Under the pieces are notes generated by a model. That model saw only the letters and a list, made by a program, of their open reading frames with translations, ran no database searches and was not told where the DNA came from. DNA of 64,000 bases from Rhodopirellula sp. SM50 (GTDB lineage: Bacteria; Planctomycetota; Planctomycetia; Pirellulales; Pirellulaceae). This document shows, piece by piece, positions 1 through 64,000 of the stretch. Location: contig NZ_NTFY01000030.1 of assembly GCF_002289565.1 (NCBI RefSeq), forward strand, positions 124,001 to 188,000, given 5' to 3'. Made by a program: the position numbers and the translations under genes. Position 1 is the stretch's first letter, and each line of letters opens with the position of its first letter.

Positions 1-2
1 AG

Positions 3-956
3 ATCGACAGCCGCGACGGCGCGGAAAAGACGCAAGCCTGTTATCAGTTGGCGGCCCGACGCATTGCCGAACTCTCGCGCGCCGCGCCGGAGCGTTCGAT
101 CGGTGTCTTGACGCGAACCAACAAAGGCGTCGCCAATCTGATCTTCCTGCTGGAACAACTCGGCGTCGACGTCAGCCAGGAAGGCGGAAACCCGTTGGTC
201 GATTCCGCCGCAGTCGACTTGGTCCTGTCGGCATTCATGATGGCCGAGCATCCCGCCGACGGTCGTTGGAAATTTCATGTCGATCATTCTCCGCTGGGTC
301 AGGTCGAGGGCATGTCGGCCGACTACGTCAGGGATCTGGTCACCGAAGTCGGGATCGCACGTGCCGTCCAACACTTGGCCGCCTTCCTCGCACCGGTTTG
401 CGGCCCCCGTGATACCACACGTCTGAAACAATTGGCCCAGTTGGCGGTTGCTTATGAGCCCAACGCGACCGACCGCATGCGAGATTTTGTCCGAATGGTC
501 CGTGAGAAACGAGTTGAACGACCGCAGTCGGCTGCCGTTCGCGTGATGACGGTTCACCAATCCAAGGGTTTGGAATTCGACGCCGTGTTTTTGCCAGAGC
601 TGGACGGTAATCTGACCGGCCAACCTCCGCTGTGCATCGCAGACTCGCGGAATCTGACCGAACCGCCGGTCGGGCTCTCTCGATTCTTGACCAACGAGGC
701 CTGGCACTTTCTGGACACCCGCTGGCGCAAAGCGTTCGGGCGTGATGCGGCAGGCAAAATGACCGAGGCGCTGTGCCTGCTCTACGTCGCGATGACACGC
801 CCCCGCCAGGCGCTTTACATGGTCGTTCAACCCTGTAAACCTGACGACAAAAAACCGGCCGCATTGATCCACGCGGCGCTGGGCGTGGACACGAATCCCA
901 GCGAAGGAGAAACGCTATTGTATGAAGCCGGAGATTCGAATTGGTATGAACGTTGA
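3..956 (+). CDS. UvrD/Rep-type helicase, C-terminal part (5' end outside window)
   Basis: The window opens inside this gene; the frame is open from base 3 and 317 residues are visible. It is the second RecA-like domain of a superfamily 1A ATP-dependent 3'-5' helicase. Bases 541-600 encode motif V (VMTVHQSKGLEF) and bases 778-820 encode motif VI (LLYVAMTRPRQAL, with the Arg that contacts ATP). The protein stops about 50 residues after motif VI, so no RecB/AddA-type nuclease domain follows. Length and missing nuclease favour a stand-alone UvrD-like or truncated AddA-like helicase. The next two genes encode an SbcD/SbcC-like pair, which fits a local double-strand-break repair group, although about 250 bases of palindromic repeat separate them. 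Family assignment is firm; the exact subfamily cannot be set without the N-terminal half. Confidence 0.9.
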   Translation: MDSRDGAEKTQACYQLAARRIAELSRAAPERSIGVLTRTNKGVANLIFLLEQLGVDVSQEGGNPLVDSAAVDLVLSAFMMAEHPADGRWKFHVDHSPLGQVEGMSADYVRDLVTEVGIARAVQHLAAFLAPVCGPRDTTRLKQLAQLAVAYEPNATDRMRDFVRMVREKRVERPQSAAVRVMTVHQSKGLEFDAVFLPELDGNLTGQPPLCIADSRNLTEPPVGLSRFLTNEAWHFLDTRWRKAFGRDAAGKMTEALCLLYVAMTRPRQALYMVVQPCKPDDKKPAALIHAALGVDTNPSEGETLLYEAGDSNWYER

Positions 957-970
957 CGATCACCTTCCCT

Positions 971-1177
971 GGAGGTCGTGCAGTTTTAACGTCACCCTCC
1001 TGGCAGGAGGGTCGAGCGCAGCGAGGGGAGGTCGAAAAGTGAATCGCGGCGTTCACTTCACTCTTGATGGGCGATCCCAAGCAACAACGGAAACCCTCTC
1101 CTCGCTACGCTCGACTCTCCCAGGGGGAGAGTGACGAAAACCCTTGAATATCAACGACTTTAAGACTGCACGACCTC
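971..1177. repeat. Nested inverted repeats filling the helicase-nuclease gap
   Basis: The spacer is nearly all inverted repeat. The inner pair is 991-1031 and 1094-1135; reversed, the second arm matches the first through a shared GAGTCGAGCGnAGCGAGG-like core flanked by CCTCC/GGAGG-type palindromes. The outer pair is about 971-993 (GGAGGTCGTGCAG core) and 1156-1177 (its inverse, CTGCACGACCTC). Such structure could end helicase transcription or be a mobile palindromic element. No ORF in it looks real. Confidence 0.65.
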
Positions 1178-1207
1178 GCCAGAGAGGGTGACTTCACGTC
1201 TTGCGTC

Positions 1208-2551
1208 TTGTTTTCCCCAATCCCCAACATCGCCTTGACCACACGAAAGATCCTTCACGCCGCGGACATTCATTTGGACAGTCCGCTCAAAAAGCTCGAC
1301 CGCTACGACAGTGCGCCGTCCCAGCGGATTCGCCGCGCGTCTCGTCGCGCGCTGGAAAACCTGACCACGCTGGCCATTGAAGAAGACGTCGATCTGGTCG
1401 TGATCGCAGGCGATTTATATGACGGTGACTGGCCCGACCAAAACACCGGATTGGCGTTCGTCAAAGAGGCCGCCAAATTGGTCACCGCAGGAATTCCGGT
1501 GTTGGTCATTCGCGGCAACCACGACGCGGCGAACCAAATGACGGCGTCCCTGCCGCTGCCCAAGAACCCCGACGGCAGCGACATTTTCCTGCAAACGGGA
1601 AAGGCGGAATCGAGGTTCTTGGAAGACATCGGCGTCGCCGTTCATGGACAATCGTTTCGCAGCCGCGCCGAAAAGTCGAACATGGCGGCAAAGTATCCCG
1701 ACGCGGTCGCGGGAATGTTCAACCTGGGCATGCTGCACACCGGACTGGAAGGTGCCACCTCGCACGCCCACTACGCTCCATGCACTCCGGCCGGGTTGAC
1801 GGAGAAGGGCTACGACTACTGGGCGCTCGGCCATATCCACGTCCGTGGCGACCATCAAATCGAAGGCGGACCGCCGATCGTGTTCAGCGGCAACTTGCAA
1901 GGCCGACACATCGGCGAACAAGGTCCCAAGGGCTGCGTCTTGATCGAAGTCGATGCCAGGAACCGTTGCCGATACGATTTCCATCCGCTGGACGTGTTGC
2001 GTTGGCACGAATGTGTGATCGACGCCAGTCACATGCAGGATCGCGATGAAATACTGGATGCCTACCAGGGCTGGCTTTCCGAACAAATCGATGCCTGTGA
2101 CGGCCGCTTGCTGGTCGCCCGGGTTCGGTTGACCGGCCAGTCGTCGCTGCACGCGGCGCTGCATCAAAACACCGAGTGGGTTCGCGCGGAATTACAAGCG
2201 ATCAGCGTCGCCGCGGGCAACGAACAGGTTTGGTTAGAAGACGTCAAGATTCGAACCGCCATGCCGACCGACCAAAAGATCTCACTCGATTTCGACGGGC
2301 CGCTCGAAAGTCTGGACTGTGTGCTCAACACCCTGCGCAACGACCCGTCGCTCGCCTCCGTGATCGAACAAGAACTTGCCGGGTTATCGAAGAAACTCCC
2401 CAAGGAACTCAAGGGTGACGAAGACCAGGCGGCCTTTCCGTTTGGCGATGAGCAATGGGTCGCGGGGCTGGTCGAATCCGCCGCGGCCGACGTCGTCGGG
2501 CGACTTCAACAAGACGAATCGACCGCGGGTGCGGCAGGAGCCAAGAAATGA
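1208..2551 (+). CDS. Metallophosphoesterase DNA repair exonuclease, SbcD/YhaO-like
   Basis: Predicted Mn-dependent DNA nuclease subunit of an SbcCD (Mre11-Rad50)-type complex. The calcineurin-like phosphoesterase motifs occur in order: ADIHLD near the N-terminus, AGDLYDGD, RGNHDA, the LHTG histidine, and GHIHVRG. About 200 C-terminal residues form the capping and partner-binding part. No ATG lies near the expected start. TTG at 1208 and TTG at 1235 are both in frame; the latter gives an N-terminus starting MTTRKILHAADIH, close to usual family starts, and may be the true one. The stop overlaps the next ATG (ATGA at 2548-2551), so nuclease and ATPase are translationally coupled, as expected for this pair. 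Confidence 0.9.
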   Translation: MFSPIPNIALTTRKILHAADIHLDSPLKKLDRYDSAPSQRIRRASRRALENLTTLAIEEDVDLVVIAGDLYDGDWPDQNTGLAFVKEAAKLVTAGIPVLVIRGNHDAANQMTASLPLPKNPDGSDIFLQTGKAESRFLEDIGVAVHGQSFRSRAEKSNMAAKYPDAVAGMFNLGMLHTGLEGATSHAHYAPCTPAGLTEKGYDYWALGHIHVRGDHQIEGGPPIVFSGNLQGRHIGEQGPKGCVLIEVDARNRCRYDFHPLDVLRWHECVIDASHMQDRDEILDAYQGWLSEQIDACDGRLLVARVRLTGQSSLHAALHQNTEWVRAELQAISVAAGNEQVWLEDVKIRTAMPTDQKISLDFDGPLESLDCVLNTLRNDPSLASVIEQELAGLSKKLPKELKGDEDQAAFPFGDEQWVAGLVESAAADVVGRLQQDESTAGAAGAKK

Positions 2552-5500
2552 TCATCGAACGACTCGATCTCAAAGCGTACGGATTGTTCAGCGATGAATC
2601 CCTGGATTTGTCCGCAGGCCCCCGTCGCTTCCACCTGGTTTATGGCCCCAACGAATCGGGAAAATCGACGTGTTTGCGAGCGATCAGCGCGCTGCTGTTC
2701 GGCATCCCAACCCGGACGACGGACAGTTTTCTGCATTCCAACGCAAAACTGCGCGTCGGTGCGACCTTGCTCGGTCCCGACGGAAATCGTCTAACGGTGA
2801 TTCGGCGCAAGAACGGCAAAACAAAGCTGCACGCCGAGGACGACAAGACGCCGATCGACCCGATGGAATTGGAGCAAATGCTCGGGGGCATCGACGAAGC
2901 CGCCTTTCACCATCGCTTCGGGCTTTCTCACGAACAGCTGGTTGCCGGTGGACAAGCCGTCCTGGACAGCAAGGGTGAACTCGGTGAAATCCTGTTTGCG
3001 GCCGGTGCGGGCGTCGGCCGGCTGAAAGCGATTCAAACCGAACTTGAAAACGAAAGCAAGGAACTGTTTCTCGAACGCGGCAAGAAACGCATCAACAGTT
3101 TGCTGAGTGAACTGGACGAAAAACGCAAAATCGTGCGTGAACTCCAGACGCCGCCGGCCGAATACCAACTCCTCAAACGCCAGTTGGCCGAGGCTCAGCA
3201 ACAATCGCAAGAACTGGCCGATGAACGCACACGGTTGGCCCAGTCGCTGGCCAAACAAAAAGCGATTCGCGAAGCCCACGCGATCGTTCCCATCTGGCGA
3301 CGGCACAAGGCCCAATTGGAAACGTTGTCATCGGTGCCGACGCTCGACGAAGACTTTGCCGCCCGCCGCCGAGAAGCGTCCGCGAATCGTCAAACCTATC
3401 AACGATTGGTCGATCAATTACAACGTGAGATCGAGGCCACGGAAAAGGAAATCCAATCGTGCTTGATCGATCCGGCGACGATGGAGCATGAAACCGAAAT
3501 CGTCGCCTTGTTCCAAGGAATCGCCGCGCGCGAAGCGGCGTCGAAAGATCAAGCCAACCTGCACCGGGTCGTCAAAAACCGGAACCGCCACCTGCGTGAA
3601 TTGCTGCGTGATCTGGACATCGACATCACCGACGATGCGCCGGACGACGAAGTCGATCAACACGTCGACCGGTTGCACGTCAGCGACGCGGCGCAAATTC
3701 GAATCAACGAATTAGCCGGTGATTGCGAGATGCTGCGACAACAGGAACGCGATTCACTGGAGTCGCTGCAAGCGTTGCGGAAACAACTTGCCGAATTGGA
3801 CGACGAACTGGAACGACATCCAGACGTCGCAGACCCGGCGATGATCGAGTCGGTGCTTTCAGAGATCGGTCCGCCGGCGACCCTGATGGATCAGGCCGAC
3901 CAAGAACGGTCCAGTTGCCGAGATCTCGAATCACAGTGCGAACGATTGATCCGAGAACTTCGCCTCGGCCAAGTCAGCCTCGACGATGCGGCACGCCTGC
4001 AACCGCCGACGGCCGCGGAGATCGATGACCACGACCAAACACTCCGCGATCGCGCCCGCTTTGTCGATGATGCTCAGAAAACAGTTGCGACCTTGCGGAA
4101 ACAGCTTCACGATGCCGGCGAAAAACTGACCCGCTTGCAAGCCGATCAACCGCTTCCGACCGAGCAAGAACTCGAACATTCACGCGAAACACGTGACCAA
4201 TCGGTCGATCGACTCGCCGACTCACGCGACGATGAAGAGACCTTCCAACAATCCACACGCAAGCTGCGGCAGTCGATTCGCACCGCCGACGACGTGGTCG
4301 ACACGATTCGCTCCCACCAGAAGCAGGTGACCGAGCGGGCCTCGGTCACGCTGGAGATTGCCAACTTAAAAGACGCGATCGACGCGGCGGACGAAGCGGT
4401 CATCCAGGCCGAACGTCTGGCCGCGGAGGCGTCCCAGCAGTGGAGTCAGCTGTGGGAAAGCCGCGGGATCGCCGCCGGCAAGGTCCGCGAAATGCGAAAC
4501 TGGGTCGCCAAACATCAGACCCTGGTTGAAAAATACCACTCGCTGGAAAAAGAACGCGGACGGCTGGATTCCACACTGACTCGCATGGATCGCAATGCGA
4601 CGCGGTTAGCCCACGCCCTGCAAGGGGCCTGGTCCTCACGTCCCGTCGCTGCCGGCCATGTCGCTGCCGGCCATGTCGCTGCCGGCCATGATGGGACGTC
4701 GGCAGTGGTGGATGACCCGATGAATCTGGAATCCTTGCACGACCGTGCGACAGCGCTGCGGAATGAACTCGTCGCAGCTGCCTCGCATCTGGAACAGATC
4801 CGCCGCAAGCGAAACGAAATCCACGCGGCGCTGCCCGCGGCCGAAGCCAAATATGAATCCAATGCGGCGAAACGAAAGCAATGGGACAGCGACTGGAAGC
4901 AGGCGATTGCATCGTTCGCCGGCGACCAGGACGTCAGTCCAAGCGTGATCAGCATGCGGTTGAAAAAGATCGCCAAACTGTTTGAAGAGACTCGTGAACG
5001 CGACATCATTCTCGGACGAATTCGCTCGATCGATGACGACGGCCGTTCGTTTGCACAGCGGGCGGCGGTGATCGCACGAATCGTCGGTTTGGAATGCAAA
5101 CCCGACCAACCCAGTGCGGAGATCGCACAAGCATTGTACGAACGACTGCAGGCGGCAAAGAACGCAGCCAGTCAAACCGAACGTTTCAAAGCCGATCTGA
5201 CCGCGGCAAAAGCCAGACTTGTCGATGACAATCAGGTGCTCGAAGCGGCCTCGGGACAGCTTGCACAACTTTGTCGCGAAGCCGGCGTCGACAACACCGA
5301 CGCATTGCCCGGCGTGGAACAAAACGCCGCCGAAAAGCGAACCGCCCTGCAGGCCTGTGCCCGCGCCGAAGAACAATTGGCGTTGATCGCCGGTGGGGTC
5401 GCGGTGGAACAATTTGCACAGCAAGTGGAATCGCATGATCGGGTCGAATTGGAACACGAAATCGGCAAACTCGAAGAATCGTTGCAGACACTCAACGAAC

Positions 5501-6129
5501 GCTGGTCCGCAGTCGAACAGCAGGTCGGGGCGCTCAAGAAAGAGCTGTCCGGAATCGACGGAGGAGATCGTGCCGCGGAACTGAACCAGGAACTGCAACT
5601 GCTGCACGGAACCATCCAGCGGGAATCGCAGCAGTACGCCAAACTGCGAATCGCGTCGATGATTTTGCAACAATCGATCGAGCACTACCGCAGCGAGAAC
5701 GAAAGTCCGGTACTAAAAATCGCCTGCCAAGCCTTCGAAGAGTTGACGTGCGGCCGATATGCCGGGTTGAAACCCGAGTTCGATGACAAGGGGCGTTCGA
5801 AATTATTCGGCATCGCCGCGTCGCCCGCGGGAGAAGAAAATCTGGTGCCCGTCGACGCGATGAGCCTGGGGACCGCCGACGCGCTCTACTTGGCCATGCG
5901 GCTCGCATCGCTCGAACACCAACTCTCCGCGGGGCACGCGATTCCCGTCGTGATCGACGACTGTTTGATCCAACTGGACGACCAACGCACCATCGCGGCG
6001 ATGAAGCGATTTTCGAGATTGTCTGAGCGAACCCAGGTCATTCTGTTCACCCACCATCAACACCTGATCGATTTGGCGCAGTCCGCGCTCGAGCCTGACC
6101 ATTACCATCTGCATCGTCTGGCGCGCTGA
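2548..6129 (+). CDS. SbcC/Rad50/YhaN-like ATPase with long coiled coil
   Basis: Predicted ABC-type ATPase partner of the upstream nuclease, 1193 residues. The N-terminus carries Walker A (YGPNESGKST, residues about 32-41). The region up to about residue 1040 is dominated by Glu/Gln/Arg-rich heptad-like coiled coil. The C-terminus carries the ABC signature-like MSLGTADALYLAMRLA and Walker B VVIDDCLIQLDD. A GLSHEQLVAGGQ segment after Walker A recalls YhaN-type proteins. I place the start at ATG 2548, overlapping the upstream stop; a longer reading from 2455 adds only an Arg-rich out-of-frame copy of the nuclease tail. No CxxC zinc hook was noticed in the coil, unlike classical SbcC/Rad50. A perfect in-frame 15-bp triplication lies at 4645-4689. 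Confidence 0.9.
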   Translation: MIIERLDLKAYGLFSDESLDLSAGPRRFHLVYGPNESGKSTCLRAISALLFGIPTRTTDSFLHSNAKLRVGATLLGPDGNRLTVIRRKNGKTKLHAEDDKTPIDPMELEQMLGGIDEAAFHHRFGLSHEQLVAGGQAVLDSKGELGEILFAAGAGVGRLKAIQTELENESKELFLERGKKRINSLLSELDEKRKIVRELQTPPAEYQLLKRQLAEAQQQSQELADERTRLAQSLAKQKAIREAHAIVPIWRRHKAQLETLSSVPTLDEDFAARRREASANRQTYQRLVDQLQREIEATEKEIQSCLIDPATMEHETEIVALFQGIAAREAASKDQANLHRVVKNRNRHLRELLRDLDIDITDDAPDDEVDQHVDRLHVSDAAQIRINELAGDCEMLRQQERDSLESLQALRKQLAELDDELERHPDVADPAMIESVLSEIGPPATLMDQADQERSSCRDLESQCERLIRELRLGQVSLDDAARLQPPTAAEIDDHDQTLRDRARFVDDAQKTVATLRKQLHDAGEKLTRLQADQPLPTEQELEHSRETRDQSVDRLADSRDDEETFQQSTRKLRQSIRTADDVVDTIRSHQKQVTERASVTLEIANLKDAIDAADEAVIQAERLAAEASQQWSQLWESRGIAAGKVREMRNWVAKHQTLVEKYHSLEKERGRLDSTLTRMDRNATRLAHALQGAWSSRPVAAGHVAAGHVAAGHDGTSAVVDDPMNLESLHDRATALRNELVAAASHLEQIRRKRNEIHAALPAAEAKYESNAAKRKQWDSDWKQAIASFAGDQDVSPSVISMRLKKIAKLFEETRERDIILGRIRSIDDDGRSFAQRAAVIARIVGLECKPDQPSAEIAQALYERLQAAKNAASQTERFKADLTAAKARLVDDNQVLEAASGQLAQLCREAGVDNTDALPGVEQNAAEKRTALQACARAEEQLALIAGGVAVEQFAQQVESHDRVELEHEIGKLEESLQTLNERWSAVEQQVGALKKELSGIDGGDRAAELNQELQLLHGTIQRESQQYAKLRIASMILQQSIEHYRSENESPVLKIACQAFEELTCGRYAGLKPEFDDKGRSKLFGIAASPAGEENLVPVDAMSLGTADALYLAMRLASLEHQLSAGHAIPVVIDDCLIQLDDQRTIAAMKRFSRLSERTQVILFTHHQHLIDLAQSALEPDHYHLHRLAR
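4645..4689 (+). repeat. Three perfect 15-bp in-frame tandem repeats
   Basis: The unit GTCGCTGCCGGCCAT occurs three times head to tail and encodes VAAGH three times within the coiled-coil part of the SbcC-like protein. It is flanked by inverted ACGTCCC (4638-4644) and GGGACGT (4693-4699). The Ala-Gly-His units would break the coiled coil. Confidence 0.9.
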
Positions 6130-6324
6130 CAGTGAATCCACACTCCTGCCGATCGCGATGCTCACACCGACAACAAGCACGCTTTAACAACATGTTGTGT
6201 TTTGCTGAAGATACGGTTAGGAGTTGACTTTATCGGTCAAGCTCGTGCATCAGCCGTTACCATTTCGATTCAAGTGAATGGACGTGTCAACGCGCTGGCA
6301 GCGTGGGCGAAATGCGAGTGAAAA

Positions 6325-6894
6325 ATGGCTCGATTAGATAGACAACTGGACAAGATTTCCGGCGAGAAAGTCGTCCGACTCCATTGGACCGACGACGACT
6401 CCATGGACATCGAAATGCTGCGGGCTGACATCGTTCACGAAATCAATTCGCACGAACACCGGATCCCTCTGGACCTGCGCGGTGTCAAAGGTGCTCCATC
6501 CGAATTAGTCGACTTGCTCCTGGACATGGACCGCTACGCACGATCCAAGACCAAAATCTTGTCACTGACGTGGATGCTTCCGCCGCTCCGTGAGGCGTTC
6601 GACCGGCGTTTGGGACGCCAACGCAAATCCAATTCCAACGGTGAAACGGATGCCGCCAGCAAAACGGCATGTGATCTGCTAAAGCATGCCGAAGAAAAGA
6701 AAGAGTATGATCTTTCGAAAGCCGAAAAACTTGAGCGAAAGAAACGCTCCCAAAAGTCAAAAGCGGGGAAAAGAAACTACCTAACACTCGTCGCATTCAT
6801 CCTGGTCGGGGCGATCGTCGTCGGCGTGATCGAGGGATTCATCATCATGCAACAAGAGGAATCTCTGATCATTCCTGAAAAAGGGTTTGAATGA
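6325..6894 (+). CDS. Hypothetical protein with STAS-like N-terminus and C-terminal membrane anchor
   Basis: A 189-residue protein of no firmly recognised family. Residues 1-95 resemble in style the short STAS-like proteins of Planctomycetes (alternating strand/helix, with IPLDLRGVKGAPSELVDLLL in the position of the phospho-acceptor loop). The middle, about 105-150, is Lys/Glu-rich and probably helical. Residues about 152-174 form one hydrophobic helix (LTLVAFILVGAIVVGVIEGFII), leaving a short tail, so the protein is probably tail-anchored with its bulk in the cytoplasm. The gene stands alone between the SbcC-like gene and a palindromic repeat. The STAS relation is inference. Confidence 0.6.
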   Translation: MARLDRQLDKISGEKVVRLHWTDDDSMDIEMLRADIVHEINSHEHRIPLDLRGVKGAPSELVDLLLDMDRYARSKTKILSLTWMLPPLREAFDRRLGRQRKSNSNGETDAASKTACDLLKHAEEKKEYDLSKAEKLERKKRSQKSKAGKRNYLTLVAFILVGAIVVGVIEGFIIMQQEESLIIPEKGFE

Positions 6895-6922
6895 AGGGGA
6901 CGGACAGACGTGTTGGTGTGCA

Positions 6923-7077
6923 GGCTTTAGCCCAATACCGCTAAGTTAACATGAATGAGGGGGCCCGGACGCTGGCGCGAACCGGCTGATATCAAACGAA
7001 TATCAGCCGTTTGGCGCGAGCCTACGGGCCCTCATCTGAAGAAATGACGCTTGACTTAGCGGTATTGGGCTTTAGCC
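6923..7077. repeat. Long inverted repeat with nested REP-like palindrome (copy 1)
   Basis: The outer arms, 6923-6946 and 7054-7077, are inverted copies of 24 bases (21 match). Inside, 6963-7031 is a palindromic element with core GCTGGCGCGAACCGGCTGAT facing its near-inverse ATCAGCCGTTTGGCGCGAGC. The same inner element recurs at 28353-28422 and, inverted, at 34634-34702. It follows the 6325-6894 gene and converges on the methyltransferase gene, so it may also act as a bidirectional terminator. Confidence 0.85.
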
Positions 7078-7113
7078 GCCCACTGTCGCTGCGTCGCAGC
7101 GATAGAGAATCGC

Positions 7114-7791
7114 CTAAAGGCTAAACACCAACGGTTGCAGGCGATAGCAGCGACACGCCATCATCGGGTGGATTCGATCTGCGGAGTGATGCAGCACTAG
7201 ACGCTGTCCTGCCAACACTGCGTTCAGATCGACCAATCGTCGATTCGGCAATCCCGTCTGCCAACGAAAGAAACGGTGCATCAACCATTGGTACGCGGTG
7301 GCTTGCCGCCGCCGCCAGGTCGAAGACGGCCAGACAAAATCGACGAAGTAGAAGGTCCCGTCGTCGCGGAGGGAGGCAAGAAACCGGGGCAAACAAGCGG
7401 CCAACTCGTCTTCGGTGAAACAATCCAAAAAGAATGCGGCCACCACAAGGTCGAAACGGTTTTCCGGCACGTCGTACGATCGTGCATCAACTTGAACAAA
7501 CTCAACGCGATGCAGCGCCCCGATCCGTTCGACCCGTCGTCGCTGTTGATTCAGCATTTGGCGGCTCTGGTCGACCGACGTGATCCGGCAATCCGGTTGG
7601 GTGATGCAGAGTTGTTCGAGCAGCCGTCCGGTTCCGTCACCGAGAACCAACGCTCGACCGACGCGAGGGAGTTGGTCCAGCAGCGCAAGACGCGCCCGGT
7701 GCAGTGCATTACCGAACAGGCAGATTTCCAGCCCACGATAGATCTTTGCCAGTCGGTCGTATCCGCGTACCGATTTTGCGTTGTTTTTCAT
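7114..7791 (-). CDS. Class I SAM-dependent methyltransferase
   Basis: A 225-residue small-molecule-type methyltransferase with a Rossmann fold. Motif I is ALVLGDGTGRLLEQL (a variant of the usual E/DxGxGxG). It is followed by the acidic SVDQSRQML after strand 2, QVDARSY, and DLVVAAFFLDCF after strand 4. The substrate is not evident. The next gene on the same strand encodes a UbiA-like membrane protein, so the methyltransferase could act on a lipid or quinone made by it; this is inference. A 240-base repeat-rich gap separates the two, so co-transcription is uncertain. Confidence 0.8.
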   Translation of the reverse strand: MKNNAKSVRGYDRLAKIYRGLEICLFGNALHRARLALLDQLPRVGRALVLGDGTGRLLEQLCITQPDCRITSVDQSRQMLNQQRRRVERIGALHRVEFVQVDARSYDVPENRFDLVVAAFFLDCFTEDELAACLPRFLASLRDDGTFYFVDFVWPSSTWRRRQATAYQWLMHRFFRWQTGLPNRRLVDLNAVLAGQRLVLHHSADRIHPMMACRCYRLQPLVFSL

Positions 7792-7805
7792 CAGCGTGAT
7801 TTTAC

Positions 7806-8040
7806 CAGCGGGAAGCGTCAGCGAGCGGCACCCCAGCGGGAAGCGTCACAGCTTGTCGATTTAATCGGGATTTGCAGAGTCAATGGTGAGCCGCTGGCCG
7901 TAAGGCCTCGGGCGGGCGCCGAAATGCCCGGCCGCTTACGCGTCGCGGCTCACTAAGTCGACAGCCCGGTCAGCGAGCGGCGTGTGTTGCGTTCACCGTC
8001 ATCTCCCGCCACTGGCTCACGCCACGTGCTGGGATCATCC
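7806..8040. repeat. Dispersed GCGGGAAGCGTCAGCGAGCG repeat fragments
   Basis: Bases 7806-7829 and 7971-8040 hold the two ends of the unit that is tandemly repeated at 18546-18732: GCGGGAAGCGTCAGCGAGCG and CCACTGGCTnACGCCACGTGCTGGGAT. The right part reaches into the stop codon of the UbiA-like gene (8035-8037). Between them, 7880-7950 is G+C-rich and palindromic. Confidence 0.7.
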
Positions 8041-8982
8041 TACCGCGTTTCCGGAAATGCTCTCGACGACTGAACGGGCGACCCAAAACACTACCGGCGG
8101 TACCACCAACGCAACATCCGCCAGGACAACCAACCGACCGGTCGAAACGGCCCCCGCTCCATCGACAGACTCGGTCGTCAGATACCGTGAACCGGCGACG
8201 GCCAGCACGAACAGCATCGCATCGCTGGCGATCAAACAGAACCCGATGCCCGGTGCAATTAAATTGGTCGCAACCAATACGGTCGTGATCAAGGCGTGCA
8301 GGATCAGCGCTGCTGGTAAAACACTGACGGTACGCGGCACGCGCAACACCCATGAGTCGAACGCTTGAAGCCGATCCAAATCACGCTCCAACATCGCGAT
8401 CGTCAAACAGTTTGTGGTGAATAAGATCGCAGCCATCCACACCGAAACCGGCAGCGAAAAAGTCCCCTGGGGCGTCCATGCGGTCCACGCATTCAAACTG
8501 ACCCCGAATGCAAACACCAACCCGGCCAATAGTTCCTTGGGCAACCACGGCGCCGAGTTCCTCGGGAACTGCACGCTCGCGACGTACGCCACGACGACGG
8601 CGATCGCGGCACATCCCCAACGCAATTGGGCATCGGACGCAAACGCGACGACCAGGGCGGTATCAAGCCCCAACGCCAAAAACCATCCCAGGCAGAGCTG
8701 CTTTCGATAGCGAAAGTGAAAGTGATGGCGTATCGAGTGCCGGCGCCGGGTGTCCAGCCGGATCGAATCGAACAGCCGATCGGCGGTGTAGACCAGCCAG
8801 ATCGACAACCCGATGATCGCGAATTCGTACCACGACGGCAGTCGATCGCAATACTCGTCGGTGAACACCAGCAACCAAACCAAGCCGACGGCGACCGAAT
8901 CGAGCGACAGGACGTTTGCCCATGCCCACGGGGGAATGATCGCGGAGTCATCATCCGCATGGTTTTTGGTCACATTCCACAC
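8035..8982 (-). CDS. UbiA-like polytopic membrane protein
   Basis: A 315-residue integral membrane protein with about eight or nine hydrophobic helices. Its layout resembles UbiA-type prenyltransferases. After the second helix is an Asp-rich YTADRLFDSIRLD (a DxxxD-like motif), and a second acidic ERDLDRL lies before the sixth helix. In true UbiA enzymes these Asp motifs bind the Mg-diphosphate of the isoprenoid donor, but the match is loose and the enzymatic role is unproven. The last residues and stop lie in a dispersed repeat. It is divergent from the gene starting at 9107, with about 120 bases between starts. Confidence 0.5.
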   Translation of the reverse strand: MWNVTKNHADDDSAIIPPWAWANVLSLDSVAVGLVWLLVFTDEYCDRLPSWYEFAIIGLSIWLVYTADRLFDSIRLDTRRRHSIRHHFHFRYRKQLCLGWFLALGLDTALVVAFASDAQLRWGCAAIAVVVAYVASVQFPRNSAPWLPKELLAGLVFAFGVSLNAWTAWTPQGTFSLPVSVWMAAILFTTNCLTIAMLERDLDRLQAFDSWVLRVPRTVSVLPAALILHALITTVLVATNLIAPGIGFCLIASDAMLFVLAVAGSRYLTTESVDGAGAVSTGRLVVLADVALVVPPVVFWVARSVVESISGNAVG

Positions 8983-9106
8983 CCAAGACGTTGCTGTCTA
9001 GAATATCACTGCCTTCCCGGTCTGCAACACGCTCCACACACCGATTTCGTCTATCGGCGCTCCAGCGTTGCGATCCTCCGCATCAGACACGAACCGCATT
9101 AAACCG

Positions 9107-9952
9107 ATGCCACCGTCAAAACGGAAGTCCGGCGCCGCCCATGGGAACGAAACGAACGCAAGAAAGTTCGTCCGTAATATCTGCCTCACGCTGTACGCGT
9201 TGGTGCTTGTCGCATCGGCGTTTTCGGTCACGCGGTGGCAGGGCGTGGAAAATCATTGGTTGCTCCTGGTCGGATTTGTGCTCAGTCAGTGCTCGATGGT
9301 CGCCCTTTGGGCAGCTGATTTTCGTGGTCACGCCGCAGTGTCCTGTGCCGCGTTGACGTTCGTTTCGATTTTGTGCTGGTGGATCATCACGCCGTTTCGG
9401 TTCATCGGCTTTGGCGACGCCTCTGAAGTCTGTTGGGTGATTGTCGTCACAACGCAAGCCTTGGCGACGATGACGGGTGCGACCTGCCTGGACACGTTTT
9501 CGAAATCATCGCGAAGAAAACACAGCAATCGTGTCGTCCACGGCGTCCGACTGAGAAAATTTTCGTTCAGCATCGGGAATCTGATCTTGTGGACCACCTT
9601 CGTTGCAGTCGGACTGCTGATCGTGCAACAAATCTTGCTTTCCAATGGCTGGACCTCGGATTCGCCCGGCGCGACGCAAGTGTGGCTCGCCTTACTGATG
9701 GGGCTTGCTGGTGCAGCCCTTGCCGTGATGTGGCTGGCTATTTTCCGGGGGGCCCTTTGGCCGGTCGTCGCACAACGCTTGATCATGTGGTTGCCGGTGT
9801 GTCTGTTCGGTACCTTTTTCTTTCACCTCTTGATGGCTTACCTGCAAGGCGCGCTTTTCATCCCGTCGATCAAGACGGTGACGCCGCTGGTCGGGCAATA
9901 TTTCTTTGACGGCTTGACGCTTTTGGCGACGCTCAATCACACCCGCCGCTAA
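9107..9952 (+). CDS. Hypothetical multipass membrane protein
   Basis: About 281 residues from ATG 9107 (MPPSKRK). An in-frame start at 9068 would add 13 residues but no extra feature. After a basic N-terminus there are six to eight hydrophobic helices, including CLTLYALVLVASAFSV and AAFTFVSILCWW-like segments, with a basic loop (SSRRKHSNRVV) in the middle. I recognise no family or catalytic motif. Its stop overlaps that of the convergent barrel gene (CTAA at 9949-9952). Confidence 0.6.
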   Translation: MPPSKRKSGAAHGNETNARKFVRNICLTLYALVLVASAFSVTRWQGVENHWLLLVGFVLSQCSMVALWAADFRGHAAVSCAALTFVSILCWWIITPFRFIGFGDASEVCWVIVVTTQALATMTGATCLDTFSKSSRRKHSNRVVHGVRLRKFSFSIGNLILWTTFVAVGLLIVQQILLSNGWTSDSPGATQVWLALLMGLAGAALAVMWLAIFRGALWPVVAQRLIMWLPVCLFGTFFFHLLMAYLQGALFIPSIKTVTPLVGQYFFDGLTLLATLNHTRR

Positions 9953-10917
9953 AAACGGGTCCCGACCCGAATCAGCATCGCGTCTTGAATTTCAAGATCA
10001 CTGCGACCACGTTCGAATTCGAACCGCCGACCAAACGCGTATCCCACTTCCGCAGAAATCTTGCGTCCCAGCGCGAACGGCATGCCCGGTTGTCGGCGAG
10101 GCGTTGATTCCCAGCCGAGCACCAATCGCCAATCGCGATAGGTCAGTTGATCGTCAACGCCATCGTTCCACTGATAGCCCCACGTTCCTCCCTCCAGCCC
10201 GGCGCCGACGTAGCCCCATTGTTGGCGAATTCCATCGTCGGCCAACAACAGCGATGCGCGGGGTCGAGGAAACGAAGCGTCGAATCGCAGGCTGGGATTG
10301 GGCTGGTAGATGAACCCGATCGCCGGCACAACCGGAATGTCATTACGACCGAGTGCGATCGCACCGAATGTCCACGTCCAACGCTCGTTGGGCTGATACA
10401 GCGCGAATCCGCCGCCGCGGAACTGCCACGCGTCGCTGGAGTGGTTGTCGCCATCGGTCGCGTTGGCCACGCCCAGCATCCAGCGGAACGACCATCGATC
10501 GTTGCGACGGCGACTCCATGACAACCCGATTGAAGTCTCGTACAGATCGCCCGGCAGATCGAAAACCGCCGGTGCCTTCAAGTCGGTGTATTCGAATCCC
10601 AGGCTGAACATCGGCGGAGGGGGACCGAAGATCGGATACAACGGCATCGTGACTCTTGCGTCGTACGATGAAAGCTCAACCTCGTCCGCTTCAGCCAGCC
10701 ACTGATATCCCAACCGAACACTGGGTCGCATCAGTTGCCGAAGTCGCTCGGGCGTCATACCTGCCGGTTGCGGAGACGCAGTCGTCAAAGCGGACGCGTG
10801 AGCGACGGGCTCCGCGGCCACCGAACGCGATGCCTGCTGCGCAACAACAGGCCGCGTGATGAGCACCGGCATCACCACGACCGAAAACACTGCGGCTAGG
10901 AACGTCCTCGCTCTCAA
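9949..10917 (-). CDS. Outer membrane beta-barrel protein (DUF6268-like)
   Basis: A 322-residue exported protein. It has a signal peptide (MRARTFLAAVFSVVVMPVL, cleavage after about residue 26, VVAQQ), a low-complexity linker, then alternating amphipathic strands rich in aromatic residues (LGFEYTDL, WSFRWMLGVAN, YQWNDGVDDQLTYRDW). It ends in Arg-Phe, the C-terminal Phe expected of BAM-inserted barrels. The pattern resembles Planctomycete DUF6268-type proteins; the substrate or function is unknown. It is convergent with the upstream membrane protein gene with a 4-base stop overlap. Confidence 0.7.
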   Translation of the reverse strand: MRARTFLAAVFSVVVMPVLITRPVVAQQASRSVAAEPVAHASALTTASPQPAGMTPERLRQLMRPSVRLGYQWLAEADEVELSSYDARVTMPLYPIFGPPPPMFSLGFEYTDLKAPAVFDLPGDLYETSIGLSWSRRRNDRWSFRWMLGVANATDGDNHSSDAWQFRGGGFALYQPNERWTWTFGAIALGRNDIPVVPAIGFIYQPNPSLRFDASFPRPRASLLLADDGIRQQWGYVGAGLEGGTWGYQWNDGVDDQLTYRDWRLVLGWESTPRRQPGMPFALGRKISAEVGYAFGRRFEFERGRSDLEIQDAMLIRVGTRF

Positions 10918-11010
10918 TTCTTTAATCCATCCGTGCGTCGGTTGCGGGAAACATCCTGTTCCACGCGGTTTGGTCGATTGAACCCGGTGGACTGCTGGAC
11001 TCTAGCGATC

Positions 11011-11096
11011 GATCAAGCCGGAGCGAAATACGGGATCCGGCGGCAAGCCTTCGCTGCGAACGTCCGGCTCGATGAATTGGGGCTCAAGGAAACCGG
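11011..11096 (+). pseudogene. Remnant matching the 3' tail of the kinase gene at 11980-13935
   Basis: This intergenic stretch reads DQAG...AANVRLDELGLKETG. It aligns with the last residues of the nearby kinase (NQAG...FADVQLDELGLKESG, bases about 13849-13919), with GCTCGATGAATTGGGGCTCA identical. No upstream coding sequence accompanies it. It is either the leftover of a second kinase copy or a duplicated gene end carried with the adjoining palindromic repeat, which is present after both copies. Bases 10918-11010 hold nothing recognised. Confidence 0.65.
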
Positions 11097-11106
11097 GAAA
11101 TCGAGA

Positions 11107-11265
11107 AGAAGATGGCAGAAAAATGGGAGGGCAGAAAAATAGGTTGCCGGAGGTGAGACAAGCAAATGGGTGGCACAAAAATCGGTGGGGACGACAAGAG
11201 CGAGCTTATTCTCCGATTACTCGTCTCCCATTTTCCTGCCCCCCGTTTTTCTGCCATTCCGCCGC
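11107..11265. repeat. GGCAGAAAAATGGG-type palindromic element (copy 1)
   Basis: The left side has tandem GGCAGAAAAATGGGAGGGCAGAAAAAT-like units (about 11113-11142) and GAGACAAGCAAATGGGTGGCAC (11155-11176). The right side has their inverses (CTCCCATTTTCCTGCCCCCCG, about 11227-11249). The same element lies at 13940-14130. It sits just upstream of the lipoprotein gene and just downstream of the kinase-tail remnant. Confidence 0.7.
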
Positions 11266-11325
11266 ACGAAGGCGGTTCTGTCACCGCAGACCTAGCTGAC
11301 CCCCTACAATTTGCAGTTATCCCCC

Positions 11326-11333
11326 AGGAGAGG
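11326..11333 (+). promoter_or_regulatory. Shine-Dalgarno AGGAGAGG deciding the GTG start
   Basis: AGGAGAGG lies 7 bases before GTG 11341. Good Shine-Dalgarno sites are scarce in this window, so it supports this start over the in-frame TTG at 11311. Confidence 0.75.
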
Positions 11334-11340
11334 TCATCAG

Positions 11341-11952
11341 GTGTTTGGCAAGTTTCCGTTCTCGATTCTATCGTTCGCCACCGTGCTCGCCTTCGCGACG
11401 CTCGGGTGCAGCCGCATTCCCGACGACGGCGTTCGATTTGCCGAGGTGACCGCGTCGCAACCGATCACGATCGAGGACTTTTCGGGTTTGCGATTCACCG
11501 ACAAAGACGGCAAGGACGTCGCGTTGTCCGAGGTCATGACGCGAGAGTATCTGGTGCTGGTCATCACCCGCGGTTGGTACGGAGGCGTGTGTTTTTATTG
11601 CGCATCGCAAACGTCACGCTGGGCACGACGTTTCGACGAATTGGACCCCTACGACGCGCAGCTCGTCGTCATCTTCCCCACCGAAACCGACCAAGACGCT
11701 CCGAAGTTGAGCGAGTTGACCAAGCGGATCAAGGGGGGCGAAATCCCCAACGAAGACATTCCGTATCCGATCCTGTTGGATATCAATTTGATGGGCGTCG
11801 ATCAGTTGGGGATCCGAGCGGAGTTGGCCAAGCCTTCCACCTACATCATCGATCGGCAGGGGCGTGTCCGATTTGCCTACGTGGGCGAATCGATTGCCGA
11901 CCGCCCCACCGTCGACTCGGTGCTTCGGCAACTCGAACAATTGAACCGATAG
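11341..11952 (+). CDS. Thioredoxin-fold (peroxiredoxin-like) lipoprotein
   Basis: About 203 residues from GTG 11341. The N-terminus is a lipoprotein signal (FATVLAFATLGCSR; the Cys is the predicted lipidation site), so the protein sits in the periplasm on a membrane. The body is an AhpC/TSA or thioredoxin-like fold: ITIEDFSGLRFTDKDGK, then YLVLVITRGWYGGVCFYCASQ with a CxxC pair, VVIFPTE, and YIIDRQGRVRFAYVGES near the end. The CFYC pair suggests thiol-disulfide or peroxide reduction, with an unknown electron donor. The kinase gene starts 27 bases downstream on the same strand, so the two are probably co-transcribed and may form a redox-sensing pair; the functional link is inference. Confidence 0.8.
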   Translation: MFGKFPFSILSFATVLAFATLGCSRIPDDGVRFAEVTASQPITIEDFSGLRFTDKDGKDVALSEVMTREYLVLVITRGWYGGVCFYCASQTSRWARRFDELDPYDAQLVVIFPTETDQDAPKLSELTKRIKGGEIPNEDIPYPILLDINLMGVDQLGIRAELAKPSTYIIDRQGRVRFAYVGESIADRPTVDSVLRQLEQLNR

Positions 11953-11979
11953 ACCATTCGACGGACAACCGAATCGAAC

Positions 11980-13935
11980 ATGCCGAGCGTCGACCAGGAG
12001 AGGAAATTCATCGAGACCTGTCTTGAACTCCAGTTGCTCCAGGAGACCGATGCGAAATCGTTAAGTGAAAACCTGGGCGCATCGGGACGCGACATTTCGC
12101 AAACGGCGCTGCAACGTGGCTTGCTGACGCCCGCGGATGTCGACATCGTTTATTCGCTGCAACACCCGATGGACGTCGCACCGGGGTACCAGATTTTGAA
12201 CCTAGTCGGTCGCGGTGCAATGGGGGCGGTGTACCGCGCCTTGCAGACCGACCTGGAGCGGATCGTGGCGCTGAAGATCATCTTGATCAGCAACGTGTCG
12301 CAGCCGAACGCCGCAGCCCGTTTCGAACGCGAAGCCAAGGCGCTCGCGCGACTCCAACACCCCAACATCGTCCAGGCCCTGAACTTCGGCAAGCACGATG
12401 GGCGTTACTACTTTGCGATGGAGTTTGTCCCTGGACGCACCTGCGAGGAACTGGTGCGTGAGAGCGGGCTGATGCCGCCGCAAGCCGCCTGGTCGATCGT
12501 ACGCCAAGTCGCGTCGGGGCTGTATCACGCCGCCGGCCAGAACCTGATTCACCGAGACATCAAACCGGCCAATCTGATTCTGCTGCCGCCACCGGAAGGG
12601 TCCGCGACAAAAACCGAGATCGTCAAGATCGCTGATTTCGGCCTGGCGATGTTTGCCGATCCATCCGCCGAACAACTGAAACTGACGACCGGCGACAAGG
12701 TGATGGGAAGCCCCGCCTACATGTCGCCCGAGCAGTTCGGTGGGCGCGACGTCGACTTTCGCAGCGACATGTATTCGCTCGGCGCGACCGCCTGGCACCT
12801 GTTGTTCGGCAAGCCGCCGCATCAAGGCCGCAGCATCGCTGCACTGTATCAACAGAAATCGGAACGGCTGACGCCCCACCCGGACGACCTCGCGGTCCGG
12901 TTGCCCGATGACCAAATGACGTTGCTCTTGGGGTTGCTCGATCCTGATCCCGATTCGCGTCCGCCAAGCTACGGACAACTGATCGATGCGATCGACGCCC
13001 TCGATGTCAACGCGGCGCCGACGCCCACCACGATTCCGGCGGCTGAGCCGGTGGGGCTGCCGGCGAGTCTCGTTGCCGAAACATCTCGCCGTGAATTCGT
13101 CAGTCAACATCCGACCCTCGACCGGGCCCAGCCCGAGCCAGAAGCAGAAACGGCCACGGTCAGTCCGGTCCATGTGCCCGACGAGATCGTCACCCAAACC
13201 GTCGAACTCTCCAGATCCAGTACGCGTCGACGCTTGCCCCATGCTCGATTGCTGACCGCCATCGCGATCTTCGTCCTGGTAGCCCTTACCTTCGGATTGT
13301 TGCCGTCTTTCCGATATCGGCCGGGCGAGCGGAAGCCTACACAGGTGATCGGCAACACCCCGCTGTTTGACGGCGTGACGCTCAGCGGATGGGACGTCGG
13401 CGGGTCGATGGTCGGAGCTTGGCAAACCGTCCAGGCGCCCGATGCGTCAACCTCGATCGCGTGCATCAGTCGCAAGGGGGCGTTGACCCGGCGGTACGCG
13501 ACGACGGCCATTCCGCGGATCAGCCTGTTCGTATGGCTGCAGAAGAACAGTGGCGCCGTGGACATCGACTTCGCCTTTGATCCCGCCAATCCGTCCGCCA
13601 AACGCGGATGCGTCAGATTGCAGGGGGATCAGACCCTGCTGGGCAGCAAGACGTCCGATTTCGGTGACGTCGATGTGTCCTTCCGTTCCAAGGCGCTCGC
13701 GTCGCTGTTCGATCGTTTTCACGTGATCGATCTCGAACGCCAATCAACAGACTGGTTTGTCTTCCTGGAAGAAAAATTTCTCGGATCGCTTCCGATCAAA
13801 GACATCGGCAACGGCGACGCCATCCGATTGGTCGTCCATGACAATCAAGCCGGCGACAATGCCGCTCCACAAGTCTTCTTTGCCGACGTCCAGCTCGATG
13901 AATTGGGGCTCAAGGAAAGCGGAGAGGTTAAATAA
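11980..13935 (+). CDS. Membrane Ser/Thr kinase with extracytoplasmic DUF1080/LamG-like domain
   Basis: A 651-residue Hanks-type kinase. A helical N-terminal region (1-65) precedes the kinase domain (about 70-345), with glycine loop GRGAMGAVYRA, catalytic Lys99, HRDIKPAN (191-198), DFG (219-221) and GSPAYMSPEQ. A Pro/Ala-rich linker leads to one membrane helix (about 423-442). The outer domain begins LFDGVTLSGWDVGG, typical of the 3-keto-disaccharide hydrolase/DUF1080 concanavalin-like fold, here likely a sensor or sugar-binding module. All core catalytic residues are present. The gene probably shares a transcript with the lipoprotein before it. A palindromic element follows the stop. Confidence 0.9.
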   Translation: MPSVDQERKFIETCLELQLLQETDAKSLSENLGASGRDISQTALQRGLLTPADVDIVYSLQHPMDVAPGYQILNLVGRGAMGAVYRALQTDLERIVALKIILISNVSQPNAAARFEREAKALARLQHPNIVQALNFGKHDGRYYFAMEFVPGRTCEELVRESGLMPPQAAWSIVRQVASGLYHAAGQNLIHRDIKPANLILLPPPEGSATKTEIVKIADFGLAMFADPSAEQLKLTTGDKVMGSPAYMSPEQFGGRDVDFRSDMYSLGATAWHLLFGKPPHQGRSIAALYQQKSERLTPHPDDLAVRLPDDQMTLLLGLLDPDPDSRPPSYGQLIDAIDALDVNAAPTPTTIPAAEPVGLPASLVAETSRREFVSQHPTLDRAQPEPEAETATVSPVHVPDEIVTQTVELSRSSTRRRLPHARLLTAIAIFVLVALTFGLLPSFRYRPGERKPTQVIGNTPLFDGVTLSGWDVGGSMVGAWQTVQAPDASTSIACISRKGALTRRYATTAIPRISLFVWLQKNSGAVDIDFAFDPANPSAKRGCVRLQGDQTLLGSKTSDFGDVDVSFRSKALASLFDRFHVIDLERQSTDWFVFLEEKFLGSLPIKDIGNGDAIRLVVHDNQAGDNAAPQVFFADVQLDELGLKESGEVK

Positions 13936-13937
13936 AG

Positions 13938-14130
13938 GTGGCAGAAAAATGGGGGGCAGGGAAATGGGATTTCGGATGTGAGACAAGAAAATGGGTGACA
14001 AGAACATGTGAGTCCTCGGCTGAGTCGATCTTGATTGAAACCGAGTCGTCCGCTCTCATTTTTCTGCCCCCCATTTTTCTGTCATCTTCTTGCCATCCCC
14101 AACTATTTTCTTGTCACCCATTTTCCTGTC
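13938..14130. repeat. GGCAGAAAAATGGG-type palindromic element (copy 2), probable bidirectional terminator
   Basis: The left arm GGCAGAAAAATGGGGGGCAG (13940-13959) pairs with its inverse at 14064-14083 (19 of 20). A second layer, GACAAGAAAATGGGTGACAAG (about 13982-14002), pairs with the inverse around 14106-14130. It fills the gap between the convergent kinase and cupredoxin-like genes. Confidence 0.8.
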
Positions 14131-14960
14131 TACTTCTCTCCCGCCTTCCCATCCAGCCTCCGATCGATCGTGAATGCCGACGCCGGAATCCCGATGACCC
14201 CCAAGTCGTTCACGCCAGCCTGCAGTACTCGTTCGAACCTACTGCCTTCCCATGTTTCGGCCATTCCATTGACGACCACCTCGCGCAACGTTGCACTTTC
14301 ATGAAAGGCCCGAAAGACGATCGTCTGTCCGACCGGCAACCCCGTGATTTTCAGTTTCCCGTCGCCGTCGCTGGTTCCAGCCAGACGATGATCTAAGACG
14401 AGAAGGTAGGCGTTCATCCAAGGATGGATGTTGCAACGAATTGGGATTGGGGCGGGTTCGGATTCGTCCAGCGATCGCTGCCAGGGCGCCCCAACCGGAC
14501 GTGTGATCCCGAGCGCGGAGTTGTTGAAAAACTGAAAATTTGCGTTGTGGCCGACCGGGTCATGATCTTCGACGCGCAGGGTGTCTCCTTTTTGTGCGAG
14601 CAGAATGTGAGGCTCGAACCTGCAATGTTTGATTTGCAGCAGCTTGGTTTCGGTGCGACGTTTCTGATCCGGCAACACCGTGCCTCGCCGTCCGGTGTAG
14701 ACGTACAGCACGACGTTCTTGAGCCCGTGGTTGTCGCCATTGATGATCAGCCGCTCATCGGGAATCGGCACGCTCCCGCAAAATTGCCGATCCAAATGGG
14801 GCGTGATGGGCTGGACCGCGGGAGGTCGCTCCAGGTAACGAAAGGTCGCGGTCAGTGTCGCCGTTTCCTGGGCGGCCGCACTGCCCACCAACAGCAAGGC
14901 CAGCGTGTATAGTAGGCGAATGGCTCGATTGATTCCCCCCCGCTTCTTTGTCATGATCAT
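14130..14960 (-). CDS. Exported cupredoxin-like copper protein
   Basis: A 276-residue (or 274 from the second ATG) secreted protein. The signal peptide includes LLYTLALLLVGSAAAQE. The body is a beta-sandwich of the kind Planctomycete genomes label cupredoxin or methylamine-utilisation-like: CRFEPHILLAQKGDTLRVEDHDPVGHN, then IPIRCNIHPWMNAYLLV. HN, C and H/M in this order match a type-1 copper site (His, Cys, His, Met). A C-terminal carboxypeptidase-regulatory-like segment (GKLKITGLPVGQTIVFRAFHE) follows. The start (ATG at 14960 or 14954) lies in the self-complementary ATGATCAT shared with the divergent sulfatase, so each gene's promoter must lie inside the other. Electron transfer is the likely role. 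Confidence 0.75.
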   Translation of the reverse strand: MIMTKKRGGINRAIRLLYTLALLLVGSAAAQETATLTATFRYLERPPAVQPITPHLDRQFCGSVPIPDERLIINGDNHGLKNVVLYVYTGRRGTVLPDQKRRTETKLLQIKHCRFEPHILLAQKGDTLRVEDHDPVGHNANFQFFNNSALGITRPVGAPWQRSLDESEPAPIPIRCNIHPWMNAYLLVLDHRLAGTSDGDGKLKITGLPVGQTIVFRAFHESATLREVVVNGMAETWEGSRFERVLQAGVNDLGVIGIPASAFTIDRRLDGKAGEK

Positions 14961-16581
14961 GCCTTTTAGACTCTTTCACGTTCTCGTGCTGTTCGGTTGT
15001 TTGGTTGCCAATGCGTCGCATGCTCCTCGCGTCTCGGCGGCGGACCGCCCCAATATTCTATTCATCTTTAGCGACGACCACGCACCGCATGCGATCGGCG
15101 CGTATGACGGCTGGCTCAAAAGCGTCGACCCGACGCCCAACATCGACCAGCTCGCCAAACAGGGGATCGTCTTTCGAAACAGTTTCTGTACCAATTCGAT
15201 TTGCGGCCCCAGCCGGGCGGTGATTCAGACGGGCAAGCACAGCCACAAAAACGGCTTCATGAATAACGGGAACTCGTTCGACTGGAACCAGCAAACGTTT
15301 CCCAAGCTGTTGCAAAAGGCAGGTTACACGACAGCGATCTATGGCAAATCGCACCTCAAGGGCGAGCCCCAAGGCTATGACGACTGGAAAGTCCTGCCCG
15401 GCCAAGGACTGTACTACAACCCGGACATGATCACACCGGAAGGCCGCAAACGGATCGAAGGACATTGTACCGATGTCGTGACGGACTTGGCCGTCGAGTG
15501 GCTCAAGCAAGGCCGCAGCGATGACAAACCGTTCATGTTGATGGTCCAGCACAAGGCGCCGCACCGAAACTGGATGCCGGCGGCCCGGCACCTGGATCTA
15601 TATGCCGACATCGATCTGCCCGAACCCAACACACTGTTCGACAAGTGGCACGACAACGCTCCGCCGGCGCGACACCAAGAGCTGGAGATCGATCGCCACA
15701 TGCATCTCAATTTTGATCTGTTTGTCGACTTGACCCCCGATTTCGACGGCAACGCATTGGTCGGCCGTTACGACAAATCGGCCTGGCGCAACATGCAGCG
15801 GATGACACCGGAACAATTGAAAACCTGGTTTGCCGCCTACCGTCCTCGTGACAAGGCGTTTCACGAAGCCAACTTGTCGGCAGACGGACTGGTTCGCTGG
15901 AAGTACCAACGATACGCTAAGAATTACCTGCGATGCGTCAAAGGCGTCGACGAAAGTGTCGGCACGCTGATGGAAACGCTCGATGAACTGGGTCTATCGG
16001 ACAACACCGTCGTCATCTATTCCTCCGATCAAGGTTTTTATATCGGCGACCATGGCTGGTACGACAAACGCTGGATGTACGAAGAATCGCTGAAAATGCC
16101 GTTGATCGTGAAATGGCCCGGCGTGACCCAACCCGGTTCGACTGACGACCATCTGGTCCAAAACTTAGACTACGCCGAAACGTTTCTCGAAATGGCCGGC
16201 GCCCAAGTGCCCGATGACATGCAGGGCAAATCACTGGTCCCATTGCTCAAGGGTGAAAATCCCGACGATTGGCGGCGCAGCATCTACTATCACTATTACG
16301 AATACCCCAGTGTGCACATGGTGCCCCGGCAATACGGCGTCCGCAACCATCGCTACAAGCTGATTCGGTTTTATCAGTTCGACGAATGGGAGTTCTATGA
16401 CTTGGAGAACGATCCCGATGAGCTGACCAACCAATACAACAACCCCGAGTACGCCAACCAGATTTCAGACATGAAACTGGAACTGGAGCGTTTGAGAAAA
16501 CACTACCAAGACGACAGTGACGTGTCGGTGCTGCCCGAGGAAAAACAGATCGAATTGCGAACACCGCAAGCGGCAGGCTAA
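14959..16581 (+). CDS. Exported S1-family sulfatase
   Basis: About 540 residues from ATG 14959, with a signal peptide (MPFRLFHVLVLFGCLVANA). The formylglycine motif is CGPSR with Cys82, conforming to C-x-P-S-R. Metal-site residues appear in FIFSDDHAPH near the start and YSSDQGFYIGDHGWYDKR later. Together these define a type I, Ca-dependent sulfatase acting in the periplasm or outside on a sulfated glycan. The C-terminal part (YGVRNHRYKLIRFYQFDEWEFYDLENDP) is usual for the arylsulfatase A/heparan-sulfamidase-like group common in marine Planctomycetes; the exact substrate is unknown. ATG 14953 is an alternative start. It needs an FGE for activation; the SUMF1-fold proteins in this window lack the obvious catalytic Cys pair. 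Confidence 0.92.
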   Translation: MPFRLFHVLVLFGCLVANASHAPRVSAADRPNILFIFSDDHAPHAIGAYDGWLKSVDPTPNIDQLAKQGIVFRNSFCTNSICGPSRAVIQTGKHSHKNGFMNNGNSFDWNQQTFPKLLQKAGYTTAIYGKSHLKGEPQGYDDWKVLPGQGLYYNPDMITPEGRKRIEGHCTDVVTDLAVEWLKQGRSDDKPFMLMVQHKAPHRNWMPAARHLDLYADIDLPEPNTLFDKWHDNAPPARHQELEIDRHMHLNFDLFVDLTPDFDGNALVGRYDKSAWRNMQRMTPEQLKTWFAAYRPRDKAFHEANLSADGLVRWKYQRYAKNYLRCVKGVDESVGTLMETLDELGLSDNTVVIYSSDQGFYIGDHGWYDKRWMYEESLKMPLIVKWPGVTQPGSTDDHLVQNLDYAETFLEMAGAQVPDDMQGKSLVPLLKGENPDDWRRSIYYHYYEYPSVHMVPRQYGVRNHRYKLIRFYQFDEWEFYDLENDPDELTNQYNNPEYANQISDMKLELERLRKHYQDDSDVSVLPEEKQIELRTPQAAG

Positions 16582-16646
16582 CCAAGCGCGGAAACGACGT
16601 GGGAGAGGCTTCCAGCCTGTCGATACGTCACAGTCTTGAACCGTCA

Positions 16647-18572
16647 ATGAGTCAGCGTTCCATGAGTGATTTGTCAGAACCGTCCACAGCGCAACTTCCC
16701 GAGCTGACACCCCGCGTGATCGTGCTGGGGCTGATCCTATCGGTCGTGATGGGCGCGGCAAACGTGTATGTCGGACTAAAGGCCGGGATGACCGTCTCGG
16801 CCTCGATTCCCGCGGCCGTGATGGCGATGCTGCTGTTCCGATTGCTGTTCAGGAAATCGAGCATCTTGGAAGCCAACCAAGTTCAGACGTGCGCTTCGGC
16901 GGGCGAGTCGCTGGCGGCGGGAATCATCTTCACGATGCCGGCAATGATTTTGATCGGGCACTGGCAATCGTTCGACTTCTGGACCGTCACGCTGGTCGCA
17001 CTGACCGGCGGGCTGCTGGGCATTCTGTTTATGATTCCGATGCGCCGCGTGTTCGTGGCGGACAACGAGGACCTGCCGTTCCCCGAAGGCGTGGCGTGTG
17101 CGGCCGTGTTGGAAGCCGGCGAAGAAGGCGACCATCAACAAGACGCCGCGACCAGCTTGTTGATCGGTGGGGCACTGGGAGCCGTCTTCAAGATCACCGC
17201 CGGATTCATGGGATTGGTCAACGATACGCTGCAGGTCGCCAGGACGACCGGCGAGCGGATCTTTTATTTCGGCGGGGACCTGTCCCCGATGTTGGTCGCC
17301 GTCGGTTTTATCGTGCGACTGAACGTGGCGGTGTTGATCTTTCTCGGCGGCTCGATCGGCTGGTTGATCGGCATTCCGCTGATGGGAGGTGCGTCCCAGT
17401 ACGAGGATCCGATCAGCGGCGCCTGGACCATCTGGAGTACCGAAATCCGATACGTCGGTGTGGGAGCGATGGTCGTCGGCGGGATCGGGTCACTGATCGC
17501 GGTGCGCCGCGGGCTGCTGTCTGCCATCACGGAGCTATGGCACGGACTGCGTGGTCGCCGGGTCACCCAGGATCACGGCCAACGCGACATTCCGTCGGGA
17601 CTGATTTTGGTGCTCGGCTTGGGTTGCACCGCGATGCTGGGCCTTGTGAATTTTCGTTTCACCGACGACCTCGGCGTCTCGGTCTTGTCGACCGTCGTGA
17701 TGCTCGCGATGGGTTTTTTCTTTACCGCGGTGGCCAGCTACATCGTCGGTCTGGTGGGCAATTCCAACAGCCCCGTGTCCGGGATGACGATCACCGCAGT
17801 TCTGGCGGCCGGCGGACTGTTGTGGCTGTTCAACTATTCGGGAACCCAAGGCATGGTGGCGACACTGGGCATCGCCGCGATCGTGTGCTGCGTCGCCTGC
17901 ACCAGCGGCGACGTCTGCAACGACCTGAAAACGGGCTCGTTGGTCGGGGCGGCACCGTTTCGGCAACAAACCATGCAGATCGCCGGCGTGTTTGTCGCAG
18001 CCTTTGTCATGGCTCCGGTGCTGACGCTGCTGCACAACAACACCCCGGGCGGGATCGGAGGCGCCCAACTGTCCGCGCCCCAAGCCAGCTTGTTCGCGAG
18101 TTTGGCCAAAGGGTTTGCGGGCGAAGGCGAACTTCCCTGGCGACTGATCGGTCTGGGCGCTGGCATCGGGGTGCTGATTTTGGGCATCGACGAACTGCTC
18201 AAACGCAAGACCAAACATCGTGCCCACCTGATGCCGATCGCGGTCGGCATGTATCTGCCGTTCGGATTGGCGACACCGATTTTGATCGGCGGATTGATCG
18301 CATGGTTCTGTACCAAGGCGACCCGGCGTGAAGAGCATGACCGCGTGTTGCACCGTGGGATCCTGTTTTCGTCCGGTGTAATTGCCGGTGAAGCGTTGAC
18401 GGCCGTTGGCTTGGCGGGGTTGGCGGCATTGGGAATCACGGCGTTGGATCTGGGACTCTCGCCGCTCGCCAAAAACCTGATCTCGATCGTCGTTGCGGCA
18501 GGAATCATCGCGGCGTTCGCGGTCATGACCAAACCCAGACCGTCGTCAGCGAGCGCCGCGTCGGATGACTGA
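16647..18572 (+). CDS. OPT-family oligopeptide transporter
   Basis: About 641 residues from ATG 16647 (MSQRSMSDLSEP); ATG 16662 and a GTG at 16599 are also in frame, and the latter region looks non-coding. It is a polytopic inner-membrane protein with some 14-16 helices. The family signature NVYVGLKAGMTVSASIPAAV follows the first helix, and further conserved segments are FPEGVACAAVLEAGEEG and GNSNSPVSGMTITA. OPT proteins import oligopeptides or metal-chelate complexes by proton symport. The gene starts 65 bases after the sulfatase on the same strand. The last codons (SSASAASDD) and stop come from the first unit of the 85-bp tandem repeat. Confidence 0.9.
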   Translation: MSQRSMSDLSEPSTAQLPELTPRVIVLGLILSVVMGAANVYVGLKAGMTVSASIPAAVMAMLLFRLLFRKSSILEANQVQTCASAGESLAAGIIFTMPAMILIGHWQSFDFWTVTLVALTGGLLGILFMIPMRRVFVADNEDLPFPEGVACAAVLEAGEEGDHQQDAATSLLIGGALGAVFKITAGFMGLVNDTLQVARTTGERIFYFGGDLSPMLVAVGFIVRLNVAVLIFLGGSIGWLIGIPLMGGASQYEDPISGAWTIWSTEIRYVGVGAMVVGGIGSLIAVRRGLLSAITELWHGLRGRRVTQDHGQRDIPSGLILVLGLGCTAMLGLVNFRFTDDLGVSVLSTVVMLAMGFFFTAVASYIVGLVGNSNSPVSGMTITAVLAAGGLLWLFNYSGTQGMVATLGIAAIVCCVACTSGDVCNDLKTGSLVGAAPFRQQTMQIAGVFVAAFVMAPVLTLLHNNTPGGIGGAQLSAPQASLFASLAKGFAGEGELPWRLIGLGAGIGVLILGIDELLKRKTKHRAHLMPIAVGMYLPFGLATPILIGGLIAWFCTKATRREEHDRVLHRGILFSSGVIAGEALTAVGLAGLAALGITALDLGLSPLAKNLISIVVAAGIIAAFAVMTKPRPSSASAASDD

Positions 18573-18732
18573 TTGCGATCACGCGCCACTGGCTGACGCC
18601 ACGTGCTGGGATGCACCTTAGCGGGAAGCGTCAGCGAGCGCCGCGTCGGATGACTGATTGCGATCACGCGCCACTGGCTGACGCCACGTGCTGGGATGCA
18701 CCTTAGCGGGAAGCGTTAGCGAGCGGCGCGTG
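18546..18732. repeat. 85-bp tandem repeat forming the ends of two convergent genes
   Basis: Two essentially identical 85-bp units (18546-18630 and 18631-18715) are followed by the first ~17 bases of a third. Each unit begins TCAGCGAGCGCCGCG, contains CCACTGGCTGACGCCACGTG, and ends GGGATGCACCTTAGCGGGAAGCG. The first unit encodes the tail and stop of the OPT gene; the partial third, read backwards, encodes the last residues (APLANASR) of the kinase gene. Related fragments lie at 7806-8040. Confidence 0.9.
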
Positions 18733-21700
18733 TGGAGTTGTCGGTCTGGATCGAAAGACACGAAAACCATAAAAAGAAGTTTGCGAGTGCGGTTGCGACC
18801 ATCCCAGGTAGCGGGGCTGGATTCCAGTCATGCCCATGTGAAACCGATAATCGAACCCGCAAATTTGTAGCCGCGTTGCATTTCCCGGATCGATGTCGTT
18901 GGTCCATTCGCGGACGTTGGAATAGGCGTCGAAGATGCCGAACCCGTTGGGCCGCGCCAGCCCGACCGCCCAGGTCCCGTTTCCGTCGGTCGGCTTCGCC
19001 GGACTGTATCCGTCGGAAATTCGATCCGTCGACTGCAAGTACGAGGGATTTTTGCAGCTGCCAAAGGAATAGTCGGTGATCGCGCCAGCGGTGCACATGA
19101 AAAACCATTCCTCCGCCATCGGCAGCCGATACCCGGTTCGCTGCTTGTAGTCCGGGTACAGCAGGGCGGGCTCAATCGCGTCGTCGATGCGATCGGGATA
19201 ACAGAGCTGATCGTCCTGAAGGCCGGTCTGGCGTGAGAGCCAATTGCAGTAGGCAACCGCGTCGTGGTAATTCACGCTTCCGACGGCAGCATCATCCGAC
19301 GGTGCCTTCCACCCCCTGGACTCCACGCCATCGCTGATCCAACGTTTCATTTGTCCCAGGGTCACTTCGGCCATTGCGGCATCAATGCGGTACGTGTCGT
19401 CGGCTTCGTGTGGGGGCAATTGGATCATCGTGTGCCCCTCCGAATTGACGTACCAATTTCGATTCGATGGATGCTCGGGTTTTTCCAAATACAGTTGACT
19501 GCGGACCCAATCGGTCTCGTCCCACTGCAGCAGAAACCACAACGCATTGGCCCGCAATCCGGCATCGCTGGCCGACGTGAGCCATCCTTGGGCCAAGGTG
19601 GTCACTCGATCGCGAAGATCCTCGTTGACGTGATCGCGAGGATATTCCCCCAACGCTTGAATCAGTCCGTACTGGGTCTGCACCTCGGATTCGACAAGCA
19701 ATCGCTGGGCGATCGGGTCCGGATCGACACCGAACGCACGGATCCGCTGAACCAATCGAGTCCGCGCGTTCGGGATCGTGGTTCTGCCGAAGGTCATCTG
19801 ACGATAGCGTGACACCAATTTCTCGCGATCGGCGGACTCCAATTCCTCGTACTCCCTTTCCGCGAGCAAACGTTTCAACTCACTGCGCACCCAATCGTCC
19901 GACTCGAGTTCCGGTGCCGAACCGACCGCCGGCATTTGATCCGGTTGAAAGGTAGACCAGATGTCCGAGTTCGACGCACCGTGCCGCAACAAGATCGCTG
20001 CGGCGGTCGCCTTGCGTTTGGCGTCACGTTTCCAGTCGGGGGCACGGAGGTCAAGCTTCTTAGCGACCGCGGTGTTCAGCAGCGGTCGAATGGAGTCGCG
20101 GTGCTTGTCGATCAGGTCGATGCAAAACGTGATCTGCGCGACGTCGGCGTGCAAGAGCTGATCGGTCAGTTCCACAATGTCGTCTTCCAGCAAATTGATC
20201 AGCAGGTTTTGCGCGGCCGACCGACGCAGCTCCGTCTCTTGATCATCGGGATCGACCATGACTTCGGCGAGCGGCGCGATCAGCACCGGGGTCGCTGGTC
20301 GAATCAGGTCCACCATGGAGCGGAAGTATCGACGATCGGTGTTGGCAAAGTGAATCAATTCGTCGGCAAAATAAGCTGCCAGTGCGTTCCATCGACTTGC
20401 CGCGAGCGGCGATTGGTCTGGGGGATCAAAGTTCGCCAACACCAGTGCCGCATTGAATCGGGGACTGACGACGCGACCGTTGTCATCCGATCGAGGCATG
20501 ATCGATTCGTCAGCAGCCTGTTTCCAAATGTCCTCGGCTAGACGTCCGCCCTGCTGGCGCAGTTCCTGGCACAACAGGGCCAATGTTTCTGGATCCGAAC
20601 GAAGCAGAGCCGGTTTGATGTTCTCAAGTTCGTCGCTGCCCGAACGCAGCAGCGCCAACGAGGCGAAAAGATGCGTGGGCGACCCGGGTTGGCTGGCTTG
20701 TTGAATGTCGATCAATCGGCCCGTCGTCCAACGCTCACGCCCTTCTAATTGATCGAGCAGCCCGTTGACCTCGCCGACCTTGGCGATCGCCAATTGACCG
20801 GTCAGTGCGTTGGCCCGATTCCAAGAGGAATACTGAAGAATGCCCCAACCGGCCAGCAGCGTGAACACGGTCGCGATCGCGATGCTCGAAACATGTCGCC
20901 GCGTTGCCGATTTCATCATCCGTTGCTGGGCGTCGTCCCAGAGATCTCGTCGTGTGAACGCCAAGATCGAAACCCATTCGGGCAGTGTCGGCAGGTGCCG
21001 CGAATCCGGCCTGACGTCCCACACCTCGGTGCGTTGGGCCAAACGAATCTCCGCACGCCCCTGACGCGTTCCCCGCTGCATGCGGGCTTGCCAATCACGG
21101 ATCGCGGGAACCAGATAATCGTGTGCCAGATGATAGTAGACCAATTGCGAAAGGCTGCCGGACTGGACTCCCGATCGGTTTCCCGATTGCAAGTCCGACT
21201 GAACGCCCGATCGGGTCACCGACAGGTCTCCACGGCCTTCCGGATCGGTCCGCGTGATCAGGTGCAACTCGGTATCAAGCGCACGCATCATGGACTGAAA
21301 TTGTTTCGGCTGGTCGGCGTAGCCGGACAATTCAAGCAGTTCTTCGCGAGACCTCATGTGGCCTTTCAGATTCGCCCCCGGTTGCGGCAACAGCGCCCCC
21401 AACGTCGCATAGACCGCGTGGAGATGAACTCGGTAGCTGGCGGGCGCATTTTCCGACGAGAAGTTCTCTTCCAGAAACATCACGCCCACCCCGGCGGTAC
21501 CACCGATCTTGCGCAGGGTGGCGGTTGTCCAGGGCTTGTTCTTGATCATCTCGGCAAACAACGCCAATCGAACCGGCGTGATTTTCCCGTGTTCGGCCAA
21601 TCCATCGATCGCCTGAGCCACGAACGACCGCGCATCGCGGCTGAGTTCGGAACTGTGTTCGGGCAAACGATGATAGGCGCGGCCGAATTCGGTCAACACC

Positions 21701-23406
21701 CGCCGCGCGTGTTGCGGATCGAACAAGTCGATCAATGCCATGTTCTTGTTTTGCATCAGGTCGACTTCCAGATGATCCATGAATCGGCTGAATGCCAACC
21801 AAAAATCGTCTCTGACCATCAAGATGCATTGCACATGTTCGCCGTCGCATTGCCGCAGAGCTTTGGCCAAAACGGAGTGCTCGGGTTGTTCTACCGAATA
21901 CAGCCATTGTTCGAATTGATCGATCACGATCAATACTTTTTTGCCTTGCCCCATCACGTGACCGCGGCGGAGCGTCGCGATCGACTCGGCGAGCCCTAAC
22001 TCGGTATCCAGGTAAGGGCAACTGCGACGCAAACGATTCAGCACACGGGTTTCCGTCGCCCCCGGTGCGGCCTCGATGACCACCGGGATGACGTCTGAGG
22101 AAAGGGTCGGAACCAACCCCGCTTTGACGAACGAACTCTTGCCACATCCCGACGGCCCGTAGATCAGACCGACGCGAAAACTGTTCCCGGGGTCTCGTTC
22201 TTCGATCCGACGCTTCCAAAACAAGATCGATTCGGGCGTCCCGTCGCGGTCGTACGGCCCCGGCAGCAGCCCCATGAAAAAATGGGCGTCTTGCGGTCCG
22301 AATGAGCGAAGTCCCCTGGGGACGATTCCGAGCGCCCGACGACTCGAACGAGAGCGTTCGCCGGAATGTTCTCGTTCGTGTGAGAGCAGGGTGCTGCTGA
22401 TCAAATCCAGGTTTTCGCCGTGGGCGAGAAAGTGGCGCAGATCCTCACAAAAGTCGAGCGCCGTTTGGTGTCGAGCAGTGGCGCGCTTGCTCAACGCCTT
22501 CATGCAGATGCGTTCGAGTTCTGCCGGCACGTCCCGATTGACCTCTCGCAACGGACTGGGGTCTTGTTCTTGGATCAATTGCGTGACCGATTGTCCCGGC
22601 TCGGCGACAAACGGCCGCTGCCCGACCAACAGCTGATACAGCACGACACCCAAGCTAAAAATGTCCGACGTGCCTTTGACCAAATGGTTTTCGCCCCGCG
22701 CCTGCTCGGGACTCATGTACGCAGGCGTGCCCGCGACCGCTCTGGACCCGATGCCGTCGTCTTCCAAGAGCGCCAGGCCGAAATCGGCCAGGTAGGCTGT
22801 GCCGCGTTTGTCCAACAGAATGTTGTTCGGTTTGATGTCGCGATGAATGACACCCTGGTGATGAACGTAATGCAGCGCCTCGGCAATGGTCGCGACCAAT
22901 TCGACCGACTCCCCGATCGACAGGGGAGACGCCTGCATCCGACCCACCAAATCGCTTCCGTCGATGAATCGGGAAACGATAAAGCACTGCCCTTCAAGCG
23001 TGGTGCCGACGTCATGCACGGGCACGACATTGGGGTGCTCCAATTTGGCAAGCGTCCGTGCCTCGGTCAGAAACGCATTGACGTCTTTGGACGTCTTGAT
23101 GCGGTGCGTGTGCGGCACTTTGATGGTGACGTTTCGCTGCAGTTCGTCGTCAAAGGCCAGATAGACCGATCCGAACCCGCCCCTGCCGAGCACCTTTTCG
23201 ATGCGATAACGCCCGATCAACGCGGGTAATTCTTCGTCGTCTTGCTCCGGCCGCTTGTCCGGATTGGTGATCGACGCACTGTCGATCGTTTCGCCGATCG
23301 GATCGTCACCGTCGTCGCGTGAAAATCCGGAATGATCGTCCGTCAGACGCGTTCGCGTTTCGCGTTGGTCTTCACGCGGGTCGTTTTCGTCCTCGGGATC
23401 GGTCAT
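18703..23406 (-). CDS. Giant Ser/Thr kinase - STAND NTPase - SUMF1-fold protein
   Basis: A 1567-residue protein from ATG 23406 (MTDPEDEND). An acidic leader (1-60) precedes a Hanks kinase (about 66-330) with GRGGFGSVYLA, Lys96, HRD (188-190), DFG (208-210) and GTPAYMSPEQ. Next is a STAND-type P-loop module: FFMGLLPGPYDRDGTPESI, Walker A GPSGCGKSS (417-425), Walker B VLIVIDQFEQ (491-500). A helical region and one membrane helix (around 830-855) follow, then helical repeats, then a C-terminal SUMF1/FGE fold (MIQLPPHEA, AVAYCNWLSRQTG, YRLPMAEEWFFMCTAG, NVREWTND, YGFRVFRS). The FGE catalytic Cys pair is absent, so this end is probably a binding or sensing domain. A regulatory or conflict-type role is inference. 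Confidence 0.88.
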   Translation of the reverse strand: MTDPEDENDPREDQRETRTRLTDDHSGFSRDDGDDPIGETIDSASITNPDKRPEQDDEELPALIGRYRIEKVLGRGGFGSVYLAFDDELQRNVTIKVPHTHRIKTSKDVNAFLTEARTLAKLEHPNVVPVHDVGTTLEGQCFIVSRFIDGSDLVGRMQASPLSIGESVELVATIAEALHYVHHQGVIHRDIKPNNILLDKRGTAYLADFGLALLEDDGIGSRAVAGTPAYMSPEQARGENHLVKGTSDIFSLGVVLYQLLVGQRPFVAEPGQSVTQLIQEQDPSPLREVNRDVPAELERICMKALSKRATARHQTALDFCEDLRHFLAHGENLDLISSTLLSHEREHSGERSRSSRRALGIVPRGLRSFGPQDAHFFMGLLPGPYDRDGTPESILFWKRRIEERDPGNSFRVGLIYGPSGCGKSSFVKAGLVPTLSSDVIPVVIEAAPGATETRVLNRLRRSCPYLDTELGLAESIATLRRGHVMGQGKKVLIVIDQFEQWLYSVEQPEHSVLAKALRQCDGEHVQCILMVRDDFWLAFSRFMDHLEVDLMQNKNMALIDLFDPQHARRVLTEFGRAYHRLPEHSSELSRDARSFVAQAIDGLAEHGKITPVRLALFAEMIKNKPWTTATLRKIGGTAGVGVMFLEENFSSENAPASYRVHLHAVYATLGALLPQPGANLKGHMRSREELLELSGYADQPKQFQSMMRALDTELHLITRTDPEGRGDLSVTRSGVQSDLQSGNRSGVQSGSLSQLVYYHLAHDYLVPAIRDWQARMQRGTRQGRAEIRLAQRTEVWDVRPDSRHLPTLPEWVSILAFTRRDLWDDAQQRMMKSATRRHVSSIAIATVFTLLAGWGILQYSSWNRANALTGQLAIAKVGEVNGLLDQLEGRERWTTGRLIDIQQASQPGSPTHLFASLALLRSGSDELENIKPALLRSDPETLALLCQELRQQGGRLAEDIWKQAADESIMPRSDDNGRVVSPRFNAALVLANFDPPDQSPLAASRWNALAAYFADELIHFANTDRRYFRSMVDLIRPATPVLIAPLAEVMVDPDDQETELRRSAAQNLLINLLEDDIVELTDQLLHADVAQITFCIDLIDKHRDSIRPLLNTAVAKKLDLRAPDWKRDAKRKATAAAILLRHGASNSDIWSTFQPDQMPAVGSAPELESDDWVRSELKRLLAEREYEELESADREKLVSRYRQMTFGRTTIPNARTRLVQRIRAFGVDPDPIAQRLLVESEVQTQYGLIQALGEYPRDHVNEDLRDRVTTLAQGWLTSASDAGLRANALWFLLQWDETDWVRSQLYLEKPEHPSNRNWYVNSEGHTMIQLPPHEADDTYRIDAAMAEVTLGQMKRWISDGVESRGWKAPSDDAAVGSVNYHDAVAYCNWLSRQTGLQDDQLCYPDRIDDAIEPALLYPDYKQRTGYRLPMAEEWFFMCTAGAITDYSFGSCKNPSYLQSTDRISDGYSPAKPTDGNGTWAVGLARPNGFGIFDAYSNVREWTNDIDPGNATRLQICGFDYRFHMGMTGIQPRYLGWSQPHSQTSFYGFRVFRSRPTTPHAPLANASR

Positions 23407-23536
23407 GGAAGATGGTTTCACCGCCGATGTGCCTGCAGGGCGCAAAGGTTGCAACAGCGGCAATCAACGCACGCTGGAGGTTGCAATCCGTTATTTCATG
23501 CCCCCCGAAAACAACGATGATACCCGAGACAAGCGT

Positions 23537-24517
23537 TCACGTGTCAGAGTGGGCGCCAGTCACCTTGGCAAAACGAACGACCCGCGTGTCTTGTTCAATT
23601 CCGGTCCGCTCGGCGAGTGGGCCGTAGAGTTCGGGGCGCCGGGACTTGAGCCAGCGACGCCCCGTGCTGGTGGCTTGGATCGATGGATCAAGCTGAGCAA
23701 CCACGATGTCGTCCCCGGCCTTCCACGTTTCCGCCAACGTCTCACCGTAGGGACCCAAGATCATGGAATTGCCGGTTCGCACTTCATCATCGTCCACGCC
23801 GACTCCGTTGCTGAAGATCACGAACAAACCGTTGTCGTGCGCCCGTGCGGGCAACCAACGTCGTATCCACTCACGTCCCTTGGGACCGCGAAACTCGGCT
23901 TCGATCGCTTCGGGGTTCGTCTCTCGCTGCTCCCAAAGTTTCGGATCAATCACGCCCATGCAATGGGGACTGGGTGAATTGCAGCCGCCGGTTTGGTGAG
24001 GGGCGAGCAGGATGTCCGCCCCCAGCAACGCATTCATCCGAACGTTTTCGCCGATGTTGTTGTCGTAGCAGATCAACACGCCCACCGTAGCCCCCTGGGG
24101 AATCTCGAACACCGTGTAATCGTCGCCAGAATCAAGGTGTTCGCTGATGAAACAATGCAGTTTTCGATGCACGGCGACTTGGCCGTCAGGCATCGCGACG
24201 ACGTAGCTGTTGAACAGTCGTCCATCCTCGGCGAGTTCAATCAGTCCAGCGCCGATGGTCATGTCCTGTCGAGCGGCAAGTTCCAACAACGCGTCGGTGG
24301 ATCGACCGCCACGGATCGGTTCGGCGAGTTCCCTGCACTGCTCGGCCGACAGGTTTCTTACGTGCCAATAGCCGGTCAAACACATTTCGGGGAACGCGAT
24401 CAAATCGACTCCCTTCGCCTTGGCTTCGGCCGTCAGCGACTCGACGCGACCAAGGTTAAACGTTTTGTCACCCGGACGATGGTTGAACTGAACGGCAGCG
24501 ACGGTGATCGGATTCAT
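23537..24517 (-). CDS. Carbon-nitrogen hydrolase (nitrilase superfamily)
   Basis: 326 residues from ATG 24517 (MNPITVAAVQFNHRPGD); an in-frame start 42 bases upstream adds an unlikely leader. The Glu-Lys-Cys triad is visible: FPEMCLTGY (Glu), HRKLHCF (Lys) and VLICYDNNIGEN (Cys). The product is a soluble cytoplasmic amidase-like enzyme. Branch members include N-carbamoylputrescine amidases, omega-amidases and aliphatic amidases; the residues seen do not settle which. It lies on the same strand as the redox genes upstream and the giant kinase downstream, with gaps of 99 and 130 bases, so linkage to either is weak. Confidence 0.9.
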   Translation of the reverse strand: MNPITVAAVQFNHRPGDKTFNLGRVESLTAEAKAKGVDLIAFPEMCLTGYWHVRNLSAEQCRELAEPIRGGRSTDALLELAARQDMTIGAGLIELAEDGRLFNSYVVAMPDGQVAVHRKLHCFISEHLDSGDDYTVFEIPQGATVGVLICYDNNIGENVRMNALLGADILLAPHQTGGCNSPSPHCMGVIDPKLWEQRETNPEAIEAEFRGPKGREWIRRWLPARAHDNGLFVIFSNGVGVDDDEVRTGNSMILGPYGETLAETWKAGDDIVVAQLDPSIQATSTGRRWLKSRRPELYGPLAERTGIEQDTRVVRFAKVTGAHSDT

Positions 24518-24616
24518 CTGCGAGAGGATCGTTGGGGGAATCGGTGGAACAAGACGCACAAGGCGACTGGTTCCGCATTGTAGCGAAACGCAATCGCGGC
24601 AAGGCGTCTCGAACCA

Positions 24617-26818
24617 TCACTCCAGCCCCAAAGTCCCAAAGGGGTCGTCATCCGACACGTCCTCCGTCGGCTCCATCGCCGGCGTCCCCGGCACGCCGAA
24701 CGGTGACTCCGGCACGCCAAACGGCGACTCCGGCTCGTCCGCTTCCGGAACAAAGTACTCCACGCCGGGCGACGCACTGGCGCGGTCGCGGGACTCTTGC
24801 TGCCGCAGCGCGATGTACGACCCCGACATCATCCGATCCTCTTTTCCTTCACCCGCCTCGATGATGATCGCCGACTCGCCTAACAGACCTCTTTCCTTGA
24901 CATTGATCGCATGGCAACGTGTCTGGCACAGCCCACATCCCACGCATTGATCAGCCAACACGACCGGCGCCGAATAGCCGGTGCCCTCGATCGGGACACC
25001 ATTGTCGTCCACTTCCGTTCCGACCCGCTTGAACTCGATCGCATGGTACCCCGCCGCGTTGCACTCTTGGACACAGAGATCGCATTCTTCTTGACCGGCA
25101 AACGGCAGACAGGTCGTCTCGTTGACGATCGCCAGGCCCATGCGAGCGACTTTCTTTTCCGCCAACGGCAACGCGCGAATCGCACCGGTCGGGCAGACTT
25201 GCCCGCACGCGTTGCAGCTTGATTCACACCCCGCCCAATCGGCGTTGACCAGCGGCGACCACAATCCTTCGAGTCCTTGCTGAAATCCCTCCGGTTGCAG
25301 CACATCGTTGGGACAGGCCTTGAAACACTCGCCACAGCGAATGCACATTTCCAGAAACTCTTGCTCGGGCACACTGCCGGGTGGACGGACGGGCAGGAAC
25401 GCATTCGGATCGTCCAGGCGTGCACCGAAGGCTTTCGTCGCCAGCGAAACTCCGGCGCTGCCCGCCACCGCCGCCGCCGTGCCTCCGGCGAGTGACAAGA
25501 ACCCCCGTCGCCCCAACGCCGTCTCATGCGTCGGCGGATCGTTCTCGACCTTCAACTCGACCAAATTCCAGCGTTCGACAAACTTGATCGCGTGCGTCGG
25601 GCACACACCGCCGCAGGACTGACACAGCGTGCAGTCGGTGGTCCGCGTCGTGAAGTCCGGTTTGATGGCGTCGAACGGGCAAATTTCGACGCACTTGTTG
25701 CAGTTGATGCAGGACGATTCGACCTTTCGCTCGGTGATTCGAAACAGATTCCCAAGTGAAAACACCGCTCCACTTGGACAGACGTACTTGCACCAAAACC
25801 GCGGCCGAAAGAACCCTAAACTCAGCACGCCCAAAAACATCGCGATCGAAATCACATGGCCGACATTCATCGCGGGCACCAAATGCCAACCCCGCAGCGT
25901 TCCGGTCTGGATCGGATCAAACAGAAACAGCATCCCTCGCGTGATCACCGGAATCGCCGCAAAGAAACCTGAGACCAGCACGCCGAACACCGCACACAGC
26001 AGCGTCCCGGCGAGCAAGTAGTATTTGATGTGAACCCACCAGCCGTCGGCGGGAACACGAAACCGCGTGACCCGTTTTCCGATCGCCCAATCGAACAGGT
26101 CAATCGTCGTGCCCAAGGGACACAGGTAGCCACAAAAGCCGCGCGGAATCAGCACGCAAACGATCAAGATCGCGGCCGCCGACACCAGCGACCAGACCCA
26201 ACTGCGCGACGCGACCGCCGTCGACAAACTGACCAACGGGTCGATCATCAAAAACGTCTCCGCCGGGATGATCTCCTTCGCCGCCAGGTTGTCGCTGTAG
26301 TGCGACGGCCATTGCTCACCGCCGGCGATTTCGGCGTTACGACTCTCCGCCGCCGGCCGTGCGTCGTAGGGCCAGCAGACGTAGAAGAAGAGAACGGCGA
26401 ACGTGACCAAGCAGATCGTTTGTACGATCCGTCGGACCGGAGACGCCAGCCACGACACTCCGAAACGCCGCAACGTCTTGCGCAAGACCCCTCGCTGCTT
26501 CGACATCCTGTCCGATTGCAGCCCCTCGGGCAGCAGCCAACGCAGCAACCGCCCGGTCAAGGAATGGGAAGCGTATTGATGGGGTTTGAGTCGACGAAGG
26601 GCCGGTGAAAACCAGTCCAGTCGCAGCACCGCACGGCTACCGAGATCAAAACTGGTCAGCAGCGTCAGGACGGCCGCGGCAAGCACCACGCCCGCGACCG
26701 TGATCGCCAGTGCAGATGGCACGCCCATCCGATTCGCAATCCAGTGGTTTTCAGTGACGGCCACCAAGATTGCGGCGGCCAACAAGGCGACGGCCAGCGC
26801 CAAACCGCGTCGTTTCAT
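24617..26818 (-). CDS. NapH/NapG-like membrane polyferredoxin fusion
   Basis: A 733-residue fusion. The N-terminal half (to about residue 340) is NapH/NosR-like, with about six membrane helices and CGYLCPLG and CKYVCPSG cysteine motifs. Two [4Fe-4S] motifs follow (CINCNKCVEICP; CTLCQSCGGVCP). In mid-protein a twin-arginine-like GRRGFLSLAGGTAAAVAG begins the NapG/MauM-like half, with further Cys clusters (CIRCGECFKACP, CESSCNACGQVCP, CDLCVQEC, CVGCGLCQTRC). It would pass electrons between membrane and periplasm. The ATG overlaps the stop of the FMN-binding gene (26815-26818), so they form an operon. The C-terminal tail has a PESPFGV repeat. The oxidoreductase it serves is not in the window. 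Confidence 0.88.
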   Translation of the reverse strand: MKRRGLALAVALLAAAILVAVTENHWIANRMGVPSALAITVAGVVLAAAVLTLLTSFDLGSRAVLRLDWFSPALRRLKPHQYASHSLTGRLLRWLLPEGLQSDRMSKQRGVLRKTLRRFGVSWLASPVRRIVQTICLVTFAVLFFYVCWPYDARPAAESRNAEIAGGEQWPSHYSDNLAAKEIIPAETFLMIDPLVSLSTAVASRSWVWSLVSAAAILIVCVLIPRGFCGYLCPLGTTIDLFDWAIGKRVTRFRVPADGWWVHIKYYLLAGTLLCAVFGVLVSGFFAAIPVITRGMLFLFDPIQTGTLRGWHLVPAMNVGHVISIAMFLGVLSLGFFRPRFWCKYVCPSGAVFSLGNLFRITERKVESSCINCNKCVEICPFDAIKPDFTTRTTDCTLCQSCGGVCPTHAIKFVERWNLVELKVENDPPTHETALGRRGFLSLAGGTAAAVAGSAGVSLATKAFGARLDDPNAFLPVRPPGSVPEQEFLEMCIRCGECFKACPNDVLQPEGFQQGLEGLWSPLVNADWAGCESSCNACGQVCPTGAIRALPLAEKKVARMGLAIVNETTCLPFAGQEECDLCVQECNAAGYHAIEFKRVGTEVDDNGVPIEGTGYSAPVVLADQCVGCGLCQTRCHAINVKERGLLGESAIIIEAGEGKEDRMMSGSYIALRQQESRDRASASPGVEYFVPEADEPESPFGVPESPFGVPGTPAMEPTEDVSDDDPFGTLGLE
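24689..24730 (-). repeat. 21-bp tandem repeat in the polyferredoxin tail
   Basis: Two 21-base units (24689-24709, 24710-24730; 19 of 21 match) encode PESPFGV-type units in the Pro-rich C-terminal tail. The tail lies outside the Fe-S region and appears free to vary in length. Confidence 0.8.
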
Positions 26819-28095
26819 CGGGTTCCCTGGGCCAGCGCCTTGGCAGTCGCGTTGACGATGGCTTGCGACGTGATCGTCGCACTGCTGGTTCCATCAATAC
26901 CTTGCACACTTTGACGGGCGATCAATTGCTCCGGCGTGTCGGTCAACGAGGAGTAGAATTGTTTCTCTTTGTGGTCGGTGATTTTGACCGCTTCAAGTCT
27001 GCCGCCCGATACCGTGACTGCGACGGAAAGTTTACCGTTGTAACCCGTGCTGCTGTCGCGATAGGTTCCGTCGGCGACGCGACTGACGTCCGCCTGGTCG
27101 TACAAGCGAATCGTGTCGATACTCTCCTGTGCACGGGCTTTGAAACGTTTCTCGTACTCATCGTTTCGAAACCGCTTGGACGCGATGACACGTTGGTAAT
27201 AGTCGATCGCCTCGTCGGGTCGTCCGGCCAATCGCAGCGCGTCGGCGGCCAGGATATTGGCCTGGTAATCGTTCCCCGATTTCACAAAGGCGGCGGTCAA
27301 ACTGAGCGCCCGGTCGATCTCGCCCATGTCGCCGTACAGTTTGATCGCGCCGAGGTTGAGACGCCGTCCGCGTAGCATTTGCAGGGCCATGCTACGGTTT
27401 CCTAATCGCCAATAGCATTCGGCCAATCGAATGCCATGCACCTTGTCGACGGTCGCCTTACCTTGTTGGAACCAGAAAGCGGCACGCGGGTAGTCTTGCA
27501 ACAATCGGAAGTAGGCGTCGCCGAGTGCGTTCATGTCACGCTGCAGCAAGACCCGGTCGTCTTTGTGCAACGACACGCAGTGGTGCAGCAGCTTGATCCC
27601 CGAATGCCAGCGGCCCGGATTCTCGTTGATGACCGACCAAACGTACTGGCCCATGTTCTTGTGGCTTTGCCACGGCCCCTTGGGCGGCTTGATCGGCCAC
27701 GAAAGGTCAAGCGTTTTGGGATAGTTCAGCGGCGTGGATTCGAACCAATCGGGCGGCGTTTTCCCGGCAGCCTCGATCAGTGCCAAGACCTCCGCTTTGG
27801 ATCGCGTCACCGTCCCACCATCGCCCCCGGCATCGCTGTCCGACGACGTCGGTTCCGCTTTCGGCGTCAAAACGAACCACTTGCCTTGGTAGGAGACACG
27901 ATAGACCTCATCAAACCGATATTCCGTTTTTGCAGATTGAGAGTCGTCACTGGGTTTGAAATCAAACTCCTTTTCGGCCTTTCGGATGGAGGTGATGGTG
28001 CCGGAGAGTTTCGCCCCGTCGGCAAACTCAATCACGTCGGCCCCCGTCGCGCCGGCGCCCGCTAAAACCATCATCAACAGAACCAAATACTTCAT
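26815..28095 (-). CDS. Exported FMN-binding protein with TPR-like middle
   Basis: 426 residues from ATG 28095 (MKYLVLL), preceded by GAGG about 8 bases upstream. A signal peptide (LVLLMMVLAGAGATGA) is followed by a small beta domain (VIEFADGAKLSGTITSI), a helical TPR-like region (about 125-320) and a C-terminal FMN_bind domain. The latter carries DGTYRDSSTGYNGKLSVAVTV and ends DGTSSATITSQAIVNATAKAL. The Thr in SSATITS aligns with the Thr that ApbE flavinylates in RnfG/NqrC, so FMN is probably covalently bound outside the cytoplasm. The ATGA overlap with the polyferredoxin gene points to one electron-transfer unit. No apbE gene is visible here. Confidence 0.85.
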   Translation of the reverse strand: MKYLVLLMMVLAGAGATGADVIEFADGAKLSGTITSIRKAEKEFDFKPSDDSQSAKTEYRFDEVYRVSYQGKWFVLTPKAEPTSSDSDAGGDGGTVTRSKAEVLALIEAAGKTPPDWFESTPLNYPKTLDLSWPIKPPKGPWQSHKNMGQYVWSVINENPGRWHSGIKLLHHCVSLHKDDRVLLQRDMNALGDAYFRLLQDYPRAAFWFQQGKATVDKVHGIRLAECYWRLGNRSMALQMLRGRRLNLGAIKLYGDMGEIDRALSLTAAFVKSGNDYQANILAADALRLAGRPDEAIDYYQRVIASKRFRNDEYEKRFKARAQESIDTIRLYDQADVSRVADGTYRDSSTGYNGKLSVAVTVSGGRLEAVKITDHKEKQFYSSLTDTPEQLIARQSVQGIDGTSSATITSQAIVNATAKALAQGTR

Positions 28096-28352
28096 CACGT
28101 TTCCTCGAACCTGTCCGTCAACCACACCGCCGCAGCCCCATCAAGCCTACAGGATACTAGAACACCAACCTCGCGGAACGCATCCCCCGAGACATTGCGG
28201 AACAGATTCTGAAATCTGCGGTCTCTAACGGATTCGACGGACGCCTTGTCGGAACCCTGGAGTGGCTGTCATCGTGCTTGGCGGTTGGGTCAGCCCATAC
28301 CCACCTCCGTTGCCGCGAGCCAACAGGCCCGCTGAGCGGGACCTTGCACGAT

Positions 28353-28422
28353 GCCCGAACGCTGGCGCGAATCGGCTGATCACCCGAGCGCCATCAGCCG
28401 TTTGGCGCGAGCCTACGGGCGC
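28353..28422. repeat. REP-like palindromic element (copy 2)
   Basis: Second copy of the palindrome at 6963-7031: CGCTGGCGCGAATCGGCTGAT, a short loop, then ATCAGCCGTTTGGCGCGAGC. The loop differs from copy 1 while the stem is kept. Bases 28126-28352 around it show no gene. Confidence 0.85.
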
Positions 28423-28462
28423 TGCTGGGTCGCCGGGATGACCCCAGCGGGGTCAAAGCCAG

Positions 28463-28715
28463 TAGCCGGAGGTGAGCGCAGCGACACCTCCGGATATCCC
28501 GCCACCCACGCGCCGCGACCCCGAGGGTGTCGAAGCAAATCACGCCAGAACCCTCGGACCAGGCCTGATGCCCCGATTGAACCCGCATCCCGATCAACTC
28601 GTTCGGCAAGGCGAACTGCGCCGCCGGCGCAGAATGTTTCGCTGCGACCCCGCCGGGGTCGGTGGGAATCCGGCGGTCGGCGCCCCGGAGGTGGCGCTGC
28701 GCTGACCTCCGGCTA
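28463..28715. repeat. Inverted pair of TAGCCGGAGGTnAGCGnAGCG repeats
   Basis: Bases 28463-28493 and 28685-28715 are inverted copies (29 of 31); a third copy is at 34498-34528. Each is itself palindromic (CCGGAGGTG...CACCTCCGG). The 190 bases between are G+C-rich, with further short palindromes (CCCGAGGGTG/CCCTCGG), and no convincing ORF. Bases 28716-28880 show nothing recognised. Confidence 0.75.
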
Positions 28716-28880
28716 ATTGCTGAAATCCCTTCGGGAAATATCGGTTCGCTGACGCTCTCGTTTGGCACCAAACGAAGTGTGATTGTCAGCGGCAGGGCGT
28801 CTATACTGACCTACGTTTGCACGTGCTGCCGACGGCTACCGGTCGCCATGACATGCTTCGCATCGACGAGGTGATGACGA

Positions 28881-29303
28881 ATGGATCTGCTTCTCATTAT
28901 CATCCTGGCATGCGTCGGCGCCTTGCTCGGGTTCGGGATCGGCGTAATCTTACCCGCCGCATCCGTTTCGTTAGTGGTTTTGACCTCTTGCTCGTTTTCA
29001 GCGCTCGGACTCGCTGCCGCGTACGGGCTGCTGATGATGGCGAAATCACACTCCAGGAAAGCCCGGCAAGCGGCGTCCAAGCCGGCGCGCAAACCGCGGC
29101 CGCCGCAAACACGTCGTCGATTTGAAGAGCGTCTGGCCAGTTTCGTCGATCAAAGAGGCTCACGAGAAATGCGGAGTCGTGAACCGCGAAGCTCAGCGAT
29201 GCCGTTTTGGACGTCGCTCACCCGGTTCGTCAGGATTCCGCCGAGATCGTCGTTGTCCATTCGTCAAGCCCTATGGAACATTCGACGTCTCCTTCGCCGC
29301 TGA
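28881..29303 (+). CDS. Small hypothetical membrane protein
   Basis: Up to 140 residues. ATG 28881 follows GAGGTGATGACGA, a plausible ribosome site. Two hydrophobic helices (about 2-24 and 29-53; LLLIIILACVGALLGFGIGV and VVLTSCSFSALGLAAAYGLLMM) are followed by a long Arg-rich tail that looks less like ordinary protein and may be frameshifted. No family is recognised. The helix pair looks real; the 3' half may not be. Confidence 0.45.
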   Translation: MDLLLIIILACVGALLGFGIGVILPAASVSLVVLTSCSFSALGLAAAYGLLMMAKSHSRKARQAASKPARKPRPPQTRRRFEERLASFVDQRGSREMRSREPRSSAMPFWTSLTRFVRIPPRSSLSIRQALWNIRRLLRR

Positions 29304-29449
29304 TTGTGGACACAATTGACGTCCGACTGGAGCCCCACATCGCGATTTTCCGTGGCGTTCACGCCCAGCCGACACAATGTTGCTCGGCCAAGTTAGGATA
29401 TCCCGTGGCAGCATTCTTTCTTATCGGGTGTCCTTGCGGGAAGTGATCG

Positions 29450-30121
29450 ATGACGACAAAGCTAAGTGTGATGATCGTGTTGGGGTGCAGCATGCTGTGG
29501 AGCACCCCAGGTTGGGCTGAACTCGTTTTCCTAAACAATAGCAATGCGTCGGTTGCGTTGGGGGCAAGCATGGCGGCCGAACCCTTTGCGAATCGGTCGT
29601 CGGCAGATTCGCTGGCCAGCATGATGGACCTGCCGACTGCCGATGCGACGGAATTTCACAATCAGTCGACGCATGTTTGGGTTTCCGGTGGAATGCTGGA
29701 AGTCGATTTCGATTTTGGCGTTGATTACGATCTCACGTCATTCCACCTTTGGAATTACGTGACGGAGACCTATGACGTCGATCGTGTGGACCTCCGTTTC
29801 TTTAACGCCTCGGCGACTCAGGTCGGGGACTTTTCGGTCATCAACCCGGTCTTTGGCAACACTCAGGGTTCGGAAGCGTTTCCGATTGTCGGCGAGACAA
29901 TCGCGATCGGGGACCAAAAGAACGTCCGATTCGTTAACGCGGTGTTTTCTGGCACGAACAATCAAGTCGACTTCAATAACGTCGGATTCACCGGGCAACT
30001 GTCGGCGGTGCCCGAACCGGGAACTGTTGCCATGCTCGCCGCCGTGACGGGGCTATTTTTTACTGCTCGTCGACGACGTTCGATCTGCACATCCTTGACT
30101 GCGAATCATGATTCGGTTTGA
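29450..30121 (+). CDS. PEP-CTERM-sorted exported protein
   Basis: A 223-residue secreted protein with a signal peptide (MTTKLSVMIVLGCSMLWSTPGWA). The body is Asn/Ser/Asp-rich, predicted all-beta, with FHNQSTHVWVSGGMLEVDFDFG. Near the end is the PEP-CTERM tripartite signal: VPEPGT, a hydrophobic helix (VAMLAAVTGLFFTA), then an Arg cluster (RRRR). Exosortase (EpsH/XrtA family) would recognise and process it for surface or exopolysaccharide-associated display. A further 15 residues after the Arg cluster are unusual. Exosortase itself is not in this window. No catalytic motif is seen. Confidence 0.85.
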   Translation: MTTKLSVMIVLGCSMLWSTPGWAELVFLNNSNASVALGASMAAEPFANRSSADSLASMMDLPTADATEFHNQSTHVWVSGGMLEVDFDFGVDYDLTSFHLWNYVTETYDVDRVDLRFFNASATQVGDFSVINPVFGNTQGSEAFPIVGETIAIGDQKNVRFVNAVFSGTNNQVDFNNVGFTGQLSAVPEPGTVAMLAAVTGLFFTARRRRSICTSLTANHDSV

Positions 30122-30139
30122 ACCATGGACGTTGACGCC

Positions 30140-30190
30140 ACCGGTAAGCTGAAAGCTTACGTTGCTCGCAAGCTGGAAGCTTACGCCACG
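30140..30190. repeat. AAGCTGGAAGCTTACGCCAC short repeats
   Basis: Two imperfect copies of a unit containing AAGCTgnAAGCTTACG lie just before the peptidase gene. The same motif occurs twice at 40347-40395, next to the tandem repeat after the CstA-family gene. The AAGCT/AAGCTT core can form a small hairpin. Confidence 0.7.
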
Positions 30191-30216
30191 CTTTATCCCC
30201 CCAACCACCTTGAGCC

Positions 30217-32847
30217 ATGATTTCTATTGTCCGTTGGTCCACGACCGCTGCGCTGTTGTTTTGTCTGGTTGGACAATCGTGCGGCGCAGAGTTCATCTGC
30301 CGCTACTGTGCCGATGGCCGCTCCCATGCAATGCCGCTGGGGCTGGAGCTCGACGGTCGTTACCAGTACGCACCTGATCGTCAAGTCGATGTGCTGCACT
30401 TGAAGCTGGACGTGACACCTGACTTCGACGCGAGAACGGTCGCCGGCACGGTCTCCATCACCGCTCAACCGATCGCCGAACCGGTCGAATTCTTGCGGTT
30501 GGATGCGATCGATATCCGCGTCCAACAGGTGCGTTGCCAGGAAGCGACGGTCGAGGATTTTATTGCTACCCGCGACGAGCTGCAGATCGCGTTCACAGAA
30601 CCGATTCCGGTCGGGACTGAATTCACCGTTGAAATCGACTATTCCGCCCAGCCCAACGCGGGGCTGTATTTCCGCACCGCCGACATGGGTTACCCCGAGC
30701 AAGACACTCATATCTGGACCCAGGGTGAAACCCACGAGGCGCGGCACTGGTTCCCGTGTTTCGACTATCCCAACGAACGGTCCTCGACCGAAGTGATCTG
30801 CCACGTCCCGAAGACCATGCGTGTGCTGAGCAACGGAAAACGGATGGGAGAAACCATCGATGCGGCGGGCCTGAAAGCCGTCCGTTGGTTGCAAGAGAAA
30901 CCACACGCCAACTACCTGATCTGCCTGGTCGCCGGGAACCTGGAGAAACTCGAGAAACGTCATCGTGACATCGCACTCGGTTTCTACACGCAGCCGACGC
31001 TGGCCGAACACGCCGCCAACTCGTTTCGTGACACGCCCGAGATCATGGCGTTCTTTGAACAGGAAATCGGCGTACCGTTTCCGTGGCACAAGTACGATCA
31101 GGTCACGATTCGCGACTTCACCGCCGGCGGCATGGAGAACACGTCGCTGACCACGCTGACGCACACGACGATCTTTTCCGAGGCGACCGAGAACATTCGC
31201 ACGACCAGGCGACTGGATGCTCACGAGATGGCGCACCAGTGGTTCGGTGACTACGTGACCTGCAAAGACTGGAGTCACCTGTGGCTCAACGAAGGATTTG
31301 CGACCTATTACACCCATCTGTTCGAAGGCCACAAATTCGGACGCGATGCGCTGCTGTATGGACTTTACAACGATGCGACCGGACGGGTGCTGCCCCAAGA
31401 CAAAGACACCAAGCCGATCGTGTACAACGGCTACAAAAATCCGATGCAGCAGTTTGATTACCGCTCGTATCCCAAAGGCAGTTGGGTGCTGCACATGTTG
31501 CGAAGCCAACTGGGAGCCGATCTGTATCGCAAGTGCATCAAGGAATACCTGCAGCGCCACGCGTTGACCAGTGTCGTGTCGGATGACTTGAGACAGGTGA
31601 TCGAAGAACTGAGCGGCCGACCGATGGACCGGTTCTTTGATCAATGGCTTTATCATCCGCGGCACCCCGACCTGAAGATCAGCTACAAATGGATGCCCAA
31701 AGAAAAACTGGCCAAGGTCACGATCAAGCAAACACAAAAGCTTAGCGACGCTGTCCTGCTGTATCACTTCCCGACGAAGCTTCGTTTCATCGTCGATGGC
31801 GAAACCGTCGATCGCGAAATCGAAGTCAGTCAGGTCGAGGAAGATTTTTATGTTCCCCTGGCCGCGAAACCCTCGATCGTCCGCTTCGATCCCGACTACA
31901 CGGTCTTGGCAACCGTCTCGTTCGACAAGGCAAACGATTTGCTGGAAACACAAATCAAAAACACCGACGACATGATGGGGCGATTGCTCGCCTGTGTAGC
32001 TCTGGCCGATCGCAAAACCGATGCATCGGTCAAATTGCTGGCCGAGCGGTTGAACACCGATCCCTTTTTCGGTGTGCGGATCGAGGCGGCCAAGGCGCTC
32101 GGCAAACACGGTTCCGACAAAGCGCTCGACGCATTGAAATCGAGTTGGCAAGGTCAATCGGACGCACGAGTGCGGCAAGCCGTCGTGCAACGATTATTCG
32201 GACGCTTCACCCCGGAGACGCTCGAACTGGCTTTGGACGTGTTGGAAAGAGAATCCAATCCCGCGATCCAGGTCGCTGCAATTGCAGTGTTGGGGCGATT
32301 CCACGGAGACGCGTCGAAACAGAAATTGACGGAACTGCTGGAGTCCGAATCGTTCCGCAATGAGTTGGCTGATGCCGCGATCTCGGCGATCGGAAAAATG
32401 AATGAACCCGCCTTTGTCCCGATGTTGCTGTCCGCCCTTGAGAAACGTCACGGCGAATTCGACGCGCGCGATTTCGGACGCGGGCTGACGGCGTTGGCCA
32501 AGACCGCCCGCCCCCTTGAAAACAAGGATTCAGTCTTCGAATTCCTCTGCTCGCACGTTGAGCATCCCAAGTCCACCGTCCAGACCTCTGCGCTCAGCGC
32601 CCTCGGCCAACTGGGTGACCTTCGCGCCGTCGCGGTGATCGAATCGTACACCGATTCGGGAGACAGCCGGATCGCCGGCGCCGCCAAACGTGCTCTGGCG
32701 GAACTCAACGCGTCCCGACCGCTGGTCCCGACCGAGATCGTCGAGCTACGCAAGACGATGACCGAGTTGAAACAGGAAACGGAGAAACTGAAAGCCGAGC
32801 TGAAAGAGATGAAGGCCCAAGAGGCGGCAAGCAAACAGGGCGAGTAG
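30217..32847 (+). CDS. Exported M1-family aminopeptidase with HEAT-like repeats
   Basis: An 876-residue zinc metallopeptidase that removes N-terminal residues from peptides. A signal peptide (to about residue 24) places it in the periplasm. The M1 beta domain is followed by the exopeptidase motif GGMEN and the zinc site HEMAHQW plus the Glu of NEGFATY 18 residues later. After the helical M1 part, residues about 585-830 form HEAT-like helical repeats (AAKALGKHGSDKALDALKS, AIAVLGRFHG). A Lys/Glu-rich coiled coil closes the protein (ELKQETEKLKAELKEMKA). Two Cys just after the signal (FICRYCADG) could form a disulfide or bind metal. All catalytic residues are present. Confidence 0.92.
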   Translation: MISIVRWSTTAALLFCLVGQSCGAEFICRYCADGRSHAMPLGLELDGRYQYAPDRQVDVLHLKLDVTPDFDARTVAGTVSITAQPIAEPVEFLRLDAIDIRVQQVRCQEATVEDFIATRDELQIAFTEPIPVGTEFTVEIDYSAQPNAGLYFRTADMGYPEQDTHIWTQGETHEARHWFPCFDYPNERSSTEVICHVPKTMRVLSNGKRMGETIDAAGLKAVRWLQEKPHANYLICLVAGNLEKLEKRHRDIALGFYTQPTLAEHAANSFRDTPEIMAFFEQEIGVPFPWHKYDQVTIRDFTAGGMENTSLTTLTHTTIFSEATENIRTTRRLDAHEMAHQWFGDYVTCKDWSHLWLNEGFATYYTHLFEGHKFGRDALLYGLYNDATGRVLPQDKDTKPIVYNGYKNPMQQFDYRSYPKGSWVLHMLRSQLGADLYRKCIKEYLQRHALTSVVSDDLRQVIEELSGRPMDRFFDQWLYHPRHPDLKISYKWMPKEKLAKVTIKQTQKLSDAVLLYHFPTKLRFIVDGETVDREIEVSQVEEDFYVPLAAKPSIVRFDPDYTVLATVSFDKANDLLETQIKNTDDMMGRLLACVALADRKTDASVKLLAERLNTDPFFGVRIEAAKALGKHGSDKALDALKSSWQGQSDARVRQAVVQRLFGRFTPETLELALDVLERESNPAIQVAAIAVLGRFHGDASKQKLTELLESESFRNELADAAISAIGKMNEPAFVPMLLSALEKRHGEFDARDFGRGLTALAKTARPLENKDSVFEFLCSHVEHPKSTVQTSALSALGQLGDLRAVAVIESYTDSGDSRIAGAAKRALAELNASRPLVPTEIVELRKTMTELKQETEKLKAELKEMKAQEAASKQGE

Positions 32848-32886
32848 CAAGCGGATGCCCGTCGACAGGCCCCGCCGCGTCGTGAA

Positions 32887-32972
32887 GTGGCAGAATGATT
32901 CGGGGCAGAATAATGTTCTGACCGCTGAGATCGCGGAGCCAGAATCATTCTGCCACTCCATCATTCTGCCAC
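32887..32972. terminator. GTGGCAGAATGATT palindromic element after the peptidase gene
   Basis: GTGGCAGAATGATT (32887-32900) has a perfect inverse at 32943-32956 and a second inverse at 32960-32972. A half-copy (GGGGCAGAATAAT) follows the left arm, so each side carries a tandem pair. The layout matches the GGCAGAAAAATGGG elements although the sequence differs. It lies between convergent genes and is a likely bidirectional terminator. Confidence 0.7.
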
Positions 32973-33076
32973 TCCATCTCGCCAAGGCTGACGCCGGCAG
33001 CGACGCGACACGAGACAGGCAGCGTCCGCTCGTTGCGAACGCGGTGCGCAGGCGGCACTCAGACAACGCCGGGCGA

Positions 33077-34330
33077 TTACTTTCCGATCGCGATGCAGGC
33101 GGCTTCTTCGGTGCTGCGGACATAGATACGTCCGTCGCTGTAGGCCGGTGTGGACCAGCACTTGCCGCTGAGCACGTCGGCGCGGGCCAGTTCGTGGTAC
33201 GCATCCGGCGTCGCCGCGGCGATGACGACTTCACCTGAATCCGACAACACGACCAGTTTTTCGCCGACCAGGATGCAATTGCCCGGGCCGAAGCCGTATT
33301 CCTTCCATTTGATTTCGCCCGTCGCCAGTTCGACACATTGAAGCGGAGCACGACCGTACTTTTTGAACTCGAAGATCCCGTACAGGTGTCCGTTGTGGAC
33401 GATCGGGGTGCTCCAATGATTCATCAACTCATTGGCCTTGAACCAGACTTCATCGACCTTGCCGTTACCTTGGACCTCGAACAGTCCGGCGCCGACGCCG
33501 TAACCGGCCGAGCAATAGACCAGATTGCCATCGATGACCGGTGACGCGGCGGTGGAGACACTGAACGGAAACTTGGCTCGCCAACGTTCCGTTCCCGTGG
33601 CCGCATCGACTGCGACCAACCCGGATTGGACGAAGAAGACCAATTGTTTCTCGCCCGAGATCGTCGACAGTGAGGGTGTCGCGTGGGTGATGGTTTCGTC
33701 ACCGCTCTTCCAGACCAGCCGGCCATCGTTCTTGTTGAATGCGAGGAAACTCTGCCCCGCCCCGCCGCCGCTGACATAGACCACGTCTCCGTCGACGATC
33801 GGGCTGGTGGCATTGAGCCACTTGATGTTGCGGCCGGCAAAGTCTTTGATGATGTCTTGTTTCCAAATCAGGTTACCGGTCTTGGCATCGTAGCACTGCA
33901 ACACCATGTAGGAATCATAGACATAGACGTTGCCGTCGGAGACCGAGGGCGTCGAGCGTGGTCCGTCACCGCCTTTGTTGCCCGCCGCCCCGGCGTTGCC
34001 TCCGCCCTGTTCGTATTGGCTGCTGCCCATCGGCTTCCGCCACAGTTCCTCACCGGACGTCGCGTCGAGTGCCAGCAGCACTTCGTTTTGGTCGGTTGCG
34101 ATCACGGTGAACAAACGCCCGTCGGCGACGGCAAAGGAGCTGAAGCCCAACGGAGTCTCGGATTTCCAAATCACGTTCGCACCGTTGCTCCAGTCCGTCC
34201 TGCCGATCGACTCGGCCGACTTTCCATCGGCGGCAACGCCACGGTACTGGGGCCAGTCCTCGGCAACGCCGACGGAAGAAGCAATGGTGAAGCAGGCAGC
34301 CGCAAGAAGGACGACGTCTTTCATTTTCAT
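33077..34330 (-). CDS. Exported PQQ-type beta-propeller protein (BamB-like fold)
   Basis: 417 residues from ATG 34330 (MKMKDVVLLAAACFTIASSVGVAED, a signal peptide); ATG 34324 is an alternative. Seven or eight blades carry PQQ-propeller signatures: LLALDATSGEELWRKPMG, LQCYDAKTGNLIWKQD, AFNKNDGRLVWKSGD, AVDAATGTERWRAKF and CVELATGEIKWKEYG. The N-terminal DWPQYRGVAADGKS is typical of Planctomycete PQQ-binding-like proteins. No PQQ-dehydrogenase catalytic residues were identified, so a binding or scaffold role is more likely than alcohol oxidation. It converges with the peptidase gene across a palindromic element. Confidence 0.85.
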   Translation of the reverse strand: MKMKDVVLLAAACFTIASSVGVAEDWPQYRGVAADGKSAESIGRTDWSNGANVIWKSETPLGFSSFAVADGRLFTVIATDQNEVLLALDATSGEELWRKPMGSSQYEQGGGNAGAAGNKGGDGPRSTPSVSDGNVYVYDSYMVLQCYDAKTGNLIWKQDIIKDFAGRNIKWLNATSPIVDGDVVYVSGGGAGQSFLAFNKNDGRLVWKSGDETITHATPSLSTISGEKQLVFFVQSGLVAVDAATGTERWRAKFPFSVSTAASPVIDGNLVYCSAGYGVGAGLFEVQGNGKVDEVWFKANELMNHWSTPIVHNGHLYGIFEFKKYGRAPLQCVELATGEIKWKEYGFGPGNCILVGEKLVVLSDSGEVVIAAATPDAYHELARADVLSGKCWSTPAYSDGRIYVRSTEEAACIAIGK

Positions 34331-34497
34331 TTTGGATCTGCAGGTGGGATCAAACAGGCGGGAAATCAATCTGCTCAGAATAATCGATCCGAACTGTTTT
34401 CGAAAGGAAGCGAAAGCCGGGAGTCGTCGTTGGGAATCCCTCCGAAGAACGTGGGTTCGTGCGAGCGGCCCCGGTATCCCGGAGGGATGCCAGCGAG

Positions 34498-34528
34498 TAG
34501 CCGGAGGTCAGCGTAGCGACACCACCGG
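34498..34528. repeat. TAGCCGGAGGTCAGCGTAGCG repeat (third copy)
   Basis: This 31-base copy matches the pair at 28463-28493 and 28685-28715. It is preceded by another palindrome (GTATCCCGGAGGGATGCC). The 34331-34725 gap holds only this and the REP-like copy that follows; no gene is seen. Confidence 0.7.
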
Positions 34529-34633
34529 GAAACACGTCATTGGACCCCATCGACCTCGGACGGGGTCGCAGCCAATGACCTTGCGGGCCAGTCGACCAAT
34601 ACCGCGAAGTGAAGCGTGGTTTTTTCAGGTCGG

Positions 34634-34702
34634 GGCCCGTAGGCTGGCGCCAAACGGCTGATAATCGATTGATATCAGCCGGTTCGCGCCAGCGACCGGC
34701 CG
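34634..34702. repeat. REP-like palindromic element (copy 3, inverted)
   Basis: Inverted relative to 6963-7031: GTAGGCTGGCGCCAAACGGC, loop, GATATCAGCCGGTTCGCGCC. It lies 24 bases past the 3' end of the Nramp-like gene. Confidence 0.85.
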
Positions 34703-34725
34703 TGCATCATTCAATCGACAGGCCG

Positions 34726-36483
34726 CTAGCCCGCGATCGCTCCGCCGCGTTTTTTGACGAAACCGACGATGACCGCGATGCCATACACGACGATCAAACC
34801 GATGATCACCGGGAAAGATTTTGGATCGTTGGCCTTTTCGCTGATCGCCGACACGGCGGCCACGATGGCTCCAATGACGGCAAACAACATCAGCACGTTC
34901 CAAACCATCATCCGCGCCCCGGTCGGCTTTTCCGCACCCAGAATCCGTTTGTTGTTCATCATCAGAAAAAAGGTCACGTAGGCGATCGGCAGCAGCATCA
35001 TCCCGAACGTGCTGGCAAAAATGGCCAGCCAGAACTTGGCTTCTCCGTCCCACAAATACCACCACGTCGCGCCGCTCAGACCCGCGACCAGACAACCGGC
35101 GACAAAGGGGGCCGCTCCGTCTGGCCGACCGGCCATTTCGCGAAACGCGTAACCGTTGATCAGCATCAGAATCACGATCGTCGAGAACCCCATCCCGAAC
35201 ACGCCGAGTCCGAAGACGAGGTTGGAGAGCGATTGACCGAGCAGGGGTTCCAGCGTGCCGGACAATTGAAACGCATTGCGTTTGACCAACGACAACGCAA
35301 CGCGTTTCTCTTCCACGCTGAGCGCGGCGACGCGCTGTAGTTTCTCTTCGCTAGACATCGATGCGGCTGCCTCGGCGCCCAGTTCGTGGTCGACCCGTCC
35401 CAACAGGATCGGTTCGACGCCCGTGTAGTACGGGCTCTCTTGCATCGTTGCCAAATCGTTACTGGCCAACGAATCGTCGATCTTGTTGTGCAGCGAAAAC
35501 GCTGCGGCGATCACGACGCAACTGGTCACCAGCACGTAGGGAATCGCCATGCCGGTCGACAGGTCGAACCGTGCCAACCCGCGGAACGGTTTGTCCCAGC
35601 CCCGGGCGAGCATCGAATAGGGCAAGAGGAATGTCATGTTGATCCCGACCGCGGTGGCCGCCGCGGCGATCATCACCGAACGTTGCGTGCTGACCAGTTG
35701 GCTCGTCCAATAGGATTGCTCGGATTGCCCCAGCGATGACACGACGGCCGCCATGTCGCCGGTCGGATTGTTCCACTGCGACAGATCGGGGATGAATCCG
35801 GCCAAGATTCCTCCGAATTCGAGTTCGCCGTTGATGGCCAACAACACCACGACCCCGAAGAAACAGATCACGACCATGCCGACCAACGATTTGAGCACGA
35901 TGTCAAACAGCTTGGCCGCACGGCCCTGTTTGGTGTTCAGCAGCACCACAAATCCGGCGGCGAAAAACAGCACGGCCGTGACGATGATCTTGGTGCTCGT
36001 GGCATCACCGAGCCCGTCACTGCCGGCCAGGTTGGCGAGGTTCTTGTCGATCGCGTCATAACAGAGGCTGAATTGTGGCATGCACCAGATGATGTTTGCC
36101 ATCGCCGTCGCGATGATCCATCCCCACCCCAACGCCGGATTGATTTCACTGTTGATCGCTTCAAACGGACGCCGCCCGGTCGACAACGTCACATAGCTGA
36201 TCGCCGACAGCATGATCACGCCCATCGTGATCGCCAGCAGCTGCAACCACAGCATGCTGGTTCCGCCCAACACGCCCAGGAACAACGCTCCGGCCAAGGA
36301 ACCGCCCCCCAGGGTGATCGCCGCTTGCAACCAGCCCGGCCCGGACAATCGCACGTACGTCGACAGCGTCTTTCCACTGGCCTGGGCGTCGAGCAATAGC
36401 TTGCGGTCGGCGAGCACTTTTTCGCTGACTTGGGGAGCAGACGCGGACGCGGCGTCAGAATGAGAGGTAGGTTGATCGGTCAT
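34726..36483 (-). CDS. Atypical Nramp-like transporter
   Basis: 585 residues from ATG 36483 (MTDQPTSHSD); longer readings enter the tandem repeat upstream and are artefacts. There are eleven or so membrane helices. The first conserved segment, RLSGPGWLQAAITLGGGSLAGALF, matches the Nramp start, but the metal-binding DPGN of helix 1 is replaced by GGGS. The helix 6 region reads INMTFLLPYSM instead of the usual MPH. A soluble insert of about 100 residues (SLHNKIDDSL to LSLVKRNAF) sits between later helices. The fold assignment is solid, but the substrate is unlikely to be Mn or Fe handled in the classical way. Confidence 0.8.
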   Translation of the reverse strand: MTDQPTSHSDAASASAPQVSEKVLADRKLLLDAQASGKTLSTYVRLSGPGWLQAAITLGGGSLAGALFLGVLGGTSMLWLQLLAITMGVIMLSAISYVTLSTGRRPFEAINSEINPALGWGWIIATAMANIIWCMPQFSLCYDAIDKNLANLAGSDGLGDATSTKIIVTAVLFFAAGFVVLLNTKQGRAAKLFDIVLKSLVGMVVICFFGVVVLLAINGELEFGGILAGFIPDLSQWNNPTGDMAAVVSSLGQSEQSYWTSQLVSTQRSVMIAAAATAVGINMTFLLPYSMLARGWDKPFRGLARFDLSTGMAIPYVLVTSCVVIAAAFSLHNKIDDSLASNDLATMQESPYYTGVEPILLGRVDHELGAEAAASMSSEEKLQRVAALSVEEKRVALSLVKRNAFQLSGTLEPLLGQSLSNLVFGLGVFGMGFSTIVILMLINGYAFREMAGRPDGAAPFVAGCLVAGLSGATWWYLWDGEAKFWLAIFASTFGMMLLPIAYVTFFLMMNNKRILGAEKPTGARMMVWNVLMLFAVIGAIVAAVSAISEKANDPKSFPVIIGLIVVYGIAVIVGFVKKRGGAIAG

Positions 36484-36577
36484 CGAATACGCGACAAAAG
36501 AGAAGGAGGGGGGAGCGGGGGATCCAGTCGCGAAATATAGCCGATGAAGCGCTGCGTGTGGTGCGGGGGCACGCGAA

Positions 36578-37055
36578 GTGGGGTAAGCATCTTGCTTGCC
36601 ATCCTGCAAAGTGGGGTAAGCATCCTGCTTGCCATCCTCGCCGGCTCTGCCGGCAGTCTCACGAGGCAGGAGCCTCCGAGACATGTGCGTTACGAGGCGG
36701 AGCCTCGTAACGAGGGCGCAAAGTGGGGTAAGCATCCTGCTTGCCATCCTCGCCGGCTCCGCCGGCAGTCTCGCGAGGCGGGAGCCTCCGAGACATGTGC
36801 GTTACGAGGCGGAGCCTCGTAACGAGGGCGCGAAGTGGGGTAAGCATCCTGCTTGCCATCCTCGCCGGCTCTGCCGGCGGACTCGCGAGGCGGGAGCCTC
36901 CGAGACCTGCGTGACGAGGCGGAGCCCCGTAACGAGGGCGCGAAGTGGGGTAAGCATCCTGCTTGCCATCCTCGCCGGCTCCGCCGGCAGTCTCGCGAGG
37001 CAGGAGCCTCCGAGACCTGCGTGACGAGGCGGAGCCTCGTCACGAGGGCCGAGTT
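36578..37055. repeat. Tandem array of 110-112-bp multi-hairpin units
   Basis: Units begin with GTGGGGTAAGCATCCTGCTT at 36611, 36723, 36835 and 36945 (periods 112, 112, 110); a truncated leader unit starts at 36578. Each unit has four hairpin-capable parts: AAGCATCCTGCTT, GCCGGCTCTGCCGGC, a GTCTCG..GAGGC/GCCTC.CGAGAC stem, and a terminal GTTACGAGGC/GCCTCGTAAC stem. The array fills the space between trxB and the Nramp-like gene. ORFs read through it are artefacts. Relatives lie at 40203-40330 and, inverted, at 46161-46391. Confidence 0.9.
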
Positions 37056-37058
37056 GCC

Positions 37059-38126
37059 TCACTCCAGTTCGACCAGATAGCGTTCGGCGTCGAGTGCGGC
37101 CATGCAGCCGGTCCCGGCCGAGGTGATCGCTTGGCGGTAGTAGTCATCGGCGACGTCACCGGCGGCAAACACGCCGGGGACCGAGGTGTTGGTGCGAAAC
37201 GCCTTGGCCCACTGGATGTAGCCGGCTTCGTTCATTTCGACGGCGCCCTCCAGGAAGGACGTGTTGGGCGTGTGGCCGATGGCGACAAACATGCCGCCGA
37301 CTTTCAGATCACGAACCGAGCCATCGACGGTACTTTTGACGCGGAGGTTATTGACCAGGTTTCCATCGCCCTGGACTTCCTCCACAACCGTGTTCCATTG
37401 GATGTCGATGTTGGGGTGATTGAGCGCTCGGTCTTGCATCACTTTGCTGGCCCGCATTTCATCGCGTCGCACCAGCAAGTAGATCGTGTCGGCGCCTTTC
37501 AGGTTCGCCAGATAGGTCGCTTCTTCGACCGCGGAGTCGCCGCCGCCGACGACCGCCAGCGGTTTGCTGCGATAGATCGGCAGGGCACCGTCGCAGACCG
37601 CACAGGCACTCACGCCCTTGTTCTTGTATGCCTCTTCGCTGGGCAGCCCCAGGTAGTTGGCCCGGGCGCCGGTGGCGATGATCACGGTGTGAGCCTCGAC
37701 GGTCGCGCCGCCGCTGGTGGTCAGCTTTTTCACCGGCGCGCTGAAATCCACGCTGAGAATGTCTTCACCGATCACACGGGTGCCGAAATTAAGCGCCTGT
37801 TGCTTCATCAGTTCCATCAATTCGACGCCCTGAACGGCGTAGTGCGGCTGTCCGTCTCGCTCATGGCCTTGGGGAACCGGCGGCAAGTTCCAGTGGCGGT
37901 CCTTGTCGACGGCCGATTCGACAAACGCGCGGATGTTGCCGGCCGGAAAACCCGCAAAGTTTTCAACCTCGGTCGTAAACGCCAATTGCCCCAGCGGAAT
38001 CATCTCCGGCTTGACGGTTCCCTCGTAGACGACCGGGTTCAGATTGGCTCGGGCGGCGTAAATCGCGGCGGACCAGCCGGCGGGGCCGCTGCCGATGATG
38101 ATGGTTTTTTCGGTCTCGTTGCTCAC
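37059..38126 (-). CDS. trxB: Thioredoxin-disulfide reductase
   Basis: A 355-residue flavoprotein that passes electrons from NADPH to thioredoxin. The FAD site is [19 protein letters not shown] at the N-terminus. The redox pair CAVC lies in [13 protein letters not shown], the NADPH site is [15 protein letters not shown], and [21 protein letters not shown] closes the FAD domain. Relative to the E. coli enzyme there is an insert of roughly 30 residues (around [19 protein letters not shown]) before the GVELMELM helix. The gene ends directly at the tandem hairpin array. It starts about 230 bases from the divergent CstA-family gene. Confidence 0.95.
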
Positions 38127-38358
38127 CGTGTGAGAACTCCTTCAGAGATGGTTCTGGCAAATGTTCGGGGCTGTTTTGTGGGGATTATAGGACCGCGTCA
38201 CCGGCTGTTCCATGGCAGGGCAGGCATTACATCCGGCGGAGTGAGTGCGGTGGGACGTGGAACGGACAAACCGCCGCCGATCGGTTAAACTGCTCGACTC
38301 TTTCCATTGCCTTCCCCCTCGAAATCCCGCCATTGTTGGCCGTTCGGCCGAATCACCT

Positions 38359-40203
38359 ATGAGCACTCTTTTTGTCGCCGTCTTGTCGATGGTCGGTTTT
38401 GTCGTCGCCTACAACACGTACGGCCGATGGCTGGCCAAGCGTCTGTTCGGGCTGACCGACGACGCCAGGATGCCGAGCGAGGAATGCCGCGACGATATCG
38501 ACTTCGTCCCGACGCGCAAATCGATCGTGTTCGGCCACCATTTCACCAGTATCGCCGGGACGGGGCCGATCGTGGGTCCGGCCCTGGCCGTGTTCTGGGG
38601 CTGGCTGCCGGCGCTGCTGTGGGTGGTGTTCGGGGCCATTTTGATCGGCGGCGTGCATGATCTGGCCGCCCTGGTGATCTCGATCCGCAACAAGGGCCAA
38701 ACGATCGGGCAAGCCGCCGGCCGATTGATTTCTCCCCGCGCCAAGGTGTTGTTTTTGATCGTCCTGGCGCTCGCCCTTTCGATCGTCTTGGCCGTGTTCG
38801 GATTGGTCATCGCCAGTATCTTTGCGATCTACCCCGAATCGGTGCTGAGCGTTTGGATTGCGATGCCGATCGCCGTCGTGATCGGGCTGCGTTATCGCAG
38901 CGGAGGCGGTTTGGTGATTCCCAGTCTGGTCGGTTTGGCCGCGCTGTATGTCGCAGTTTACCTGGGCGCCTATCACCTGCCCGTCGATTTGACGCCCTAT
39001 TTGCCCACCGACAGCCTGCTCTGGACCCCGACGGTCGTCTGGACCATCGCACTGCTGATTTACGCCTTCATCGCGTCGGTGCTTCCCGTTTGGTTGTTGC
39101 TACAGCCGCGGGACTACATCAACAGCTTGCAGTTGTTCGTGGCACTGGCGCTGTTGTTGGCCGGTCTGGGCATCGCCTCGCTGACCGGTCAAGCCCAATT
39201 GACCGATTCGGCGCCGATGATCGCCAGCGAAGTCCCGGCCGATGCGCCGAGCATGTTTCCGTTTCTGTTCATCACGATCGCCTGTGGCGCCTGCAGCGGG
39301 TTTCATTGCCTGGTCAGCAGCGGAACGACCAGCAAGCAACTCGAAAAAGCGAGCGATGCCCAGGCGGTCGGCTATGGCAGCATGTTGCTCGAAGGCATGC
39401 TGGCCGTGCTGGTGATCTTGGCCTGTTCGGCCGGCGTGGGCATGGGCCCGCTGACGCGCAGCGTGACGACGGTGGGCGAAGGGGCGGCGGCCCGGTCGGT
39501 CGTCGCGATCGAGCGAGCCGACGTCTCGGGGAATCAGGCGTGGCGAGAATACTATCGAACCGGAGCTGATGGAGAGCCGGACGCGGGTTGGAAAAAGCAG
39601 AACCTTGCCAAGAAACTGCGGGCCTTCGTCGACGGCGGGGCAAACTTCTTGTCCGCACTCGGGCTGCCCCTCCGCATGGCGATCGCGATCATGGCGGTCC
39701 TGGTCGCCTGTTTCGCCGCCACCACCCTAGACACCGCTACCCGTCTGCAGCGCTACGTGATCAGCGAACTGGCGCTCTCGGCGGGCGCCAAACCGCTGGC
39801 CAACAAGTACGTGGCCACCGGGATCGCCGTCGGGGTTGGATTGGCCATCGCCGTGTTCGCCGGCGACAGTCCTGGCAAGGGAGGCTTGGTGTTGTGGCCG
39901 TTGTTCGGCGCGACCAATCAGCTGCTGGCCGGATTGGCGCTGATGGTCGCACTGATCTTCTTGGCCCGACGCAGCAAACCGCTCGCCTCGGTGATGATCC
40001 CGATGTTTGTGATGTTGTTGATGCCCGCCTGGGCGATCACCTACGACCTGTTTTACAACTGGCTGCCGTCGGGCAACATCGTGTTGACCACGTTCGGGTT
40101 TTCGATTCTGGGGCTGCAGATCTGGATGGCGGTCGAAGGGCTGATGGTCTGGGGCCGCTGCCGAGGCGTCTTGGAACAGCCCGCCGAAACCGCCGCCGGC
40201 TAG
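38359..40203 (+). CDS. CstA-family (carbon starvation/pyruvate) transporter
   Basis: 614 residues from ATG 38359 (MSTLFVAVLSMVGFVVAYNTYGRWLAKRL); an upstream in-frame start at 38245 adds an unlikely leader. It is an inner-membrane protein with about 15 helices. CstA signatures are seen: FGHHFTSIAGTGPIVGPALAVFWGW, then GGVHDLAALVISIRNKGQTIG, then FHCLVSSGTTSKQLE, and ATTLDTATRLQRY toward the end. CstA/BtsT proteins take up pyruvate or peptides during nutrient limitation. The stop TAG runs straight into the downstream repeat array. Regulation cannot be read from the upstream sequence. Confidence 0.93.
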   Translation: MSTLFVAVLSMVGFVVAYNTYGRWLAKRLFGLTDDARMPSEECRDDIDFVPTRKSIVFGHHFTSIAGTGPIVGPALAVFWGWLPALLWVVFGAILIGGVHDLAALVISIRNKGQTIGQAAGRLISPRAKVLFLIVLALALSIVLAVFGLVIASIFAIYPESVLSVWIAMPIAVVIGLRYRSGGGLVIPSLVGLAALYVAVYLGAYHLPVDLTPYLPTDSLLWTPTVVWTIALLIYAFIASVLPVWLLLQPRDYINSLQLFVALALLLAGLGIASLTGQAQLTDSAPMIASEVPADAPSMFPFLFITIACGACSGFHCLVSSGTTSKQLEKASDAQAVGYGSMLLEGMLAVLVILACSAGVGMGPLTRSVTTVGEGAAARSVVAIERADVSGNQAWREYYRTGADGEPDAGWKKQNLAKKLRAFVDGGANFLSALGLPLRMAIAIMAVLVACFAATTLDTATRLQRYVISELALSAGAKPLANKYVATGIAVGVGLAIAVFAGDSPGKGGLVLWPLFGATNQLLAGLALMVALIFLARRSKPLASVMIPMFVMLLMPAWAITYDLFYNWLPSGNIVLTTFGFSILGLQIWMAVEGLMVWGRCRGVLEQPAETAAG

Positions 40204-40395
40204 TGGGGTAAGCATCCTGCTTGCCACTGGCGAGCGGAAAGCTCGGCTAGTGGGGTAAGCATCCTGCTTGCCACTGGCGAGCGGAAGCTCGGCTGGTGGG
40301 GTAAGCATCCTGCTTGCCACTGGCGAGCTGAAAGCTCGCGTGGATCGCAAGCTGGAAGCTTACGCCACTTTTCGCAAGCTGGAAGCTTACGCCAC
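40203..40395. repeat. 46/47-bp tandem repeat after the CstA-family gene, plus AAGCTT units
   Basis: Three units starting GTGGGGTAAGCATCCTGCTT at 40203, 40250 and 40296 (periods 47, 46), each with a GAGCggaaaGCTC hairpin, are followed by GCGAGCtgaaaGCTCGC. Two AAGCTGGAAGCTTACGCCAC units then end at 40395. The first base of the array is the G of the CstA-family stop codon. Bases 40396-40608 show no gene. Confidence 0.88.
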
Positions 40396-40608
40396 TTCTC
40401 TCTAGTCTTAAAATGAGATTCCGACTATGATGGGGGCGGTCGACTGCGGGAGAATTCCCCGTCGCGACAGGGGCTTCGAATCGCGGTTTGATCGCCAGAT
40501 CCGCGAGTTCGTCACGAAATCTCTGAGCACGGCGGGGGATCGTAGTCGTTGACAAGGCGAAGACCGCCTTGAGTCGGCCGTTACTCACCCCCACGACGTG
40601 AATGAATC

Positions 40609-42435
40609 ATGGTCGCGTACTTAGCGGTCGAAACCGGGCCCGAGAAGGGCCGCCATTACCCGTTGGCCCCCGAACGACCGATGCACGTCGGTCGCGGATC
40701 GAGCTGTGAAGTGATGCTGTCCGATCCGGTCTGTAGCCGGTTTCACGCGGTCGTCTTCTATGAAGATGACCGCTGGCAGGTTCGCGACACGGGCAGCCGG
40801 AACGGGACGTTGGTCAACGGTCAAAAGATCGATACGGCACAAATCGCGGATCAATGTGTGCTGACCATCGGCGGGACGGAACTGCGTTTCATCGATCCAT
40901 CCTCCGATAGCGCCGAGTTGGACGACGCGTTCCAAACGATCGTTCAAGACGTTTCGTTGATCGACACCAAGACGACCGACGATCCGATGCGCGACGTCGC
41001 CCACGCCGGGTACCTGTTCGATCTGTATCTGCTCAGCCTCTCCATGCTGCGGCTGGAAAACCCCGACGAAGTCATCGATTCGGTGCTCAAGTTACTGCGT
41101 GACCGAACCAGTGCCGACGCCGTGGGGCTGTCCTTTGACGGCGGCGACGGACGGCAACGACCGCACAAGGTCGAACCTGCTGATGAAGTGGACAAAGTCA
41201 AAGTCAGCCGCGCGATCTTGCGTCGCGTCGTCGGCAGCGGCGAAGCGATCTGGGTCAACGACAAGCGTTCGCTGGACACCGAATTGCAGGAAAAACTGCC
41301 TGCCAAATCGGTCTGGTCCGATGCGATCTACGTTCCGCTGGACACCAACGAAGCGAACATCGGCATCCTGCATCTATACCGCAACCGGCCGTCGTTCAAC
41401 GAAGTCGACTTCGAATTGTCGATCGCCGCGGCACGCTTGTTAGCGGTCGGTTTGGATCGCGCCTTGCAACACGATCAATTGCGCGTCGAGGCCAAGCAGA
41501 TCGCCAAACGCAATGCCGACGGAGACGAATTGATCGGTGAAAGCCCCGTGATGCTGCGGCTGAAAGAAAAAATCGCCCGTGTCGCTGCGGCCAACGGATG
41601 CGTCTTGGTGCGTGGAGAAAGCGGTTGCGGGAAAGAACTGGTCGCCCGCGCCGTTCACCGCAACAGCAAAAGAGCCAAGCGACCGATGCTGACGGTCAAC
41701 TGTGCGGCGATCCCGTCCGAATTGATCGAAAGCCAATTGTTCGGACACAAAAAAGGCTCCTTCACCGGCGCCGACAGCGACCACGAGGGTTGGTTCCAAC
41801 AAGCCCACACCGGCACGCTGTTTCTCGATGAGATCGGCGAACTGACGCTGGAAGGACAAGCCAAGCTGTTACGGATTCTTGAAGGCCATCCGTTCTTGCC
41901 CGTCGGTGGCACGCAGGAAGTCCATGTCGACGTCCGCGTGATCGCGGCGACCAATCGTGATCTGGCCGAATTTGTACGCGAGAAACGTTTCCGCGAAGAT
42001 CTGTTTTACCGGTTGAGCGTCTTTGAATTGTTGCTGCCGCCGCTGCGAGAACGCGGTGACGATTTGGATCTGTTGATCGACCACTTTTTGGAACACTTTC
42101 GACTGCAACACGGTCGCGCCAAGCTGACGTTTTCTAAAGCCGCGCGCGACCGGATGCGCCAGTACATGTGGCCCGGGAATATCCGCCAACTGCGAAACGT
42201 CATCGATAGCGCGATCGTGATGGCCGATGACGCCGAAATTCAACCCGATGACCTGGGGCTGCGCGATGCCGGAATCAGTCGCTTGGACACATTCCGAATC
42301 GATGAGTGGGAAAAACGTTTGATCGTCAAGGCACTTGAACGAACCAGCGGCAGTGTGCCCGAAGCGGCCAAGCTGCTGGGGATCAGCCGAGCCACCGCGT
42401 ATCGTAAAATATCCGAATACGAAATCGATCGTTAA
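40609..42435 (+). CDS. FHA-GAF-sigma54 activator with Fis-type HTH
   Basis: A 608-residue bacterial enhancer-binding protein. An FHA domain (about 1-95: HVGRGSSCEVMLSD, SRFHAVV, DTGSRNGTLVNG) should bind a phosphothreonine. A GAF-like domain (about 140-290) follows. The AAA+ domain (about 305-535) has Walker A GESGCGKE, GSFTGAD (the sigma54-contacting loop, Ser replacing the usual first Ala), Walker B LFLDEIGEL, and ATNRDL and FREDLFYRL. The C-terminal Fis HTH reads SVPEAAKLLGISRATAYRKI. It has no receiver domain, so a Ser/Thr kinase could be its input through FHA; the partner is not known. The glycosyltransferase gene starts 55 bases downstream. Confidence 0.92.
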   Translation: MVAYLAVETGPEKGRHYPLAPERPMHVGRGSSCEVMLSDPVCSRFHAVVFYEDDRWQVRDTGSRNGTLVNGQKIDTAQIADQCVLTIGGTELRFIDPSSDSAELDDAFQTIVQDVSLIDTKTTDDPMRDVAHAGYLFDLYLLSLSMLRLENPDEVIDSVLKLLRDRTSADAVGLSFDGGDGRQRPHKVEPADEVDKVKVSRAILRRVVGSGEAIWVNDKRSLDTELQEKLPAKSVWSDAIYVPLDTNEANIGILHLYRNRPSFNEVDFELSIAAARLLAVGLDRALQHDQLRVEAKQIAKRNADGDELIGESPVMLRLKEKIARVAAANGCVLVRGESGCGKELVARAVHRNSKRAKRPMLTVNCAAIPSELIESQLFGHKKGSFTGADSDHEGWFQQAHTGTLFLDEIGELTLEGQAKLLRILEGHPFLPVGGTQEVHVDVRVIAATNRDLAEFVREKRFREDLFYRLSVFELLLPPLRERGDDLDLLIDHFLEHFRLQHGRAKLTFSKAARDRMRQYMWPGNIRQLRNVIDSAIVMADDAEIQPDDLGLRDAGISRLDTFRIDEWEKRLIVKALERTSGSVPEAAKLLGISRATAYRKISEYEIDR

Positions 42436-42490
42436 ACCTCAAAGTTGACGAAGCACGAGAAGCCTATCCCACCGGTTTTCCCCAGCCATC

Positions 42491-43774
42491 GTGACATCCA
42501 TCCAATCGATGCGTTCCCCTGACCGCCGGCTGGCCATTCTCTCCGCGCCCGGCTCGCGCGGCGATGTCAATCCGATGCTCGCGATCGGGATGGAACTCAA
42601 ACGCCGTGGCTACGACGTCGCGATCTCGTTGGCCGAACCCTACGCCCCACTCGCCGAAGCTGCCGGCTTGGAACCCCATGCGTTGGTCGATCGCCAAACG
42701 TTCGACACCATGCTGGCCGATCCGGCGATGTGGACGCTGCTGCGTGGCATGCGGCGAGTGATCGGTGGCATTGCGGCGAAATACTTGCAGCCGCAGTTCG
42801 ATCTGATCCGATCGCTGCACCGCCCCGGACGAACGGTCTTGGTTTCGCATCCGCTGGATTTTGCCGCGCGGATCTTTCGTGATCTCGATCCGACGACGCC
42901 ACTGGTCGACGTGCACTTGGCGCCCGTCATGTTGCGAACGCCCGAGCAGCCTGCGCGGCTGACGTCTTGGCGATTCGAACCGACACGCCATCGCCGCACG
43001 TTTGGACTGGCGTATTGGTTGGGCGACAAGATCATCCTGGACCCGCTGCTTGCCGGGCCGATCAACCGAATTCGACGAGAACACGGACTTTCTCCCGTCC
43101 GTCGGATCATGCATCGGTGGTGGCTTTCACCCGACCGGGTGTTGGCGTGTTATCCGGATTGGTTCGCGCCGTCGACGATCAACGCGATCCCGCAGTTGCG
43201 CCACGTCGGTTTCCCACTGTTTGATGGTCCACCGTTGGAGCGGGCCGACGAGCCTCTGGATCTGCCGACGGACCGACCGATCGTGTTCACCGGCGGTTCG
43301 GCCAACTGGCACACGCGTGAATTCTTTCGCAGCGCGACAGAAGTGTGCGTGAAACTCGATCGCCCTGGTCTGCTGTTGGGTGGTAATCAGAATTGTTTTC
43401 CGAAAACTTTGCCCAGTCACGTTCGTACGCACGGTTACGTGCCGCTGGGCAAGTTGTTGCCGCACTGCAGTGCCATCGTGCACCATGGGGGCATCGGCAC
43501 GACGTCCCAAGCGTTGCGCGCCGGTGTGCCGCAGATCATTCGCCCGCTGGCGTTTGACCAGTTCGACAACGCCGACCGGGTCGAAGCACTCGGCTGCGGC
43601 ATTTGCTTGCAACGTGATCGTGACCTTGCCGGCAGGTTGGCATTTGTTTTAAACGATGTCGCTATGGCGGAATCGTCGCGACGGATTCGAGATCGGATTG
43701 GTGGTTCGTCCGCCCCACAGCTTGCGGCGGACGAAGTCGATGCTGCCCTGACCGGCACAACCGCGCAGCTTTGA
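42491..43774 (+). CDS. GT1-family glycosyltransferase
   Basis: About 427 residues from GTG 42491; ATG 42509 (MRSPDRRLAIL) is equally possible. It is a GT-B fold enzyme of the UGT/MGT type, which moves sugar from a nucleotide donor to a small acceptor. The N-terminal acceptor domain starts LAILSAPGSRGDVNPMLAIG. The C-terminal donor signature is VHHGGIGTTSQALRAGVPQ followed by PLAFDQFDNADRV. No signal peptide or membrane helix is seen, so it is cytoplasmic. The acceptor is unknown; glycolipids, sterols and macrolides are substrates of relatives. It may be co-transcribed with the preceding regulator. Confidence 0.88.
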   Translation: MTSIQSMRSPDRRLAILSAPGSRGDVNPMLAIGMELKRRGYDVAISLAEPYAPLAEAAGLEPHALVDRQTFDTMLADPAMWTLLRGMRRVIGGIAAKYLQPQFDLIRSLHRPGRTVLVSHPLDFAARIFRDLDPTTPLVDVHLAPVMLRTPEQPARLTSWRFEPTRHRRTFGLAYWLGDKIILDPLLAGPINRIRREHGLSPVRRIMHRWWLSPDRVLACYPDWFAPSTINAIPQLRHVGFPLFDGPPLERADEPLDLPTDRPIVFTGGSANWHTREFFRSATEVCVKLDRPGLLLGGNQNCFPKTLPSHVRTHGYVPLGKLLPHCSAIVHHGGIGTTSQALRAGVPQIIRPLAFDQFDNADRVEALGCGICLQRDRDLAGRLAFVLNDVAMAESSRRIRDRIGGSSAPQLAADEVDAALTGTTAQL

Positions 43775-43951
43775 CACCCGCTGCGGGACTTTGCGGACTG
43801 TGACGAAGATGCGACAGGAAATCGTGGTCCGGTTGTTCCAGTTCTGCCGTGCGGATGGTCGATAGGACAAAAACCAATTCGACCCGATGACGGGTTCGTC
43901 CGGATAATGTCGGCATCGCCGGCTGATCGCCACCCTACGCGGCAAACATTG

Positions 43952-46045
43952 ATGACCAGATCCAACGTGCGTTCCACGAACACCAAGCGTCGACTATTGC
44001 GAAACCTCGTGACCGCGTTGACGATTGCGACGACACTTCCGGCCAGCGTCGGCTGTCACGTCTGGGATCGTATCGGTCCCGGGCCACACGATACCACCAC
44101 CTCGTACCATCGCGGCGTGGGGCTGTCGATCGAATATCCCGAAGTCGCCGAATGCGAGACGGCGGTGACGATCGCGGCCGAAGCGGCCACTGCCCCCCAT
44201 TCGTTGGAAGACCCGTCGAAACTTCCCACGATCGAACTCTCGCTGGACGAAGCCGTGGCGATGGCGATGCGGGACAGCCCCGTGATCCGATCGCTTCCCA
44301 TCGGCGCCACGTTCTCGACCCAAAGCGCGACCACGGTCTTCGACCCGGCCCAAATGGCTTCCTCGACCCAGGGCGTCGAAGCGGCGTTGGCGGAATATGA
44401 TGCCCAATACAGCAACACCCTAAACTGGTCGGGAACCGACGCGCCGCGGAACGTCCTGATCAATCCTTTCACGCAAAACTTCCAACGTCAGGTCGACGAA
44501 GGCACTTCGGCGGCCTACTCCAGTTCGCTCAGCAAAAAGTCGGCCTTCGGATCTCAATTCACGATCCGTCACGTCGTCAACTACACCCGCAACAACAACC
44601 CGAACCGAAACTTCTCCAGCGATTTCGTCGGCTGGGTCGAAGCGGAGTGGCGTCAGCCGATCCTGCGCGGATCGGGTCTGCAATACAACCGCATCGTCGG
44701 ATCCAGTCAAACACCTGGCGTCTACAACGGCGTCTTGATCGCGCGAACCAACGAGGACGTCGCGCTGGCGGATTTCGAAGATTCCGTGACTAAATTGGTC
44801 GCCGATGTCGAGCAAGCGTATTGGGATTTGACGACCGCTTATCGCCTGCTTGAAGCCAATATCAAAGGCCGCGAATCGGCGCTTCGTACCTATCAGTACC
44901 AAAAGGTGCGGCTGGATGTCGGTGCAGGACGCCAGGACGAAGAAGCACAAGCGCAGTCGCAGTACTACCAATTCGAAGCAAACGTTCAATCGCAACTCGG
45001 TGGCTCCACCGGCCTCTACGCGACCGAACAAAAACTTCGCTACTTGCTGGGGATGCCGGCCTCGGATGGAAAACTCATCAAGCCGACGACCGACCCGCTG
45101 GATTCCAAAGTCGTCTTCGATTGGAACTCCGCCCTCTCGCAAGCACTCGATCGCCGCGTTGAAATCCGCAGACAACGTTTCCTCGTCAAACGGCGTGAGT
45201 TTGAACTCTACGCCTCGCGTTTGAATAAACGCCCCCAACTCGATTTCGTCGGATTGTACCGCTATCGAGGCCTGGGTGATAACCTGCTCGGCGACATCGA
45301 CGATGGACGCTTCGATGGACTCAGTTCCTCCATCCTCAATGGCGAATTTCAAGAATGGCAGGCCGGCGTTGAATTCACGCTTCCGGTCGGCCTGCGTCAA
45401 GCCGGTGTCGCCATCGCCAACGCAAAGTTGCAGTTGCAACGAGAGCGAGCGGTCTTGGCCGAGGTGGAACTGAGGGTCAGCCATGACTTGGCCGAAGCCG
45501 CACGGAACATCGACGTGACCTATCAATTGGTTGAAACCAACTACAACCGCTACCAAGCGGATCTGCGACAGGTCGAGGTCCTGGTGCGTCGCTACTTGGA
45601 TGGCACCGATAACATCAACTTCCTGCTGCAAGCCCAGCGTTCGGTGGTTCAAAGCGAAGTGGCGTTCTATCAGGCGCTTGCCAACTACAACCTGGCCATC
45701 CGCGACCTGCACTGGGAAAAGGGATCCCTACTGGCGTACAACCAGATCCAGCTGGCCGAAGACGCGTGGGAAGCCGGTGCCACCCGTGATGCATACGAAA
45801 AAGGCTTGTTCTTGACGCCGCGTCAAGATCCGAGCGAAGTCACGATGACGCCGCCGGTGACACGTCGATCGTTCGATCCGTCGCAAGTCCAGGCGACCGG
45901 AGTCGGATTCTCGATCCAAGACGGGACGATCGTCACCGAGCAGGCCCTGCTGCCCAGTGAAGCCCCCGTTCCCGCAGCGGCAGACGTTTCACCAATGATC
46001 GATGAAGACGCCCCGCCGACGGATGGTTTGCAGCTGAGCGAATAG
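43952..46045 (+). CDS. TolC-family outer membrane efflux protein
   Basis: About 697 residues from ATG 43952 (MTRSNVRSTNTKRR). The N-terminal hydrophobic stretch ends ASVGCHVWD, a possible lipoprotein Cys. Two outer-membrane-efflux repeats follow: helical SVTKLVADVEQAYWDLTTAYRLLEANIKGRE in the first half and AEVELRVSHDLAEAARNIDVTYQLVE in the second. The region between 190 and 270 has alternating strands (QFTIRHVVNYTRNNNPNRNF). It should form a trimeric channel with an inner-membrane pump, but no RND, ABC or membrane-fusion gene adjoins it. An acidic Pro-rich C-terminal tail of about 80 residues extends beyond the usual family length. Confidence 0.88.
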   Translation: MTRSNVRSTNTKRRLLRNLVTALTIATTLPASVGCHVWDRIGPGPHDTTTSYHRGVGLSIEYPEVAECETAVTIAAEAATAPHSLEDPSKLPTIELSLDEAVAMAMRDSPVIRSLPIGATFSTQSATTVFDPAQMASSTQGVEAALAEYDAQYSNTLNWSGTDAPRNVLINPFTQNFQRQVDEGTSAAYSSSLSKKSAFGSQFTIRHVVNYTRNNNPNRNFSSDFVGWVEAEWRQPILRGSGLQYNRIVGSSQTPGVYNGVLIARTNEDVALADFEDSVTKLVADVEQAYWDLTTAYRLLEANIKGRESALRTYQYQKVRLDVGAGRQDEEAQAQSQYYQFEANVQSQLGGSTGLYATEQKLRYLLGMPASDGKLIKPTTDPLDSKVVFDWNSALSQALDRRVEIRRQRFLVKRREFELYASRLNKRPQLDFVGLYRYRGLGDNLLGDIDDGRFDGLSSSILNGEFQEWQAGVEFTLPVGLRQAGVAIANAKLQLQRERAVLAEVELRVSHDLAEAARNIDVTYQLVETNYNRYQADLRQVEVLVRRYLDGTDNINFLLQAQRSVVQSEVAFYQALANYNLAIRDLHWEKGSLLAYNQIQLAEDAWEAGATRDAYEKGLFLTPRQDPSEVTMTPPVTRRSFDPSQVQATGVGFSIQDGTIVTEQALLPSEAPVPAAADVSPMIDEDAPPTDGLQLSE

Positions 46046-46160
46046 ACGCGTCCGCCGGCCGGGAACGTCGACTCGTTTACTGCAGGATTTGGTAACCAAT
46101 TTAGAATCTCTCCCTCTGGGAGAGACGGCGTTTGCGCAGCAAGCAAACGCCAGAGAGGGC

Positions 46161-46391
46161 CCACCTCGCACTGATTCCCAGGCTCCCGCCTGGAACACAA
46201 TGTCTCGGAGGCTCCCGCCTCGCGCATTCGCCGGCAGAGCCGGCGACGGCGGCAAGCAGGATGCTTACCCCACCTCGTACTTGTTCCCAGGCTCCCGCCT
46301 GGGAACACAATGTCTCGGAGGCTCCCGCCTCGCGCGCCCGCCGGCAGAGCCGTCAACGGTGGCAAGCAGGATGCTTACCCCACCTCGCACT
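46161..46391. repeat. Inverted tandem copies of the multi-hairpin repeat
   Basis: Two units of 109 and 110 bp (46161-46269, 46270-46379) and the start of a third are the reverse orientation of the 36578-37055 family; they end GCAAGCAGGATGCTTACCCC. The terminal hairpin is GTTCCCAGGC/GCCTGGGAAC (46283-46306) instead of GTTACGAGGC/GCCTCGTAAC. Just before, 46106-46160 holds a CTCCCTCTGGGAG palindrome and a GGCGTTTG/CAAACGCC hairpin. The 46046-46479 gap has no gene. Confidence 0.88.
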
Positions 46392-46479
46392 TGGACCCAG
46401 GAAAAACCTTGCCTTTTAAGACACCCTGTCTTATTCTGGTGTGATTGGCAAACCATCACACCATGAAACGGGGATTCCG

Positions 46480-47277
46480 ATGCGTCCATGCATAACGGCG
46501 GTGGCTTTTTGCGTTTCGTTTTTCGTCTCGACCTGCGGTGTTGCCCAAGAGGCTGACAATGCGGCGGCGTTCGCATCGCTGGCTGACCGGATCGCCAACG
46601 AGTATGCGATCTCAGCCGATGGTCGAGCATTGAGCCTTCGCCAAGACGCCGTGCTGACCTGGACCAATCCGCTGGTCGGCGAAATCTATGGCGGCGTCTA
46701 CGTCTGGACCGACCGGGGACGCCCGTTGGTGATCGCTTCGTTTTACAAGTGGTACCGACCGCACACGCACAGCAGCCATGAGTTTCAGTCGCTAACGACG
46801 GGAACCATCGTGGCCACACGCAGCGGACAGAAGAACTGGCGAACCTCCTCGCCCGGCGTCACCTGGAAGCTTGTTCCCGATGCACCGCCGCCGGGCCGCA
46901 CGGCGGCGCAACGCTTGGTTCAAATGCGCGGACTGGCAAAGCGATTCGAATTGGAGATGACCGAGAAAGACGACAGCAAGACGCGACTGCGTTTGTTGTC
47001 GCAGCCCCTGCTGCGCTACGACAGCGCCGCCGCAGGCGTGACCGACGGCGGGTTGTTCGCCTTCGCCAAAGCCACCGACCCGGAAGCGTTGTTGCTGATC
47101 GAAGCACAGACTCAGTCGGGTGAAACTCGATGGCATTACGCGATCGCCCGGTCCAACTTTCTGGCCATGCGTGCACGATACAATCAATCAGAAATCTGGG
47201 ACGCTCCGCAGTTGAGTTCGACCGAAAGCTATTCCGCCACCGGTCCGTACACAAAGTTTCAGTTCGACGGGGAATGA
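46480..47277 (+). CDS. Exported hypothetical protein
   Basis: About 265 residues from ATG 46480 (MRPCITAVAFCVSFFVSTCGVAQE, a signal peptide). An in-frame ATG at 46441 adds 13 residues without changing the picture. The mature part is a single soluble domain with YGGVYVWTDRGRPLVIASFYKWYRP and a second half that looks like a beta-sandwich (GLFAFAKATDPEALLLIEAQ). This style is common among Planctomycete-only exported proteins. I recognise no named family or active site. It converges on the 1127-residue exported protein gene, with only 25 bases between stops. Confidence 0.7.
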   Translation: MRPCITAVAFCVSFFVSTCGVAQEADNAAAFASLADRIANEYAISADGRALSLRQDAVLTWTNPLVGEIYGGVYVWTDRGRPLVIASFYKWYRPHTHSSHEFQSLTTGTIVATRSGQKNWRTSSPGVTWKLVPDAPPPGRTAAQRLVQMRGLAKRFELEMTEKDDSKTRLRLLSQPLLRYDSAAAGVTDGGLFAFAKATDPEALLLIEAQTQSGETRWHYAIARSNFLAMRARYNQSEIWDAPQLSSTESYSATGPYTKFQFDGE

Positions 47278-47302
47278 TCGCGGGACACAATATTCCCGAA
47301 CG

Positions 47303-50300
47303 TCATTGCGACGCAATCTTCACTTGGTCCGTCATGTCTTGATCATCAAAAATCGTCAAATCGACCTTTGCGTGCAGCGTGTTTTGATCGAGATCGAATC
47401 GCAGGTCCATCTCGCGGAGCCAATCCAAAAACGGGAACTTCCAAGTCTCAGGCGTTTGATTCAATTCATAAAGGCTTGAATCATTCCAGGCGGTGCCGAC
47501 GTAATCGGGCATCCCGGCAACTTGTTTCATTTGATAGGCTCCGCCCAGCGGGCAAGTGACCTTTGCGTTCAACAGATTCTCAATGACCGACTGAGATTCC
47601 TGCGGTGGCAGATTCAGCCAATGAGTAAGATCCGCCAGAAACCGCGAGTTCTGATACGAGACGCGTCGCGACGCGAGATACGTGTACGCTTGAATGTAGG
47701 GTTCGATCTCCGCCCCGGAAAGCGATCGCATCCGCATGCGGACTTTCGGCGGATCGACAATGTTTTCCTGTGAAATCTCGTTGAACACTTCGTCACGCAG
47801 CCCCGATTGCATTGCGACGGTCGTCAAATTATCGCGACTCTCAATCATCTTCAGGTATTTCGTCGCCGAAGCACCTCCGGGCGGCAGATTGGCAATGCCC
47901 CAGGCAAAGTAATAGAGCAATTGCCCAGAAGGTGGCGCCCCGAATGGCAGTGCCGCGGTCGACCAGGGCAAGGGTGACTGGGGCGGCGGTGAGCGGCGGG
48001 TGGGGGTGTCGGGCAACGGTTTGCCGTTGAGCAACACCGAGCTGAGCATCCGCAGAATCTCGGTGCTCGGCGGCGAGATCACACCAAACGATCGAAGCTT
48101 GGCAAACGTCGTGCCGTCTTCTTGGTCGAGTAGCTTGACTTGGCCATGACTGATTTCGAACGAAACATCATCGTCGCGCAGCCCGATGTAGAGCAGATGG
48201 GGTGAGCTGCCGCGTCGCATCCTTACCGCCGTATCGACACTCAACAGGTCACGGTCACTGGCTGCAAAACGACGACGCCCGGGATCGGCCAGATGGCGTT
48301 CCAGCAGGGCGTATTTTTGCCGCGCATACGGAGTGATGACGATTTCGATGCCGATGCGCCGCAACCCCGCCGCGTCCATCTCTTTTTGGGTGAAGACAAC
48401 TGTCACCGGATCGACGCGCCGCCATTGCTGGTTGTAGTCCCGCAGAAAGCCTCGGTAGGCGATCACTTCACTGCGCGTCGCTTTGTCGATGGGAACGTCT
48501 GGAATGGGGAGAAACGCACCTGGGATGCCGCGAAGGGAGTCTTGAAAACGATCGTCGACAAGGATCGGCCGGCTGCCATCGGCGCGAACAGCGAAACCTC
48601 TCGGCAGCAGTTTCGCGTCGATGAACCCGCCGATCGAGGCTTCCTCGATGCCTTCTGATGCTGACAACCACTTTGCCAATTGAAACTGTTGAAGCTCTCG
48701 CGCCGCACGCGACCGGCGTGTCAGTTCAATTCGGTAGTGCGGACTGACCAGGTTTTGGAAAAACGGGTCGGAGAGGTAGAGAAATGCAAATTGATGTCCT
48801 GCGGAATCCGCTTTGCGTCGGGCATAGCGAAACTCTCGCAGTGTTCCTAACGACCGATCGCCGCGTCCGGCTTGGAAGAAGCGATTCAAAAGGGTTTGCG
48901 AGTTCGTCACCAAATGATAATTCCCGTCGATCGCATAGAAGGAACGCACCCGGTTATCGTCGGTCGAAAGCAGGGAAACGCGATGATTGGAGACACTCAG
49001 CAGACGTTCGGAAACATCGCGAAACGTGCTGAGCATCTTGCGTCGCTGCAGCTTGATTGCATCGGCGAGCTTAAAACTATCCGCAGCTTCAAAGACAACA
49101 CCCACTGCCGCTCCTTCACTGAAAAGTGGATCGCAACCGACCAAGGCCATGTCGGAAATCAGCTGATCAAAGGGGCCTGATGCGGTTTGCTCGGGAGACA
49201 GCGCGAGTTGAAATTCCACCGTGTCTCGGGTCTGTCGAACCAGCGCGCCCGAATCGACGACGTCGCTGAGGTTGCCTCCCCATCCGGTCAGAAACTGCCG
49301 CAGGTTCTTGTAATTGGCCAAGCTTCCCGTCCGCAGATAGAAGCATTCTTCGGGCACGTGCATCGCCATCGGTTCGATCGCAATGTCGCGGAACGAGGGA
49401 ATGACCACGCTTGCCATCCGGGGCTTGGGCGGCACGGGCTGGTCGGCCGTTTCAGACCGCGCGGATTCATTGAGTTTGACGTCCTCTTGAATCGCCAGTT
49501 TGACAGATTCCATTCCAAAGAGCATTCCGACGGCACGTTCGAATTGTGCTTCCAACACACTGTCTTCTTGCCCGTCGTCTTTCTGCGGCACCGGCCAAGG
49601 ACTCGGCATTCCGTAGCGTCTGGCAAGCATTGCGGCCAATGACCGACGGAGCAGTTTCTGCTCGTCACCGAGCTCTTTCGGTATCTTTGAAAATGATTTC
49701 CACCAGCGACTTTTCAGCGCCGCCAACGCCGCCGGTTGGCCGACGAGTTTGATATCCAGACGCTCGAGCAATACCGAATCGCGAGTCATCAATTTCACTT
49801 CCAGAGGCTTTTCTCCGTTCACCAGGAATGCCGCCTCGATGCGATCCACTTCGAACGGCGAGCGTTTGGACGACTGCTGGTAGGCGATGTCGAATGCGAC
49901 ATACTTGGCGCGACCTTGCTTTTCGACGAGGAACAACGACTGGTCAGGAAAAAGAATCGGGCCGTGTCCTTCGGTATACACCAGTTCGATCACGACGGCT
50001 CCGGCCGGTGTCCCCTGTTTTGCCTGAACAATGACGTCCTGCAATCGAACGGCGACCGGCCCCTGATCGAACGTTTTTTCCGAATCGCCCCCTGCACCGA
50101 TACCGAGATTCGGGGGTACCGATTCTCCTGATCGCCGGATTGAATCGACCGTCGACTTAGGCTTTACGAAAGGTTCGGGAGTTGCGCGGTGATCCCTACC
50201 CAACCGATCGGCGAATTCACTTAACAGCAACTCATGAAGGTCGGCACCGGTCATCTCAAGCTGCTCGGCGAGCGCCGCCGAAGGTTGCTCGCCACGAGCC

Positions 50301-50686
50301 AGCGCCGCCAGTTGTGCGTCGCTCAGTTCACCAATCAACTCTGCCGGGCCACCCGCGGAGGATGCCCCTCGCGATCGATGAATGTTCGAATCCTTGGTTT
50401 CGTTTCCGGCGTCGAGAAGATCCATCGATTTCCGTTGATGTTTGGGCACGTCATCGTCAGGCTTGTCGCCGAGTAGCTTGTCGGCTGAACCGGCGGAGGT
50501 GTCCGACTCGGACTCGGTTGGCGTTGGTGCAACCGCATCTTGTGACGGTATGACGGCGGGCTGGGCCCGCTCAACGGCAATCAGCGGCAGCGTCGAAAGG
50601 GCCAGCAGCGTGGCCACCGACGCGACGAGTAATCCGCTGACCAGGACGTTTTGTACAACCGATTCTCGAAAAGAGAGACGTTTCAT
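47303..50686 (-). CDS. Large membrane-anchored extracytoplasmic protein, function unknown
   Basis: 1127 residues from ATG 50686 (MKRLSFRESVVQNVLVSGLL). One N-terminal hydrophobic helix (about 12-38) serves as signal or anchor. An acidic low-complexity linker follows to about 150. Residues 200-330 look like a beta domain (VRLQDVIVQAKQGTPAGAVVIEL). The central 450-800 region recalls DUF3352-type proteins (ECFYLRTGSLANYKNLRQFL, YHLVTNSQTLLNRFFQAG, FAFLYLSDPFF). The C-terminal 300 residues are unassigned. No catalytic motif is evident. It lies downstream of and on the same strand as the ECF/kinase pair, about 190 bases from the kinase stop. Confidence 0.75.
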   Translation of the reverse strand: MKRLSFRESVVQNVLVSGLLVASVATLLALSTLPLIAVERAQPAVIPSQDAVAPTPTESESDTSAGSADKLLGDKPDDDVPKHQRKSMDLLDAGNETKDSNIHRSRGASSAGGPAELIGELSDAQLAALARGEQPSAALAEQLEMTGADLHELLLSEFADRLGRDHRATPEPFVKPKSTVDSIRRSGESVPPNLGIGAGGDSEKTFDQGPVAVRLQDVIVQAKQGTPAGAVVIELVYTEGHGPILFPDQSLFLVEKQGRAKYVAFDIAYQQSSKRSPFEVDRIEAAFLVNGEKPLEVKLMTRDSVLLERLDIKLVGQPAALAALKSRWWKSFSKIPKELGDEQKLLRRSLAAMLARRYGMPSPWPVPQKDDGQEDSVLEAQFERAVGMLFGMESVKLAIQEDVKLNESARSETADQPVPPKPRMASVVIPSFRDIAIEPMAMHVPEECFYLRTGSLANYKNLRQFLTGWGGNLSDVVDSGALVRQTRDTVEFQLALSPEQTASGPFDQLISDMALVGCDPLFSEGAAVGVVFEAADSFKLADAIKLQRRKMLSTFRDVSERLLSVSNHRVSLLSTDDNRVRSFYAIDGNYHLVTNSQTLLNRFFQAGRGDRSLGTLREFRYARRKADSAGHQFAFLYLSDPFFQNLVSPHYRIELTRRSRAARELQQFQLAKWLSASEGIEEASIGGFIDAKLLPRGFAVRADGSRPILVDDRFQDSLRGIPGAFLPIPDVPIDKATRSEVIAYRGFLRDYNQQWRRVDPVTVVFTQKEMDAAGLRRIGIEIVITPYARQKYALLERHLADPGRRRFAASDRDLLSVDTAVRMRRGSSPHLLYIGLRDDDVSFEISHGQVKLLDQEDGTTFAKLRSFGVISPPSTEILRMLSSVLLNGKPLPDTPTRRSPPPQSPLPWSTAALPFGAPPSGQLLYYFAWGIANLPPGGASATKYLKMIESRDNLTTVAMQSGLRDEVFNEISQENIVDPPKVRMRMRSLSGAEIEPYIQAYTYLASRRVSYQNSRFLADLTHWLNLPPQESQSVIENLLNAKVTCPLGGAYQMKQVAGMPDYVGTAWNDSSLYELNQTPETWKFPFLDWLREMDLRFDLDQNTLHAKVDLTIFDDQDMTDQVKIASQ

Positions 50687-50876
50687 GATTTCAGAGACGG
50701 CATGGGTTTGGTGGCGCGCTTCCGATGGTTGCAAAAAACTCCTGGTTCGAATCGCACGGGGATAAGTCAAACGGGATGCGGCAACCGTTGGACACCAACG
50801 TTTATGCCCGTGCCGTTCACTACGGATTCGAAGCGTTGCAATTCATTAGACAACGCGACCGCGCAAATCGGGCGGA

Positions 50877-53800
50877 TTAATTTTTAACCGCCGTCGCTTT
50901 TTCCCAGACGACGGCAGCGACAGGATCTCGATCGCCTGAAGGGGTCATCGAGACACAGCGTGGCCGAAATCCGCTGCGCAGCATTTCGGCGCCGACTAAT
51001 TGGACGGTGCGAGGAGATTCTCCGAAGATCAGCCGCGTGGCGACCCCCTTTTCGTCGCTCCGCCAGACACCGGAGTAGAAGGTTGTTTTTTCATCATGCG
51101 ACCGTGACACTTTGAATGATCGGCAGGGATAGCGGTCCATGCCGGCCCGTCGGATCTCGCCAAACATCGTTTCGAAGGAATTGGTGTAGGCAAACCAGGG
51201 TTCGAGCGCCGGCTCATCAAACCGTTCCCATAGCTCGCAGTACCGTAGCTGGCTGTCGGCATCGTAGTAGCATTGCCGCAAGATCGGTTCGTAGTCATTC
51301 ATCTTGCCGTGAAACGTATCGGTTGCCTGTTTGGGCGATTCGCCAAGCGCCAGCCACTGTGTTGCGGTTCCGGGCAGATCATTTCGCCAAAGTGCGAAAT
51401 AGCGTTCCTCAGAACCGGGGCGATCTTCGACGTATCCGCCGACATCGGCCAAACGGTATCCCGAAGCGATCATTTGTTGCTGCTTTTCGTTCAGTGATTC
51501 CTCATTCAAATCCAGTTCCCAAATCGCATCAAATTTTCCGGTCTGCCAACCGGCCGAAACGACGACCTGCCCACCGCTCCACACCGGTGAAATCGACGAC
51601 AGACGGTAGCCGGCGGTGGCGAGTTGCTGATCCAACCGGTTAAAGTTGGCAATGGGGACACCGAGCACGAATGCCCCGTTTTCGCTCGCACCTCCATGCG
51701 ATTGATTGATTTCCTCGCGAATCGACTCATCGACAGGAACGTCGATGAATGGCTCATCCAGGCTCGAGGGTTCTCGTCGCGATTCGATTCCCCATGTCGC
51801 CAAGTACTTTTTCGCTTGAACGTCGTGGATCGAATCCACTTTCGCGGGCTGCCAGACCTGCTGCGCAATATCGGACGATGGAGTGGTCGTGACTTTGTCG
51901 CCAGGAAGTGCAAAACGTTCGAGCCCCGAGGACAGTCCGGCGTAGACCAATTGTTGCGAAATGCGCGTCAAATCCCAAATCGCTACGCCTCCATCGGTCA
52001 GTCCGATCGCCAACCGTTGACCTCCAGGCGCCCATCGGATCGCATTGATCGATGCGTGTTCATCTGCCAAATCGAACATCGTCGAACGTGTTTGCAAGTC
52101 CAACAATCGCACGTTTCGGTGGCTCGCCTGGACCGCCAGGAGGTCGCCCGATGGTGCGATCGCGATGACGGGGGAACTCAGTCGACCGAGTTCCGCGATT
52201 TCGCGGTTCGCCTGCTCCTTTTTCAAGTCCCACTCCAGCAATGTTCCGTCTGCGGAAATGGCGATCAGATTTTGATCATTTGGTGACGCGACCAGATTGC
52301 TGGAAAACATCCGCTTCCCGATCGTGCGTGACTTCGAATCAGGATCGGACAGATCGATCCATCCGAAAAGTAACCTGGCATTGACGGCGATGTATCTGGA
52401 CGATGCGTCAAATGTCATCGATTGGCCGAAGATCGATTCGCGCCGCGCCTGACGCAATTCGATCGGGCCATCGCCGACACGCTGAATCTCCCAGACAGGG
52501 ATGCCTTCGGGGCCACACGAAGCGAACCATTTTCCGTCAGGACTGAAGGCAATGTCGTTGAACGCCGGACCATTTCGGTTGAGCTGCAGAATCGCGTTCA
52601 AGTTTCCATTTCCGGAAAGTTGCCAAACCAGGAGCGATCGGGAGGTGACGGCTGCAACCAGTGAACCATCCGGGGAGAACTGGACCGACTTCACAGCCTC
52701 GCCGACCGGCAACTTCGATAGCTCTGTGCCGGCTCGGGTGTCCCAGAACCGGACGGTACCATCTTGACTGCCGCTCGCCAGCACCGCCTTTGAAGGGTGA
52801 AACGCGACGCAGCTGACTGGTCGTTGATGTCCATGTAGGACAATGCGTTCGGGGGTATCGGCCAAGTTCCAGATCCGTAACCGCTCCGCTCCTGAGGAGA
52901 AAACGCGTGTCCCACCCGGGCTGAACCCCGCCGAGCCGAGTGGCGGGGAACCGGGGTGGGACAACGTCGCGATCAATCGCTGTGTCAATAGATTCCAGAG
53001 GTGCACCGCGCCCAATTCGTTCACGGTAATCAGCCGTGTGGCATTGGCGCTGACCGCCAAGCTGAAAATGGGATCCGTCTGAATGACGGACCACTGTGAA
53101 AAATCATCACAGCGGTACGTCGCAAAACCCTGATCCGATCCGACGACCAGGAATTGTCCGTCGCTGGAGAATTGCATATTGGGCACTCCAGCCCCTGGTG
53201 CACGAATTCTTTTGACCAGCTCGCCCGTCGCAGCATTCCAGATGAAGACGGACTCGGGCGTATCGGCAGCGGCAACGTAGTGTTGATCCGGGCTGATCGC
53301 GGTGGTCAGAAAGCCGTGTTGCCGGAACAGAAATTCATAGTCCGACGGTGCCTGAAAGCTGCGAACGGACTTGCCGTCGGAAAGGTCGATCAATCGGATT
53401 TGAAACCGATCGATCAATGCGATCTGATCCTGTCCGGCACCGACGTCCATGTAGTGACTGGTGTAAGCCGCGGTGCACTCCCATTGTCTCGTCCAGCGAC
53501 CGTCTTGATGTTGGTCCCATCGCTCTAGTGAGTCTTTGTCGACCATCAGAAGCGTCGTGCCGCCGTTGGCCATGGCCAACGCACGAACATCCAATCCGAT
53601 TCGGTACACCCGAGACTGCTCGCTGCCGTCGCCGACGTGACGCACCACCACGTCTCCTCCGGCGACCGCGACGGCAATCCGCTCCTCATCCAAGAACGTT
53701 GCCGCACCGGGTGAATCAACCAACGCGGGACCTTCGACGGTCGTCGGCTGATTCCCGACAAAATCGCCGAAACACAGAATCGCTTCTTGTCGTATCCGGG

Positions 53801-55217
53801 CTTCGTCCTTCTGCACGCCGGTCAACCGAAAGGCTTGCTGAAGCAACGTCAATACGCGTTGTCGGTAACCACTTTGACGAGCGCGACGCGTCGCTTCGGC
53901 TTCACCGATCAACGACGCGTACAGATTCTGCTTCGCTTCCGCGGTCGCCCGTTCTGCTTCGGCCCGCCGGTATTCCGCCATCTGCCACCAGAACCCGACT
54001 GAGACGAGACCGGTCAGGAGAGCAACCATCAGCAGGGATAGCAACGACGCAACCTCGGGGCGCCGTTTGCACCACTTCCAGGCACGTGAGGACCAACCGA
54101 TAGGCTTGGCTTGGATGGCGTGTCCATTGAGGAACCGTCGCAGATCGTCGCGTAAGTCCGCAGCGCTGCGATACCTGGACTCAGGTGCCTTCTCAAGACA
54201 CTTCAAACAGATGGTTTCAAGATCTCTCGGCACTCCCGGATTCAACAGACGTGGTCGGACGGGCTCTTTCTCGATGACTTGGCGAATCGTTTCGACCGTT
54301 GACTCGGCAACGAATGGCGCTCGCCCGACAAGACAGGTGTAGAGAATCGCGCCGAGCGCATAGACGTCACTCGGGACACCGACGAGACCATGTTCGGCTG
54401 CTGCCTGCTCGGGAGCCATGAAACGTGGCGTTCCAAGGATCTGCCCGGAATGTGTGATCTCTCCCAGATCAGCGTCAGCTTCGAACAGCGACTTGGAGAG
54501 CCCGAAGTCGGTGATGTGGGGCTCACCGTTAACATCAAGCAGCACGTTGGCGGGCTTGAGGTCGCGATGCAACACGCCCCGCCGGTGAGCAAAATGAATT
54601 GCGTCCGCCAACGTGGCGACCAGTTCCGCGGCGCGACGGGGCGGCAATGAGTCTTCACGGAGTGTCCCAGCAAGACTTTCACCCTCGATGAAATCCATCG
54701 TGAAGTAATGGTGCCCGTGATGTTTGCCGATCTCATGCACACCAACGATATGCGGATGCTTCAGCGCGGCTGCCGAACGGGCTTCGCGGTGAAAACGCTC
54801 CACTTGCGCATCATTGGCGAGTCGACCACTCAGAATCATCTTCAGTGCGACCGTTCGACGCAGTGATTCTTGGCGTGCTTTGAAAACGATCCCCATGCCC
54901 CCGCGAGCCACTTCACCGAGAATGAGATATTCGCCGATGTACCGAATCGATGCGTTTGGTTGCACGGACGATTGTGTGAGCTGCGAGACTTGCGTGGCGT
55001 TGTTCGCATGGTCTGATGTCGCCTCGCAATCCTCGACCGCTTGGTCGAGCAGGTCCAAGTCCGCAAAGAAGGAATGAAGCCCCTTTTCGAACTCCTTGTG
55101 ACGATTGATGAAGACCTGGCGCGGGACGGATTGTCCGCTTTCGATCAACCGGTAGTATTCATGGACGATGCGGTCGAAGGCTTCATCGCGATCCGGGTCG
55201 TCGCTAGCGTCCGCCAT
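50877..55217 (-). CDS. Ser/Thr kinase with WD40 propellers and C-terminal BTRD-like repeats
   Basis: A 1446-residue membrane kinase. An N-terminal helical segment (1-90) precedes the kinase domain (about 97-360; GRGMGI-like loop ARGGMGIVFKA, Lys126, HRDLKPAN, DFGLSKS, GTPRFMAPEQ). One membrane helix (about 386-408) and a short coiled coil follow. Roughly 480-1130 is rich in WD40 blades (CVAFHPSKAVLASGSQDGTVRFWD is the clearest). The last 250 residues carry repeats such as GYRLADVGGYVEDRPGSEERYFALW, resembling bacterial tandem repeat domain 1. The start overlaps the ECF sigma gene by 14 bases, so sigma and kinase are coupled; such ECF-kinase pairs are known in Planctomycetes. Confidence 0.92.
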   Translation of the reverse strand: MADASDDPDRDEAFDRIVHEYYRLIESGQSVPRQVFINRHKEFEKGLHSFFADLDLLDQAVEDCEATSDHANNATQVSQLTQSSVQPNASIRYIGEYLILGEVARGGMGIVFKARQESLRRTVALKMILSGRLANDAQVERFHREARSAAALKHPHIVGVHEIGKHHGHHYFTMDFIEGESLAGTLREDSLPPRRAAELVATLADAIHFAHRRGVLHRDLKPANVLLDVNGEPHITDFGLSKSLFEADADLGEITHSGQILGTPRFMAPEQAAAEHGLVGVPSDVYALGAILYTCLVGRAPFVAESTVETIRQVIEKEPVRPRLLNPGVPRDLETICLKCLEKAPESRYRSAADLRDDLRRFLNGHAIQAKPIGWSSRAWKWCKRRPEVASLLSLLMVALLTGLVSVGFWWQMAEYRRAEAERATAEAKQNLYASLIGEAEATRRARQSGYRQRVLTLLQQAFRLTGVQKDEARIRQEAILCFGDFVGNQPTTVEGPALVDSPGAATFLDEERIAVAVAGGDVVVRHVGDGSEQSRVYRIGLDVRALAMANGGTTLLMVDKDSLERWDQHQDGRWTRQWECTAAYTSHYMDVGAGQDQIALIDRFQIRLIDLSDGKSVRSFQAPSDYEFLFRQHGFLTTAISPDQHYVAAADTPESVFIWNAATGELVKRIRAPGAGVPNMQFSSDGQFLVVGSDQGFATYRCDDFSQWSVIQTDPIFSLAVSANATRLITVNELGAVHLWNLLTQRLIATLSHPGSPPLGSAGFSPGGTRVFSSGAERLRIWNLADTPERIVLHGHQRPVSCVAFHPSKAVLASGSQDGTVRFWDTRAGTELSKLPVGEAVKSVQFSPDGSLVAAVTSRSLLVWQLSGNGNLNAILQLNRNGPAFNDIAFSPDGKWFASCGPEGIPVWEIQRVGDGPIELRQARRESIFGQSMTFDASSRYIAVNARLLFGWIDLSDPDSKSRTIGKRMFSSNLVASPNDQNLIAISADGTLLEWDLKKEQANREIAELGRLSSPVIAIAPSGDLLAVQASHRNVRLLDLQTRSTMFDLADEHASINAIRWAPGGQRLAIGLTDGGVAIWDLTRISQQLVYAGLSSGLERFALPGDKVTTTPSSDIAQQVWQPAKVDSIHDVQAKKYLATWGIESRREPSSLDEPFIDVPVDESIREEINQSHGGASENGAFVLGVPIANFNRLDQQLATAGYRLSSISPVWSGGQVVVSAGWQTGKFDAIWELDLNEESLNEKQQQMIASGYRLADVGGYVEDRPGSEERYFALWRNDLPGTATQWLALGESPKQATDTFHGKMNDYEPILRQCYYDADSQLRYCELWERFDEPALEPWFAYTNSFETMFGEIRRAGMDRYPCRSFKVSRSHDEKTTFYSGVWRSDEKGVATRLIFGESPRTVQLVGAEMLRSGFRPRCVSMTPSGDRDPVAAVVWEKATAVKN

Positions 55218-55776
55218 GATGTTCCGCCGTGTTCAACTTGTTTCGAAGTTTCTTCAATCCGCGTCGAAGCAGTCCGGCGACCGCTTCGGGGGATCGACCG
55301 AGGTGCACTGCGATGTCGGAGACTTTCCATCCATGCACATGCTTGAGCATCACCGCGGTGCATTCCGCTTCCAACAAAGAGCCCATCGCTTCGGCGAGTT
55401 GTTCGGCACGTTCCTGTCGAATCAGGTGTTGGCTCGGTGAAGTCTGCTTGGCAGGCAATTCGCCGATAATCCGCAGCGCCGATTCGTGCAGTTGTTGATC
55501 GATCGAACGTTCAAGACGAATGTCACGTTTTTGAGCTTGATATTTGTTCACCAGATTGATCAACGTGTGCGTCAAAATGGTTTTCAGCCACGCTCTCAAT
55601 TCGACTTCGCTGGACCCTCGAAATCCATCCAGATCCTGGTAAGCCCGCAACAGCGTCGTCTGGACGACGTCGGAAACGTCTTCCTTGGAGCGGAAACGCG
55701 GGTTCAGTTGCATGTCGGCGAGGACTCTCAGGTATCGCCGATACTGCTCAAGATTCTGTGGTTTGTCACATGACAT
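55204..55776 (-). CDS. ECF-type RNA polymerase sigma factor
   Basis: 190 residues. Region 2 includes SKEDVSDVVQTTLLRAYQDLDGFRGSSEVELRAWLKTIL, the core-binding and -10-recognising helices. Region 4 includes LLEAECTAVMLKHVHGWKVSDIAVHLGRSPEAVAGLLRRGLKKLR, the -35-binding HTH. No anti-sigma gene adjoins. Instead the frame overlaps the start of the WD40 kinase by 14 bases, matching the ECF groups of Planctomycetes that are thought to be controlled by a linked Ser/Thr kinase. Direct phosphorylation of this sigma factor is inference. Target promoters cannot be read from the window. Confidence 0.93.
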   Translation of the reverse strand: MSCDKPQNLEQYRRYLRVLADMQLNPRFRSKEDVSDVVQTTLLRAYQDLDGFRGSSEVELRAWLKTILTHTLINLVNKYQAQKRDIRLERSIDQQLHESALRIIGELPAKQTSPSQHLIRQERAEQLAEAMGSLLEAECTAVMLKHVHGWKVSDIAVHLGRSPEAVAGLLRRGLKKLRNKLNTAEHHGGR

Positions 55777-55893
55777 CGCGTCAACTCAGGTCGTTAAACC
55801 GGCGTCAACCCGCATCCGTGATGGGTGGGGAATGATCGCTGCCAACTAGGAGACAACGTCGGGCCGACATTAGACCACAATTTTTGAGATATT

Positions 55894-57036
55894 TTAGCGA
55901 TCGACGCGGCTCGTCGTCGGTTTCCACGTTTTCACCCGCCCCAGGCTGCCGCGGCCGTCTTCCAGACGTAATTGGACGTCTTCGGCAAGCTGCTCGCTGT
56001 CGGCATCCCAGTACGCGTGCTTCTGCGCATCGGTCATCGGCGCCAGCGGCGCGATGATGCGAAATCCCGTCATGCGACTCTGCTCGGACGTCATCCACCA
56101 CGAGCTGCGTGGAAAGTCTGGATCCTCGTCCCACCACTCGACCGTCGTCCGCACGACCGAATCCGCCGTGCAGTCTTCCGCGTCGCTGTCACCGTTGCCG
56201 CCGCAGGCGACGTGCCCATAACGCAACCCCGTGACCGCCGTGTCTTCGATCACCAATTCAGAAACATTGCCGTGAACATCGTGCAGCCCCCAGGCGTTGG
56301 GTAGCTTCGTCCCGACACGCAGGGTCAACGAATCGCCCGGCGTGTTCTCTAGATAAACGGAGAACTCGCCGAGTCGGTTGACGTCGTTGCCGTAACAATA
56401 ACGCGTTTCACTGCCCGCCAAAGCGGCATGCTGCCATTCGCTTCGCAGCGGCAGGCGATAGGTTTGACCGGTCAGCAGCGTCAGGTACTTGGTGTATTGC
56501 CGAGCCGCAAATTGACTGACCGTCGTCACGGGGGAATCCGGTGCACCGGCATACTCGAAATTGTATCGGGTGTCATAGACGTCCGTCGGTCCGGTCACGG
56601 CGTCGACGTCCGTCGGTGAGTTCGCTTGGTTGATGCCTTGGGATGCATCCTTCTTCTGCACGTAATACAACTGTCGATACGGCAGGTACTGCTCCATTGT
56701 GATTTCGTACTTGCCGATCCAAAACGGTCCAAAGGAAACCTGCTGCGTGGTTCCCGCCGGCTGATCCTTTGCGACCGGTTTTCCGAAGTCATCGAAGTGC
56801 TGAAACGGTGGCGGCGGCTCGATCGTCACCGTGCCGCCGGGAACCGGCAGCATCTCGATGACCACGTTGGAGCCGGGGATGGGCTGACCGTAGGGGATCA
56901 TGAATCCCCGTGGCGTCTTCACAAACCGCCCGTCGGCGGGCTGATCCGGCACCAGTCTCGTTTCAGGCCCTCCGGCATAGGTCCAGGAAGCGAACAGGGC
57001 GACCGTCAATGCAACGCGAGTCGACAGATTGATCAC
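55894..57036 (-). CDS. Secreted SUMF1-fold (FGE-like) protein
   Basis: 380 residues with a signal peptide (MINLSTRVALTVALFASWTYA). The body is the SUMF1/FGE-sulfatase fold: FWIGKYEITMEQYLPYRQLYYV, VSQFAARQYTKYLTLLTGQTYRLPLRSEWQHAALAGSE, WGLHDVHGNVSELVIED and RMTGFRIIAPLAPM. The paired active-site Cys of true formylglycine-generating enzyme is not in its usual place near the end. Cys occur instead at RYCYG, HVACGG and AEDCTAD and may form disulfides. A carbohydrate- or protein-binding role outside the cell is more likely than sulfatase activation. It follows the ECF gene on the same strand after a gap of about 120 bases upstream of the ECF start. Confidence 0.83.
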   Translation of the reverse strand: MINLSTRVALTVALFASWTYAGGPETRLVPDQPADGRFVKTPRGFMIPYGQPIPGSNVVIEMLPVPGGTVTIEPPPPFQHFDDFGKPVAKDQPAGTTQQVSFGPFWIGKYEITMEQYLPYRQLYYVQKKDASQGINQANSPTDVDAVTGPTDVYDTRYNFEYAGAPDSPVTTVSQFAARQYTKYLTLLTGQTYRLPLRSEWQHAALAGSETRYCYGNDVNRLGEFSVYLENTPGDSLTLRVGTKLPNAWGLHDVHGNVSELVIEDTAVTGLRYGHVACGGNGDSDAEDCTADSVVRTTVEWWDEDPDFPRSSWWMTSEQSRMTGFRIIAPLAPMTDAQKHAYWDADSEQLAEDVQLRLEDGRGSLGRVKTWKPTTSRVDR

Positions 57037-57133
57037 AAACTCTCCTCAGATACGCCCACCGCGAATCAGCCCCGCCCAGTAAAACCAGCATAGCCGTTCT
57101 CGGACTCTGCCGGGGAACGGTGCTCGAGAGAAC

Positions 57134-57179
57134 AAACCGCTAATGGACGCTGATGAACACTAATGGGAAGAATTCAGGA
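57134..57179. repeat. Left arm of the GxxExxY cassette
   Basis: Three 10-base units in a row (CTAATGGACG, CTGATGAACA, CTAATGGGAA) from 57140, followed by GAATTCAGGA. The gene's stop codon (57174-57176 on the minus strand) lies in the last part. Confidence 0.85.
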
Positions 57180-57599
57180 GCCATTTTCGGTGTCATCAAG
57201 ATGCGGAAGAAACTCAGACAAGATGAATCGTTTGTACTGAAGCTTGCCAATTGGTCCGAAGTTTATCAAATAGCCGACTGGACTTCTTGTAATCCGCATG
57301 TAGTTCAACAACTGCGCTTCGTGTTCGGGAGTTAGTGCACGGACTGCTTTCAATTCCACAACAATCTGTTCTGACACAAACAGATCCGGTATGTAGCGTT
57401 TTTCCAGGACTTCATCTTTGTAGTGAACGAGCAATCGCCTTTTCGATTCGAAAGAAATTTTACGTAGTCCAAGTTCGATCTCCAGGCACTCCTGATAGAT
57501 TTCCTCCAGCAATCCGCCACCAAGGATATTGTGGACCTCAAAGGCAGCCCCCATGAGCGCGTATCCTTCGTTGGCAAACTTTTGACTTTCTCCTGTCAT
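57174..57599 (-). CDS. GxxExxY protein
   Basis: 141 residues from ATG 57599; GTG 57602 directly before it is also possible. The family name motif is present as GGGLLEEIYQECLEIEL (G-x-x-E-x-x-Y). A PD-(D/E)xK-like core follows: YIPDLFVSEQIVVELKAVRALTPEHEAQLLNYM, giving Asp, Glu-x-Lys and Gln in the order of that nuclease fold. The full-length motif set and normal size suggest an intact gene. The biochemical function of the family is not settled; a nuclease-like role is inferred from the fold. The gene sits alone between the two inverted arms and its stop overlaps one arm, unlike neighbouring genes. Confidence 0.9.
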   Translation of the reverse strand: MTGESQKFANEGYALMGAAFEVHNILGGGLLEEIYQECLEIELGLRKISFESKRRLLVHYKDEVLEKRYIPDLFVSEQIVVELKAVRALTPEHEAQLLNYMRITRSPVGYLINFGPIGKLQYKRFILSEFLPHLDDTENGS

Positions 57600-57655
57600 C
57601 ACGGCCCCCGCTTTCGCAAATTCCGATCACTGTTTTCCACAAAACTCAATGCGTG

Positions 57656-57708
57656 TCCTGAATTTTTTCATTCTCTTATTAGCGTTCATCAGTGTTCATT
57701 AGCGGTTT
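57656..57708. repeat. Right arm of the GxxExxY cassette
   Basis: Inverse of the left arm: reversed it reads AAACCGCTAATGAACACTGATG, then AACGCTAATAAGAG and AATTCAGGA. Differences from the left arm fall mainly at the inner end. Confidence 0.85.
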
Positions 57709-57737
57709 CCACACTCACCACTCCTCGCCAATCCACC

Positions 57738-59702
57738 CTACCTCGCACTCAGTTCTTTGACGGTTTCGACCAGGGCGATCGCGTTTTCGACGGGCGTCTC
57801 TTTGAACACACCGTGACCGAGGTTGAAGATATGCCCTTTACGGCCGGCGACGCTGTCGAGCAGGTCTGCGGCGCGAGAGCGAATCACATCGGGATCCGCT
57901 AACAGCACCGCCGGATCCAGATTTCCTTGCACGCTCTTGTCGCGGCCGATGCGGTCCCAGGCCAGCGGGAGCGGGATCCGCCAATCGACACCGACCACCG
58001 TCCGGCTGTCACCGCGAAGCAACGGCAACAACTCAGGGTTTCCGGTGGCGAAATTGATCACCGGCACGCCCGGCGCGATCCCCGCGATGATCTGATTCAT
58101 CCACGGCAACACGAATTCGCTGTATTCGATCGGCGACAGGCATCCGGCCCAGCTGTCGAACAGTTGAACGCATTGCGCCCCGGCGGCGATTTGGTGATTC
58201 AAGTAGACGGTGATCGCTTCGGACAGTGTGCTCATCAATTCCGCCCAGGCGCCGCCGCCGGTTTGCGAAACCGATTGGTACATCAACTTCTTCGTGTGGG
58301 TGTAAACCTTGCTGCCGCCGCCTTCGATCGCGTAGCTGGCCAACGTGAACGGCGAACCGGCGAACCCGATCAAGGGGATTTCGGCGGGCAGATCGGCGCG
58401 GGTTTGTCGGACCGTTTCGTAGACAAACCCCAGCGACTGGGGATCATCGAGTCGTTTTAAACGCGTCAGATCTTCGGCACCGCGGATCGGATTGTGAATC
58501 ACCGGTCCGTCCCCGGCGACAAACTCCAGATCAAAACCGAGCGGCTGCAGCAGCGGCAACAGGTCCGAAAAGATAATCGCCGCATCGACGCCCAGTCGTT
58601 CGACTGCGGTGCACATCACTTCGCTGCACAGGGCCGGGTTGGCACACAGTTCCAGAAAGCTCTGCTTGGCGCGGACTTCGCGATACTCGCTCATGTAGCG
58701 TCCGGCTTGCCGCATCAACCAGATCGGCGTCCGTTCGGTCGGCTCACCGCGACAGGCTTTCAGGAACAGGCTGTCGTGGGAGGGATGTTTTTCTGTCATG
58801 TCGTGTGATTGGGTGACGAACGAAATCGATTGACGGATCTTGTCGTCGGTCTCTTTCAATCGTTTTTTGGCGGCAACCAGTTGGCCGGAACGTCTGGCCG
58901 ATTCGACGACCAGGTGGCCCATCTTGGGATGCGACGGTTCCAGGTCGGCGTGCAGGTCACATTCGGTCAACATTTGCGACGTGGTCGGGCCGATCGATGC
59001 GATTGCCGTGGTCCGCAATCCCGATCGCAATTGATCGGTGATGCCCATCTGTTCGGCCATCCGCATCATGTTGACGATCTGGTGGGCGCTGGTCAGCAGC
59101 AACAGGTCGCGCTGTCCGTCGGCGATGGCCTGGATGTTTTCCCGCAGCGGATCGGTTTGTTCGGGAAAGTCCCAGCCGTAGACGCGAACCGGTTGGACCG
59201 ATGCGCCACGGGCTTCCAGTCCGGCGACCAGCGAGGCGTTGGAAATGCCGTATTCCTGCAGCCCGATTTCTTGATTGGCGACGGCCAGTTTGTGGTCGTC
59301 GATGTAACGCAAGATCTCACGCCACGTATTCGGTTCGCCGATCCGGTGTGTCGCTTTCACCCCCGCCTCGCGCAGCGCCGCGACGGGTTTGGGGCCGCGG
59401 CAAATGGTGGTGATGTCGGAGAGCGAATCGAGGAAACGCTGCGTGTTGACGTGTTTTTCGATCGAACGCATCAGAAAGCGAAATCCGACGCCGGTCATGA
59501 AGATCACGGTGCTGATTTGGCCGGTCATCACGCGATAGGCAAAATCGATGGCCGCCCGGTTCGGTTCAATCGGCACCTCCCGCATCGAGGGGCTCACGTG
59601 GGGGACGCCTCCGTGCCGCTCGATCAATCGCCGCATGTCGTCGCCGCGGCGGCTTTCCAAGGAAGCGACGTGGAGGCCGGCGAAATCAGCGTCATTGGGC
59701 AT
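57738..59702 (-). CDS. hemE: HemD-HemE fusion: uroporphyrinogen-III synthase and decarboxylase
   Basis: 654 residues from ATG 59702 (MPNDADFAGLHVASLESRRG); the 195 bases in frame upstream look non-coding. The N-terminal ~280 residues are HemD-like (ASLESRRGDDMRRLIERHGG, TVIFMTGVGFRFLMRS, DLLLLTSAHQIVNM, IGPTTSQMLTE) and would cyclise hydroxymethylbilane to uroporphyrinogen III. After a short linker, HemE starts around residue 302 (MTEKHPSHDSLFLKACRG) with the signature PIWLMRQAGRYMSEYREVR, IIFSDLLPLLQPLG, GFAGSPFTLASY and FNLGHGVFKETP; it removes four carboxyl groups to give coproporphyrinogen III. Fusion puts consecutive haem steps in one chain. It is divergent from trmB, with 141 bases between starts. 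Confidence 0.93.
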   Translation of the reverse strand: MPNDADFAGLHVASLESRRGDDMRRLIERHGGVPHVSPSMREVPIEPNRAAIDFAYRVMTGQISTVIFMTGVGFRFLMRSIEKHVNTQRFLDSLSDITTICRGPKPVAALREAGVKATHRIGEPNTWREILRYIDDHKLAVANQEIGLQEYGISNASLVAGLEARGASVQPVRVYGWDFPEQTDPLRENIQAIADGQRDLLLLTSAHQIVNMMRMAEQMGITDQLRSGLRTTAIASIGPTTSQMLTECDLHADLEPSHPKMGHLVVESARRSGQLVAAKKRLKETDDKIRQSISFVTQSHDMTEKHPSHDSLFLKACRGEPTERTPIWLMRQAGRYMSEYREVRAKQSFLELCANPALCSEVMCTAVERLGVDAAIIFSDLLPLLQPLGFDLEFVAGDGPVIHNPIRGAEDLTRLKRLDDPQSLGFVYETVRQTRADLPAEIPLIGFAGSPFTLASYAIEGGGSKVYTHTKKLMYQSVSQTGGGAWAELMSTLSEAITVYLNHQIAAGAQCVQLFDSWAGCLSPIEYSEFVLPWMNQIIAGIAPGVPVINFATGNPELLPLLRGDSRTVVGVDWRIPLPLAWDRIGRDKSVQGNLDPAVLLADPDVIRSRAADLLDSVAGRKGHIFNLGHGVFKETPVENAIALVETVKELSAR

Positions 59703-59843
59703 GGGTCGTTTTTCGTGCTGTTCAAGTGGAGAGCGGTGGGCACCAGGATCCGTGGCGGCATTGTAGACGTTTTCGCTGTCGTTACGATTACCTCTTGACG
59801 ACCAATTGACATCATCCCCCGCCGACCGGTTCCGATTTTTCCG

Positions 59844-60548
59844 ATGCCCCGCAGCCCCATTCGCGCCCCGAAACCGACGCTCGACCTGACCGACCATTTG
59901 TTCGTTTTTCGCCAGCCCATTCCGGGCGAATTGGCTTCGGGAAGCGACACCGGATCAGAAATGCCATTCCCCCCGGTCCCCGAAACGCTCCGCAGTGAGT
60001 CCGTTTTCGGCAACGATCGGCCGTTGGAAATCGAAGTCGGTAGCGGAAAAGGGCTGTTTCTGACCAACGAGTCCGGACGGAATCCCGAGCACAATTTTTT
60101 GGGCATTGAAATCATCCACAAATACGCCAAACACTCCGCGGCGCGAGTGGCCAAAGCGGGGCGATCCAACGCCAAGATGATTTCCGGCAACGCCCAACCG
60201 CTGCTCGCAGATCGCGTGCCCGCCGGATCACTCGAAGCGGTGCACGTTTATTTTCCCGACCCCTGGTGGAAAAAACGGCATCGCAAGCGGCGGGTCGTTA
60301 ACGAGAGCAGCGTGAAAAGTTTTTTGGCTGCCCTTCGCCCCGGCGGCCGATTCCATTTCTGGACCGACGTGCTGGACTACTTCGAAGCCACCATCGAGAT
60401 GATCGCGGAAATCGCCCCGGAATTCGGCGTCCCGATCCCGGAGGAAAAAGCGGCCTCGTCCCACGATCTGGACTACCGAACCCACTTCGAACGCAGAAGC
60501 CGGCAAAACCAGATCCCGGTCTATCGGGTCCGCTACGAGAAACGGTGA
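59844..60548 (+). CDS. trmB: tRNA (guanine-N7-)-methyltransferase
   Basis: 234 residues. The SAM site is LEIEVGSGKGLFLTNES, followed by NFLGIEIIHKYAKHSAARVAKAG. The family hallmark VHVYFPDPWWKKRHRKRRVV is complete. FHFWTDVLDYFEATIEMI and a C-terminal TxFExR-like THFERRSR complete the core. The enzyme makes m7G46 in the variable loop of tRNAs. The N-terminus has about 50 residues more than the minimal family, with little similarity visible. A gttttg-type palindrome follows the stop, and dnaE starts about 220 bases downstream. Confidence 0.95.
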   Translation: MPRSPIRAPKPTLDLTDHLFVFRQPIPGELASGSDTGSEMPFPPVPETLRSESVFGNDRPLEIEVGSGKGLFLTNESGRNPEHNFLGIEIIHKYAKHSAARVAKAGRSNAKMISGNAQPLLADRVPAGSLEAVHVYFPDPWWKKRHRKRRVVNESSVKSFLAALRPGGRFHFWTDVLDYFEATIEMIAEIAPEFGVPIPEEKAASSHDLDYRTHFERRSRQNQIPVYRVRYEKR

Positions 60549-60667
60549 TGGGGGCAAAACAATGGGTGCGTCCCTCTGGCCATGCCGTGGAGCATCACAG
60601 ACGACTCGCCACCAAGCGGAACTAAACCCAGTTTTCTTATCGTTTTGCCCCCATCGTTTTGCCCTCC
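60547..60667. terminator. GATGGGGGCAAAAC palindromic element after trmB
   Basis: GATGGGGGCAAAAC (60547-60560) has a perfect inverse at 60642-60655, followed by a second partial inverse (GTTTTGCCCTCC). It repeats the layout of the elements at 13940 and 32887 with a third sequence. It probably ends trmB transcription before dnaE. Confidence 0.7.
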
Positions 60668-60766
60668 CCGTCTTCCCCATTTCATCCGATTATCGGATGC
60701 GAATCTGAATGTTAGACTGGGGGCTGATCGCGCCCACTCAGCCTACCCACGGAAGAGCCTTTTCGC

Positions 60767-63700
60767 ATGTCGGACAACGTCAGCAGCGACACCATCATCA
60801 CGCCCGCCAAACCCTTCGTCCACCTGCATTGTCACAGCCATTACAGCTTGCTGGACGGGGCCGGTGACATCAAACGTCTGGTCAACCGCGCCGTCGACCA
60901 TGGGATGAACGCCTTGGCGTTGACCGATCACGGCAATCTGCACGGTGCGTTGGAATTCTATCGCGCGGCCAAAGGCGCCGGCATCAACCCGATCATCGGC
61001 TACGAAGCCTACATCGCGCCGGGCAGCCGATTCGACAAAGGCGGCGCCGGACGTAGCAAAGACGCCAGCTATCACCTGACGCTGCTGGCCAAGAACCGCA
61101 CCGGTTTCAAGAACCTGATCAAGCTGGCCAGTGCGGCGTCCTTGGAAGGGTTTTATTTCAAACCGCGAATCGACAAAGAAATCCTGCAGACGTTCAACGA
61201 AGGCATCATCTGTCTGTCCGGATGCGTGAGCAGCGAATTCAGTCGCACGGTGATGAAAGCCAGTGACACCGGCGAACACGAGAAGGAGGCGATGGAGATC
61301 GCCGGCTGGTTCCACAAGGTGTTCGGCGACCGATATTTCATCGAAGTGATGAACAACGGCTTGGATATCCAGCGGATGCAACTCGAAGGCGCCGTCGACA
61401 TCGCCAACAAGATGGGCTTGCCGGTGGTCACGACCAGTGATTGCCACTACGTCAACCAGGAAGACGCCGAAGCACAAGACATCATGCTGTGCATCAACAC
61501 CGGACGTTTCCGAACCGACACGTCGCGGATGAAGATGGAGAACGATCAGTTCTTCCTGCGCAGCCCCGAACAGATGTACGAAAATTTTCCGGGCATGGAA
61601 GATTGCGTCGCGCGGAGCCAGGAAATCGCCGATAGCGTCGACATCGATATCGAATTGGGCAAGTACTACTTCCCCAAGTTCGAATGCCCCAACGAGATGA
61701 AGCCGATCGACTATCTGCGCGAGCTTTGCATCAAGGGGTTGCTGGAACGCTACGAAGGCGACGACGAACGGATCGTCGACGGCAAGCTGTCTGACGAAGT
61801 GATGGCGCGGCTGGATCGGGAACTCGGCGTCATCGAAAAACTGAATTACCCGACGTACTTTCTGATCGTTTGGGACTTCGTCATCCACGCCCGACAAAAA
61901 GGGATCTCGGCGACCGCGCGGGGCAGCGGCGTCGGCGCCATCGTGTGCTACGCCCTCTACATGTCGCACGTTTGTCCGCTGCGCTACGACCTACTGTTCG
62001 AACGGTTTTTGGACGAAAGCCGGACCGAACCGCCGGATATCGATATCGACTTCGAAAAAGAACGTCGCGTCGAAGTCATCGAGTACGTGAAGGAACGTTA
62101 TGGCAGCGAAAACGTTTGCCAGATCGGAACGTTCGGAACACTAGCTGCACGGGCCGCGATCAAGGACACCGGGCGGGCGCTGGGGATTCCGCTGTCTCGC
62201 GTCAACCAGATCACCGAGATGGTGCCCGATGAGCTGAAGATCACGATCAAGAAAGCGCTTGAAAAAAGCGCCGACATGAAGCAAACCTATGACGGCGATC
62301 CGGAGATCCGCGAGTTGTTGGATCTGGCGATGAAGATCGAGGGTCTGGCGCGGAACGTCGGTACCCACGCCGCCGCGGTCGTGATCGCCGACAAACCGCT
62401 CTCGGAATACGTTCCATTGACGCGCGTGCCCGGCAAACAGGACGTCATCACCCAGTGGTCGATGAACGACGTCGAAGCCAGCGGTTTGTTGAAGATGGAC
62501 TTCCTGGGGCTCCGCAACCTGACGATGCTCAGCCGGTCGGTGAAGTTCATCAAACAGACGACGGGCAAAACCGTCGATCCGCTCAAATTTCCACTCGACG
62601 ACAAAGCGACTTACGCGCTGCTGCAACGGGGCGAAACGAAGGGCGTGTTCCAATTGGAATCCGGCGGTATTCGCGACCTGCTGACGCGGATGAAGCCCGA
62701 CTGTTTTCACGACATCATCGCGACCGCCGCACTGTATCGTCCCGGCCCGCTCGAAGGCGGGATGGTCGATGACTATGTGAACATCAAACACGGTCGGCAG
62801 AGTCCGGAATACAAGCACCCGGTCTTGAAAGAGATCCTGGAAGAAACCAACAGCATCATGGTTTACCAGGAACAGGTGATGCGGATCCTCAACCGCCTCG
62901 GCGGCGTCCCGCTGGCCAAAGCGTACACCTGTATTAAGGCGATCAGTAAAAAGAAAGAAGCGCTGATCAACCAAAACCAGGAAGTGTTCTTAAAGGGCGC
63001 CGTCGAAAGCGGGCTCGCCCAAAAAGACGCCGAAGACATCTGGAATCTGATCGTCAAATTCGCCGGTTACGGGTTCAATAAATGCGTCGTCGGCGAAACG
63101 GAAGTGATCGACGCGGTCACCGGAGAATCGACAACCGTTGAAGAACTCTTTCAAAGCAAACGGGAATTCACGATCCATGCGTTGAACGACCGTCAAAAAC
63201 TGGTGCCGCGCAAGGTCACCGATGTCGTCTGGAATGGCGTTCGTCAAACGTTCACCGTCACGACGCGCACCGGACGTCAAATCACAGCCACGGGCAACCA
63301 CCCGATGAAGACCTTCGATGGCTGGACGAACATCGACGATCTAAGCATCGGCGACAAGATTGCAGTCGCCAGAACAATCGAATCTGTGCAAACGATCCAG
63401 TGGTCCGATCATGAAGTGATCACCCTGGGCTGGCTGATCTCAGAAGGAAATCTTTGCCACCCGACCTGCCTGTACTTCTATTCGAATTCGCAGTCTCAAG
63501 TCGACGACTTTGTCTATCATTCGGAACAATTTGGCCAGACATCGGCGCGGACGGATTACCGCAGCGACGGCCGTATCGAAGTCTGTCTGTCGACCGGTCG
63601 TGACACGCGACTGGGAAGTCTCGATCATTCCGGGGTTGGAACCGCGGTTGCCGCAAAACGCATCACCGGGCTGCGGAGCGGTGCCTTTACCTGGGCCAGT

Positions 63701-64000
63701 TCTCTCGGGCTGACAGGAAAGAAAGCCGCCGAAAAACACCTCCCAGAAGCGGTGTTCCAATTCAATCAGCGTCAGACGGCATTGCTTCTGGGAAGACTTT
63801 GGGCAGGTGATGGATATGTCGAACAACCGTCTCAACAAACCTATTATGCGACGTCATCCCCACGGCTAGCCAGAGATGTTCAGAGGCTTTTGCAACGCTT
63901 GGGAATTGTTTCTCGGGTCACTGAAAAGTCATTCGCCTACGCGGGGCGGGCAGACGGAAAGCCAAGGAACGGTTACACGGTACATCTAATCGGCCACGAA
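60767..64000 (+). CDS. dnaE: DNA polymerase III alpha subunit, interrupted by an intein (3' end outside window)
   Basis: The frame is open from ATG 60767 to the window end (1078 codons). The PHP domain begins HLHCHSHYSLLDGAGDIKRL, and TDHGNLHGALEF follows. The polymerase core has TARGSGVGAIVCYAL, the catalytic PDIDIDFEKERR (about residues 420-432), GTFGTLAARAAIKD, ALYRPGPLEGGMVDDYV and IMVYQEQVMRI. The host reading proceeds to IVKFAGYGFNK, after which DnaE normally continues SHSAAY; here a Cys begins an intein instead (base 63083, residue 773). The gene is essential, so splicing is presumably efficient. It lies downstream of trmB on the same strand behind a palindromic element. Confidence 0.95.
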   Translation, partial: MSDNVSSDTIITPAKPFVHLHCHSHYSLLDGAGDIKRLVNRAVDHGMNALALTDHGNLHGALEFYRAAKGAGINPIIGYEAYIAPGSRFDKGGAGRSKDASYHLTLLAKNRTGFKNLIKLASAASLEGFYFKPRIDKEILQTFNEGIICLSGCVSSEFSRTVMKASDTGEHEKEAMEIAGWFHKVFGDRYFIEVMNNGLDIQRMQLEGAVDIANKMGLPVVTTSDCHYVNQEDAEAQDIMLCINTGRFRTDTSRMKMENDQFFLRSPEQMYENFPGMEDCVARSQEIADSVDIDIELGKYYFPKFECPNEMKPIDYLRELCIKGLLERYEGDDERIVDGKLSDEVMARLDRELGVIEKLNYPTYFLIVWDFVIHARQKGISATARGSGVGAIVCYALYMSHVCPLRYDLLFERFLDESRTEPPDIDIDFEKERRVEVIEYVKERYGSENVCQIGTFGTLAARAAIKDTGRALGIPLSRVNQITEMVPDELKITIKKALEKSADMKQTYDGDPEIRELLDLAMKIEGLARNVGTHAAAVVIADKPLSEYVPLTRVPGKQDVITQWSMNDVEASGLLKMDFLGLRNLTMLSRSVKFIKQTTGKTVDPLKFPLDDKATYALLQRGETKGVFQLESGGIRDLLTRMKPDCFHDIIATAALYRPGPLEGGMVDDYVNIKHGRQSPEYKHPVLKEILEETNSIMVYQEQVMRILNRLGGVPLAKAYTCIKAISKKKEALINQNQEVFLKGAVESGLAQKDAEDIWNLIVKFAGYGFNKCVVGETEVIDAVTGESTTVEELFQSKREFTIHALNDRQKLVPRKVTDVVWNGVRQTFTVTTRTGRQITATGNHPMKTFDGWTNIDDLSIGDKIAVARTIESVQTIQWSDHEVITLGWLISEGNLCHPTCLYFYSNSQSQVDDFVYHSEQFGQTSARTDYRSDGRIEVCLSTGRDTRLGSLDHSGVGTAVAAKRITGLRSGAFTWASSLGLTGKKAAEKHLPEAVFQFNQRQTALLLGRLWAGDGYVEQPSQQTYYATSSPRLARDVQRLLQRLGIVSRVTEKSFAYAGRADGKPRNGYTVHLIGHE
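63083..64000 (+). other. Intein with LAGLIDADG-type endonuclease, N-terminal 306 residues visible
   Basis: The insertion starts at the codon for Cys (CVVGETEVIDAVTG, splicing block A). Block B follows as QITATGNHPMKTFDGW (the TxxH-type motif), then IGDKIAVAR. Two LAGLIDADG-like helices are seen: TLGWLISEGNL around 63430 and LLGRLWAGDGYV around 63790, with Glu and Asp as the acidic ends. The presence of both suggests a homing endonuclease domain inside the Hint fold. The site, FNK before SHS, is four residues downstream of the cyanobacterial split DnaE intein site. The C-terminal His-Asn and Ser+1 lie beyond the window. Confidence 0.92.

Follow-up and report, generated by a model that had tools for sequence, protein, structure and literature searches.

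The window, meaning the whole 64,000-nt stretch of Rhodopirellula sp. SM50 DNA that was analyzed, carries a tandem array between two minus-strand genes, an Nramp-family transporter gene and a thioredoxin reductase gene. Direct reading and Tandem Repeats Finder resolve 36576-37049 into one partial and four full tandem units, the full units starting at 36609, 36721, 36833 and 36943 and measuring 112, 112, 110 and ~107 bp. The four multi-hairpin tandem units of 110-112 bp described in an earlier note on this DNA were thus found again, with a somewhat shorter fourth member. In each of the four full units the same four hairpins follow one another: H1, which in the array reads GTGG-GGTAAGCA-TCC-TGCTTGCC; H2, a GCCGGC..GCCGGC hairpin; H3, a hairpin around GAGGC..GCCTC; and the terminal stem, H4. 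The motif GTGGGGTAAGCATCCTGCTT yielded 13 matches in the window at no more than three mismatches, compared with 0 in 100 shuffles. The array, its flanking landmarks and the other H1 sites are the following:

30167..30189, minus strand: lone H1 of the CGTAAGCTTCCAGCTTGCG type (motif search)
34726..36483, minus strand: Nramp-family transporter gene, left landmark
36576..36608, plus strand: partial unit with one H1 (36578-36600) and a truncated tail (direct reading, Tandem Repeats Finder, motif search)
36609..36720, plus strand: unit 1, with H1 at 36611-36633, H2 (GCCGGC), H3 (GAGGC) and H4 at 36689-36711
36721..36832, plus strand: unit 2, with H1 at 36723-36745 and H4 at 36801-36823
36833..36942, plus strand: unit 3, with H1 at 36835-36857 and H4, with two mismatches, at 36911-36933
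36943..37049, plus strand: unit 4, with H1 at 36945-36967 and H4 (GTGAC/GTCAC) at 37021-37043
37059..38126, minus strand: thioredoxin reductase gene (trxB; TIGR01292), right landmark for the sister-species comparison
40203..40395, no single strand: second H1 cluster, with three H1 on the plus strand (40203, 40250, 40296) and two on the minus strand (40346-40368, 40373-40395)
46160..46401, minus strand: third array, made up of two composite units whose H1 lie at 46251-46273 and 46361-46383

The first base of the second cluster is the last base of a CstA gene, and its GTGG tags point outward. A weaker H1 match lies inside an ORF at 16599.

The earlier note had singled out the terminal stem, and its arms and their positions are as stated there: GTTACGAGGC/GCCTCGTAAC in units 1 and 2, GTGACGAGGC/GCCTCGTCAC in unit 4, and a mismatched GTGACGAGGC/GCCCCGTAAC in unit 3; the third array has GTTCCCAGGC/GCCTGGGAAC. 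The history of this stem was approached through the trxB-Nramp junction in related species. trxB is present in ten other genomes of the genus, and in five of them the fetched flank contains the adjoining Nramp gene. The junction holds one unit, preceded by a similar partial H1, in genome G150, five units in G151 (four in the window genome), ~320 bp of other sequence in G153 and only 103 bp in G154; since unit number and junction content differ between species at the same place, the array grew or shrank in situ. In G148 the same junction is occupied by a different repeat, a 38-bp hairpin unrelated to the array and present in about ten tandem copies (locus L370). The single unit of G150 has GTGAC/GTCAC arms, so the unit-4 type is probably the ancestral state; units 1 and 2, in which both arms are changed, would then be derived, and unit 3, which shares its left arm with unit 4 and has a changed right arm, would probably be intermediate. 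The arms did change together between unit 4 and units 1-2, as claimed, but as one event within the array rather than several. The further claim that the structure of this stem is kept did not stand up, because G151 has lost the H4 hairpin in four of its five units and has a mismatched one in the fifth. On the sequences compared, H4 is a passenger that is not strictly kept, and its single compensatory change in the window array can be accounted for by drift and conversion. H4-like cores occur in 96 instances elsewhere in the own-genome sample, many of them with matched arms. No enzyme partner of H4 was found, an H4-like core being present at 0 of 58 Y1 transposase loci, and the H4 core strings matched only papers that looked unrelated in the literature searched. 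As a separate observation, the loops of H4-type hairpins at three sites (L048, 9171, minus strand; L064, 11501; L265, 2688, minus strand) hold a segment of 149-151 bp that resembles a small inserted element and is bounded at both ends by the terminal inverted repeats CTACGCCGTGAAC and GGCGGAGCC; single ends of it are present at L052, L062, L073, L264, L275 and L276.

The first hairpin of the unit behaves differently from the terminal stem. H1 is a 23-nt element made up of a GTGG tag, an 8-bp hairpin with the stem SRTARGCW/WGCYTGYS, in which the third pair is T.G, and a TCC loop. The window genome contains 344 copies under a strict pattern and 845 under a wider superfamily pattern; the reversed pattern returned 0. 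Within the family the strict H1 is patchy, occurring in 21 of 149 genomes, the window genome included, with counts from 1 to 344. Covariation over genomic copies, a check put forward in the earlier note, was assessed on H1 using two sets of sequences. The first comprised 408 distinct copies retrieved with up to four mismatches allowed, which makes it the less biased set for counting the third pair. Four pairs of the stem change on both sides in this set: 4-22 (CG 207, GC 182), 5-21 (GC 370, AT 24), 8-18 (AT 361, GC 25) and 11-15 (TA 293, AT 86, CG 5), all these being counts over related copies and not over independent events. The third pair, 6-20, is TG in 380 copies, CG in 22 and TA in 0, so that the G opposite the wobble T is nearly invariant. 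The tag abuts the stem directly, and each of its bases is found in 396-400 of the 408 copies, under a pattern that favoured GTGG. The second set started from 611 superfamily copies, of which 59 with fewer than six of eight pairs were dropped; the remaining 552 collapsed into 145 distinct 23-mers. In this set, which was filtered for pairing, pairing reached 89.7%, whereas 1000 column shuffles never exceeded 76.5% and sliding the partner gave 24-43%; two-sided cells numbered 180, as against a maximum of 75 in 1000 column shuffles of the same pairing-filtered set. The proposal that structure and not sequence is kept is therefore supported for H1, on the strength of its two-sided stem changes, and not for the terminal stem. 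The paired mutations of H1 fit recognition of a folded shape.

Matched arms would also result if arm-to-arm gene conversion or template switching in palindromes were the only source of the paired changes and no enzyme read the fold. For the terminal stem this is possible, and a plausible two-step path (GTGAC/GTCAC, GTGAC/GTAAC, GTTAC/GTAAC) can be traced in the window array. Conversion fails to explain H1 because the T.G pair is kept: it would turn T.G into T-A or C-G, the very combinations that are absent or scarce among the 408 copies. It predicts neither a conserved tag and loop nor the occurrence of these same hairpins around a transposase gene, and as a general account of the array we consider it improbable.

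The features of H1 were then compared with those of repetitive extragenic palindromic (REP) elements. In its available portions, PMC6006769 describes a REP by a GTAG or GTGG tag located 0-2 nt 5' of a hairpin with a stem of 7-20 paired nt and a loop of 2-5, and H1 agrees with this description in its tag, its stem of eight pairs (one of them T.G) and its TCC loop. At least three G/C among the first four stem bases, which the same portions of the source use as a search filter with exceptions and not as a definition, are not found in H1, where GGTA, CGTA and GATA contain 2, 2 and 1. H1 is abundant and mainly intergenic, as REPs are: besides its 845 copies, 58 of 93 clusters fall outside ORFs in a 1.19 Mb sample of which ORFs, as crudely called, cover 90%. 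On the same crude calls, 46 of these 58 intergenic clusters lie nearer to the 3' end of a gene, at a median distance of 6 bp, and 35 more clusters lie inside ORFs. An apparent bias of H1 toward the sense orientation (20 versus 2) was withdrawn as confounded by ORF calling, since antisense H1, read from its sequence, contains a stop codon in none of the frames. Neighboring H1 copies no more than 120 bp apart were direct in 92 cases, outward-inverted (GTGG out) in 50 and inward in 1 at loci of the window genome, where direct tandem neighbors are thus the commoner arrangement; the respective numbers in other genomes were 49, 84 and 4. Inverted pairs with outward tags, the arrangement of REP dimers or REPINs, are therefore frequent, and their common spacers measure 11-14, 19-21, 41-47 and ~101-102 bp. 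The longest of these spacers carry H2 and other hairpins, as the window unit does. To be a full REPIN, the latter would need a second, inverted H1, which it lacks.

The position of H1 clusters at gene ends could also be read as a sign that the array is a structured RNA, either an mRNA-stabilizing or attenuating element or a small RNA, with its fold under selection. The hairpins are stable, and transcription of the GTGG strand would make the H1 wobble an ordinary G-U pair. The evidence gathered does not support this reading of the earlier note: the whole window has no match above the gathering score to any of 4227 Rfam families; no promoter or terminator pattern lies inside the array, the sole terminator hit in 36300-37300 being outside it, at 36399; at arrays 1 and 3 the neighboring genes or ORFs run antisense to the GTGG strand; and the trxB-Nramp junction holds 0 to 5 units between species, with most terminal stems deleted in G151. 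We accordingly regard a structured RNA as an unlikely explanation.

Y1 (REP-associated) transposases of the window genome and its relatives were examined as possible partners of H1. PF01797 matches number 8 in the window genome and 91 in eight relatives, and 58 loci were inspected, the 8 own ones and 50 from relatives, including all matches of G016, G104, G127 and G063. These genes were rejected as partners, strict H1 being present in the fetched flanks of only one locus, L038 of the window genome, where one H1 and two H1-like copies lie ~0.6-0.7 kb beyond the open frame. The L038 family, found in 59 of 149 genomes, was likewise rejected, with no H1 at the 29 other-genome loci examined out of 58. 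To the eye, an 85-bp direct repeat at 18544-18731 of the window is similar to the cluster of hairpins that surrounds the L038 transposase. The window genome also has a ninth Y1 gene of the REP-associated kind (C104:287948; L053, 7849-8424), which scores 184 bits with NCBIfam NF047646, falls under the Pfam cut-off (21.1 versus 23 bits) and is flanked by many GTAG-GGCACGC hairpins. A family of double-Y1 proteins (L139; 31 of 149 genomes) was discarded as well, strict H1 being absent from the flanks of L281-L308 and L310; its own CCACCGAGC hairpins are present in 3 of 18 regions fetched (G016, G104, G053). Proteins of this type (L139, L143, L145 and relatives in G016, G104, G024 and others) look like two fused half-domains. 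In L139 the N-terminal half is without an HUH motif, and the C-terminal half has one and alone matches PF01797; judging from the sequence, such a protein would form one composite active site per chain. H1-like hairpins lie 0.2-1 kb from some of these other Y1 genes or remnants (L038, L143, L151, L309). Those 0.5-1 kb from L143 and L151, which came from a general scan for tagged hairpins, and the two H1-like repeats ~170 bp from L309, a decayed double-Y1 piece in G044, were judged to be chance occurrences. That H1 is moved by one of the nine Y1 enzymes of the window genome is the least probable of the alternatives, all nine being of the right general type and L038 having H1 nearby, but six of them (L031-L034, L038 and L053) adjoining a different hairpin family, as seen mostly by eye, the other three (L035-L037) being accompanied by other repeats, and the wider L038 family showing no H1 at the 29 loci examined. 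The three last-named genes represent another type of Y1 gene; AAAAAGGGTCAGGAGCC-type repeats bound L035 and L037, and AAAGGGGAAGGGGGTCATTT-type repeats bound L036.

A different candidate emerged when 132 H1-bearing loci, of which one came from the window genome, were scanned with local profiles. Three loci matched: L237, a Y1-type gene with H1 on both sides; L214, where the match is 3.3 kb from H1; and L210, where it is weak. Close homologues of the L237 gene (47-60% identity) were found in 11 of 149 genomes, with an in-frame stop in the copies of two. Superfamily hairpins are present at all 11 close-homologue loci, at three of four intermediate loci (34-41% identity) and beside a relic in G127, of the same genus, and are absent from a relic in G139 (L395) and from the intermediate homologue L392. 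Taking the 20 loci of the subfamily together, tagged superfamily hairpins occur within 166 bp in 19, on both sides in 17 and on one side in 2, L392 being the only locus without them. None of 13 more distant loci (L396-L408) has H1-type hairpins; other tagged hairpins are found at L404-L406. The hairpin type varies between homologues (GATAGGC, CATAGGC, CCTAGGC with GTAG, CACAGGC, and so on), and some relatives have a GTAG tag in the hairpins beside the gene. Among 58 hairpin types counted per locus only one (L379) has a T-A third pair, in a tally that, like that of the superfamily set, used patterns favoring T or C and G at these positions. H1 itself accompanies the gene in relatives of the window species. 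A profile search of 18 genomes recovered intact genes in three close relatives, namely G150, G151 and Planctomycetes bacterium TBK1r (G149, where the gene is chromosomal), with H1 on both sides in the first two and on the downstream side in TBK1r; outward-pair arrays also lie beside the gene. The search for a REP-associated Y1 transposase suggested in the earlier note thus led to a subfamily of REP-associated tyrosine transposases (RAYTs) that in relatives is flanked by matching hairpins, which is the arrangement of a REPtron. The idea of a hairpin copied by a DNA-processing enzyme hence gained support for H1 and none for the terminal stem.

The proteins of this subfamily are divergent. Pfam returned no match for three of them, and NCBIfam NF047646 (REP-associated tyrosine transposase) matched with E-values of 1e-20 to 4e-19 and 69-74 bits, below the curated cut-off of 80. 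The only PDB match was 4er8, 'TnpArep' (E 4.6e-9), which we take to be of E. coli origin. The HxH, WQ and YIxxNP motifs expected of an HUH/tyrosine enzyme are invariant in 13 aligned sequences (H121, H123, W177 Q178, Y198 I199 N202 P203). Judging from these matches, the L237-type gene is a divergent RAYT related to TnpA-REP.

The RAYT itself was not found in the window-genome assembly by profile search (best score 33 bits), and the RAYT neighborhoods of the three relatives had no match longer than 250 bp in 117 own-genome loci (1.6 Mb with overlaps). Either the gene is gone from this genome or the assembly has a gap where it lies, the latter being conceivable because the assembly is split into 146 contigs and genes of this kind are placed between repeats. 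Five other H1-rich genomes (G016, G024, G104, G063, G120) have no intact close homologue, the best score among them being 110 bits in G024, at a place without H1; some H1-rich genomes of this kind have fragmented assemblies. Strict H1 and the close homologue show poor co-occurrence over the panel of 149 genomes: 3 of the 11 that have a close homologue contain strict H1, versus 18 of the 138 without one, and the remaining close-homologue genomes have other hairpin types beside the gene.

We conclude, with a probability of about 0.8, that H1 is a REP element and the recognition hairpin of a divergent RAYT, its spread being inferred, and that the array was amplified in place. The RAYT would bind H1 folded in the GTGG strand when the DNA is single-stranded, and would cut and join next to it. 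Copies of H1 may have spread in this way, often as inverted, GTGG-outward pairs whose spacers would carry passenger hairpins, and one H1-H2-H3-H4 unit would then have been tandemly amplified in place into the local array, which has 1, 4 and 5 units in three species. Binding, cutting and mobility are proposed by analogy with TnpA-REP as described in the available part of PMC8266576; no excision or new insertion of H1 was seen.

Several known systems resemble the one proposed. The accessible sections of PMC3733652 (Di Nocera et al. 2013) describe GTAG-superfamily REPs whose 6-9 bp stem has a tag of four nucleotides at its base, comes in complementary variants and contains G-T pairs; these REPs form outward dimers with hairpin-bearing spacers, and in REPtrons they flank tyrosine transposase genes. 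The same sections also mention a GTGG tag in Opitutus terrae and several REP families and many transposases in Rhodopirellula baltica. H1 shares the tag, the stem variants, the G-T pairs, the outward dimers, the spacers with hairpins and the REP-flanked transposase. It differs in having a transposase that Pfam does not detect and that the searches did not recover from the window genome. For E. coli TnpA-REP, PMC8266576, as far as available, reports a Y1 enzyme with HUH and tyrosine motifs, a tag with an imperfect hairpin, and strand-specific recognition in which the stem irregularity matters, all of which parallel what is seen or proposed for H1; in the REPs of E. coli the tag is GTAG and the irregularity an AA/GC bulge, whereas H1 has GTGG and one T.G pair, which would take the role of the bulge. 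The H1-linked RAYT further differs from the E. coli enzyme in having ~80 residues ahead of the segment that aligns with NF047646. REPIN populations, according to the available text of PMC8049555, consist of inverted REP pairs at high copy, and E. coli genomes without a RAYT keep REPINs, in smaller numbers; the window genome differs in having 845 superfamily copies with no RAYT found. REPs, REPINs, RAYTs, GTGG tags and planctomycete REPs are thus already known, going by the available parts of PMC3733652 and PMC6006769, and H1 would belong to a planctomycete REP/REPIN superfamily. The pairing of this enzyme with this hairpin is new as far as literature searches show, H1 having been set against the PMC3733652 families by the available text only; the literature searched contained neither the H1 core strings nor Rhodopirellula together with 'repetitive extragenic palindromic'.

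The analysis links a specific enzyme, missed by Pfam and scoring under the NCBIfam cut-off, to a repeat that some Pirellulaceae genomes contain in large numbers. A broader scenario, to which we give even odds, is that a Pfam-invisible RAYT subfamily and its GTRG hairpins changed together across Pirellulaceae genera, the enzyme tolerating changes at four paired stem positions and needing the third pair to consist of a pyrimidine faced by a G, and that in the window species the 845 hairpins outlive the enzyme and have been tandemly amplified into mosaic hairpin arrays. Natural enzyme-hairpin pairs with differing stems are useful for learning how RAYTs read a folded hairpin, and Stieleria species with and without the RAYT offer a system for asking what sustains a REPIN population after loss of its transposase.
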